Positions 1-40,246 of a stretch of DNA of 40,246 nt are shown here, one piece after another; position 1 is the stretch's first letter, and the number at the start of each line of letters is the position of its first letter. Source of the DNA: Campylobacterota bacterium. GTDB taxonomy: Bacteria > Campylobacterota > Campylobacteria > Campylobacterales > QNZT01. Under the pieces are notes generated by a model. That model searched no databases, was not told the DNA's origin, and saw only the letters and a list, made by a program, of their open reading frames with translations. The stretch covers positions 1 through 40,246 of the forward strand of contig JAHZKW010000129.1 of assembly GCA_022600175.1 (NCBI GenBank). Reading direction: 5' to 3'. The position numbers and the translations under genes are program-made.

Positions 1-103
1 CACAAGAAATCGCAAGACAGTAATACATATCCAGACACTGCGACACTCTTTGCATCAGTAAACTCATTCTCTACTGTCTTTTCTTTTATGCAAGAAGAAG
101 AGA
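1..103. other. Window edge, no gene assigned
   Basis: Two readings stay open and neither is recognised. On the + strand, frame 1 is open from the window edge to a TGA at 124-126 and would be the 3' end of a gene convergent with the SurA-like gene. On the - strand another frame is open from within the SurA-like 3' end to the edge but has no clear start codon. The other end of this window looks chimeric, so this edge should also be treated with caution. Confidence 0.25.
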
Positions 104-943
104 TTAATAATACCTATCGATTCTGATCACTTTTACATTAGCCTCTGATTTTTTCTTTTCAAAATACTCTATCAAGACTGCTTGCTCTTTCTCTTTCATC
201 ACTCTGCCATAAATTGCTTTTTGAGCCATTGCAAATGAAACATTTTTCACACCACTTTTCTTCTGAACAAAGAACATACCACTATTTTCACCAAGATTAA
301 TGACAGGGGTGAAAGTACCATCTGCAGTTTGTGTTAACAGCATCGCAAGTTGAGGATTGATTTTTTCTAGATCAACCTCTTTGGGTGATACTTTGATATT
401 TGGCATATTGACCATAGGCTGTTTTTTCTGCATCTCTAATGCCTCTTTAGAGGATGAGATATACTCAATGAGTGCAATTTTCGTCGGCATATTAAACTGA
501 TCTTTGTGTAGATTGTAATAGCTCTCTAACTCTTCATTATCTGGCTTTTTAACACGTGACCCTATAATCTTTTTATACAGTTCGTCTCGTTTAAACTTCT
601 CTTCAATATCACTACGAATACCCTCTTCACTATGACCCTCGACAACTAACGCTTTTTTAAACGTTTCATAATCCATGTTATTTTGTTTTGCAATCTCTTT
701 CATCTTCGTATCAACATCATAAGGTGAAGCGATGATCCCTAATTTTTTGATCTCAATCTCTTCTATTTTTCGCTGCACCAGTCGATTCACAGCTTCTGCC
801 ACAGGCACCTTATTTTGCTTTGCATAGTTTTGAATTTCATAAAGTGTAATTGGCTGATTATCAACGGTCATAGAGACACCACCTATCAACCCAGCAAGTA
901 CAATTTCACACACAAGCACAAAACTTATTAAATATTTCATCAT
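104..943 (-). CDS. SurA-like periplasmic chaperone / peptidyl-prolyl isomerase family protein
   Basis: 279 residues. The first ~25 residues form a hydrophobic signal peptide (MMKYLISFVLVCEIVLAG), so the protein should act in the periplasm. Residues ~25-130 have the helical SurA_N style (DNQPITLYEI, then VQRKIEEIEIKKLGI), a chaperone region that binds unfolded outer-membrane proteins. Residues ~135-255 resemble a divergent PpiC parvulin domain, so isomerase activity is uncertain. It is divergent from gltX, and this pairing matches what I recall of the SurA-like Cj1289 next to gltX in Campylobacter jejuni. A TATAAT-like box on the - strand (978-983) lies just upstream of its start. Family call is good; exact function is inferred. 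Confidence 0.75.
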   Translation of the reverse strand: MMKYLISFVLVCEIVLAGLIGGVSMTVDNQPITLYEIQNYAKQNKVPVAEAVNRLVQRKIEEIEIKKLGIIASPYDVDTKMKEIAKQNNMDYETFKKALVVEGHSEEGIRSDIEEKFKRDELYKKIIGSRVKKPDNEELESYYNLHKDQFNMPTKIALIEYISSSKEALEMQKKQPMVNMPNIKVSPKEVDLEKINPQLAMLLTQTADGTFTPVINLGENSGMFFVQKKSGVKNVSFAMAQKAIYGRVMKEKEQAVLIEYFEKKKSEANVKVIRIDRYY

Positions 944-1029
944 GATTTATTATCCTTAATAACAACTGTAATCCTAGATTATAACACATTATGTTAAAAT
1001 CGATAAAAACATAATTTCAGGAAATTTTA
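944..1029. promoter_or_regulatory. Divergent promoter region, SurA-like / gltX
   Basis: An 86-bp gap between divergently transcribed genes. The - strand has TATAAT at 978-983, and the + strand has a TAAAAT -10-like element at 995-1000. A CAGGA ribosome-binding site (about 1017-1021) precedes the gltX ATG at 1030. No clear -35 boxes are visible, which is usual for sigma70 promoters in this phylum. Confidence 0.45.
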
Positions 1030-2433
1030 ATGATCACAACAAGGTTTGCACCCAGCCCTACAGGATACCTCCATATAGGCGGTCTTAGAACAGCACTCTA
1101 TAGTTATCTTTGGGCACGTAAAAATAGTGGGCGGTTTTTACTTCGTATTGAAGATACCGATCTTAAAAGAAACTCTGCAGAAGCTGCAAAAGCAATAGAA
1201 GAAGCATTTAAGTGGGTAGGATTAACCCATGATGATGAAGTCATCTACCAATCCCAGCGTTTTGATCTTTATAAGAAGTATGTTACTAAACTCCTTGATG
1301 AAGGCAAAGCTTACTACTGCTATGCAAGTAAAGAAGAGCTAGATACCATGCGTGAAGCACAACAAGCAAAAAAGGAGCGTCCACGTTATGATGGCAGATA
1401 CCGTGACTTTACAGGTACACCTCCCAAAGGTGTAGATCCAGTAGTACGTATCAAGTCACCAAGCAACACTAAAATCGAATTTGAAGATGGAATCAAAGGG
1501 GTTGTCAGTTTTAATACAGATGATATTTTAGATGATTTCATCATCGCACGAAGTGATGGTACACCAACCTATAACTTTGTAGTCGCTATCGATGATGCAC
1601 TTATGGGTCTTAGTGATGTGATCCGTGGAGATGATCACCTCTCAAATACTCCAAAACAGATCGTTGTTTACGAAGCACTTGGTTTTGATCTGCCAAAGTT
1701 TTATCATGTACCAATGATCCTCAATCCTCAAGGTAAAAAACTCTCTAAACGTGACGGTGCAATGGATGTGATGGAGTATAAAAATATGGGTTATCTCCCA
1801 GAAGCTGTACTGAATTTTTTAATTCGTCTAGGGTGGAGTCATGGAGATCAAGAGATCTTTTCATTTTCAGAGATGTTAGAGCTTTTTGACCCTACAAATA
1901 TCAACAAATCTGCTTCTGCTTACAACCCTGAAAAACTTGAATGGCTTAATGCACACTACATCAAAAACAGTTCATGGGAACGTATCATCGAAGAGTTAAA
2001 GTTTTTTGACCTTGAGATTCACGGACATGATAGAAAAGAGCTTATTGTCGATTCTCTAAGAGAACGTGCAAAAACAATCAAAGAGTTTGCAGATATGGCA
2101 CGTACTATGATCGAGACGCCTCAAAGTTATGATCAAAAAGCTTACAACAAATTTATCAACCAAGAGGCGATTGAAATTCTCAAAAAATATACTGCTTTTA
2201 TTAATGATTATGCAGAAGCCTTGCACTTGCCAAGTGGATTTGAAAAAGCAACAAAACAGTTCATGGAACAAAATTCACTTAAAATGAAACAACTTGCACA
2301 ACCTATCCGTATCGCTATGGTAGGCAGTGCCGTCAGTCCATCTGTTTACGATGTACTCAGTATTGTAGGACGTGCCGATATTGTTATTAGAATTGAAAAA
2401 TTAATTAACTTTTACGAGGAACAAAATGTTTAA
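1030..2433 (+). CDS. gltX: Glutamate--tRNA ligase
   Basis: 467 residues, the normal length for a class I glutamyl-tRNA synthetase, which charges tRNA-Glu in the cytoplasm. The HIGH-type signature is at residues 6-18 ([13 protein letters not shown]) and the KMSKS-type loop at 237-241 (KLSKR). The region after residue 97 has a lone cysteine, so the zinc-binding knuckle of some GltX proteins is missing. Campylobacterota often carry two GltX paralogues, one of which also charges tRNA-Gln for the amidotransferase route. The sequence alone does not say which one this is. The stop overlaps the start of the malic enzyme gene by 8 bp, so the two are probably translationally coupled. Confidence 0.95.
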
Positions 2434-3706
2434 AAAAATCAATGAAGATGCATTGAAATATCATGAAGGCGGTAAAATTGCTACGGAGATCACAAAACCT
2501 TGTGATACACAACTTGATCTCTCTTTAGCCTATACTCCAGGGGTTGCTATTCCGTGTAAAGAGATCCAAAGAGATCCCTCTCTTGCATACAAATATACAG
2601 CAAAAGGAAATTTAGTCGCAGTTATCACTGACGGTACTGCAGTACTTGGTCTTGGTGATATTGGAGCCCTTGCAGGTAAACCTGTCATGGAAGGTAAAGC
2701 AGTACTCTTTAAAAAGTTTGCAAACGTAGATGCAGTTGATATCCAAATCAACGAAAAGGATCCAGATAAAATTGTTGATATCTGTGCAGCAATCGCGGAT
2801 ACTTTTGGCGGTATCAATCTTGAAGATATTGCCGCACCAAAATGCTTTGAGATCGAGCAGAAATTACAAGAGCGTGTCAATATTCCTGTCATGCATGATG
2901 ACCAACACGGTACAGCAATCATCACTACAGCAGGCCTTATCAATGTACTCGACATTACAGGTAAAGATATTGAAGAGATCAAAATCGTCGTCATTGGTGC
3001 AGGTGCGGCAGGAATTGCTTGTGCAAAGATGTATCGAAATCTCGGTGCAAAAAATATTGTCATGGTAGATAGTAAAGGAGTTATCAATACAAAGCGTACA
3101 GACCTCACATCACATAAACAAGAGTTTGCCATTGATACCGATGATGAGACACTTGCAGATGCAATGCGTGGTGCAGATATGATGTTAGGGCTTAGTGGTC
3201 CAAAACTTGTCTCTGGAGAGATGGTCAAATCTATGGCAGATAATCCAATCATCTTTGCTTGTTCAAACCCAACACCAGAAATCATGCCTGATGAAGCACA
3301 TGCAGTTAGAGATGACTTAATTATGGGTACAGGACGTAGTGATTTTCCAAATCAGGTCAATAATGTTTTAGGGTTTCCATTTATCTTTAGAGGAGCACTT
3401 GATGTACGTGCCTCTAAAATCACAGAAAACATGAAAATGGCGGCGGCACGTGCATTAGCCAATCTTGCAAAAGAACCAATCCCTTACTATGTCAAAGCCG
3501 CATACAATGATACAACTTTAGAGTATGGGAAAAACCATATCATTCCAAAACCATTCAACAAAGAGATCTGTATCTGGGTTGCCTCCGCTGTGGCACAAGC
3601 TGCCATAGATGATGGCGTTTCAACAATGGATGATTTTGATTTAGAAGCATATAAAACACATATGCGCTCATTAATGTATTTAAACCATGAGTATGATGAG
3701 CATTAA
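2426..3706 (+). CDS. Malic enzyme, short form (oxaloacetate-decarboxylating malate dehydrogenase)
   Basis: 426 residues. It converts malate to pyruvate and CO2 with reduction of NAD(P)+. Visible signatures are [16 protein letters not shown] (32-47), [13 protein letters not shown] (68-80), the lysine-containing [12 protein letters not shown] segment from 85, the metal/substrate motif HDDQHGT (157-163) and the Rossmann loop GAGAAG (191-196). It lacks the C-terminal phosphotransacetylase-like domain of long MaeB proteins, so it is the compact form found in Campylobacter and many Gram-positives. Cofactor preference cannot be read with confidence. The start overlaps gltX and an AGGA-containing site (GAGGAAC) lies just upstream. 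It probably feeds pyruvate for anabolism. Confidence 0.93.
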
Positions 3707-4184
3707 ACTCTTTTCTACTGGCGGTACTATCGCCAAAAGATATGATGAACTCACTGGTGAACTGGTGATGGATACACAACATATAGAATCAATGCTCAAA
3801 CAGGGTCGATGTAACCGTGAACTGTTATCTATCACATCACTTATGCTCAAAGATTCTCTAGATATGAATAGTCTGGATAGAGAAGAGATTAAAAAAGCTT
3901 GTAATGAAACTAAAGTGCATCAAATTATCATCACCCACGGTACAGATACGATGGTAGAGAGTGCAAAAATGCTCTCTTCTATCACAGACAAGACCATTAT
4001 CTTGACTGGTGCTATGATACCTTATGCTTTTAAATTTTCTGATGCACTATTTAATCTAGCCTCTGCTATCACTGCAGTACAAACACTTCCATATGGTATT
4101 TACATCGCTATGAATGGTAAGATATTTTCTTGGGATAATGTAGATAAAAATAAAAGAGAGGGTATTTTTGAAGAACGTATTTAG
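3687..4184 (+). CDS. Small stand-alone asparaginase-like domain protein
   Basis: 165 residues, about half of a type I/II asparaginase. The N-terminal domain is complete in motif terms: STGGTIAK (10-17) with the nucleophile-equivalent Thr14, THGTDTM (83-89) with Thr86/Asp87, and [10 protein letters not shown] (101-110) with Lys102. The entire C-terminal domain that completes the active site at the dimer interface is absent. There is no frameshift remnant, because the next gene begins inside its 3' end. The start is ambiguous: ATGs at 3687, 3693 and 3696 all lie inside the malic enzyme 3' end. Hydrolysis of asparagine or another amide is possible but unproven; a binding or regulatory role is equally possible. 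Confidence 0.75.
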
Positions 4185-4989
4185 CTTTCTCTTTTTCCTT
4201 TTTTCAACTTCAATTTTTGCACTTGAACATGCACCTCACCAAGGGGGAATTGCGGTTATTGAACTGGGGAAGTTCAGCTATAAACCTAAACTCTTCTACA
4301 AATCCAAAGAGGCAAAGGTGCTTAAAAAAGAGGGAAAATATTTAGGTGTCATTGGTATTGGCGTTGATGAGAAGGTGGGCGAAAGGCATCTTGTTGCAGT
4401 GACACAACATCAAAAAAAGGATTACTATTTTACCATCCAAAAAAAGGTCTATCCAAAAGAGTTTATTACCCTCACAACAAACAAACATGTCACACCTGTT
4501 AAAAAAGATTTGTCACGCCACTATAAAGAGAAGAGAAAAGCTAAAAACCTTATTGCCAGTTTTAACAAATCTTTGGAAACAAATTTAGACTTTGTAGCAC
4601 CTTTGACAGGACGTATCTCTTCACCCTATGGTCAAAAAAGATACTACAATAAAAAACCACGGTCACCACATAAGGGTATTGATATAGCAGCACCAAAAGG
4701 CACACCTATTAGAGCAGCAGAAAGTGGTCATGTGAGTATTTGTGAACCATTCTTTTTTAATGGAAACACCATTTATCTCGATCATGGTGAGGGTGTCATC
4801 ACGATGTACTGTCATATGCAAGATTTTGCTGTTAAAACAGGTGATTTTGTCAATAAGGGAGATCTTATAGGGTATGTTGGTAGTACAGGGAGATCCACAG
4901 GACCTCACTTACACTTTAGCCTTATTCTAAACCAACAATCGGTTGATCCTGCGCTTTTTATTCAAGAGTACTATATAGCTAAGCCGTAA
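4168..4989 (+). CDS. M23-family (LytM-type) peptidoglycan endopeptidase, secreted
   Basis: 273 residues starting at TTG 4168, with a strong GAGAGGG ribosome-binding site at about 4156-4162. Residues 1-18 form a signal peptide ([18 protein letters not shown]), so it acts in the periplasm. The C-terminal LytM domain (~140-265) has the zinc ligands H168 and D172 (PHKGID), H216 (MYCHM) and the GPHLHF motif with H247/H249, so it looks catalytically intact. Such enzymes cut peptide cross-links and shape the cell in Helicobacter and Campylobacter. Residues 20-130 form an N-terminal domain of the kind that often restrains the active site. It overlaps the asparaginase-like gene by 17 bp and, tail to tail, the GGDEF-EAL gene by 11 bp. 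Confidence 0.9.
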   Translation: MKNVFSFLFFLFSTSIFALEHAPHQGGIAVIELGKFSYKPKLFYKSKEAKVLKKEGKYLGVIGIGVDEKVGERHLVAVTQHQKKDYYFTIQKKVYPKEFITLTTNKHVTPVKKDLSRHYKEKRKAKNLIASFNKSLETNLDFVAPLTGRISSPYGQKRYYNKKPRSPHKGIDIAAPKGTPIRAAESGHVSICEPFFFNGNTIYLDHGEGVITMYCHMQDFAVKTGDFVNKGDLIGYVGSTGRSTGPHLHFSLILNQQSVDPALFIQEYYIAKP

Positions 4990-6718
4990 CCAACCTTCGC
5001 TCATTTTTAGCAAGCTGCTCTGCATCAATTGGTTCAGAGAAATAGAAGCCTTGAAACTCTTCAACACCAAGATCATAACAGATATCAAAGATCTCTTTAG
5101 AGTAAACATACTCTCCAATCGTTGTAATATCCAACGCTCTTGTTAATGATACAATAGACTTCACAAGCTCATATGAGTTTTTATCTGTATCAATATTTTT
5201 AATCAAAGAACCATCAATTTTTAAAAAGGATGGTGCAATATCAAAAATACGTTTATAGTTTGAAAACCCTGAGCCAAAGTCATCAATAGCGATCCGTACA
5301 CCCATTGCTTTCATCTCTCTTACAAAAAGTTGTACAGATTCATAACTAGAGAGATCTTCACTCTCTACAATTTCAAAAATAAGTCGTTCACCTACCTGAT
5401 ATTGGTTGATCAATCTTTTTAACATGACAGAAAAACCTTGATTACCAATATCATCAAAAGAGAGGTTAAGTGAAAAATCAACATCATAATCTTTCATTAC
5501 ACTAAAACTCTTCTCAATCATAATCTCTGTGAGTTTTTCATACTGTTTAGTCTGTTTAGCCACTTTGAGAAAGAAAAATGGTGAAACCCGTTCAAGTTGG
5601 CCGTTTTTTTCTCGCTCTAGTCGCATCAACACTTCATACTTTACAACATTTTGTTCTCTATCAACAATAGGTTGAAAAAACGGGACAATTCTATTGTCTA
5701 AAATCGCATGTTTGATTTCACTACGCCAAAACCTCGCATCTTTGAGCTGTTTTGTAGTATCAATAGATCGATTATAAGCAATATAGTTACGTCGTGTACT
5801 TTGTGCATACTTGAGTGCAACTTCTGCCTTTTCAAGTGCATTTTGTTTTTCAAATGAGATCCCGATGGTGATATCGATCTCTACATAATCATCTGCCTCT
5901 TTAATATAAGCAGCAAAATGGCTCAACTCTTCTAAAAGCTGTGGTACCTCTTTTTCATACTCTTCAAGTGCAAGATAATCTTTGGTGGAGCGCAGCACAA
6001 AACTATCTCCGTGAAGACGATAAACTTCATAAGATTTATCCAAACAAAATGCTCTTAAAAAATCAGCAAATTGTTGAATGACACAGTTACCACCCTCCAT
6101 ACCAAAGATTTCATTGATATTATGAAAACGATCCACATCAATTAAAAGTAGAGCAGAGAAAGCATCACCTTCTAAATCATGGATAAGTGAAGTGCGATTT
6201 TTCAGATCTGTCAAATCATCATGATAGAGTCTATACTCTAACTCTTGGGTTTTTTCAAGGATTTTACTCTCTAACCCATTTTTATACTCTTCATTTTCAC
6301 GTCTGAGCACAATCTTCTCTAAAGAACCACTCAACGTATCAATGAACTGTTGCAAATCAATAGGTTTTAGAAGATATCCATCTATACCTAACTTAATAGT
6401 CTCCGTGAAATAGTTGATTTCATTATGTGCTGAAAGAACTAAGATTGAGATATTTTTATCTTCCGCTCTAATCTCTTCTATCATCTCAATACCTGTCATT
6501 TTAGGCATATTGATATCTGTGATAATCACATCAAAAAAATGCTCTTCTGCTTCTTTAAATTTTTGTAGTCCCTCTTCACCATCAACTGCTACGGTAATAT
6601 TTGTAAAAAATCTATTAAATAACTCTAGTGTCGCAACACGTACACTTTCATTATCTTCAACATATAAAAGTTGAAGTGTCTTACCCATCTTTACAAGTTG
6701 TCTTATCTTCTCATCCAT
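4979..6718 (-). CDS. Response regulator with degenerate GGDEF and EAL domains (probable c-di-GMP phosphodiesterase)
   Basis: 579 residues, cytoplasmic, no membrane segment. The REC domain (15-130) has acidic E21/D22, phosphoacceptor D68 in TDINMP, S96 and K118. A coiled linker (~135-165) leads to a GGDEF domain whose signature is HGDSF (236-240), so cyclase activity is unlikely. The EAL domain (~340-570) keeps the catalytic set: E362 of EVL, N418, E449, D479/D480 in DDFGSG, K500, E536 and Q556. The protein therefore most likely hydrolyses c-di-GMP when a partner kinase phosphorylates it. No histidine kinase is adjacent. An 80-bp gap with a TATA-rich stretch precedes the start. Confidence 0.9.
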   Translation of the reverse strand: MDEKIRQLVKMGKTLQLLYVEDNESVRVATLELFNRFFTNITVAVDGEEGLQKFKEAEEHFFDVIITDINMPKMTGIEMIEEIRAEDKNISILVLSAHNEINYFTETIKLGIDGYLLKPIDLQQFIDTLSGSLEKIVLRRENEEYKNGLESKILEKTQELEYRLYHDDLTDLKNRTSLIHDLEGDAFSALLLIDVDRFHNINEIFGMEGGNCVIQQFADFLRAFCLDKSYEVYRLHGDSFVLRSTKDYLALEEYEKEVPQLLEELSHFAAYIKEADDYVEIDITIGISFEKQNALEKAEVALKYAQSTRRNYIAYNRSIDTTKQLKDARFWRSEIKHAILDNRIVPFFQPIVDREQNVVKYEVLMRLEREKNGQLERVSPFFFLKVAKQTKQYEKLTEIMIEKSFSVMKDYDVDFSLNLSFDDIGNQGFSVMLKRLINQYQVGERLIFEIVESEDLSSYESVQLFVREMKAMGVRIAIDDFGSGFSNYKRIFDIAPSFLKIDGSLIKNIDTDKNSYELVKSIVSLTRALDITTIGEYVYSKEIFDICYDLGVEEFQGFYFSEPIDAEQLAKNERRLVTA

Positions 6719-6797
6719 ACTTGACTATACCTTTTACTTATACATTATCTTGTATACATATTAGGCATAGTATCGGCATTTCTAAAAATAATTTAAA

Positions 6798-9545
6798 TTA
6801 GCGTAATAACAACAATGTATTTACCGTAACCGACAAATCTGAGAGGGAAAGATGATCACTTGTTTTAATAAACGCTATCATGTCATCATAACGCTTCTTA
6901 TCAAAGGACTCATGATCAAAATAGTTCTCTATGATCCGCTCTCCCTCTTCTCCCTCACGTTTAAATTGCAATAGTTTCTCAGTCAAATAGACCAATTTAA
7001 ACTCTAATAACTGCTCTAATTGTACTTTGAGGTAATCTTGGATCACATTTTTAGAGGAGATCGTCTCTATCTTATCTATTAAAAGTGCAATCTCAAGCTT
7101 TTGTACTAACGTATAAAAGAGTGTTGCTGCCTCGGTTAAATCAGCCTTGGAGAGTTGCTTGATCTTGATAATAGCAGAAGAGAATCTTAAAAAATCAAGA
7201 TTAGCAAAAAAAGTACTCAATAGTTCATTGTCTTTGACTTGAGTCCTTTTAGAGGTTTGCAAAGTTTCAATAACATCAAAAATACAACTCTTATACTCTA
7301 AAATCGTATCAAACCGAATATCTTCTTTACGTAAACTTTTTAACATCCATTGCACATTATATTCGATCACATCCTCAATCTTTAAGAGCATATAGTATTG
7401 ATCTTTGATGGCAATAGTATAATCATTTCTATAAATCTCATAGCGAATATCATTGGCATTGAAAAGCTGATTAATCACCAAATATGCTTTAATCTTAAGC
7501 ATAAATTTTTCAACACCCAAAGTATCCAAATCTTTGATAAATGTTGCGCCTGCAAAATTAATAATCTTATTGGCAATGATCATCGAAGTAATCTCTTTAC
7601 GCAAAGGATGCGCTTTGATCTCATTTTCATAAATCGCAATCAATGATTTTGGAAAATATTTAAAAAGATAACGCTCAAAAAAGCCCTCTTCTTCAAACAT
7701 CGTACACTCTGATAAAAGATCTTGTAATAAAATCTTTGCATACAGCGTCATGGTAGCAATCACTGGTCGTATCACTCGACCATCACTATCAATAACCTCA
7801 TCAAAGTCACGCTCTTTAGGAATATCAAAATAACTACGTTTAAACGTATCTAAATGTTTTTCTAATACCGTCAAAGATTGTGTAAAGCTCTCTACATGTT
7901 TAACGGAGCGTTTGGTATCAAGAGAGATAGAGAGAGATTGCAGATAATTTGTCCACATGACACTCTCTACCACACTACTACTTAACCCTTGTAAAGTACT
8001 GTCCTTTTCATCACTGCTAAGTATCTCTTTCTCTACCAAAGCGTTGAGCAAAATTTTGAGATTAACTTCATGATCACTCGTATCAACCCCCGCGGAGTTA
8101 TCAATACTATCTAAGTTGATCTTCCCACCTTGCATCGCATACTCCATGCGTGCAGGCATTGTCAGCGCTAAGTTTGCACCCTCACACACTACTTTTGCAT
8201 TGACCTCATCCGCATCAATACGTACAAATTCATTATTTTTATCCCCTAAACTGATATTGGTCTCACTACTTGATTTGACATAAGTACCAATCCCACCAAA
8301 GTAGAGCATATCCACCTCTACTTGTAAAAGTGCTTTTGCCAACTCTTCGCCATTGAGCGTCTCTTTGTCACTCTTGATCAATACCTGAATCTCAGGTGTC
8401 AAAGTCACACTTTTACTTGCTCGCTTAAAAACCCCACCCCCTGTAGAGATTTTAGTCTGATCATACTCTGACCACTTACCGCGTTTCATCGCAAACAATC
8501 TTTGACGCTCACCATAAGCAATCTCTAAATCTGGATTGGGATCGATAAATACCTCATCAGAACTAATCGCTCCTACAAGACGAAAATAGGGACTCTCAAG
8601 CAAACCATTACCAAAAACATCGCCACTCATGGATCCTACACCCACAATTGAGATAGACTCTTTATAAAAATCTATTCCCTCTTCAATAAAAAACCTCTGA
8701 GAAGCTTTAATTGCACCTTTAGCCGTCACACCAAGCTTTTTATGATGATACCCATTACTAGAACCACTCGCAAATGCATCTAAAAGCCAAAACCCTCTAT
8801 TTTTAGAAATAGCATTAGCAGTATCACTCATACTTGAAGTTCCACGATCTGCAGCAACTACAAAATAAGGGTCATCCTGATCATAGCTCACACATAAAGG
8901 ATCTCTCACAATCTCACCAGCAACTTGATTATCAACCACATCAAGTAGTGCATTGATAAAACGGGTATAGTACCCCTCAAAATCTTTTTTATCTACTTGC
9001 CCCTCATTTTTAGTGATGACAAATCCACCTTTTGCCCCTTTAGGAACAATAACAGAGTTTTTCGCCTCTTGTGTTGTCATCAAAGACTTCACTTCCGTTC
9101 TAAAATCCTCCATGCGGTTACTCCATCTTAGCCCTCCTCGACATACAGTAGAGACCCTTAGGTGTGTTCCTTTCATATCATTGGCATAGACAAAAGTTTC
9201 ATAATGCGGCTGTACCCCTTTTAAAATATGTGTTAACCTGCTCACGTCAAACTTCAAAGCAATGGTGTCGCACTTTTTAAAGTAGTTTGTACGAACAATA
9301 CTTTGTAATATTTCATAAATAAGTTTTAACATTCTATCATCATTGATACTCTCAATTTTTTTAAATGCCTCAATAATATTTTGGTTAATTTTTTCAAGGA
9401 CACGATCACGATCTTTCAATGCAGGATCAAATTTTGTCACAAAATAGTCTCTAAACAGTGCAAAAAGTGGGGTATACTTAATGATACAATCTTCTAAAGA
9501 AGTTTTATTAAAATCAGCGATAATCTGCTCTGCATAGTTACCCAC
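6798..9545 (-). CDS. NAD-specific glutamate dehydrogenase, large type: main catalytic part, separated by a frameshift
   Basis: 915 residues from a GTG at 9545 that is probably not a true start. It carries the core of the large NAD-GDH family (glutamate to 2-oxoglutarate): RGGLRWS (136-142), EVKSLMTTQEAKNS (151-164), the catalytic-lysine region KGAKGGF (169-175) and a nucleotide-binding segment GVGSMSGDVFGNG. The family begins further upstream. Those residues are encoded in another frame at 9494-9970, and reading across 9561-9568 with one GA unit removed joins SLR to DLLSRTVGNYAEQ and gives a protein of about 1,060 residues. As sequenced, the gene is split. It lies 38 bp (plus the N-terminal part) downstream of the hydrogenase genes on the same strand. 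Confidence 0.85.
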   Translation of the reverse strand: MGNYAEQIIADFNKTSLEDCIIKYTPLFALFRDYFVTKFDPALKDRDRVLEKINQNIIEAFKKIESINDDRMLKLIYEILQSIVRTNYFKKCDTIALKFDVSRLTHILKGVQPHYETFVYANDMKGTHLRVSTVCRGGLRWSNRMEDFRTEVKSLMTTQEAKNSVIVPKGAKGGFVITKNEGQVDKKDFEGYYTRFINALLDVVDNQVAGEIVRDPLCVSYDQDDPYFVVAADRGTSSMSDTANAISKNRGFWLLDAFASGSSNGYHHKKLGVTAKGAIKASQRFFIEEGIDFYKESISIVGVGSMSGDVFGNGLLESPYFRLVGAISSDEVFIDPNPDLEIAYGERQRLFAMKRGKWSEYDQTKISTGGGVFKRASKSVTLTPEIQVLIKSDKETLNGEELAKALLQVEVDMLYFGGIGTYVKSSSETNISLGDKNNEFVRIDADEVNAKVVCEGANLALTMPARMEYAMQGGKINLDSIDNSAGVDTSDHEVNLKILLNALVEKEILSSDEKDSTLQGLSSSVVESVMWTNYLQSLSISLDTKRSVKHVESFTQSLTVLEKHLDTFKRSYFDIPKERDFDEVIDSDGRVIRPVIATMTLYAKILLQDLLSECTMFEEEGFFERYLFKYFPKSLIAIYENEIKAHPLRKEITSMIIANKIINFAGATFIKDLDTLGVEKFMLKIKAYLVINQLFNANDIRYEIYRNDYTIAIKDQYYMLLKIEDVIEYNVQWMLKSLRKEDIRFDTILEYKSCIFDVIETLQTSKRTQVKDNELLSTFFANLDFLRFSSAIIKIKQLSKADLTEAATLFYTLVQKLEIALLIDKIETISSKNVIQDYLKVQLEQLLEFKLVYLTEKLLQFKREGEEGERIIENYFDHESFDKKRYDDMIAFIKTSDHLSLSDLSVTVNTLLLLR

Positions 9546-9970
9546 TGTGCGTGATAAAAGATCTCTCTTAGACTAAAGTTTTCAAAGTAGACAAGTCCCA
9601 GTAACTTCCCTGATTCTAAGTTTCCATCAATCACATTTAAAAAGAGTGATTTAAAATTCTCTTTGTGTTTGATTAAAAGCTCTTTTTTCTCAATATCAAG
9701 TAGTAATTTCGTCACAAAAAGAATATCTTTTTGAAATTTTGCCTCATAAGTAATCTCACTGATTGTGATAAATCCAAAATCACCTAAAATAGGAATAATA
9801 TCAGAAATAGGAAAACGTACCTTGGAGTAGATCTTAACCTCACATACACTCTTATCACACACCTTGAGTGTCAAATCTCTCACTTTCAACTCTTCAATAA
9901 CCTCATCACTGATAATTAAATCTTTTTCATCAATGAGCTGATCACAGACCAGTTTTATCTTTTTTTCCAT
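9494..9970 (-). CDS. NAD-glutamate dehydrogenase N-terminal part, frameshifted
   Basis: 158 residues, of which roughly the first 135 belong to the family. FPISDIIPILGDFGFITISE (72-91) is the conserved segment that precedes the catalytic part in large NAD-GDHs, and ENFSLRE near residue 130 should continue into the downstream frame. The last ~20 residues (from FYHAQW onward) are out-of-frame read-through to a stop at 9494. A good GGGGAATGG ribosome-binding region precedes ATG 9970. The N-terminus is much shorter than the ~700 residues ahead of the core in the 180-kDa type, so this is a compact variant. Whether the break is real, phase-variable or a sequencing error is unknown. Confidence 0.75.
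   Translation of the reverse strand: MEKKIKLVCDQLIDEKDLIISDEVIEELKVRDLTLKVCDKSVCEVKIYSKVRFPISDIIPILGDFGFITISEITYEAKFQKDILFVTKLLLDIEKKELLIKHKENFKSLFLNVIDGNLESGKLLGLVYFENFSLREIFYHAQWVTMQSRLSLILIKLL
9561..9568 (-). other. Frameshift site in NAD-GDH gene, (GA)3 tract
   Basis: On the - strand the codons read CTA AGA GAG ATC. Removing one GA unit gives CTA AGA GAT CTT TTA TCA, which encodes LRDLLS and runs straight into the TVGNYAEQ frame. The downstream frame has a TAG just upstream (within TTT TAG TCT), so the shift must occur inside this short repeat. Confidence 0.7.
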
Positions 9971-10007
9971 CTTCCATTCCCCTTTATTAATTTAAAGTGT
10001 ATAATCT

Positions 10008-11660
10008 CTATTTTACTTTATATCGACCAAATACTTTACCTCGGTGATCAATAATATGTACTGCACATGCTAAACAAGGATCGAATGAGTGTAAAACCTT
10101 CAATACTTCCAGTGGTTTAGCAGGATCTTCTAATGCTATTCCTACCAACGCCTCTTCGTAGGCACCTCTTTGCCCCTTACTATCTTTAGGTGTAGCATTC
10201 CAAGTTGTAGGAGCGATCACCTGATACTTTGCAATCTTTTGTGCTTTAATCGAAACAAGGTGTGCCAAAACACCCCTTGGCACTTCAAGATAAAGAGTTC
10301 CCTCTGCCTCTTTAGGCAGCGTATCAAAAAGATAGTGCGTCCAAGTCTTTGTATCATAATATTTTATATTCTCAACCAATCTATTCACTGATTTAAAAAT
10401 ATACTCAGCAATATAAGCACTCTCAATCGCACGAGCAGCATTTCTTCCCACTGTAGTAGAGAGATCTATCAACTCAAGTTCAGTAAATGATAAAAACTCA
10501 TCGACAAAAGGTTTGATAAAACGGTTCCCTTGTTGGTAACTTACAAGTACTCTCGCCAAAGGTCCACACTCCATCGTTTTTCCATCATATTTTGGTGCTT
10601 TTATCCAGCTATATTTATCCTCTTTCGCCTCTGTTTTTAAAGAGCCATCTTCATGTAGATCTGTATAAAAAGGTTTCTCATCTTTGTACCACGCACGCTC
10701 TACCTCTTCAGTCACTTTTTTAGGATCAAAAGATACAATATTTTCAAAGTCATGATCAAAAATCACACCATTTTCAAAAAGTTTATGTTCCTCATCAAAC
10801 TGATAACCACCTACAGCAAAAAAGTTTCCATTACCACGTCCTAAACCCGCTTTGATCTCATCTCTATAAGCATGTGCTAATAGTTTCATATCAGGTAAAT
10901 ATGCTCGATCTACAAACTCTTTTGCCTCTTTAAGCATAAAGATAAAATCATTTAAACGTTGTGGATTTAACATATCAGCAACACTCGTCACCCCACCAAC
11001 AACAAGCGTTTGTGGATGGGGTGTTTTAGCACCAAAAATAGCAATCGCTTGTGAGATATTAGATTGAAACTTTAACGCTTCCAAATAGTGAGAAAGTAAC
11101 AGCAAATTCTCTTCAGGACGCAGTTTATAGGCACCATGTCCCCAATACCCATTACTAAAAGGACCTAACCTCCCTGACTTGATAAATTTTGCTAGCTTCT
11201 CCTTAACCCCTATATAGTGTGCATGAGAATTAGCATAAGGTCGTTTAGAGTAGAGATGCCCTGTCTTACTGGTTAATTTTGGATCTGCATCTAACGATTT
11301 GGTCACATCTACAAAATCTAAAAGGTGCAGATGGTAAAAATGTACCACATGATCTTGAAGAAAAAGCGCTAAAGAGATTAAATCTCTAATGATCTCACCA
11401 TTTTTGGGAGGCACTATCCCATAAGCATCTTCTACCGCACTAATTGCACCTCTAAAGTGTGAATTGGTACACACTCCACAAATGCGCCCAGCAAGTAATC
11501 CTGCATCTCTAGGGTCACGATCTTTAAGAATGGTCTCAATACCACGAAAGAGTTGTCCACTAACATACGCTTCTTGCACAACATTGGCTTCATCAATCAT
11601 CACTTCAGCACGTAAATGCCCCTCTATTCTGGTAATAGGATCAATCACAATCTTCTTCAT
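10008..11660 (-). CDS. [NiFe] hydrogenase large subunit
   Basis: 550 residues. The N-terminal nickel site motif is RICGVC (59-64, Cys61/Cys64) and the C-terminal one is DPCLACAVH (527-535, Cys529/Cys532). The 15 residues after His535 would be removed by a HyaD/HybD-type maturation protease after nickel insertion. GRLGPFSNGYWGHGAYKL resembles Hyb/HydB-type uptake enzymes. It forms the H2-activating subunit with the upstream fused small subunit; the genes overlap as ATGA (11657-11660). There is no signal peptide of its own, and the partner has no Tat signal, so the enzyme should be cytoplasmic. No hyp or protease genes are in the window, so maturation must be encoded elsewhere. Confidence 0.95.
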   Translation of the reverse strand: MKKIVIDPITRIEGHLRAEVMIDEANVVQEAYVSGQLFRGIETILKDRDPRDAGLLAGRICGVCTNSHFRGAISAVEDAYGIVPPKNGEIIRDLISLALFLQDHVVHFYHLHLLDFVDVTKSLDADPKLTSKTGHLYSKRPYANSHAHYIGVKEKLAKFIKSGRLGPFSNGYWGHGAYKLRPEENLLLLSHYLEALKFQSNISQAIAIFGAKTPHPQTLVVGGVTSVADMLNPQRLNDFIFMLKEAKEFVDRAYLPDMKLLAHAYRDEIKAGLGRGNGNFFAVGGYQFDEEHKLFENGVIFDHDFENIVSFDPKKVTEEVERAWYKDEKPFYTDLHEDGSLKTEAKEDKYSWIKAPKYDGKTMECGPLARVLVSYQQGNRFIKPFVDEFLSFTELELIDLSTTVGRNAARAIESAYIAEYIFKSVNRLVENIKYYDTKTWTHYLFDTLPKEAEGTLYLEVPRGVLAHLVSIKAQKIAKYQVIAPTTWNATPKDSKGQRGAYEEALVGIALEDPAKPLEVLKVLHSFDPCLACAVHIIDHRGKVFGRYKVK

Positions 11661-14077
11661 GACAACTCTCCTTCTTCCACTTTACGCTCATCTGCAAACT
11701 TATCAAAAAAGCCAACTTCCACACACCCCATACAACCATGTCCCGCTTGTACTGGCCAACTTGTACCTTTGTTAAATTTCATCGTCGGGCAGTTGGCATT
11801 GGTATAAGGTCCTTTACATCCCATTTCAAAAAGACACCACCCCTTTTTCGCACCCTCATCGCCCCACTCTTGCACAAATTCACCAAGTTCATAATGTCCA
11901 CGTCTCTCACAATTATCATGAATTCTTCCCTCATAAGCCCAAAGCGGTCGATTAAATTGATCAAGTGGCGGTAACTCTTCAAACATCAAATAAGAGAGCA
12001 GTGTCCCAACAATATTGATAGGATTGACTGGACACCCTGGGAGATTAATCACATCCTCTCTTTGCAGCGCTTCTGAAACACCCACTGCACCTGTTGGGTT
12101 TGGTGCAGCTGCTACCACACCCCCATCTAGTGCACAACTACCCACAGAGAGAATTAAAGCAGCATCTTTAGCACACTTCTGTAAAAGAGAAAGTCCCGTC
12201 TCACCTTGAGGACCTATACGCAGATATTTTCCCTCCATCGCCATAGGAATAGCCCCCTCAACAATCAAAATATAGGTACCTTTGTCATGCTTGATAATAT
12301 TTTCTAAGACACTCTCGCTCTGATCTCCACTCGCACTCATCAACAGTTCATGATAATCCAAAGAGATATAATCAAAAATCAAATCTGCAATATCAGGGTG
12401 TGTAGACTTGATAAATGCTTCGGAATTACCAGAGCAGTCAGAAAGCTCCAACCAAATAATAGGCACACGATTGAGGTTATTGATCCCCTCTTTGACTACC
12501 CCTTCAAACTCAGGATGTAGTTGCATACTTGCAGTAACCATCGAAATCCAACTATTGACCTCTTTACTTGTAATCTCAAAAGCATCAAGCGAACATGAGA
12601 GATTTTCACTATCAAGTTGGTTTTGCGGATGGAGTCGATTATACTTGTCGATTCGCTTTTTGACTAAGGCAATCTCCTTTTCCCTTGCTATCTCTTCAGG
12701 GGTACGTTTGGGGATATTAGGATCAATGAGATACTGTGATGCCATTATCCTATCTTCAACCATCTTTTTGCATCTCCCACAAACACGTCCCGCTTGTGAA
12801 AATGCACCATACTCTAAAAAGGTATTGATACCACTTTGTGCAACTACCTCTTCAATATCCCTTTGGTAGACATGTTCACAACTACAGATAAGTCTTCCAC
12901 GTTCACCTACCAATCTATTTTCATAGAGATACGAAGGGTCCACTTTTTCACCACTTTGCATCAAAGACTCAAGATAGCCTATGTCTACGTTGGAATTAAT
13001 ACCAATAAAACGTGTCAATCTATCCTCTTGAATAAAGTACTCATCTACTCTGTGCTCTTTCATAGCTGTAATCAGTAACTTTTCATGATCAGATGCATAA
13101 GTCGATGCACGTACTTCGATGAGATCAAACTCACCTACTTTCAACATATCAATCGCAACTTCTAAAAGAAATTCTCTCTCTTCTAATGTTAAAATATCTG
13201 CAATCACAACATCTGCCTGTAAAGTACACTCTTTGACATGCCCAGCAGTGAAAGAGAATGTTTCCACTTCTGCAGCTTCCCCCACAGCATAGATATCTGG
13301 GTCACTACTCTTCATGTAAAGGTCTGTTAATACCCCTCGATTACAGGCCAATACTTCTCTGGCAAAATCAATATTAGGTTCTATACCTACACCAAAGATT
13401 ACAAAAGGATTTTCAATCTCTAATTTCTCTGTTTTTAAAAGGGTAATATGACTGTTTTCAACAGTTTTTTCTATCACTTCATCTTCATAAGAGATTCTGA
13501 TTTTACCACTCTCAAGAAAACAACGCTCCATCTCTGTGATGGATTGAGGAGAGAGTGCTTTGTCATAGAGATAATCTCCTCGTACCAGTAGTGTAATATG
13601 TTCTACCTCATCCATCGCATCCAGCGTTTCTAAAAGCTCTAAGCCTATAGGTCCAGCACCAATCACGACAACTTCTCGATCTATGATACCCTTTCGAATC
13701 TGCTGACAGTCATAGGCACTTCTAAAAACTGCTGCATTTTCAATATTTGCAATATCAAATAGTGTTTTGGGTCTAGATCCTGTAGCAATGATCAATTTAT
13801 CATAGGAGAAAGAGGCATTTTTAGAAAAAATACGTTTTTTTAGCTTATCAATCTTGATAATTCTCTGATTAAGTTCCACTTCTACCATAGGATCAAGGGG
13901 GAGTTGAATCTTTTGCATAGGCGCACTCTGATCAACAAGAGCACAAAGATGTATCCGATCATAAGGTAAATATGCCTCTTCAGAGACAATCATTACTTCC
14001 ACATGCGCGTCATATTTTTTAAGGTTATTGGCCATATAGGCTGCTGCAATACCACCACCGATAATTACAATTCTCAT
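11657..14077 (-). CDS. Fusion: FAD/NAD(P) oxidoreductase + BFD-like [2Fe-2S] + [NiFe] hydrogenase small subunit
   Basis: 806 residues. Residues 1-380 are a pyridine nucleotide-disulfide oxidoreductase: FAD loop GGGIAA (7-12), ATGSRP (98-103), second dinucleotide loop GAGPIG (140-145) and YAVGEAAE (263-270), in the style of the NirB N-terminus. Residues 396-440 form a BFD-like [2Fe-2S] domain with C398, C400, C433 and C436. After a linker, residues ~538-795 are a hydrogenase small subunit. Cluster residues seen are C548, C648 and C682 (proximal); H720, C723, C748 and C754 (distal); C763, C782 and C785 (medial). The fourth proximal position is N551 instead of Cys. There is no Tat signal and no C-terminal anchor, so the complex is soluble. 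Electrons from H2 could pass through the clusters to FAD and then NAD(P)+, an inference from domain order. RBS GAGGTG lies just before ATG 14077. Confidence 0.9.
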   Translation of the reverse strand: MRIVIIGGGIAAAYMANNLKKYDAHVEVMIVSEEAYLPYDRIHLCALVDQSAPMQKIQLPLDPMVEVELNQRIIKIDKLKKRIFSKNASFSYDKLIIATGSRPKTLFDIANIENAAVFRSAYDCQQIRKGIIDREVVVIGAGPIGLELLETLDAMDEVEHITLLVRGDYLYDKALSPQSITEMERCFLESGKIRISYEDEVIEKTVENSHITLLKTEKLEIENPFVIFGVGIEPNIDFAREVLACNRGVLTDLYMKSSDPDIYAVGEAAEVETFSFTAGHVKECTLQADVVIADILTLEEREFLLEVAIDMLKVGEFDLIEVRASTYASDHEKLLITAMKEHRVDEYFIQEDRLTRFIGINSNVDIGYLESLMQSGEKVDPSYLYENRLVGERGRLICSCEHVYQRDIEEVVAQSGINTFLEYGAFSQAGRVCGRCKKMVEDRIMASQYLIDPNIPKRTPEEIAREKEIALVKKRIDKYNRLHPQNQLDSENLSCSLDAFEITSKEVNSWISMVTASMQLHPEFEGVVKEGINNLNRVPIIWLELSDCSGNSEAFIKSTHPDIADLIFDYISLDYHELLMSASGDQSESVLENIIKHDKGTYILIVEGAIPMAMEGKYLRIGPQGETGLSLLQKCAKDAALILSVGSCALDGGVVAAAPNPTGAVGVSEALQREDVINLPGCPVNPINIVGTLLSYLMFEELPPLDQFNRPLWAYEGRIHDNCERRGHYELGEFVQEWGDEGAKKGWCLFEMGCKGPYTNANCPTMKFNKGTSWPVQAGHGCMGCVEVGFFDKFADERKVEEGELS

Positions 14078-14189
14078 GATATCACCTCTACTGTAATTAT
14101 AACAAAGGTTGGTAACAAAGTAGGTTCAATGTCGTCTCAAACCAACAGTTTGCTATAATAGATAAAAAATTAACTATAGGACTTTTTAT
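14078..14189. promoter_or_regulatory. Divergent promoter region, hydrogenase operon / ilvD
   Basis: A 112-bp gap between divergent genes. The - strand has TATAAT at 14096-14101 ahead of the hydrogenase fusion gene, and the + strand has TATAAT at 14154-14159 ahead of ilvD. No obvious operator palindrome was seen. Confidence 0.5.
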
Positions 14190-15887
14190 ATGAGAAGTGA
14201 TGAAGTAAAAAAGGGGCACAATCGTGCTCCACATCGTAGTCTATTTCGTGCAACTGGACTTAAAGATGAAGATTTTGGGAAACCATTTATCGGAGTAGCA
14301 AACTCTTTTAATGAAGTAATTCCTGGACATTTTTTCCTCAATGAATATGGTGCAATCATCAAAGATGAGATTCGTAAAAACGGCTGTGTACCTTTTGAGT
14401 TTAATACCATTGGGGTAGATGATGGAATTGCAATGGGTCATGATGGTATGCTCTACTCTCTTCCTAGCCGTGAGATTATCGCAAACTCTATTGAAACAGT
14501 GATGAATGCACACAAGCTTGATGCGATGATCTGTATCCCTAACTGTGATAAAATCACCCCAGGTATGATTATGGGAGCACTGCGTGTCAATGTACCTACA
14601 GTATTTGTCAGTGGCGGACCTATGAAAGCTGGTAAATTAAAAGATGGTACCTCCATAGATTTAGCGACTGCGTTTGAAGCAGTAGGACAGTTTGAAGCTG
14701 GTGAGATCGATGAAGAGAGACTTACAGAGATCGAGTGTGAAGCATGTCCAAGTGGAGGCTCATGTTCAGGAATGTTTACAGCAAACTCAATGAATACTTT
14801 GATGGAAGCAATGGGAATTGCACTTGATGGAAACGGGACTATTTTAGCACGAACACCAGAAAGAGAAGAACTATTAAGAATTGCCGCTAGAAGAATTTGT
14901 GAAATTGCTAAAGATGAGGCTGAGAGTGAACGTCTGAAGATGAAAAACATCCTCAACGAGAGTGCTGTCAATAATGCATTTGCCGTAGATATGGCGATGG
15001 GTGGAAGCTCAAATACTGTTCTTCATATGCTAGCAATTGCTAAAGAAGCAGGTGTAGAGTTTAATCTTGCAGATATCAATGAGATGAGTAAGCGTGTTTC
15101 ACATATCGCTAAAATCTCACCTTCACTGACTACTGTCCATATGGAAGATGTCCATAAAGCAGGAGGGGTGAGTGCCGTTATGTCAGAGATTGCCAAAAGA
15201 GGGAATAATGTACTGCAACTTGAAAACCCAACTGTAGAGGGTAACACCATTGGTGAGAGAATTGCCACAGCAGAGATTAAAGATACCAATATCATTCATA
15301 CGATTGATAATCCTTACTCAAAAGTGGGTGGTTTAGCGATTCTTTTTGGTAACTTAGCACAAGAAGGTGCAGTTGTTAAAACAGCAGGGATTGATCCTGT
15401 TATGAGAGTATATACTGGTAAAGCAGTCTGTTTTGACTCCCAACAAAAAGCGATTGTCGGTATCACTGGTGGTAAAGTCAAAGCTGGGGATGTTGTTGTT
15501 ATCCGTTATGAGGGACCTAGAGGAGGACCTGGTATGCAAGAGATGCTAGCTCCTACATCACTTATCATGGGTATGGGACTCGGAGACAAGGTAGCCCTTA
15601 TCACTGATGGTCGTTTCTCAGGCGCAACCAGAGGTGCGAGTATTGGACATGTCAGTCCAGAAGCAGCTGAAGGTGGAGTTATTGGGCTTTTAGAGGATGG
15701 AGATATCATTGATATCGATGTAGACAACTATCAACTAAGTGTCCGTCTCACTGATGAAGAGATTGAAGCTAGACGTGCAAACTTTAAACCAATTATCAAA
15801 GATATTCAAGGTTCTTGGCTAAAACAGTATAGACAACTTGTCACCAATGCTAGTAGCGGTGCTATCTTAAAAACTGATTTTGAATAG
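14190..15887 (+). CDS. ilvD: Dihydroxy-acid dehydratase
   Basis: 565 residues, the usual length. It dehydrates 2,3-dihydroxy-isovalerate and 2,3-dihydroxy-3-methylvalerate in valine, isoleucine and leucine synthesis, in the cytoplasm. Visible motifs are [13 protein letters not shown] (75-87), the cluster cysteine motif [10 protein letters not shown] (117-126, Cys119) and [14 protein letters not shown] (183-196, Cys186/Cys192). PGH at 45-47 occupies the place where [2Fe-2S]-type dehydratases have PC, so this is more like the oxygen-sensitive [4Fe-4S] E. coli type, fitting a microaerophile. It stands alone, with its own TATAAT (14154-14159) and a hairpin terminator downstream. Confidence 0.96.
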
Positions 15888-15889
15888 TC

Positions 15890-15917
15890 ATAATGACCTG
15901 ATTTTTCAGGTCATTAT
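15890..15917. terminator. Bidirectional hairpin between ilvD and the OmpA lipoprotein gene
   Basis: A perfect 12-bp inverted repeat ATAATGACCTGA / TCAGGTCATTAT with a TTTT loop fills the gap between two convergent genes. The arms' AT ends give weak A/T tracts on either side. Its position fits shared termination. Confidence 0.75.
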
Positions 15918-15926
15918 CATCTACTT

Positions 15927-17834
15927 TTACTCTGTAATCTTAATCACAACACGGCGATTCTGCAATCTTCCTTCATTAGTACTATTATCTGCAATTGGCT
16001 TAGAAGATCCAAAACCTTTCGCTTTCAATATCTTCTCATTAACCCCTTGTGATATCAAATAAGTTTTCACCTTTTTCGCACGTTCACCACTCAATGTCAG
16101 ATTATGCGCTTCATCACCTACTTGATCAGTATGTCCTTCAACCATATAGACAAAATCACTATTTTTTTTCAGTACTTCTGCCACTTTATTCAACAGCTTT
16201 TCACTTGTAAGTGTGAGTTCTGAACTGTTATTTTGAAATGCTACTTTACTCTGAATCAAAACACTAAAGAGCTCATGTTCAACAGTCTGTACTTTTGCCA
16301 TTTTCTCAAATGCTACTTTTTCATCTGATACTTTTCTCTTTTCGGCATCCAATGCTTGTAACTCTCTCTCAAATTTTTGTTTTGCCTCTTGCAGTTTTAT
16401 ACGCTCTTCTTCAAGTAAACGCTTCTCACTTTCTACTTTCTGATGTAACGCTTTTTCATCTATGAGCTTTTGAGCTTCACGTTCTTTAATTTTTGCTTCT
16501 GCTTGTTGTGTTGCTAACAGTGCTGCAGTAGCAGCGGCTGCTTTCATCTTCTCTATTGTTGCTTTTTCAGACTCTACCAATTTTTGCTCTTTCAGTAAAA
16601 GTGCCTTTTGTGTCTCTAACTCTTTTTTCATTATAGTGGTTGCATTTTGATCAGCTTTAAATGCAACATACGCTTTCTCAAATGTCGCTTCTTTCTCACT
16701 CAACGTCGCTTTGAGCTGATCCAGCTCTATCTTCATCATCCTTGTATTATTTTGCTCAACTGCCAACACTTTTTGATCTGATAAAAGTGAACTATTTAAC
16801 TCTTGTAACGCTACCTTTTGCTTATCAAGACTCCGTTGAAGTACTTTGGTTGCATTTTGCTCTTTAGTAAATGCCATTTTTTGACTTTGAAAAAGTACCT
16901 CTTTCTCTTTGAATTCACTTTTTTGTCTATTTAAAAATGCTAATGCTTGCTCTAAATCAGCTTTTTGTGCATTGGTTTGATTTTGTTCTTTTAAAAGTGC
17001 CTCTTTTTGTAGTGACAGATCACCTTTTAATACATGTAATGAACTATTTAACTCTTGTAAGTTTTTTTGAAAAGTTTCTGTTTGATTCTGTTCTTGTATT
17101 AAAAACAGTTTTTGGCTCTTTATATCTTGCAAAGATTGTGTGATCACACCCTCTTCTAACTGAAGTTTGTCACGTAGTGTATTAAATGCTACTTGCTTCT
17201 CAACAAAACTATGTTTTTCATTTAAAAAAATATCACGCTCTTGCACAAACTCTTTTCTCTCTGCTTGCAATGCAGTACGATTAGCATCAAGTTTTTTTTG
17301 TGCTAAATCAAGTGCTTTTTGAGACTTCATCATGTTTTTTTCGTTGAGTTTGAATTTTGCACTCTGTTCTTGTAAAAGTGCTTTTTGTACAGCAACCTCT
17401 TTAGACGCTTGCTCTACTTTTTGCATCTGTAGTTGAATATGCGCTAGCTGCTCTGCTTCTGCTTTGGCCTTTACTAATTTTGCCTCTTCTTCGGCTTTTA
17501 ATTGTGCTGCTTGCATCGCTGCTAATGCTGCTGCCTTCTGACCTGCTTCACGTTTTGCTTGCTCTTTAGCTTGCAACTTTGCTTTAAGAAGCGCGCTCTC
17601 TTGACGCTCTATTTTTGCTTTCTCTTCTGCAGCCTCTCTTATAGCTTCCTCTTCTGCTGCTTTTTGTGCTTTACTTTTTAGGTAAAGTGTTTTAGGATTG
17701 ATGCGCTCTACCGTCTCTACCACTTTTGTCTTATTAAACTCTACTGCTTCTTTGGATTCACTCTGTTTATCACCACATCCGCCCAACAACAATATACTAG
17801 ATAGTGTTATTACACTAACTATCTTTTTATCCAT
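15927..17834 (-). CDS. OmpA-type lipoprotein with a very long coiled coil
   Basis: 635 residues. The signal ends in a lipobox LLGGC with Cys20. Residues ~55-515 are almost uninterrupted charged, alanine-rich coiled coil with no proline after residue ~47. Residues ~520-632 are an OmpA/Pal-like domain (EGHTDQVG at 566-573, LSGERAKKVKTYL, GFGSSKPIA, NRRV) with the peptidoglycan-contacting Asp570 and Arg585. The likely role is a lipid-anchored strut gripping peptidoglycan. Whether the lipid sits in the inner or outer membrane is not clear. An EQNxT-like word recurs at 248, 283, 325, 360 and 395, always a whole number of heptads apart. RBS GAGGAAAAG precedes ATG 17834. Confidence 0.88.
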   Translation of the reverse strand: MDKKIVSVITLSSILLLGGCGDKQSESKEAVEFNKTKVVETVERINPKTLYLKSKAQKAAEEEAIREAAEEKAKIERQESALLKAKLQAKEQAKREAGQKAAALAAMQAAQLKAEEEAKLVKAKAEAEQLAHIQLQMQKVEQASKEVAVQKALLQEQSAKFKLNEKNMMKSQKALDLAQKKLDANRTALQAERKEFVQERDIFLNEKHSFVEKQVAFNTLRDKLQLEEGVITQSLQDIKSQKLFLIQEQNQTETFQKNLQELNSSLHVLKGDLSLQKEALLKEQNQTNAQKADLEQALAFLNRQKSEFKEKEVLFQSQKMAFTKEQNATKVLQRSLDKQKVALQELNSSLLSDQKVLAVEQNNTRMMKIELDQLKATLSEKEATFEKAYVAFKADQNATTIMKKELETQKALLLKEQKLVESEKATIEKMKAAAATAALLATQQAEAKIKEREAQKLIDEKALHQKVESEKRLLEEERIKLQEAKQKFERELQALDAEKRKVSDEKVAFEKMAKVQTVEHELFSVLIQSKVAFQNNSSELTLTSEKLLNKVAEVLKKNSDFVYMVEGHTDQVGDEAHNLTLSGERAKKVKTYLISQGVNEKILKAKGFGSSKPIADNSTNEGRLQNRRVVIKITE

Positions 17835-17912
17835 TACTTTTCCTCCTCAAAAATATAAGCTGATTGTATAGAAATTTGATTAATAATAAAGAAAATTATT
17901 GTAAAATTTTTT

Positions 17913-19157
17913 ATGCAGGAAAAGATACAGTTTGACCTTATCGTTATAGGCTCTGGAGCAGCAGGTATGATAGCCGCTATTGTAGCAGCAAAAAATGGCA
18001 AAAAAGTCCTTTTACTTGAAAAACTTTCTAAACTTGGATCAAAACTAAAAGCTACAGGTGGAGGTAGGTGCAACCTTACCAATACCCTTGACAATGAGAC
18101 TTTTATGCAACGTTTTGGAAGAGATGGACGATTTATGACTCCTTCACTCAAAGCCTTAGATTATCAAGCATTGATGAAATTTTTTAAAGCACTAGGAGTA
18201 GAGAGTCATGCACCAGATGGATATCGAGTCTTTCCAATTACACATAATGCCAATACAATCATAGAGGCTCTACATCAAGAGATGCTTCGTCTTGAAATAG
18301 ATATCATATGTAAACAACGTGCTATCAAACTAAAAACAAAAGCAGACCAAGTGATAGGTGTAGAGACTACAGATCACACTTATGATGCAGATCATATTAT
18401 CATCGCGACAGGAGGATTAGGGTATCCAACACTCGGGGCTGAAGGAGATGGATATAGACTTGCAAAAGCAGTTGGGCACACCATCACTAGCCTACATCCT
18501 GCAATGATGCCTTTGATCACAAAAGAGAAATGGGTCGCAAATTGTCGTGCAGATACCATTCCTCAGGTTGAACTTCGCGTAGATCTAAAAAAAGCAAAAA
18601 AATTACGCGCAAAAGGTGATCTTATATTTACCAAAGAGGGTATTCGTGGTCCTGTAGTACTTGACTTTGCAAGAGAAGTAACACCCCTTTTAGAAAAGTA
18701 TGGTGAAGTACCACTGCTTTTAAATCTCACAAAAGGGATGAATGAAGAGCAGATACGTCAACACCTTAAACAGATTGCTTTAAAAACCCCCGAAATCTCT
18801 CTAGTTGATTTAGTAGCAACACTACTTCCAAAACCACTTTCACAAGCATTAATCAAATTAGCAAATATTAACCCCCTTAGCACTTATGCTAAGGTCTCAG
18901 GTCAAAATCGTGATACCTTAATCAAACTATTGGCTTGGACTCCTTTGACTATCACAGGACATGACGGTTTTAAAATGGCGATGATTACAAGAGGGGGTAT
19001 TAAACTTAAAGAGATCAATCCTGAGACGATGCAAAGCCGTATCTGTAAAGGGCTCTACTTCTGTGGCGAGGTCATGGATTTAGATGGTCCTTGTGGTGGG
19101 TACAACCTTCAATGGTCTTTTGCAAGTGGTTATCTTGCAGGTCATTTATATACTTAA
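17913..19157 (+). CDS. HI0933-family FAD-dependent oxidoreductase
   Basis: 414 residues. The N-terminal FAD-binding fold has VIGSGAAGMIAA (11-22), LLLEK and the family mark ATGGGRCNLTN; IIATGGLGYPTLG lies further in, and the C-terminus ends with the typical CGEVMDLDGPCGGYNLQWSFASG. This family (YhiN/BaiN-like) is widespread and mostly uncharacterised; BaiN members are linked to bile-acid reduction, but that role should not be carried over. Cytoplasmic, no signal peptide. No clear ribosome-binding site precedes ATG 17913, and a TAAAAT box lies only ~7 bp upstream, so the leader may be very short. Confidence 0.88.
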   Translation: MQEKIQFDLIVIGSGAAGMIAAIVAAKNGKKVLLLEKLSKLGSKLKATGGGRCNLTNTLDNETFMQRFGRDGRFMTPSLKALDYQALMKFFKALGVESHAPDGYRVFPITHNANTIIEALHQEMLRLEIDIICKQRAIKLKTKADQVIGVETTDHTYDADHIIIATGGLGYPTLGAEGDGYRLAKAVGHTITSLHPAMMPLITKEKWVANCRADTIPQVELRVDLKKAKKLRAKGDLIFTKEGIRGPVVLDFAREVTPLLEKYGEVPLLLNLTKGMNEEQIRQHLKQIALKTPEISLVDLVATLLPKPLSQALIKLANINPLSTYAKVSGQNRDTLIKLLAWTPLTITGHDGFKMAMITRGGIKLKEINPETMQSRICKGLYFCGEVMDLDGPCGGYNLQWSFASGYLAGHLYT

Positions 19158-19162
19158 TACAA

Positions 19163-20980
19163 TTATTTCTGTTTAAAATTTATCATATATTTCGTCCCTT
19201 TGGAGGTATCCATCTCAATGGTACCTCTAAGTTGACTATGTACTAATGACTTAACCAGCTGTAACCCTAAACTCTCTTTTTTCACATTAACACTATCATA
19301 CCCTTTACCATTATCATAAACTTCCAGATAAAAATCTTTCAAGACAATAGTAACAATACCACCTTTTTCATCAAAAGCATACTTAATCGCATTGTAAACT
19401 AACTCATTGACGATAAGCCCTATGGTCACTGCAATATCTAAATGTAATTCTTGATCAATTTCATACTTAAGGGTAATATTGCTAGATATATCACTCTCTT
19501 TTAAATGCGTCGTCAACTGTACAAGATACCCTTGCATCTCAATTGTCTCAATATCTTTACTCAAATAGATCAATGAGTGTGTCTGTGCTATGGCATCAAT
19601 ACGTTTTTCTAAAGATTCAAAAGGTTCTTGTAAATTTTTATCAAAAAATTGCCCTTTTTGTAGACGCGTAATTGATAAAATCAGCTGTAAGTTATTTTTA
19701 ACACGATGATGTAGTTCATTAAAAAGTACATCTTGCACTTGTATCGACTTTTGTAGTTGTGTTGTTTTTCGCTCAACTTCCTCTTGTACAATTGCTTCTC
19801 TATTTCTTGACTCTAAAAGAAGTTTTTGATCACTATCTGCTTTTTGTTTTTGCAAAATATAAAATTTATCCACAAATGCCAAGGAGAGAATCATCGCTTC
19901 AATTGCGGTTGCAATGATAGGCATATTTTGAAAATAGTGCACAATTGAGATGATTCCTAATGCATCTAAAGACATGATAAGATAAACAAACAGAACAACC
20001 CCAAACCCCAAGATAAATAGTCTTGCATGTTTTAAGCCTTGACGATAACTTATGATTGAAGCATAAAAGTTAAATATTGTAAAGGTAAACGTCGTGGCAA
20101 GTATCACATGCATACGTAAAACATAAGGCAAAAACGTAAATAGCATCATCGCAATAGCTAAAATAATAAAGATTTGATTTACCCTATAGAGATAGATGAT
20201 TTGGCGTAATTTGAGAAACTCTATAAAAAAGAGCCCATAAAATATCACAATCAATCCCACTTTCTCAATCAAAGTCTGCCGATCTATATAAGTATACATG
20301 TCATTAAAATAGAGTGGTGCCAATCCCACATAACTAATCTCTAGTACAAACACAAAAAAGAGGTATAGTCCATAATAGAAGTACGCCTTATCTTTAATAA
20401 CAAGATAGAGCAAAAAATTATAAATTGTCAGGGTTAAAATTACACCTAAAAAAAGGATGTTGATGATTTGCCGATGAAGATCCTCCTCTTTATACTCTTT
20501 GACACTCTCTAAAAAAAGTCCAAATTTTAAAGAAGATGCACTTTTTATCTCTAAATAGTAGACCTGTGGTACCTCAGGTTTTAAGGTAAGGATATATGAG
20601 GGAGATAGTGTTTGACGTTTTTGTTTTATCTCTCTCCACTGATGATCTCGATCTTGTCCATAAAGTGTAGCTTCTAATAAAAAAGGGTTATTAATCACTA
20701 ATAGTTTTTGCTGATCAGTAAGGCTTGCATTTTGAAGTGTAAATCTCACCCATATACGATCCTCTGTCATACCAAAATTCACGTAGGATTTGTCGCAATT
20801 ATGAAATCTGTCAAGACTTATCACTTCAGGTAAAGATAACACTTCATTATCAATATAGACTTGTGTTTTACTTAAAATAGAAGAGGAGGTATTACTCTCT
20901 GTTACTATGATCGTTTGCGCCTGTAACATGACTGTAAAGAGAGATAATAAAATTATTCTTAATATACTAAACTTATACAT
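19163..20980 (-). CDS. 7TMR-DISM sensor histidine kinase (HisKA_2 type)
   Basis: 605 residues. A signal peptide (1-~22) is followed by a periplasmic sensor of the 7TMR-DISMED2 kind (~30-165), then about seven membrane helices (~172-370). A short coiled coil (375-412) leads to a HisKA_2 box HHRVKNNLQ (424-432) with predicted phosphorylated His425, and an HATPase domain with N525/N530 (NELVYNAIKYAF) and DNGKG (557-561). The sensor resembles carbohydrate-binding folds, so it may sense a periplasmic small molecule. No response regulator is next to it, so the kinase is an orphan in this window. Convergent with the HI0933 gene, 5 bp apart. Confidence 0.88.
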   Translation of the reverse strand: MYKFSILRIILLSLFTVMLQAQTIIVTESNTSSSILSKTQVYIDNEVLSLPEVISLDRFHNCDKSYVNFGMTEDRIWVRFTLQNASLTDQQKLLVINNPFLLEATLYGQDRDHQWREIKQKRQTLSPSYILTLKPEVPQVYYLEIKSASSLKFGLFLESVKEYKEEDLHRQIINILFLGVILTLTIYNFLLYLVIKDKAYFYYGLYLFFVFVLEISYVGLAPLYFNDMYTYIDRQTLIEKVGLIVIFYGLFFIEFLKLRQIIYLYRVNQIFIILAIAMMLFTFLPYVLRMHVILATTFTFTIFNFYASIISYRQGLKHARLFILGFGVVLFVYLIMSLDALGIISIVHYFQNMPIIATAIEAMILSLAFVDKFYILQKQKADSDQKLLLESRNREAIVQEEVERKTTQLQKSIQVQDVLFNELHHRVKNNLQLILSITRLQKGQFFDKNLQEPFESLEKRIDAIAQTHSLIYLSKDIETIEMQGYLVQLTTHLKESDISSNITLKYEIDQELHLDIAVTIGLIVNELVYNAIKYAFDEKGGIVTIVLKDFYLEVYDNGKGYDSVNVKKESLGLQLVKSLVHSQLRGTIEMDTSKGTKYMINFKQK

Positions 20981-21029
20981 CTAAAAAGTGTATCATAAAT
21001 TAATGGATGAAACAAGATTCTATAACAAT

Positions 21030-21761
21030 TTATCTAAACTCTGTCATATATTTTCGATAATGTAACGGTACCCAACTTTGTTGCAATTTAAGATTTTTAC
21101 GCTCTTGAACTAAAACACTCCTAAAAAATGTTTTCCAAAGTTTTTGAAACTTTGCCTCACTAGGTGCATAAGTAGGTTCTTCAAAGTCAGAAATCATATG
21201 TATAGAGCCCTCTTCTTTATTCTGAACATAGGCTAAAGCACGTTGTGTATCATGGAGAATAAAATCATAGCCATCTAATCGTTTCACAAAATGTTTACCT
21301 AAATAGGGCAAAAGATTAAATTTCCCTTCTAACTTAGCATACAATAGCCCATCTTCTAACTCAACAAAACGTATAAACCCATACATTTTATGAAGATGTC
21401 TAAAATATTCACTTACTAATTTTTCTATAGCATAGATCGTAGGATGATTGATATTTTCCAATACACGTTGATCACGAAATCCCAATACAATATATGCATA
21501 AAGTGCCTTTTCAAAATCTCTTGTATCACATAAAAAAACCTGTAAAATTTTCTCAACATATCTCTTTTGAAACTTTTGTACAATACGCATATAAACCTTT
21601 TGTGCTCGTGCACTATTTGTTTGTATCTCAACTACTTCATCTAAAAGATCTATATCTTTTGGGTTTTTAATAATTTTTGTTACATTTACCTTATATCTAT
21701 AGCTATAATATACAACCGATAAAAAGCCTTCAAAACTTCCATCATAAAGATAAGTACTCAT
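21030..21761 (-). CDS. DUF4130 / TIGR03915-type protein, partner of a radical-SAM putative DNA modification/repair protein
   Basis: 243 residues. It begins STYLYDGSFEGFLSVVYYSY, a start typical of the DUF4130 family, and contains the family-like LLPYLGKHFVKRLDGYDFILHD. No catalytic motif is obvious, and the uracil-DNA-glycosylase-like domain fused to some family members is absent. The start overlaps the end of the radical-SAM gene by 4 bp (21758-21761), so the two are translationally coupled. From family knowledge the pair is conserved across many bacteria and predicted to act on DNA, but the reaction is unknown. Confidence 0.82.
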   Translation of the reverse strand: MSTYLYDGSFEGFLSVVYYSYRYKVNVTKIIKNPKDIDLLDEVVEIQTNSARAQKVYMRIVQKFQKRYVEKILQVFLCDTRDFEKALYAYIVLGFRDQRVLENINHPTIYAIEKLVSEYFRHLHKMYGFIRFVELEDGLLYAKLEGKFNLLPYLGKHFVKRLDGYDFILHDTQRALAYVQNKEEGSIHMISDFEEPTYAPSEAKFQKLWKTFFRSVLVQERKNLKLQQSWVPLHYRKYMTEFR

Positions 21762-22990
21762 AACTCACCATTCATAGCAGGATAATAACTCTCAAAAAGA
21801 GAAGGTTGATGAAACCCTCGCTTAACAGGCTTTAGTAAAGTACGTTTAATCTGGTCAGGATAGTAGTGCTTTTCACCAAAAAACTTCCCTCCGATCGTAA
21901 TAAAGTATTTTGCCCGTTTTAAAGAGATTCCCAATTTTTTTAACCCTTCAAAGTTAAGAGGCTGAAATCGTCTTGCTTTTAAAATCTTATGTGCCCCACG
22001 TATACCAATACCAGGGACTCTAATTAAAAACTCTTTATCAACATGATTTACTTCCACAGGAAAAAGCTCCATATGATCTAACGCCCAAATCATTTTTGGA
22101 TCAAAATCAAGATCAAGGTTTTTACGTCGCTGTAATATTTCACCATATGAAAATCCATAAAAACGAAGTAACCAATCTGCCTGATATAGGCGATGTTCTC
22201 TTGCGGTAGGTGGTACAGTGGAAAGTGCAGGAAGATTTTTATCATCATTAGCAGGAATATAAGCCGAATAATAGACTCTTTTCAAAAGTGCTTTTTGATA
22301 AAGGTTAGAGGAGAGTTTAAGAATATCAAAATCACTCTCAGGTGTTGCTCCTATGATGAGCTGTGTACTCATAGGTATGGGTGTACTACTTTTTTCCAAA
22401 GTGATATCTCTAGCCAATTTCAAGGGTTGCATCAACGCTTTTTGCGTTTTATTTGGAGCTAAAAGCATCAAACTTTTTGAGGAAGGCAACTCAAGATTTG
22501 AGCTTACTCGAGTTGCTAGACTACAAGCTTTCTCTATCAAACGCTCGGAGGCACCAGGAATAAGCTTAAGGTGCACATATCCATTAAAATGATACTCAAA
22601 ACGAAGAATCTCTAAAGCACGAATAAGCAGTTGCATAGTCTTGTCTTCGTTCTCAATGATACCTGAACTTAAAAAAAGTCCTTCGATATAGTTTCTTTTA
22701 TAAAAATTAATCGTAAGCTCGGCAAGTTCTCTAGGTGAAAAGGCAGCTCGTTTGAGATCATTACTCGCTCTATTAACACAATAGCTACAATCATAAATAC
22801 AAAAATTGGTAAAGAGTACTTTCAAAAGTGAGACACATCGTCCATCTTCGGTGAAAGTATGACAAATACCACTTTGATGATTACAGCCAATCATCCCTTT
22901 TTGAAAATTAGACTCTGCACCACTAGAAGAGCATGAGACATCATACTTTGCACTATCAGAAAGAATCGCTAATTTTTCATAAATATCCAT
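21758..22990 (-). CDS. Radical-SAM putative DNA modification/repair protein (TIGR03916-like)
   Basis: 410 residues. The radical-SAM cluster motif is CxxxCxxC at C64, C68 and C71 (FCIYDCSYC). Four further cysteines, C20, C36, C43 and C52, lie just ahead and could hold an auxiliary cluster or metal. A C-terminal helix-hairpin-helix RVPGIGIRGAHKIL (VPGIG at 325-329) points to DNA binding. The architecture matches the family always found beside DUF4130 proteins, which is the case here. Substrate and product are not known. An AAGGA ribosome-binding site precedes ATG 22990. Confidence 0.88.
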   Translation of the reverse strand: MDIYEKLAILSDSAKYDVSCSSSGAESNFQKGMIGCNHQSGICHTFTEDGRCVSLLKVLFTNFCIYDCSYCVNRASNDLKRAAFSPRELAELTINFYKRNYIEGLFLSSGIIENEDKTMQLLIRALEILRFEYHFNGYVHLKLIPGASERLIEKACSLATRVSSNLELPSSKSLMLLAPNKTQKALMQPLKLARDITLEKSSTPIPMSTQLIIGATPESDFDILKLSSNLYQKALLKRVYYSAYIPANDDKNLPALSTVPPTAREHRLYQADWLLRFYGFSYGEILQRRKNLDLDFDPKMIWALDHMELFPVEVNHVDKEFLIRVPGIGIRGAHKILKARRFQPLNFEGLKKLGISLKRAKYFITIGGKFFGEKHYYPDQIKRTLLKPVKRGFHQPSLFESYYPAMNGEL

Positions 22991-23101
22991 CCTTCCATTC
23001 TCTCAAAAAATAGAGGTAGAGAAGAAAAATATTTCAAATTGTCATAAAATTTCTACTAACTGATCGTAATACCCTACACAAATAGCATACAAATTTGATA
23101 C

Positions 23102-23107
23102 TATAAT
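23102..23107 (+). promoter_or_regulatory. -10 box for the SDR epimerase / pdxH operon
   Basis: TATAAT, 27 bp before the ATG at 23134, followed by a good AAAGGAG ribosome-binding site at 23121-23127. It lies in a 143-bp gap divergent from the radical-SAM gene. Confidence 0.55.
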
Positions 23108-23133
23108 AAAATAGTTTAATAAAGGAGCCTCTT

Positions 23134-23988
23134 ATGAAAAAGATATCGATCATTGGTGCAAAGGGATTTGTGGGAAGTGCGATGCAGACACATTTTAAAA
23201 ATGCAGGTTTTGAAGTACTGCCTTTAGATAGAGCTTATACCAAAAAAAGTATCACCGAAATGGCTGAAATCCTTGAAGGTACTGACATTGTCATCAACCT
23301 CGCAGGGGCACCTATTATCAAGCGTTGGAGTGAGTTTTATAAAAAGGTACTTTACGAAAGTAGAATCGATACCACACAAAAGCTAATTTCTGCGATGAAA
23401 CTACTTGATAAAAAACCAGAAGTTTTCTGTTCTACCTCAGCGATTGGTATTTATGAAAGTAATGAACCTATGAGCGAATCTAGCTTCACCTATGCTGATA
23501 ACTTTTTAGCACATATCTGTAAAGATTGGGAAGCAGCTGCTCTTGAAGCAGATGAATTGACAAGAGTAGTGATCTTTCGATTTGGTGTTATTTTAGGGAA
23601 AGATGGAGGAGCACTCTCAAAAATGCTTCCTCCATTTAAACTTGGTATCGCTGGGCCTATCGGAGATGGTAGTGATGCTTTCAGCTGGATCCATATGAAT
23701 GATCTCTTAGCTGCCTTCTCTTTTGCCATTGATAACACTAAAACAAAAGGGGCCTATAACCTCACAGCACCAAACCCTATAACCAATAAAATACTCACGA
23801 AAACTATTGGAAAAATACTCCATCGACCAACAGTGCTTCCTTTACCAAAGTTTGTACTAAAGTTCATTTTTTCAGAAGGTGCTATGGTCTTAACTGAAGG
23901 ACAATATGTCATTCCACAAAGACTTCTTGATGAGGGGTTTGATTTTCAATACCCTACGATTGATGAGGCACTCCAAGAGATTTTATAG
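23134..23988 (+). CDS. TIGR01777-family NAD-dependent epimerase/dehydratase
   Basis: 284 residues. The Rossmann loop is GAKGFVG (8-14). DIVINLAGAPIIKRW is characteristic of the TIGR01777/YfcH subfamily of extended SDRs. STSAIGIYES stands where most SDRs have the catalytic Tyr region. The substrate is unknown. It is first in a two-gene unit with pdxH (8-bp gap), which hints at cofactor-linked metabolism but proves nothing. Confidence 0.85.
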   Translation: MKKISIIGAKGFVGSAMQTHFKNAGFEVLPLDRAYTKKSITEMAEILEGTDIVINLAGAPIIKRWSEFYKKVLYESRIDTTQKLISAMKLLDKKPEVFCSTSAIGIYESNEPMSESSFTYADNFLAHICKDWEAAALEADELTRVVIFRFGVILGKDGGALSKMLPPFKLGIAGPIGDGSDAFSWIHMNDLLAAFSFAIDNTKTKGAYNLTAPNPITNKILTKTIGKILHRPTVLPLPKFVLKFIFSEGAMVLTEGQYVIPQRLLDEGFDFQYPTIDEALQEIL

Positions 23989-23996
23989 GAGAGAAC

Positions 23997-24638
23997 ATGA
24001 TGGACTTATCACATATACGTAGCGAATACATGACGAAACCTCTGCACAGAGAATCACTTGATGCTAACCCTATTAGACAGTTTGAGTATTGGTTTAATGA
24101 TGCCTTAGAAGCAAAGCTTATAGATCCAAATGCAATGACACTTGCGACAACAGGAGATGACATGCTCCCCTCTGTACGTACAGTTTTACTTAAGATATTT
24201 GATCATAAAGGATTTGTCTTTTTCTCTAATAAACAGAGTGAAAAAGCACAACAAATTTCGCAAAACCCACAAGCTGCTCTCCTCTTCACTTGGCTCAGCC
24301 TTCATCGACAGATCAAAATACAAGGCCACGTTGAAGAGATTAGTAAAACCGATTCTATGAAGTACTTTCTTAGTCGACCCAAAGGTTCCCAAATCGGAGC
24401 ATGGGTCTCAAGCCAAAGTAAAGTCATCCAATCAAGAGCAATCCTTGAAGCTAAATTTGAAGAGATTAAAAACAAATTTTTAAAAGGGAAAATTCCTTTT
24501 CCAGATTTTTGGGGAGGCTATATTGTTAAACCAATAAAAATCGAATTTTGGCAAGGTGGGCAAAATAGACTACATGACAGATTTCTCTATACAAAACAAC
24601 AAGATGAGAGTTGGAAAATAGAGAGGCTTGCACCTTAA
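23997..24638 (+). CDS. pdxH: Pyridoxamine 5'-phosphate oxidase
   Basis: 213 residues, the typical length. It oxidises PNP or PMP to pyridoxal 5'-phosphate with FMN and O2. Family signatures are SVRTVLLKIFDHKGFVFFSN with FMN-contacting residues, LHRQIKIQGHVEE, SRPKGSQIGAWVSSQS, and the terminal FWQGGQNRLHDRF followed by IERLAP. Two adjacent ATGs (23997 and 24000) follow AGGAG at 23987-23991; the second has the better spacing and would give MDLSHIRSEY. The 3' end overlaps the GNAT gene tail to tail by 4 bp. The enzyme needs oxygen, which fits a microaerobic lifestyle. Confidence 0.94.
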   Translation: MMDLSHIRSEYMTKPLHRESLDANPIRQFEYWFNDALEAKLIDPNAMTLATTGDDMLPSVRTVLLKIFDHKGFVFFSNKQSEKAQQISQNPQAALLFTWLSLHRQIKIQGHVEEISKTDSMKYFLSRPKGSQIGAWVSSQSKVIQSRAILEAKFEEIKNKFLKGKIPFPDFWGGYIVKPIKIEFWQGGQNRLHDRFLYTKQQDESWKIERLAP

Positions 24639-25132
24639 ATAGCTGTAGAATCTAACCATTTATAAAGTACGAGTGCATCAATATACCCTAAGCGAGGATG
24701 ATCAAAAGCTTTAGGTAAACACCCAACGGTTTTAAAACCTAACTTATGCCATAGTGCAATTGCTCCTACATTACTTGAAGCAACAAAATTAAACTGCATC
24801 GCTTTATATCCTAAGGCTTTAGCAGTAAGTTGAGAATGTTCACACATCGCAGTCGCAATACCTTTGCCACGTGCTTTAGAAGAGACCATATAGCCACAAT
24901 TACATACATGATCACCTCTGCCTATTTGATTAGCTTTTAGATAGTATGTACCAATTATTTTACCATCATCTTCACACACAAATGTTTGTTGAGGCAAAGA
25001 TACCCAAAAATGCATCGCTTCATCTTTGGTCGTCTCTCTTGGATAGGCATAGGTTTCACCAAGGACAACTATCTCTTGAAAAATCGACCATATCAAATCA
25101 AAGTCGTTTTTATGAGTCTCTCTTATCTGCAT
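24635..25132 (-). CDS. GNAT-family N-acetyltransferase
   Basis: 165 residues. The acetyl-CoA loop is ARGKGIATAM within GYMVSSKARGKGIATAM, and the family-typical ALWHKLGFKTVG lies near the C-terminus. VLGETYAYPRETT resembles the N-terminus of phosphinothricin-acetyltransferase-like members. The acceptor substrate cannot be read from sequence. It is last in a - strand run with the peroxidase (32-bp gap). Confidence 0.85.
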   Translation of the reverse strand: MQIRETHKNDFDLIWSIFQEIVVLGETYAYPRETTKDEAMHFWVSLPQQTFVCEDDGKIIGTYYLKANQIGRGDHVCNCGYMVSSKARGKGIATAMCEHSQLTAKALGYKAMQFNFVASSNVGAIALWHKLGFKTVGCLPKAFDHPRLGYIDALVLYKWLDSTAI

Positions 25133-25164
25133 AAAATATAATACCTATTCAAACTTTATACACA

Positions 25165-25716
25165 CTACAAAAGTTTTTCTATCTCTTCTTCAAGCTCATT
25201 TGGCTCTGTAGAAGATCCAAAACGTTTGCGTACTTTTCCATTTGAATCCACTAAAAATTTTGTAAAATTCCACTTAATAGATTCACTTCCTAAAAATCCA
25301 GGCATTTGAGATTTTAAATAGACATATAATGGATGGGTATTCTCTCCATTGACATCAATCTTAGTAAAAAGAGGAAAATTCACACCAAAATTCACCTCAC
25401 AAAAACTCTGTATTTCACGTTCTGAACCAGGTTCTTGATCCATAAATTGATTACATGGAAACCCCAGTACTACAAATCCTCTCTCTTTGTACTTCTCATA
25501 AAGCGCTTGTAATCCAGCGTATTGTTTGGTAAAACCACATTTACTAGCCACGTTAACAATCAACATGACTTGCTCTTTATAGGGTGCTAAGGTTGTCTCT
25601 TCGCCTACAATACTCTTGACTTTAAAATTATAAATACTCTGTTCCATTTTTACCTCCTCTGCTGATACTATTGTTACTCCCCATAATATAAAAAGTATCG
25701 CGATAAGCTTTTTCAT
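25165..25716 (-). CDS. Glutathione-peroxidase family protein, exported
   Basis: 183 residues. Residues 1-~19 form a signal peptide (MKKLIAILFILWGVTIVSA), which is unusual for a family that is mostly cytoplasmic and implies a periplasmic peroxide-detoxifying role. The peroxidatic cysteine is C60 in NVASKCGFT, with FPCNQF (86-91) and WNFTKFLVD completing the conserved set. It is a Cys rather than selenocysteine enzyme; such bacterial members usually use thioredoxin-like donors. It sits between MipA and GNAT genes on the same strand, 9 bp from the mipA-like stop. Confidence 0.9.
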   Translation of the reverse strand: MKKLIAILFILWGVTIVSAEEVKMEQSIYNFKVKSIVGEETTLAPYKEQVMLIVNVASKCGFTKQYAGLQALYEKYKERGFVVLGFPCNQFMDQEPGSEREIQSFCEVNFGVNFPLFTKIDVNGENTHPLYVYLKSQMPGFLGSESIKWNFTKFLVDSNGKVRKRFGSSTEPNELEEEIEKLL

Positions 25717-25725
25717 AGTAACCCC

Positions 25726-26499
25726 TTAACGTGTATAAAATATATAAGCAAATGAGAGCCCAAAAAAGAGTGCATTTTTTTCTTGCACTAATGGAGACGC
25801 TTCAAAAACGGCATCTTTTAATATAAAATGAGAAGCAAATGCACCACACCATAGCTTACCTTTGCGATATTTAACCCCAATACTATTACGATATCCACCA
25901 TAACCACTTGAAACACTATAAGCTTCTCGTGTCGGTGTAGCATCTGATAGGGAGACTTCATAAAAGTAGTCATAATAACCACGACTTGCAAACATCGGCC
26001 CTGTTCCAACACTAATATCTAAATGTTTATATTCATACTCATATCGTAGTCTAGGCGTTGTTAAAAAACCTTGCCCATGTATTGCTTTAAAGTCTGTTGA
26101 AAAAACTGCCCGTATAGGCAATACAAAACGTAGTTTATGGCTATCAACCTTGTAAAAATCATAACTGATCTTTGGTCCCAGTTCAAATGTCAGATCAAGA
26201 TCATCCATCTCTTCTCTTGCCTTACTCCCTTCACTATCAGAAGGTAAAGATCCGCCAAGGCTAAGATCAGCACTTAATCCATCAATTTCAAAAAGCTCTC
26301 TTTTAATACCACCTTTTTCAATCTGAAAATTCTCACCACGATAACGAATATAAGGGAAAGGTGTCACAAGCGTCTGCGTACGACTAGCACCAATATAATC
26401 TGGATAACTCACCACAGCAGCACCTAATCCAAACTCAAGCTTTGGTTCTTTAGCATCAAGCGTCATAAGAATAATAAAGATCACCACCAAAAATCTCAT
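25726..26499 (-). CDS. MipA/OmpV-family outer membrane protein
   Basis: 257 residues. A signal peptide (MRFLVVIFIILMTLDA) precedes a beta-barrel with the family-typical opening FGLGAAVVSYPDYIGA followed by TPFPYIRYRGENFQIEKGG, and aromatic alternating strands through to the C-terminal FFGLSFAYIFYTR. Its terminus is suited to BAM-mediated insertion. Related proteins scaffold peptidoglycan enzymes (MipA) or respond to osmolarity (OmpV); the role here is not known. It follows the CbiX-like gene by 1 bp and was probably co-transcribed with it. Confidence 0.87.
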   Translation of the reverse strand: MRFLVVIFIILMTLDAKEPKLEFGLGAAVVSYPDYIGASRTQTLVTPFPYIRYRGENFQIEKGGIKRELFEIDGLSADLSLGGSLPSDSEGSKAREEMDDLDLTFELGPKISYDFYKVDSHKLRFVLPIRAVFSTDFKAIHGQGFLTTPRLRYEYEYKHLDISVGTGPMFASRGYYDYFYEVSLSDATPTREAYSVSSGYGGYRNSIGVKYRKGKLWCGAFASHFILKDAVFEASPLVQEKNALFFGLSFAYIFYTR

Positions 26500-26500
26500 A

Positions 26501-26878
26501 CTATTTCACTATCCTTTCATCTACTAAGAAAGATAGATAATCAACCATTTTTGATGATCCACCAATATGTTCAATGATCTGCATAGAGACCTCTGGATAT
26601 ATTCTCTTTTCTAATGCAATAATCTCTGGTATATCATGACTGACATGACGTCCTGCCGACAGGAAGTAAGGCAGTACCGTCACAGACGTAGCACCTCTTT
26701 GCACACAACGCTTCATCCCTTCAGGAATCAACGGATCTGCAAGTTCTAAAAAAGCACACTCTACAATACTATATGATTCAGCAATACGTGGAACTACGGC
26801 CTCAGTTAATATCTTCACTTCAGTATTAGATGCCTCTCTACGACTACCATGTGCTACAATCAAAAGTGCTTTTTTCAT
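26501..26878 (-). CDS. Short CbiX/SirB-like sirohydrochlorin chelatase
   Basis: 125 residues, the length of the single-domain CbiX/SirB form rather than a two-domain chelatase. The metal-binding His10 is in VAHGSRR, and GRHVSHDIPE (76-85) supplies His78/His81 and Asp82. FLELADPLIPEGM and VTVLPYFLS are also family-typical. It would insert iron or cobalt into sirohydrochlorin for sirohaem or cobalamin; which metal cannot be told. No other tetrapyrrole gene is nearby. Confidence 0.85.
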   Translation of the reverse strand: MKKALLIVAHGSRREASNTEVKILTEAVVPRIAESYSIVECAFLELADPLIPEGMKRCVQRGATSVTVLPYFLSAGRHVSHDIPEIIALEKRIYPEVSMQIIEHIGGSSKMVDYLSFLVDERIVK

Positions 26879-26992
26879 TGTTTTATATTCCTAAACTTCA
26901 CAATTGTTAAATTTTCCCTCACATGATAACAGTTTTTTAAATGTTTTATAGTCAATCTATGTCATCTTATACTCTTTTATTGAAGGGGAGAG

Positions 26993-27625
26993 ATGAAAGT
27001 TGCTATTTTTGATATGGACGGAACACTCGTAGATTCACAATATGACATCACACAAACAGTCAATACAGTGAGAAAAACCAACCATAATCTACCACCACTG
27101 ACTTCATCAACTGTAGTTGAAATCATCAATCGCCCCAAACGCAACCTATCAAAACTATTTTACAATACAGAAATTGAGCAGCCTAAAGATCGTGCACTTT
27201 TTGAAACACACTATTACAAACAGTGTATTAAAAACCCACTTATCTACCCTCAGATCAAATCAACACTTCTCCAATTAAAAGGGAATGGTATCAAACTCTC
27301 AGTTGCAACTAATGCACCAAGTAACTTTGCACGTCGTATCATGACACATCTTGAGATTGACCACTTTTTTGACTATATCGTAGGACCTGATATTGTCGGT
27401 GCTTCAAAACCAAACCCTGATATGCTACTACATATTTTAAAACAGTATAATTTTATACATCATAAACATCAAGCGTGGATGATTGGAGATAATAGTAAAG
27501 ATATCGAAGCAGCACAACGAAGTAGTATCAACAGTATCTTTGCAACTTGGGGATTTAGTAGTGAAGGGATTGGAGATTTTGTCATTGACTCACCCACAAA
27601 GATTATAGAGATTATTCAAGCATGA
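26993..27625 (+). CDS. HAD-superfamily hydrolase, phosphoglycolate-phosphatase-like
   Basis: 210 residues. All four HAD motifs are present: DMDGT with nucleophile D7 and acid D9; a Thr in SVATNAPS; Lys in GASKPNPDM; and MIGDNSKDIEAA. A helical cap sits between motifs I and II (subfamily I). Gph-like or beta-phosphoglucomutase-like activity is possible; the substrate is unknown. RBS AAGGGGAGAG precedes ATG 26993, with a TATACT -10-like box about 25 bp upstream. Confidence 0.87.
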   Translation: MKVAIFDMDGTLVDSQYDITQTVNTVRKTNHNLPPLTSSTVVEIINRPKRNLSKLFYNTEIEQPKDRALFETHYYKQCIKNPLIYPQIKSTLLQLKGNGIKLSVATNAPSNFARRIMTHLEIDHFFDYIVGPDIVGASKPNPDMLLHILKQYNFIHHKHQAWMIGDNSKDIEAAQRSSINSIFATWGFSSEGIGDFVIDSPTKIIEIIQA

Positions 27626-27636
27626 GTTGATAATCT

Positions 27637-27655
27637 CTACAGTATATTACTGTGG
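27637..27655. terminator. Possible short hairpin between convergent genes
   Basis: CTACAGTA-TAT-TACTGTGG forms an 8-bp stem (one G-T pair) in the 21-bp gap, running into the stop of the - strand gene. It is weak by itself; its convergent position is the main support. Confidence 0.3.
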
Positions 27656-27943
27656 CATTTTATAGACAATATTTCCTACAAACTCCATATAAAGACTCTT
27701 TTTTGTCTCTTCAACTTCAGCTGAATTCTCAAAATAGTATTGATCAAGATGGCTATTGATCAGCTCTTCATCAATCGTCTTTTTTAAAATATTTTCCATC
27801 ACGGCATAACGTGTGACAATTTCATCTAAAGTCTCTTTAGCAATGTCTTCATGTGGGGTTGTTAACATATCCCAAAATTTAGATTTCGGTGTACCTGCAA
27901 AGATATCATCTTCATCTTCAAATAGTGCTGCATATTTATTCAT
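27647..27943 (-). CDS. Small acidic protein of unknown function
   Basis: 98 residues, not recognised. The N-terminus is acidic (MNKYAALFEDEDDIFAG), the body is predicted helical (HEDIAKETLDEIVTRYAVMENILKK), and there is no signal peptide, membrane segment or cysteine. A clear AAGGA ribosome-binding site ahead of ATG 27943 and normal codon use support a real gene. A cytoplasmic, possibly protein-binding, small protein is the most that can be said. Confidence 0.65.
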   Translation of the reverse strand: MNKYAALFEDEDDIFAGTPKSKFWDMLTTPHEDIAKETLDEIVTRYAVMENILKKTIDEELINSHLDQYYFENSAEVEETKKSLYMEFVGNIVYKMPQ

Positions 27944-28078
27944 ACTCTATCCTTCCTCTCTTTAATCACTAATCATACTATCTTTTCTTAAACTCTTTCT
28001 CTATGCAGTTATAAAAAAATTTAAAAATATATAAAGTGGTCTTAAAGTAACACTCACTTCACATCGAAATAGACGATT

Positions 28079-28116
28079 GAAACCAAACTGTAACCATGTT
28101 GAAACCAATTTGTAAT
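28079..28116 (+). promoter_or_regulatory. Four 11-bp-spaced GAAAC/GTAAC words, Pho-box-like
   Basis: GAAAC at 28079, GTAAC at 28090, GAAAC at 28101 and GTAAT at 28112 are each exactly 11 bp apart. A TATAAT -10 box (28120-28125) follows directly, so the repeats take the place of a -35 element. The published Campylobacter PhosR box is GTTTCNAAAANGTTTC, also an 11-bp repeat, whose complement is GAAAC-(6)-GAAAC. Confidence 0.55.
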
Positions 28117-28119
28117 CAT

Positions 28120-28125
28120 TATAAT
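28120..28125 (+). promoter_or_regulatory. -10 box for the glycan gene pair
   Basis: TATAAT. Transcription from it would start near 28132, downstream of the ATG at 28128, which argues for the internal start at 28167. Confidence 0.5.
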
Positions 28126-28166
28126 TTATGATGCCAAAATACTTTATCTTCTGGAGTTTCATTAAG

Positions 28167-29285
28167 ATGAAAATTCTTTTTTTTTCAGTAGCAAAACATC
28201 AATATAGATACTATACAAAACTCTGTAATAACCTACCTTTTACCTCTAAACACCTTTTTTTCCCCTCAATTGACTTCTCATATGAAGGGTTTAAACTTTC
28301 AAAAGAGATTGATGTAAAGAGTGTACATACGACGAAACTAAAAGAGTTAGATGCAAAATACAAATATAAATTTACAAAAACACTCTACAAATGGTGGCTC
28401 AAGATCCAAATCCCTTTAGTGGTCTCTACTGTCTATAAAAATATCAAAAAGTTTGATCCTGACTTTATTGTTTTATGGAATGGCAAAAAATTTCATCAAG
28501 CTATTGCTTTACAGGTGGCAAAAAAACTCAATAAAAAAACAGTTTTCTTTGAAAATGGCGTTTTACCAAATACAACCACTATGGATTTTCAAGGTGTTAA
28601 TGCCTCAAACTCACTCTCTAGAGACCTTAGCGCATACCAAAACCTAATCTTTGATGCAAATAAACACCTACCTAAAGAGCTCATTGCCAGAGATTCTAAA
28701 CATAAAAAGCCAAAGTATACACATTCGGTACTCCCCAAAAAATATATTTTTATACCCTTTCAAGTCTCATACGATACCCAAGTCATACAGCACTCACCAT
28801 GGATTAAAGACATGAGAGTACTCTTTGAAATCATCACACGACTTGCAACTAAACATAACTTGCATTTTGTCATTAAAGAACACCCCTCGGATAGAGTCAG
28901 TAACTATAGTGATCTCTATCAAAAATGCCCTAGTAATGTAACATTTTCACAAGAGTGTACACAGGTATTAATTGAACATGCGCAAGCAGTGATGACTATC
29001 AACTCAACAGTAGCCATTGAAGCATTACTATTTGATAAACGTGTTATTGTCCTTGGTGAAGCATTTTTTGCTATTGATGGTATTGTTAAAAAAGCAGAAA
29101 ACTTTACCACACTAACAGAGATTATAGCCCAATTAGAGGATTGGGAAGTTGATACAGAGACGATTACTAAATTTTTAAAACATCTGCAGTTTGAGTACCT
29201 CATCCCCGCTACTTGGAAAGCACCAAATCAACAGCACTATGATCAAATAGCACAAAAATTTAAAGTTGCCCATCACGTTGCTTAG
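28167..29285 (+). CDS. KpsS-like capsule polysaccharide synthesis protein (copy 1)
   Basis: 372 residues from ATG 28167. This start is preferred over the ATG at 28128 because GGAG lies 10 bp upstream, the predicted transcript starts after 28128, and the - strand paralogue also begins MKxLxF. Shared family motifs are VLWNGKKFHQA, FFENGVLPNT, FIPFQVSYDTQ, IKEHPSDR and TINSTVAIEALL, which fit the Capsule_synth family containing KpsC/KpsS-type Kdo transferases. It probably adds a sugar to a lipid-linked or surface glycan at the inner face of the membrane. It overlaps the next gene by 20 bp. The acceptor is unknown. Confidence 0.8.
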   Translation: MKILFFSVAKHQYRYYTKLCNNLPFTSKHLFFPSIDFSYEGFKLSKEIDVKSVHTTKLKELDAKYKYKFTKTLYKWWLKIQIPLVVSTVYKNIKKFDPDFIVLWNGKKFHQAIALQVAKKLNKKTVFFENGVLPNTTTMDFQGVNASNSLSRDLSAYQNLIFDANKHLPKELIARDSKHKKPKYTHSVLPKKYIFIPFQVSYDTQVIQHSPWIKDMRVLFEIITRLATKHNLHFVIKEHPSDRVSNYSDLYQKCPSNVTFSQECTQVLIEHAQAVMTINSTVAIEALLFDKRVIVLGEAFFAIDGIVKKAENFTTLTEIIAQLEDWEVDTETITKFLKHLQFEYLIPATWKAPNQQHYDQIAQKFKVAHHVA

Positions 29286-30198
29286 CTACTTTTTGCACCG
29301 CTTTGATAGCAATAACTTTAAAATCGTTATGACTATTTTAGTCAAAAATGAAGATGATATCATCGAAGCAAATATACGCACACATGCTGCATTAGGGGTA
29401 GATGCTTTTGTTGTTATGGATAATCACTCTAGTGATCAAACAGTTGAAATTCTCAACACATTACAACAAGAGTTTGAAATTACACTCATAGAAGAAAAAG
29501 GGCTCTACAATCAAGCAAAATGGATGAAAAAGCTTGCTATTGAAGCAAAAAAGCTAGGTGCTGATTGGGTCATCAACAATGATGCAGATGAGTTTTGGAT
29601 TCCAAAACTAGGGGAAAACTTGAAAGCCTCTCTGGCTTTTAAAGGTTCTGTGTTAACCCTGCATCGCACAAATATGATTCTTGATCCAAACACGATTACA
29701 GGTAACTTTTTTGACACTTGTCACCGTGTACAAAACCCTATTTTTTATACTAAAGAGAGACAGATAAATCTGGAAAACATCTCTATGGTATTAACAAAAA
29801 TTGGACCAAAAACGATTGTCAACCCGCACGGTCTCATCACCATACGTGGTGGCAACCATAAGGCTTGGCATATTGCTAATAGCTATGAGTATCTCTTTAA
29901 AAAGTATGACCAAATTCCAAAACATAAAGCTATACAAGTCTATCACTACCCTTTTCGAAGTTTTAGACAATTTGAAAAAAATATCAAAAATCGAAAAATG
30001 CTCTTGGAGTCTGGCAAACATATCAAAATGGGGCCTCACTACCGACGATGGGTAAAACTTTACAATGAAGGTAAATTAGAAGCTGAGTATGAAAGATTAT
30101 GTTTTAATAAAGAGGATATCTCATCGTTAAAACGTTATGGGGTAGTGGTTGAAGATCACCACCCTAAAAATGTCTTAAAGAGCATCCTTACACTGTAA
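29266..30198 (+). CDS. Family-2 glycosyltransferase, Glyco_tranf_2_4 type (copy 1)
   Basis: 310 residues from TTG 29266; TTG 29278 is an alternative that starts just before LSYFLHRFD, the point where the paralogue has PLSYFWHRFD. Motifs are VMTILVKNEDDIIEANI, FVVMDNHSSDQT and the metal-binding NNDADEFWIP. The C-terminal part carries a HYPFRSFRQFEKNI block. No membrane segment, so it is cytoplasmic and would use a nucleotide sugar. It overlaps the KpsS-like gene upstream, and its 3' end overlaps the convergent copy-2 KpsS-like gene by 24 bp. Confidence 0.82.
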   Translation: MPITLLSYFLHRFDSNNFKIVMTILVKNEDDIIEANIRTHAALGVDAFVVMDNHSSDQTVEILNTLQQEFEITLIEEKGLYNQAKWMKKLAIEAKKLGADWVINNDADEFWIPKLGENLKASLAFKGSVLTLHRTNMILDPNTITGNFFDTCHRVQNPIFYTKERQINLENISMVLTKIGPKTIVNPHGLITIRGGNHKAWHIANSYEYLFKKYDQIPKHKAIQVYHYPFRSFRQFEKNIKNRKMLLESGKHIKMGPHYRRWVKLYNEGKLEAEYERLCFNKEDISSLKRYGVVVEDHHPKNVLKSILTL

Positions 30199-31302
30199 CA
30201 ATTTTTCAAGCTTAGGATAAAGTGTTGGTGCAGGACTTTCAAATGTACCTTCAAAAAGATAATCATAATAGAGATACGCTATAAAATTTGTAATCAAGTG
30301 TTGATCAACTTTCCAACTATCAAGTTGAGAAACTATACGCGCTAATACCTCTGTACTCTGTGCAGATTTTACTATCCCCTCAATATTATAAAAAGCATTC
30401 CCAAGCGTAATCACTTTTTTATAAAAAAGTAGTGACTCTACACCTACTGTAGAATTTATAGTAATAATAGCTTGAGCATGTTCAATCAACGCTTGTGTAG
30501 AAGCTTCATTCATAAAACAGATACGGGGGTTATGTGCTGCTCGCATATGAAGATCTGGGTACTCTTTTCTATTTGAAGGGTGCTCTTTAAACACAAATAT
30601 AAGCTCCTCATCAACTTCAGTAGCAATTTTTTCAATAGTATCGTAAAGAAACATCATATCTTTAATCCAAGGAGAATGGACAAGAATCTGCGTATCATGA
30701 TCAATTTGAAATGGAATAAAAATAAACTTATTAGGAAAATCTATACGCTTTTCTATAAACTTTTGCCTGTTTTTTGGCACTCTTTTAACCAATTGATCAG
30801 GTAATGGTTTACTATCACTTACATAAGTCTCATAAAATACTTTTGTTCTAGGTACACTATTATAGGCATTAACACCTTTTGGATCTATGACTAGAGTATT
30901 GGGTAATAATCCATTTTCAATATAAAAAATATCTATCTCATAAAGTTTCGCAATCTTTACAGCAATCGCTTGTCGAAAAGAGATCCCATTCCAAAGCACT
31001 ATTTGACCATAAGTAGCATCAATCACAGCAAAATAACGAATATAGTAAAAATACGTAACTATTTGATAGTAAAAATAGACCAATTTCTGTGGAATTTTCA
31101 CACTATTTTTTGCAAAAAAATCTTTTACGCGTAGATCGATAGCATCGCTAAAATCGACTTGATTGATCTTTTGCAATGCTTTGAGTGAAAAAGAGAAATC
31201 TCTGCTCATATGTACAATCTTCGTATCACAGGCAATATGCTTTGCTATATGTTGGAAAAAATATTTATGTGTGCTATTGATAGCAAAAAGTAGGGTTTTC
31301 AT
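30175..31302 (-). CDS. KpsS-like capsule polysaccharide synthesis protein (copy 2)
   Basis: 375 residues, a paralogue of the gene at 28167. Matching blocks are VLWNGISFRQA, YIENGLLPNT, KGVNAYNSVPR, FIPFQIDHDTQ, FKEHPSNR and ITINSTVGVESLL, and the two proteins align along most of their length with clear divergence, so the duplication is old or the copies were acquired separately. It lies 6 bp after the copy-2 glycosyltransferase. Same inferred role; different sugars or linkages could explain keeping both. Confidence 0.8.
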   Translation of the reverse strand: MKTLLFAINSTHKYFFQHIAKHIACDTKIVHMSRDFSFSLKALQKINQVDFSDAIDLRVKDFFAKNSVKIPQKLVYFYYQIVTYFYYIRYFAVIDATYGQIVLWNGISFRQAIAVKIAKLYEIDIFYIENGLLPNTLVIDPKGVNAYNSVPRTKVFYETYVSDSKPLPDQLVKRVPKNRQKFIEKRIDFPNKFIFIPFQIDHDTQILVHSPWIKDMMFLYDTIEKIATEVDEELIFVFKEHPSNRKEYPDLHMRAAHNPRICFMNEASTQALIEHAQAIITINSTVGVESLLFYKKVITLGNAFYNIEGIVKSAQSTEVLARIVSQLDSWKVDQHLITNFIAYLYYDYLFEGTFESPAPTLYPKLEKLLQCKDAL

Positions 31303-31308
31303 CTTTAC

Positions 31309-32226
31309 CTATAGATCAAAGAGTATCTCTTTTCTAATATTATTATTGAGGCGGAGTATACCAATCTTTTGTAACAAATCGATCTCATCAACACTAAATA
31401 TAAACTTTTCATACTCAGCTTCTAATCTATCTTTATCTAAGAGCTTAACCCACCTTTTATAGTGTGCCCCCATACGTACATGAGGTAACGTTTGCAAAAG
31501 TATTTTTCTATTTTCAATATTACGTTTAAACTGTGTAAAGCTTCTAATCGGATAGTGATAAACTTGTATTCCTTCACTTTTTTTCTCTTTCCAAAAAGCA
31601 AGATGCTCTGCACTATGATTTCCACTATTTATTTTTATCAGACCATGTGGATTAACAATCGTTTTAGCACCAATCTTAGTCAATATGGTAGACAAATTTG
31701 GTGCATCAGGAGTCTTATATAAAATTGTATTAACCACTTCAAGATTAAAGTTGGCAAATGCAAAAATATTTTCTACACTCTCTTGTGTTGGTAACATATT
31801 AGTACGATGTACCTTGAGTACACTACCTTTAAATTCAAGATGCTTCTTAAGTGTTCCTCCCTCTTTAGGTATCCAAAATTCATCTGCATCATTATTGATA
31901 ATCCAATCAGCTTTATAGATACGTTTTGCCTCAAAAGCAAGTTGTGTCATCCACACTTTCTGTTTATACTCAAGTTTAGGTTGATCAATAAGTGTAATTT
32001 CATACTCATTTTGAAGCGATGAAAGGATCTCTCGTGTACCATCTGTAGAACCATTATCCATAACAACAAACGCATCTACCCCAAATTTCGCATGTGTTTT
32101 AATATTTGCAGCAATGATATCAGCTTCATTACGAACCAAAATAGTCATCACCAATGTAAAATTATCAGGATCAAAACGATGCCAAAAATAGGAAAGCGGA
32201 TTTACCATTTTTATAGCCTTTGTCAC
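31309..32226 (-). CDS. Family-2 glycosyltransferase, Glyco_tranf_2_4 type (copy 2)
   Basis: 305 residues, a paralogue of the gene at 29266. It has VMTILVRNEADIIAANI, FVVMDNGSTDGT, NNDADEFWIPKEGG, LTKIGAKTIVNPHGLIKI and HYPIRSFTQFKRNIENRK. Two methionines (M1 and M7) could start translation. It is first in a - strand pair with the KpsS-like copy 2, the opposite order to the + strand pair. Probably cytoplasmic and nucleotide-sugar dependent. Confidence 0.82.
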   Translation of the reverse strand: MTKAIKMVNPLSYFWHRFDPDNFTLVMTILVRNEADIIAANIKTHAKFGVDAFVVMDNGSTDGTREILSSLQNEYEITLIDQPKLEYKQKVWMTQLAFEAKRIYKADWIINNDADEFWIPKEGGTLKKHLEFKGSVLKVHRTNMLPTQESVENIFAFANFNLEVVNTILYKTPDAPNLSTILTKIGAKTIVNPHGLIKINSGNHSAEHLAFWKEKKSEGIQVYHYPIRSFTQFKRNIENRKILLQTLPHVRMGAHYKRWVKLLDKDRLEAEYEKFIFSVDEIDLLQKIGILRLNNNIRKEILFDL

Positions 32227-32348
32227 AATTTTAATGATGCTATCATAACCAAAACAAACTAGAATACTACTCTTTTAAAACAAACTTTAAGTACTTTATA
32301 AAGCATCCTCTTTTACAATTGCGCTATTTTTATAAGAGTAGGAAAATC

Positions 32349-33152
32349 ATGTATAGTAAAATTAAAAAATTAGTAGATAGCCATAGTTTTCAAAACTTTA
32401 TCATTGCACTCATTGTTCTTAACGGTATTACGATGGGGTTTGAAACTTCTAAAACTTTTATGGCAGACTTTGGACACTTGATCAAAATATTTAATGCGTT
32501 TGTCATCACTGTATTTACCATAGAGATCATTCTTCGTATCTATGTCTATAGAGTCAGTTTCTTTAAAGATATCTGGAGTCTTTTTGACTTTTTTGTTGTC
32601 GGTATATCTCTTGTACCAGCAGGAGAAGGATTGGAGATATTGAGGGTATTAAGGGTACTAAGACTCTTTCGTCTTATTACTGTCATACCACAAATGCGTA
32701 AAGTGGTTGCAGCACTAGGCAGTGTCATTCCTGGTATGGCTTCCATCGCAGCAATTTTAGTTCTTTTCTTCTACGTTTTTGCCATAATGGCAACACAACT
32801 TTTTGGAGAAAAGTTTCCTGAGTGGTTTGGTACACTAGGTGAATCATTTTATACCCTCTTTCAGATTATGACACTAGAGTCTTGGTCTATGGGTATTGTA
32901 CGACCTATCATGGAGGTTTACCCTTTGGCATGGATATTTTTTATCATTTTTATCTTCATCGCAACTTTCATCATGGTCAATCTCATTGTAGCGATTGTCG
33001 TTGATGCGATGAGTCAAATCAACCATGAAGAAGAGGAGCATATCATCGGTGCACTGGATGCAACAGAACAACACACGATAGAGGAGATCAAAGCGCTAAG
33101 AGGAGAGATCAGTGAACTCAAAGAGATGATAAGCACACTACAAAAACCATAA
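32349..33152 (+). CDS. Voltage-gated sodium channel, NavAb-like
   Basis: 267 residues from ATG 32349 (AGGA six bases upstream), the same length and numbering as NavAb as I recall it. S4 gating arginines are at 99, 102, 105 and 108 ([12 protein letters not shown]). The pore has [17 protein letters not shown] followed by the selectivity filter TLESWSM (175-181) with Glu177. S6 reads [11 protein letters not shown], so the gate position 217 is Val where NavAb has Ile. The C-terminus (~225-265) is an acidic neck and a four-helix-bundle-like coiled coil. It forms a homotetramer in the inner membrane. An upstream ATG at 32319 lacks a ribosome-binding site and NavAb equivalence. Physiological role in bacteria is poorly known; motility and pH homeostasis have been proposed for NaChBac relatives. 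Confidence 0.95.
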
Positions 33153-33189
33153 ATCATGTAACTTTTCTACACATATTAAGCTGTTGGGG

Positions 33190-33267
33190 GATTACAACTT
33201 GAAACTATTTCATTTGTAACCTTCCAATCTCTTTTGTAACTAATTTGTTATTCCTTTTTTTTATACT
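33190..33267 (+). promoter_or_regulatory. Promoter region with GAAAC/GTAAC words, phytase-like lipoprotein
   Basis: GATTA (33190) and GAAAC (33201) are 11 bp apart; GTAAC (33236) and GTTAT (33247) are also 11 bp apart; another GTAAC is at 33216, out of phase. TATACT at 33262-33267 could be the -10, with GAAGGGA before ATG 33295. It resembles the array at 28079 but is less regular. Confidence 0.35.
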
Positions 33268-33294
33268 CCATAAAAAAATAGAAGGGATACAAAC

Positions 33295-36200
33295 ATGAGA
33301 CAAAATATCTATGCAATGTCACTCGTACTATCAACAATTTTATGGACTGGTTGTGGTAGTTCAAATAATACAAGCGTACAACCAGACAATCAAACATCAC
33401 AACAAACACAAAAATCTATCAAAGCTGTAGTCAATAAAAGTACAATCACCACTGGTGAATCTATCGATTTTTCAGTAGAAAACCTCTCAAATAAAGAGAG
33501 TGTTTCAACTTTAAGCTGGGTCAATGAAGCGGGTAAAACACTCTCAACAAAAGAACAATTTAACAGAGCTTTTTATAATGAAGGGACTTATACCACAACA
33601 CTCAAAACGGTTTTCAATACTGGTGAGACACAAACAAACAGTGTCACCGTAAAAGTAACTAAACAAAACAGTACCACAACTAATAATACAAATAAAGCCC
33701 CTATCGCACAAGCAAGTGCTTCAGCTGTTAAAATCACATCAGGTGAAAATATCCACTTTGAAGATACAGGAAGTTATGATGAGGATGGAACCATTCTCGC
33801 TTATGAGTGGAGAGATTTAGATGGTATTTTACTCAGTACTGAAAAAAGTTTTGATAGAAAACTCTATTATCTACCACAATATGATTTTAAAAACGATGGC
33901 ACAACTACCTTTGTCAAAACACTCACTGTAACCGATGATAAAGGAGAAAAAAGTGCTAAAAGTATTACAATAGAAGTGAGTCGTGGTTATGAAGTACCAA
34001 CAATTGGAAGTACACTACCACTTAATGCACTCAACTTTCCATTAGGCAAAGTCACATTTAGCAATGGTTTCACACTTGATGCAACTTGGGGGCTAGGCAG
34101 TGGTGCAGCACACAAAGCAGAAGATGATGACAAAACATTTTACACACTCACGGATAGAGGAGTAAATATCAAATGTGCTGACGATGAAGAAATCATAGGT
34201 ATTGATATCTGTGAAAAAGGTAAGATCTTCCCATTCCCTGCTTTTTCACCTTCAATCATCAAATATGAAATTGATGGTGATAATGCAATTGTTAAAGAAG
34301 TAATTTCTATCAAAGATAGCTATGGAAAACCAGTTTCTGGTATCTCTAACCCACTCTCAACATTTGCAGAAAACGCTTATAACCTCACAGGAGAGACTAT
34401 TGCATTTGATCCAAATGGACTAGATACAGAAGCGATCGCTGTTATGTCTGATGGAAGTTTTTGGCTGAGTGAAGAGTATGCACCAAGCCTTATTCATGTG
34501 AGTGCTGATGGTAAGATTATTGAGAGATTAGTACCAAAAGGGTTAGAACAAGAACTGCGTAATGCTGACTATATAGTCAAAGGCGCATTACCTGAGATTA
34601 TTAAACTCCGTCATGCAAATAGAGGTATTGAATCCCTTGCTATCAGCTCTGATGAAAAAACACTCTATTTTATCCTTCAAAGTCCACTCGACAATCCAGA
34701 CTATGGAGATACTAGAAATGTACGTTTATATGCTATGAATTTAACAAACTACAACGATATCAAACTATACAACTACCAACTTGATCTTCCAGATACATTT
34801 AACAAAGATAATGAGTCTAAAGAGCGAAAACAAAAAGATGTCAAAATCTCTGAATTAAGTACATTAGAAGATGGCAAATTGATGGTGTTAGAGCGTATCT
34901 CTAAAACGACCAAGCTTTATACAATCGATCTCTCAAGCCAAACTCCACTTGATACAAAGTATGATCTACTTTCACAAGCACCTACATTTGAAGAAGAAAC
35001 ACTTCCATCTATCACAAAAAAGAAAGTATTTGATACAGACCTTGAGAGTGGATATCCAAGTAAATTAGAGGGTATTGCACCACTAAGTGATGACCAATTT
35101 TTACTCATTAACGATAATGATTTTGGCATTGAAGGTGCTGATACAGTTGCAAAAATTGCGACTATTGATGTAGAAAAATCAACTTATAAAAAACAAGTAG
35201 CAGGTCGTGTAGTCTTTTTTGATACAGATGGAACTTTCAAAAAGTCTGTCAAAGCAGGTATTTTACCAGATATGGTTACTTTTACCAACGATGGATCAAA
35301 AGTCCTTGTAGCAAATGAGGGTGAACCTGCAGGAGATGAAGATTTAAAAGATGTATTATATGACCCTTACGGATCAGTCAGTATTATCAATACAGCAGAC
35401 TATAGTGTCAAACATATTGATTTTAAATCTATCACAACCGCTCCAGTAGGGAGTAAAATCAAAAAAGGTGCTGAAGTGGCACGTGACTTTGAGCCAGAGT
35501 ATATCGCGGTAAGTGAAGATGATACTATGGCATGGGTTTCACTACAAGAGAGTAATGCTATCGCAAAATTAAACCTTACGAACAATACACTAGAGAGTGT
35601 CTTTGGACTTGGATTTCAAGATTTTTCACTTCCACAAAATGCACTCGATTATAAAAAAGATGATACGATCTCGATCGAAACAACACCAGTTGGTGTGTAT
35701 GGAATGTATCAACCAGATACCATTAAAACTGTAACAATTGCAGGAACGCCTTATATCCTTACAGCCAATGAAGGTGATGATAGAGATGATTTTTATGAAG
35801 AGACTAAAAAAGCATCCAAGCTTGATCATACACTCATAGGAGATATTGGAAAGCTACGTGTCAACCCTGATATTGGCGATGACAATGATGATGGGGACTA
35901 TGAAAAACTTTACGCTTATGGTACAAGATCATTCTCAATCAGACAAGCCAATGGAACACTTGTCTATGATAGTGGTAAAAGTTTTGAAGAGCGTGTCGCA
36001 GCAGATTTTCCTACACAGTTCAATACACGTGATGATGATGGAGAATGGGATGGGCTTGATGCACGTTCAGAGAAAAAAGGGGTAGAACCAGAAGCATTGG
36101 CAACTATCAAAATAGGAGCTAAAGTATTTGCCTATATTGGTCTTGAAAAACAGGGTGGTTTTATGGTTTATGATATTACTGACCCTGCAAATGCCACTGA

Positions 36201-36636
36201 AGTTGAGTATAACAACGATATTGACTACAACAAAGACTCTAAAGATTCAGACCCTGCAAACAATATCGATGATATTGGTCCAGAAGGAATGGTCACTTTT
36301 GTACAAGATACAAAACACTATCTAGCCGTTGCCAATGAAGTAAGTGGTACAACTTCTATCTATCTACTTGCAGCGGATGGAAAAGCAACTAAACAAAGTA
36401 CATACTATAGTGGTATCTACGATGATTCAGCTGCTGAAATCATTGATTATGACCCAACTACAAAAAGATTATTTGTCACTAACGCACACACAAATAGTAT
36501 CGATATCTTAGATATCAGTAACCCAACATCTCTTACAAAAGTTTCTTCTATCAATCTCGATGCTTATGGAACAGGAGTAAATAGTGTCAGTGTAAAAAAT
36601 GGTAAAGTTGCTGTAGCAATGGGAAGAAAAGAGTAA
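33295..36636 (+). CDS. Lipoprotein with PKD-like, phytase-esterase-like and permuted choice-of-anchor I domains
   Basis: 1113 residues. The signal ends LWTGC with lipid-accepting Cys20. Two Ig/PKD-like modules follow (~40-122 and ~135-230). Residues ~240-625 match the esterase-like-activity-of-phytase family (TLTDRGV, FDPNGLDTEAIAVMSDGSFW, ANRGIESLAIS, KLEGIAPLSDDQFLLINDND). Residues 635-1113 match the choice-of-anchor I propeller (LPDMVTFTNDGSKVLVANEG, FEPEYIAVSEDD, VEPEALATIKIG). The block that normally opens that domain (GIYDDSAAEIIDYDP through VAVAM) is instead at the C-terminus, 1040-1109. It probably sits on the cell surface or in the periplasm and releases phosphate from organic phosphates; activity is inferred only. 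Hairpins follow the stop. Confidence 0.85.
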   Translation: MRQNIYAMSLVLSTILWTGCGSSNNTSVQPDNQTSQQTQKSIKAVVNKSTITTGESIDFSVENLSNKESVSTLSWVNEAGKTLSTKEQFNRAFYNEGTYTTTLKTVFNTGETQTNSVTVKVTKQNSTTTNNTNKAPIAQASASAVKITSGENIHFEDTGSYDEDGTILAYEWRDLDGILLSTEKSFDRKLYYLPQYDFKNDGTTTFVKTLTVTDDKGEKSAKSITIEVSRGYEVPTIGSTLPLNALNFPLGKVTFSNGFTLDATWGLGSGAAHKAEDDDKTFYTLTDRGVNIKCADDEEIIGIDICEKGKIFPFPAFSPSIIKYEIDGDNAIVKEVISIKDSYGKPVSGISNPLSTFAENAYNLTGETIAFDPNGLDTEAIAVMSDGSFWLSEEYAPSLIHVSADGKIIERLVPKGLEQELRNADYIVKGALPEIIKLRHANRGIESLAISSDEKTLYFILQSPLDNPDYGDTRNVRLYAMNLTNYNDIKLYNYQLDLPDTFNKDNESKERKQKDVKISELSTLEDGKLMVLERISKTTKLYTIDLSSQTPLDTKYDLLSQAPTFEEETLPSITKKKVFDTDLESGYPSKLEGIAPLSDDQFLLINDNDFGIEGADTVAKIATIDVEKSTYKKQVAGRVVFFDTDGTFKKSVKAGILPDMVTFTNDGSKVLVANEGEPAGDEDLKDVLYDPYGSVSIINTADYSVKHIDFKSITTAPVGSKIKKGAEVARDFEPEYIAVSEDDTMAWVSLQESNAIAKLNLTNNTLESVFGLGFQDFSLPQNALDYKKDDTISIETTPVGVYGMYQPDTIKTVTIAGTPYILTANEGDDRDDFYEETKKASKLDHTLIGDIGKLRVNPDIGDDNDDGDYEKLYAYGTRSFSIRQANGTLVYDSGKSFEERVAADFPTQFNTRDDDGEWDGLDARSEKKGVEPEALATIKIGAKVFAYIGLEKQGGFMVYDITDPANATEVEYNNDIDYNKDSKDSDPANNIDDIGPEGMVTFVQDTKHYLAVANEVSGTTSIYLLAADGKATKQSTYYSGIYDDSAAEIIDYDPTTKRLFVTNAHTNSIDILDISNPTSLTKVSSINLDAYGTGVNSVSVKNGKVAVAMGRKE

Positions 36637-36646
36637 CACATCATAG

Positions 36647-36705
36647 TTGTTGGAGTCTATATCACAGGCTCCAACAAATAAAACAAGATAAAACTTGTCT
36701 TATTT
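36647..36705. terminator. Two consecutive hairpins after the phytase-like gene
   Basis: TTGTTGGAG (36647-36655) pairs with CTCCAACAA (36669-36677). AAATAAAACAAG (36676-36687) pairs with CTTGTCTTATTT (36694-36705) with one mismatch and an ATAAAA loop. The second ends in a T-rich arm and could act as a terminator; the two share 2 bases so they may be alternatives. Confidence 0.5.
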
Positions 36706-36717
36706 GATCCTATCTGC

Positions 36718-36723
36718 TATAAT
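36718..36723 (+). promoter_or_regulatory. -10 box for the PDC-like membrane protein / nhaA pair
   Basis: TATAAT only 9 bp before the ATG at 36733. A transcript from it would have almost no 5' leader, and no ribosome-binding site is visible ahead of the ATG. Confidence 0.4.
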
Positions 36724-36732
36724 TGCACCATT

Positions 36733-37596
36733 ATGAAGCGTATTATTGAGATATATAAAAGCAACAGAGATGTTGTCGAATATTTTATAAGCTCATCAAT
36801 CAACCGCTTAAATTTGACCAGGCTAGACAAAGAGAGTATTAAACTGATATATAGTGTTGTCAAATGTACACAGTTGGTCTATTTCGTAGATAACGACTAT
36901 ATCTTACGCTCTAGCTATCACTATAAAAACCACACAAGTATTACAAAAACAGGACTCAGTAAATCACACTATTTTGAAAAAATTGTCTTCTCTGGAGATG
37001 GGACTTATATCAGTAATCCCTATATCAGCTCGACCAATGGTACAGCAGGAATCACCTACGTCATTAAACTAGCTGAAGGCTATATCGTCATTGATTTAAA
37101 CCTCTTATGTGTGTTAGAACAACTCCAACTTATCCAGTCTAATAAATTTGCAAGAATGATTAATAAGTATATTTATGGTTTAATGGGATTTTCTTTACTC
37201 TTTTTTGCACTTTTTTTAGGACTTTATGCCATCTATATTTTTATTGTCTCTTTTTTGGAAGAGACCCCTTTAATCCTAGAATCCACTTTTCAAGCCATTA
37301 TTGCACTCACTTTAGGCCTTGCCATCTACGATTTGGCAAAAACTATCTTAGAACATGAGATATTTTATAAGACTTTAAGCATTGATGAAGATAATAATAA
37401 CGAAGTATTAAGTAAATTTTTAAAGTCAATCATTATTGCCCTCTCCATTGAATCACTCATGGTGGTTTTTAAAATTGCACTGCATGATTATAAAGATATG
37501 ATCCATGCACTTTTTTTAATTTTAGGAGTCTCTTTAATGATCTTTGCACTTGGAAAATTTAATCATCTAAGTAGGTTAAATAGACATGAGAAATAA
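36733..37596 (+). CDS. Four-helix membrane protein with an N-terminal PDC/Cache-like domain
   Basis: 287 residues. Residues ~1-135 resemble a PDC sensor: helical lead, FVDNDYILRS, then GDGTYISNPYISSTNGTAGITYVIKL, the typical place where PDC domains bind small ligands. There is no N-terminal signal or membrane helix. Four hydrophobic helices follow at ~147-174, 184-205, 229-250 and 257-275. That topology would leave the sensor in the cytoplasm, opposite to most PDC proteins. No output domain is present. It overlaps nhaA by 11 bp, suggesting coupled translation. Function unknown. Confidence 0.65.
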   Translation: MKRIIEIYKSNRDVVEYFISSSINRLNLTRLDKESIKLIYSVVKCTQLVYFVDNDYILRSSYHYKNHTSITKTGLSKSHYFEKIVFSGDGTYISNPYISSTNGTAGITYVIKLAEGYIVIDLNLLCVLEQLQLIQSNKFARMINKYIYGLMGFSLLFFALFLGLYAIYIFIVSFLEETPLILESTFQAIIALTLGLAIYDLAKTILEHEIFYKTLSIDEDNNNEVLSKFLKSIIIALSIESLMVVFKIALHDYKDMIHALFLILGVSLMIFALGKFNHLSRLNRHEK

Positions 37597-38782
37597 AAAA
37601 ATAATCCGTTATCAAATATTTGATGATGACAGGGCTGGCGGAATTTTGTTGATGATTGCTGCGGCCCTTGCAATGATCGTTGCAAACTCGCCACTAGCTC
37701 TCTACTACAATATGTTAATCGACACACCTGTTGAGATACGTGTAGGAACTTTTGAGATCTCAAAACCACTCTTACTCTGGATCAATGACGGTCTTATGGC
37801 AGTTTTCTTTCTTGCCATCGGTTTAGAACTTAAACGTGAAGTCTTGGAGGGAGAACTCTCAAACCCGAAAAAAGTCATCCTACCACTTGCTGGTGCACTT
37901 GGAGGCATGATTGTACCTGCACTCATCTATATTATATTTAACTACAAAGACCCAGTAGCGATGAATGGTTGGGCAATCCCAACTGCCACAGATATTGCTT
38001 TTGCACTCGGTATTTTGATGCTTCTAGGAAAAAGGGTTCCTGTAGGGCTTAAAGTTTTTTTAGCTTCACTTGCAATCTTTGATGATATTGGCGCAATCGT
38101 TATCATCGCTATTTTTTATACCAGTGAACTTTCAACTTCTGCACTCTCAGTCTCACTTGCAATGATACTCTTACTCTACCTTTTAAATAAAAAAGGAGCC
38201 ACAGAGATTACAACTTATGGTTTTATAGGGCTTATCCTTTGGGTAGCTGTCTTAAAATCAGGAGTTCATGCTACACTTGCGGGTGTCATCCTTGCTTTTT
38301 TCATCCCCTATAAAAGTACCCATCAAGAAGAAAAAGGACGTTCACCACTTAAAGAACTTGAACGTGACCTCGATAAATCTGTCACCTATGTTATTCTGCC
38401 TCTTTTTGCATTTACCAATGCAAGTGTCATACTCTCCAACATCTCTTTTGAAGCACTCATGCATCCTATTCCATTAGGAATCGGTTTAGGACTTTTTATC
38501 GGTAAACAATTTGGTATATTCACATTTTGCTGGTTAAGTGTTAAGCTAGGCATTGCAAAACTACCACAGGGAATGAATTGGCAACTACTTTACGGTGTTT
38601 CTTTACTTGCGGGGATCGGTTTTACAATGAGTCTTTTTATCGCAAGTCTCTCATTTGAAAAAAGTGGTATAAATCTTCTATTTGATGAAAGGTTAGGGAT
38701 TTTGGTAGGCTCGATTCTCTCAGGAGTTTCAGGCTATTTTGTACTCAAGTTTGCACTTTACAAGAATCAAAAGCAATTGTAA
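37586..38782 (+). CDS. nhaA: Na+/H+ antiporter NhaA
   Basis: 398 residues with about twelve membrane helices. The conserved acidic pair is in FLASLAIFDDIGAIVIIAIFY, equivalent to the paired Asp residues that carry Na+ and H+ in E. coli NhaA. NDGLMAVFFLAIGLELKRE near the N-terminus and WAIPTATDIAFALGIL are also family marks. It exports Na+ in exchange for protons across the inner membrane. The start overlaps the PDC-like gene, and the 3' end overlaps the histidine kinase gene tail to tail by 38 bp. Confidence 0.95.
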   Translation: MRNKKIIRYQIFDDDRAGGILLMIAAALAMIVANSPLALYYNMLIDTPVEIRVGTFEISKPLLLWINDGLMAVFFLAIGLELKREVLEGELSNPKKVILPLAGALGGMIVPALIYIIFNYKDPVAMNGWAIPTATDIAFALGILMLLGKRVPVGLKVFLASLAIFDDIGAIVIIAIFYTSELSTSALSVSLAMILLLYLLNKKGATEITTYGFIGLILWVAVLKSGVHATLAGVILAFFIPYKSTHQEEKGRSPLKELERDLDKSVTYVILPLFAFTNASVILSNISFEALMHPIPLGIGLGLFIGKQFGIFTFCWLSVKLGIAKLPQGMNWQLLYGVSLLAGIGFTMSLFIASLSFEKSGINLLFDERLGILVGSILSGVSGYFVLKFALYKNQKQL

Positions 38783-40166
38783 AAAGTGCACCTTGGTCAC
38801 TATTTTTAACATCTAAAGACCCACCCATATTCTCTTGGATAATCATTTTTGACATATAAAGTCCTATGCCTGTCCCTTTTCCTTGCTCTTTTGTACTAAA
38901 ATAGGGTTCAAAAATTCGATCCATAATCGCTTCAGGAATACCTTCACCATTATCCATCACATGTACTTTACAATCTTGAAGTTCAATCTCTATCTCTCCA
39001 TCAGAGATTCCTCTTTGTTCAATAATATCTTTGGCATTACTGAGCAAATTTAAAATCACTTGCTGAAACTCATTTTCAAGCCCATAGATGAGATAATCTT
39101 CACCATGCACAGAGACTTTAATACCCCTATTTTGTAGCTGTGCTTGTTGAATAGAGACTGTTTTATGAATCGCTTTTTTAACTGAAAAATTTCGCTTCTG
39201 TTTATCGATTCTAAAGAAGTTTCTAAAATCATCAATTGTATCACTCATAAAAGAGATTGTACGCTTATTCTCTTCGATAAAATCTTCGATAAATGTTGCA
39301 TCAATTAACCCCTCAGCATAATCATCATCTAAATTCTGAATATTGATATTGAGTGCATTTAAAGGCTGTCTCCATTGATGTGCAATTGCACCAATCATCT
39401 CTCCCATTGCTGCTAATTTTGCTTGTTGCTGTAAAATCTCATCTTTTTTGCGTATATCCTCAACTTGCGTCTGGACCTTCTCTTCAAGTGTCTGATTGAT
39501 ACGACTGAGCTGTTTTTCAAGTTTTTTTTGACGACTTACATCGGTATGAAATCCAACCATACGAACAGCTTGTCCTGATTCATTAAAAAGAGCCTTACCA
39601 CGATCATGGATCCATACCCAATGTCCGTCTTTATGGCGCATACGATGGACATTATCATATACTTCTGTATCTCCATTAATATGTGCCTGCACATCTAAAA
39701 ATGTCTGTTTTACATCTTTCGCATGTACACGATTAGTCCACTCCTCTACATGTGAACCAATCTCCTCTTCAGCATATCCCAACATGCTTTTCCATCGTGG
39801 AGAAAAATAAGCTTCATTGGTCACCATATTCCAATCCCAAAGACCATCATTTGAACCATCAATTGCAACTTGTAAACGATCTCGAACACGCTTAATCTCT
39901 TCTTCACTACTTTTAAGCTCAGTCACATCTACCAAATAGCCCAAAAAATGTGTTACCTGATTTTCACTATCTCGAATCACCAAACTATGATCTAAAATCC
40001 ACTTCTCTTCATCCTCTTTTGTTATGATCCGATAAGGCTTATGCTCAAAATAGCTCAACTCCTTATCTATTGCATCTTGAACTTGTGCTAACACCATTGG
40101 TAAATCATCTTTATGAATCAGGGAAGCATAACAAACTTCACTCTGCATAAACTCATGTCGACGATA
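38745..40166 (-). CDS. PAS-domain sensor histidine kinase, 5' end missing
   Basis: The bacterial part covers about 473 residues; the real start is beyond the window. An incomplete first PAS domain (RRHEFMQSEV to the FLGYLVDVTE linker) is followed by a second PAS_3-type domain (~103-220, SNDGLWDWN, GYAEEEIGS, WVWIHDRGKA). A coiled coil leads to a HisKA box IAHQWRQPLN with phospho-His271 (numbered from GTG 40190), then an HATPase domain with N385 (NLLSNAKDII), DNGEGIP (413-419) and GKGTGIGLYMSK. The GTG at 40190 is not a credible start, because the sequence from about 40166 onward reads as mitochondrial COX3. No response regulator is nearby. Confidence 0.82.
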   Translation of the reverse strand, partial: YRRHEFMQSEVCYASLIHKDDLPMVLAQVQDAIDKELSYFEHKPYRIITKEDEEKWILDHSLVIRDSENQVTHFLGYLVDVTELKSSEEEIKRVRDRLQVAIDGSNDGLWDWNMVTNEAYFSPRWKSMLGYAEEEIGSHVEEWTNRVHAKDVKQTFLDVQAHINGDTEVYDNVHRMRHKDGHWVWIHDRGKALFNESGQAVRMVGFHTDVSRQKKLEKQLSRINQTLEEKVQTQVEDIRKKDEILQQQAKLAAMGEMIGAIAHQWRQPLNALNINIQNLDDDYAEGLIDATFIEDFIEENKRTISFMSDTIDDFRNFFRIDKQKRNFSVKKAIHKTVSIQQAQLQNRGIKVSVHGEDYLIYGLENEFQQVILNLLSNAKDIIEQRGISDGEIEIELQDCKVHVMDNGEGIPEAIMDRIFEPYFSTKEQGKGTGIGLYMSKMIIQENMGGSLDVKNSDQGALFTIAFDSCKVQT

Positions 40167-40246
40167 ATGAAAATACATCACCGAACCCACCGTAGTAAAA
40201 AAAGCACCACACGCACCAATATATGGTCATGGACTTGGATCTACTA
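40166..40246 (-). other. Fragment of mitochondrial cytochrome c oxidase subunit III (chimeric contig end)
   Basis: Reading the - strand from 40244, with TGA at 40227-40229 taken as Trp, gives VDPSPWPYIGACGAFF then TTVGSVMYFHY. This is the conserved start of animal-type COX3 (bovine has NPSPWPLTGALSA). UGA means Trp in animal mitochondria, while genes in this window use TGA as stop. The bacterial kinase sequence resumes at RRHEF, about 40163. Confidence 0.85.

Follow-up and report, generated by a model that had tools for sequence, protein, structure and literature searches.

The window, by which we mean the whole stretch of DNA that was analysed (40,246 nucleotides), comes from a deep-branching member of the Campylobacterota. 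On its minus strand it carries a gene in which a flavin-type oxidoreductase, a [2Fe-2S] domain and a [NiFe] hydrogenase small subunit are fused in one reading frame. The gene for the large subunit follows directly, its start codon overlapping the stop codon of the small subunit by 4 bp. The genes and domains are as follows.

11657-14077, minus strand: fusion gene, 806 aa, FAD/NAD(P) oxidoreductase + BFD [2Fe-2S] + degenerated Tat region + [NiFe] small subunit (ORF, Pfam/NCBIfam)
12908-14077, minus strand: FAD/NAD(P)-binding domain, residues 1-390, NirB / ferredoxin-reductase type (Pyr_redox_2, residues 1-269; NirB model, 3-444)
12752-12892, minus strand: BFD-like [2Fe-2S] domain, residues 396-442, ligands C398, C400, C433 and C436 (PF04324)
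12476-12580, minus strand: degenerated Tat-signal region, residues 500-534, twin Arg lost at aligned residues 504-505 (hhalign)
11678-12475, minus strand: [NiFe] hydrogenase small-subunit domain, residues 535-800 (phmmer against solved small subunits, E down to 3.6e-77)
10008-11660, minus strand: [NiFe] hydrogenase large subunit, 550 aa (PF00374, 8.1e-188)

Pfam and NCBIfam models matched along the 806-residue product, including Pyr_redox_2 (1.1e-40), Fer2_BFD (1.2e-6), Oxidored_q6 (1.4e-27) and, in the small-subunit part, NiFe_hyd_SSU_C (4.6e-30) and TIGR00391 (E 2.1e-110), the latter indicating a complete small subunit. The large subunit has both motifs of group 1b, L1 AGRICGVCTNSH (RICGVCTNSH) and L2 SFDPCLACAVH. 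The neighbours of the fused hydrogenase are ilvD and NAD-glutamate dehydrogenase, and the cytochrome b partner of group 1b enzymes is absent from these positions. The NAD-glutamate dehydrogenase region (6798-9970, minus strand) consists of two overlapping ORFs in different frames, one of 158 aa with a weak ACT3 match, then one of 915 aa with the catalytic domain; the split may be a frameshift, an assembly error or a real two-ORF gene. Maturation genes in the source genome include HypD and two HycI-type proteases, and fused loci elsewhere have a maturation protease and hyp genes close by.

The best solved relatives of the N-terminal half are the NADH oxidase/nitrite reductase 1xhc and ferredoxin reductases, and this half is also related to NirB, PadH and chain E of 8c0z, which is the FAD subunit in an aldehyde oxidoreductase complex. 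Full-length fused proteins conserve the dinucleotide motifs for FAD as well as for NAD(P), and the four BFD cysteines are invariant in the family. Signals for nucleotide specificity are mixed: the GxGPIG motif is of the NAD type, and the second strand ends in V165-R166 (R166 at least 90% conserved), which presumably recalls NADP-binding glutathione reductase. Two further cysteines, Cys45 in YDRIHLC (13943-13945, minus strand) and Cys284 (13226-13228, minus strand), are invariant among full-length fused proteins; related ferredoxin reductases have Ser at the position matching Cys45. An AlphaFold model of the fusion monomer, computed without the large subunit, was confident for the flavin/BFD part and mostly under 50 pLDDT for the small subunit.

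The preliminary description had drawn attention to an asparagine in place of a proximal-cluster cysteine. The translation indeed reads LELSD-C548-S-G-N551-SEAF at 12436-12425 of the minus strand, with AAT as the Asn codon. Pairwise alignment to solved chains agreed with its view that CxxC is usual here, HoxK and Hyd-2 both having C-x-x-C. The other ligands, which it had described as all kept, are present in the window protein and invariant in the 29 full-length orthologs. We take the assignment of ligands to clusters to follow, by homology, that of standard [NiFe] small subunits.

12434-12436, minus strand: Cys548, first proximal-cluster ligand (alignment)
12425-12427, minus strand: Asn551 (AAT), second proximal-ligand position, normally Cys (invariant in 29/29 full-length orthologs)
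12134-12136, minus strand: Cys648, proximal ligand (invariant)
12032-12034, minus strand: Cys682, proximal ligand (invariant)
11816-11920, minus strand: distal-cluster ligands H720, C723, C748 and C754 (invariant; alignment to solved chains)
11723-11791, minus strand: medial-cluster ligands C763, C782 and C785 with Pro775, the standard [3Fe-4S] pattern (invariant in the full-length rows of the alignment)

The proximal site of the fused protein accordingly consists of three cysteines and an asparagine at the second position. An alignment placing a different cysteine there would have undone the earlier claim, and no alternative conserved Cys was found nearby: the conserved small-subunit cysteines of the fused family are only 548, 648, 682, 723, 748, 754, 763, 782 and 785, none of which can replace N551. 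The six-Cys proximal site of O2-tolerant group 1d enzymes is likewise absent, with Gly550 at the first extra-Cys position and no conserved Cys between C648 and C682.

Relatives were collected from 38 loci on GTDB contigs, with more from genome searches. The full-length set comprises the window protein and 28 others that are 53-76% identical to it, and the asparagine proved to be fixed throughout, being encoded by AAC in 17 members and by AAT in 12. Since N551 is invariant in orthologs that use both synonymous codons, chance and sequencing error were ruled out as its source. In a wider alignment, in which a few rows are truncated or near-duplicate, 60/60 fused rows read CSGN or CTGN. A DNA pattern for the fused motif occurred in 39 of 397 Campylobacterota genomes, representing 13 of 68 genera, and a reversed control pattern gave 0 matches. 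Judged from these alignments, the Asn551 substitution is real and fixed across the whole fused enzyme family.

Fusions of this kind have been reported before. Hansen and Perner (2016) reported the fused small subunit from XCL-2 and its close relatives, among them Sulfuricurvum and Sulfurovum. They found that subgroup-specific Fe-S motifs were not conserved, and suggested that clusters might not bind and that the operon was possibly non-functional (PMC4744846). XCL-2 showed no H2 uptake under the conditions tested, and the hydrogen activity of related strains was located in the membrane fraction (PMC4744846); at least one of these strains has a second, membrane-anchored hydrogenase (PMC6501319). 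On the published reading of XCL-2, Asn551 would mark a hydrogenase in decay, its Fe-S sites having lost the ability to hold clusters. We consider this very improbable, because Asn551 and the other ligands are invariant across the 29 orthologs and the open reading frames persist in tens of genomes from 13 genera and in four gammaproteobacterial loci. In addition, dN/dS between close pairs (Nei-Gojobori estimates, with dS above 1 in some pairs) was 0.00-0.04 for the small subunit, the most constrained domain, compared with 0.03-0.10 in the FAD domain and as much as 0.19 in the linker. Such strong purifying selection, like the conserved ligands, argues against unbound clusters and a decayed operon. 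Family-wide decay of the fused enzyme is therefore unlikely, and the inactivity of XCL-2 may have another cause.

The CxxN motif is not peculiar to the fused protein, since the exported group 1b and group-2-like enzymes of the same genome also carry it. In this genome (94% complete), all three PF14720-type small subunits found have CxxN, and no CxxC small subunit of that type was detected. Elsewhere, exported HynS-type group 1b enzymes of Sulfurovum- and Sulfurimonas-like genomes have CAGN in 17/17 cases and group-2-like small subunits of Campylobacterota have CNGN in 17/17; the exported CTGC enzymes were drawn mainly from Campylobacter- and Helicobacter-type families. Substituted ligands at this position had been described as known from a few classes. 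The precedents hold: Asp is found in group 1h-like small subunits encoded at two plasmid loci (L160 and L161, both CDGD), and Asn in the HupS of the cyanobacterium Nostoc punctiforme (PMC4070099; PMC6616624). The implied rarity is too narrow, however, as Asn is also fixed in the CAGN and CNGN enzymes of Campylobacterota. In motif alignment, the small subunit of Huc, solved at 1.5 A, reads C-S-G-N. Published comparisons record the same Asn for groups 2a and 1f as well as for some methanotroph enzymes, and report only three proximal Cys in some group 1b, 1f and 1g enzymes (PMC5364354). CxxN is here a fixed trait of a known, poorly studied enzyme family, and comparable substitutions have been recorded for other hydrogenases.

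Several genomes carry these enzymes close together. In one cluster of the source genome (L173; contig C1, 1-16000), HynSL of the exported CAGN type is joined by a CNGN hydrogenase of the group-2-like kind, a maturation protease and a cytochrome-b-like ORF. In two Sulfuricurvum loci (L052 and L056), fused, group-2-like and exported small-subunit genes lie inside one 14-kb stretch, and a 50-kb plasmid of Sulfurimonas paralvinellae (L152) has both exported CAGN and CNGN hydrogenases.

The small subunit of the window is of the TIGR00391 / PF14720 type, and trees put it with the group 1b enzymes of Campylobacterota; the XCL-2 homolog has also been assigned to group 1b (PMC6501319). The group-2-like rows with CNGN, which match Huc best among solved structures, form a separate clade in the tree, and the fused enzyme does not fall with group 2 small subunits such as HupS and Huc of group 2a. 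By sequence, the fused enzyme is an atypical member of group 1b and derived from it. When residues 470-534 were compared by hhalign with the N-termini and Tat signals of exported group 1b small subunits, they matched with a probability of 94% (E 1.9e-8). At the aligned position, the twin Arg is present in 13/13 exported proteins and in 0/35 fused proteins, and an RRxF motif, as in the group 1b signal peptide, was absent from residues 440-545 of all 35. With a Tat-like region kept and its twin Arg lost, the fused enzyme seems to descend from an exported hydrogenase that was internalised.

The trees differ in how they relate the Asn-bearing enzymes. In the small-subunit tree, fused and exported Asn enzymes group together (88/76; 88 in a quick tree). 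The concatenated tree joins the fused enzymes with the CTGC enzymes (93/86), with the alternative not rejected (AU p 0.237), and the large-subunit tree has no outgroup and leaves the three clades unrooted. Asn may have arisen once in Campylobacterota 1b enzymes, before the fusion, a scenario favored by the small-subunit tree and not by the concatenated one. If so, the residue could be an ancestral feature of this lineage, inherited without a specific tuning role. Its sharing by the exported CAGN enzymes that join the fused clade is consistent with such inheritance, as is the measurable activity left when database-observed substitutions were put into the Alteromonas macleodii hydrogenase (PMC4070099). 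Even so, we regard neutral inheritance as unlikely: complete fixation of N551 amid many synonymous changes suggests selection for Asn, and the two Asn groups stay apart in the concatenated tree, although their union is not rejected (AU p 0.24). Gammaproteobacterial fused copies from Thiomicrospira, Hydrogenovibrio and Thiomicrorhabdus nest within the Campylobacterota clade in the trees, suggesting transfer between phyla.

Our preferred reading, which we hold to be probable, is that the fused protein is a working cytoplasmic H2:NAD(P)+ oxidoreductase that derives from a Tat-exported group 1b enzyme and has a three-Cys-plus-Asn proximal cluster. H2 would be split at the [NiFe] site of the large subunit, and electrons would enter the proximal cluster, held by Cys 548, 648 and 682 with Asn551 at the fourth corner. 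They would then pass through the medial [3Fe-4S] and the distal His/3Cys [4Fe-4S] clusters to the fused BFD-type [2Fe-2S] cluster, and from there via FAD to NAD(P)+. Which way the electrons flow, that the enzyme sits in the cytoplasm and that NAD(P)+ accepts the electrons are inferences; biochemical work on a fused enzyme was looked for and none was found. Ferredoxin and rubredoxin reductases belong to the same flavoprotein family, and the flavin domain could instead pass electrons to ferredoxin or another flavoprotein, or run in reverse from NAD(P)H to H2. This is rather unlikely in our judgment, given the conservation of both dinucleotide motifs and the internal Fe-S link that the BFD domain provides.

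It is also conceivable, although we place it somewhat short of an even chance, that fusion of a flavin/[2Fe-2S] module onto the Tat leader internalised an exported respiratory 1b hydrogenase and turned it into a single-polypeptide H2-to-NAD(P) wire with a permanently Asn-modified proximal cluster. If true, this internalised fusion would have produced a soluble NAD(P)-linked hydrogenase along an evolutionary path separate from that of the group 3 Hox-type enzymes.

Asn551 would leave the proximal cluster in place, coordinated by three cysteines with Asn at the remaining corner. The proximal cluster of Asn-bearing HupS has been described as [4Fe-4S] with an Asn ligand (PMC6616624), and Huc was found by 1.5 A cryo-EM and EPR to contain three [3Fe-4S] clusters (PMC10017518). 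Because these two enzymes share the Asn and differ in the cluster, sequence alone does not give the cluster type of the fused enzyme. A [4Fe-4S] cluster with Asn or solvent as the fourth ligand is more likely, and [3Fe-4S] is possible; the former is favored since the enzyme most likely feeds NAD(P)+, which a low-potential relay should serve better. In a Huc-like arrangement, Asn551 would not be a ligand, and a high-potential [3Fe-4S] relay would favor H2 uptake and high affinity over reversible NAD(P)+ chemistry. The C-S-G-N motif shared with Huc gives this alternative some substance. We nevertheless find it doubtful: Huc belongs to group 2a and is only distantly related, the fused enzyme falls with group 1b in the trees, HupS is reported to keep [4Fe-4S] despite its Asn, and a cluster of high potential beside the active site should suit quinone more than NAD(P)+.

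Another explanation is that Asn551 is an adaptation to oxygen. The preliminary description had proposed an effect on redox potential or oxygen tolerance, and the analyses here lent support to neither. Group 1h-like enzymes and Huc have Asp or Asn here, and Huc is largely O2-insensitive (PMC10017518). Its authors, however, stress narrow gas channels and name the missing [4Fe-3S] cluster, not the Asn (PMC10017518), and Asn-bearing HupS was called O2-sensitive in a review (PMC6616624). As the fused enzyme also lacks the six-Cys signature of group 1d, oxygen tolerance seems a quite improbable role.

Exported CTGC, exported CAGN and fused CSGN enzymes of group 1b coexist within the Campylobacterota, which makes this phylum a clean natural experiment on what the fourth proximal ligand does. 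We consider the case of moderate interest, for this test and for the correction of a published inference. With the published doubt about cluster binding countered, the fused enzyme merits expression as a possible means of regenerating NAD(P)H with H2.

Among known systems, the closest is the XCL-2-type fusion (Hydrogenovibrio/Thiomicrospira crunogena Tcr_2035-2043; Scott et al. 2006, Hansen and Perner 2016), which is already published (PMC4744846). The XCL-2 small subunit is unusually large (813 aa), has a pyridine nucleotide-disulfide oxidoreductase domain, and lacks a Tat signal and cytochrome b. The window protein is alike in combining a FAD/NAD domain and a small subunit in one ORF of ~800 aa without a Tat signal, and its relatives in Thiomicrospira, Hydrogenovibrio and Thiomicrorhabdus keep all other ligands and have CxxN. 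Whereas Hansen and Perner read the Fe-S sites of XCL-2 as unconserved, our ligand-by-ligand alignment indicates that only the Asn differs. The Tat-exported group 1b HynSL of the Sulfurovum/Sulfurimonas type (CAGN), also present in the source genome, shares the Asn and ~48% identity with the fused small-subunit region, but has a twin-Arg signal, a cytochrome b gene nearby and no flavin domain. The group 2a enzymes HupS (of cyanobacteria) and Huc (of mycobacteria) resemble the fused enzyme in having Asn at the second proximal position and no signal peptide, but they are distant kin with other electron acceptors and, in Huc, three [3Fe-4S] clusters. Finally, HydAB of the Campylobacter/Helicobacter type (CTGC) belongs to the same broad 1b clade, but is exported and has a four-Cys proximal site.
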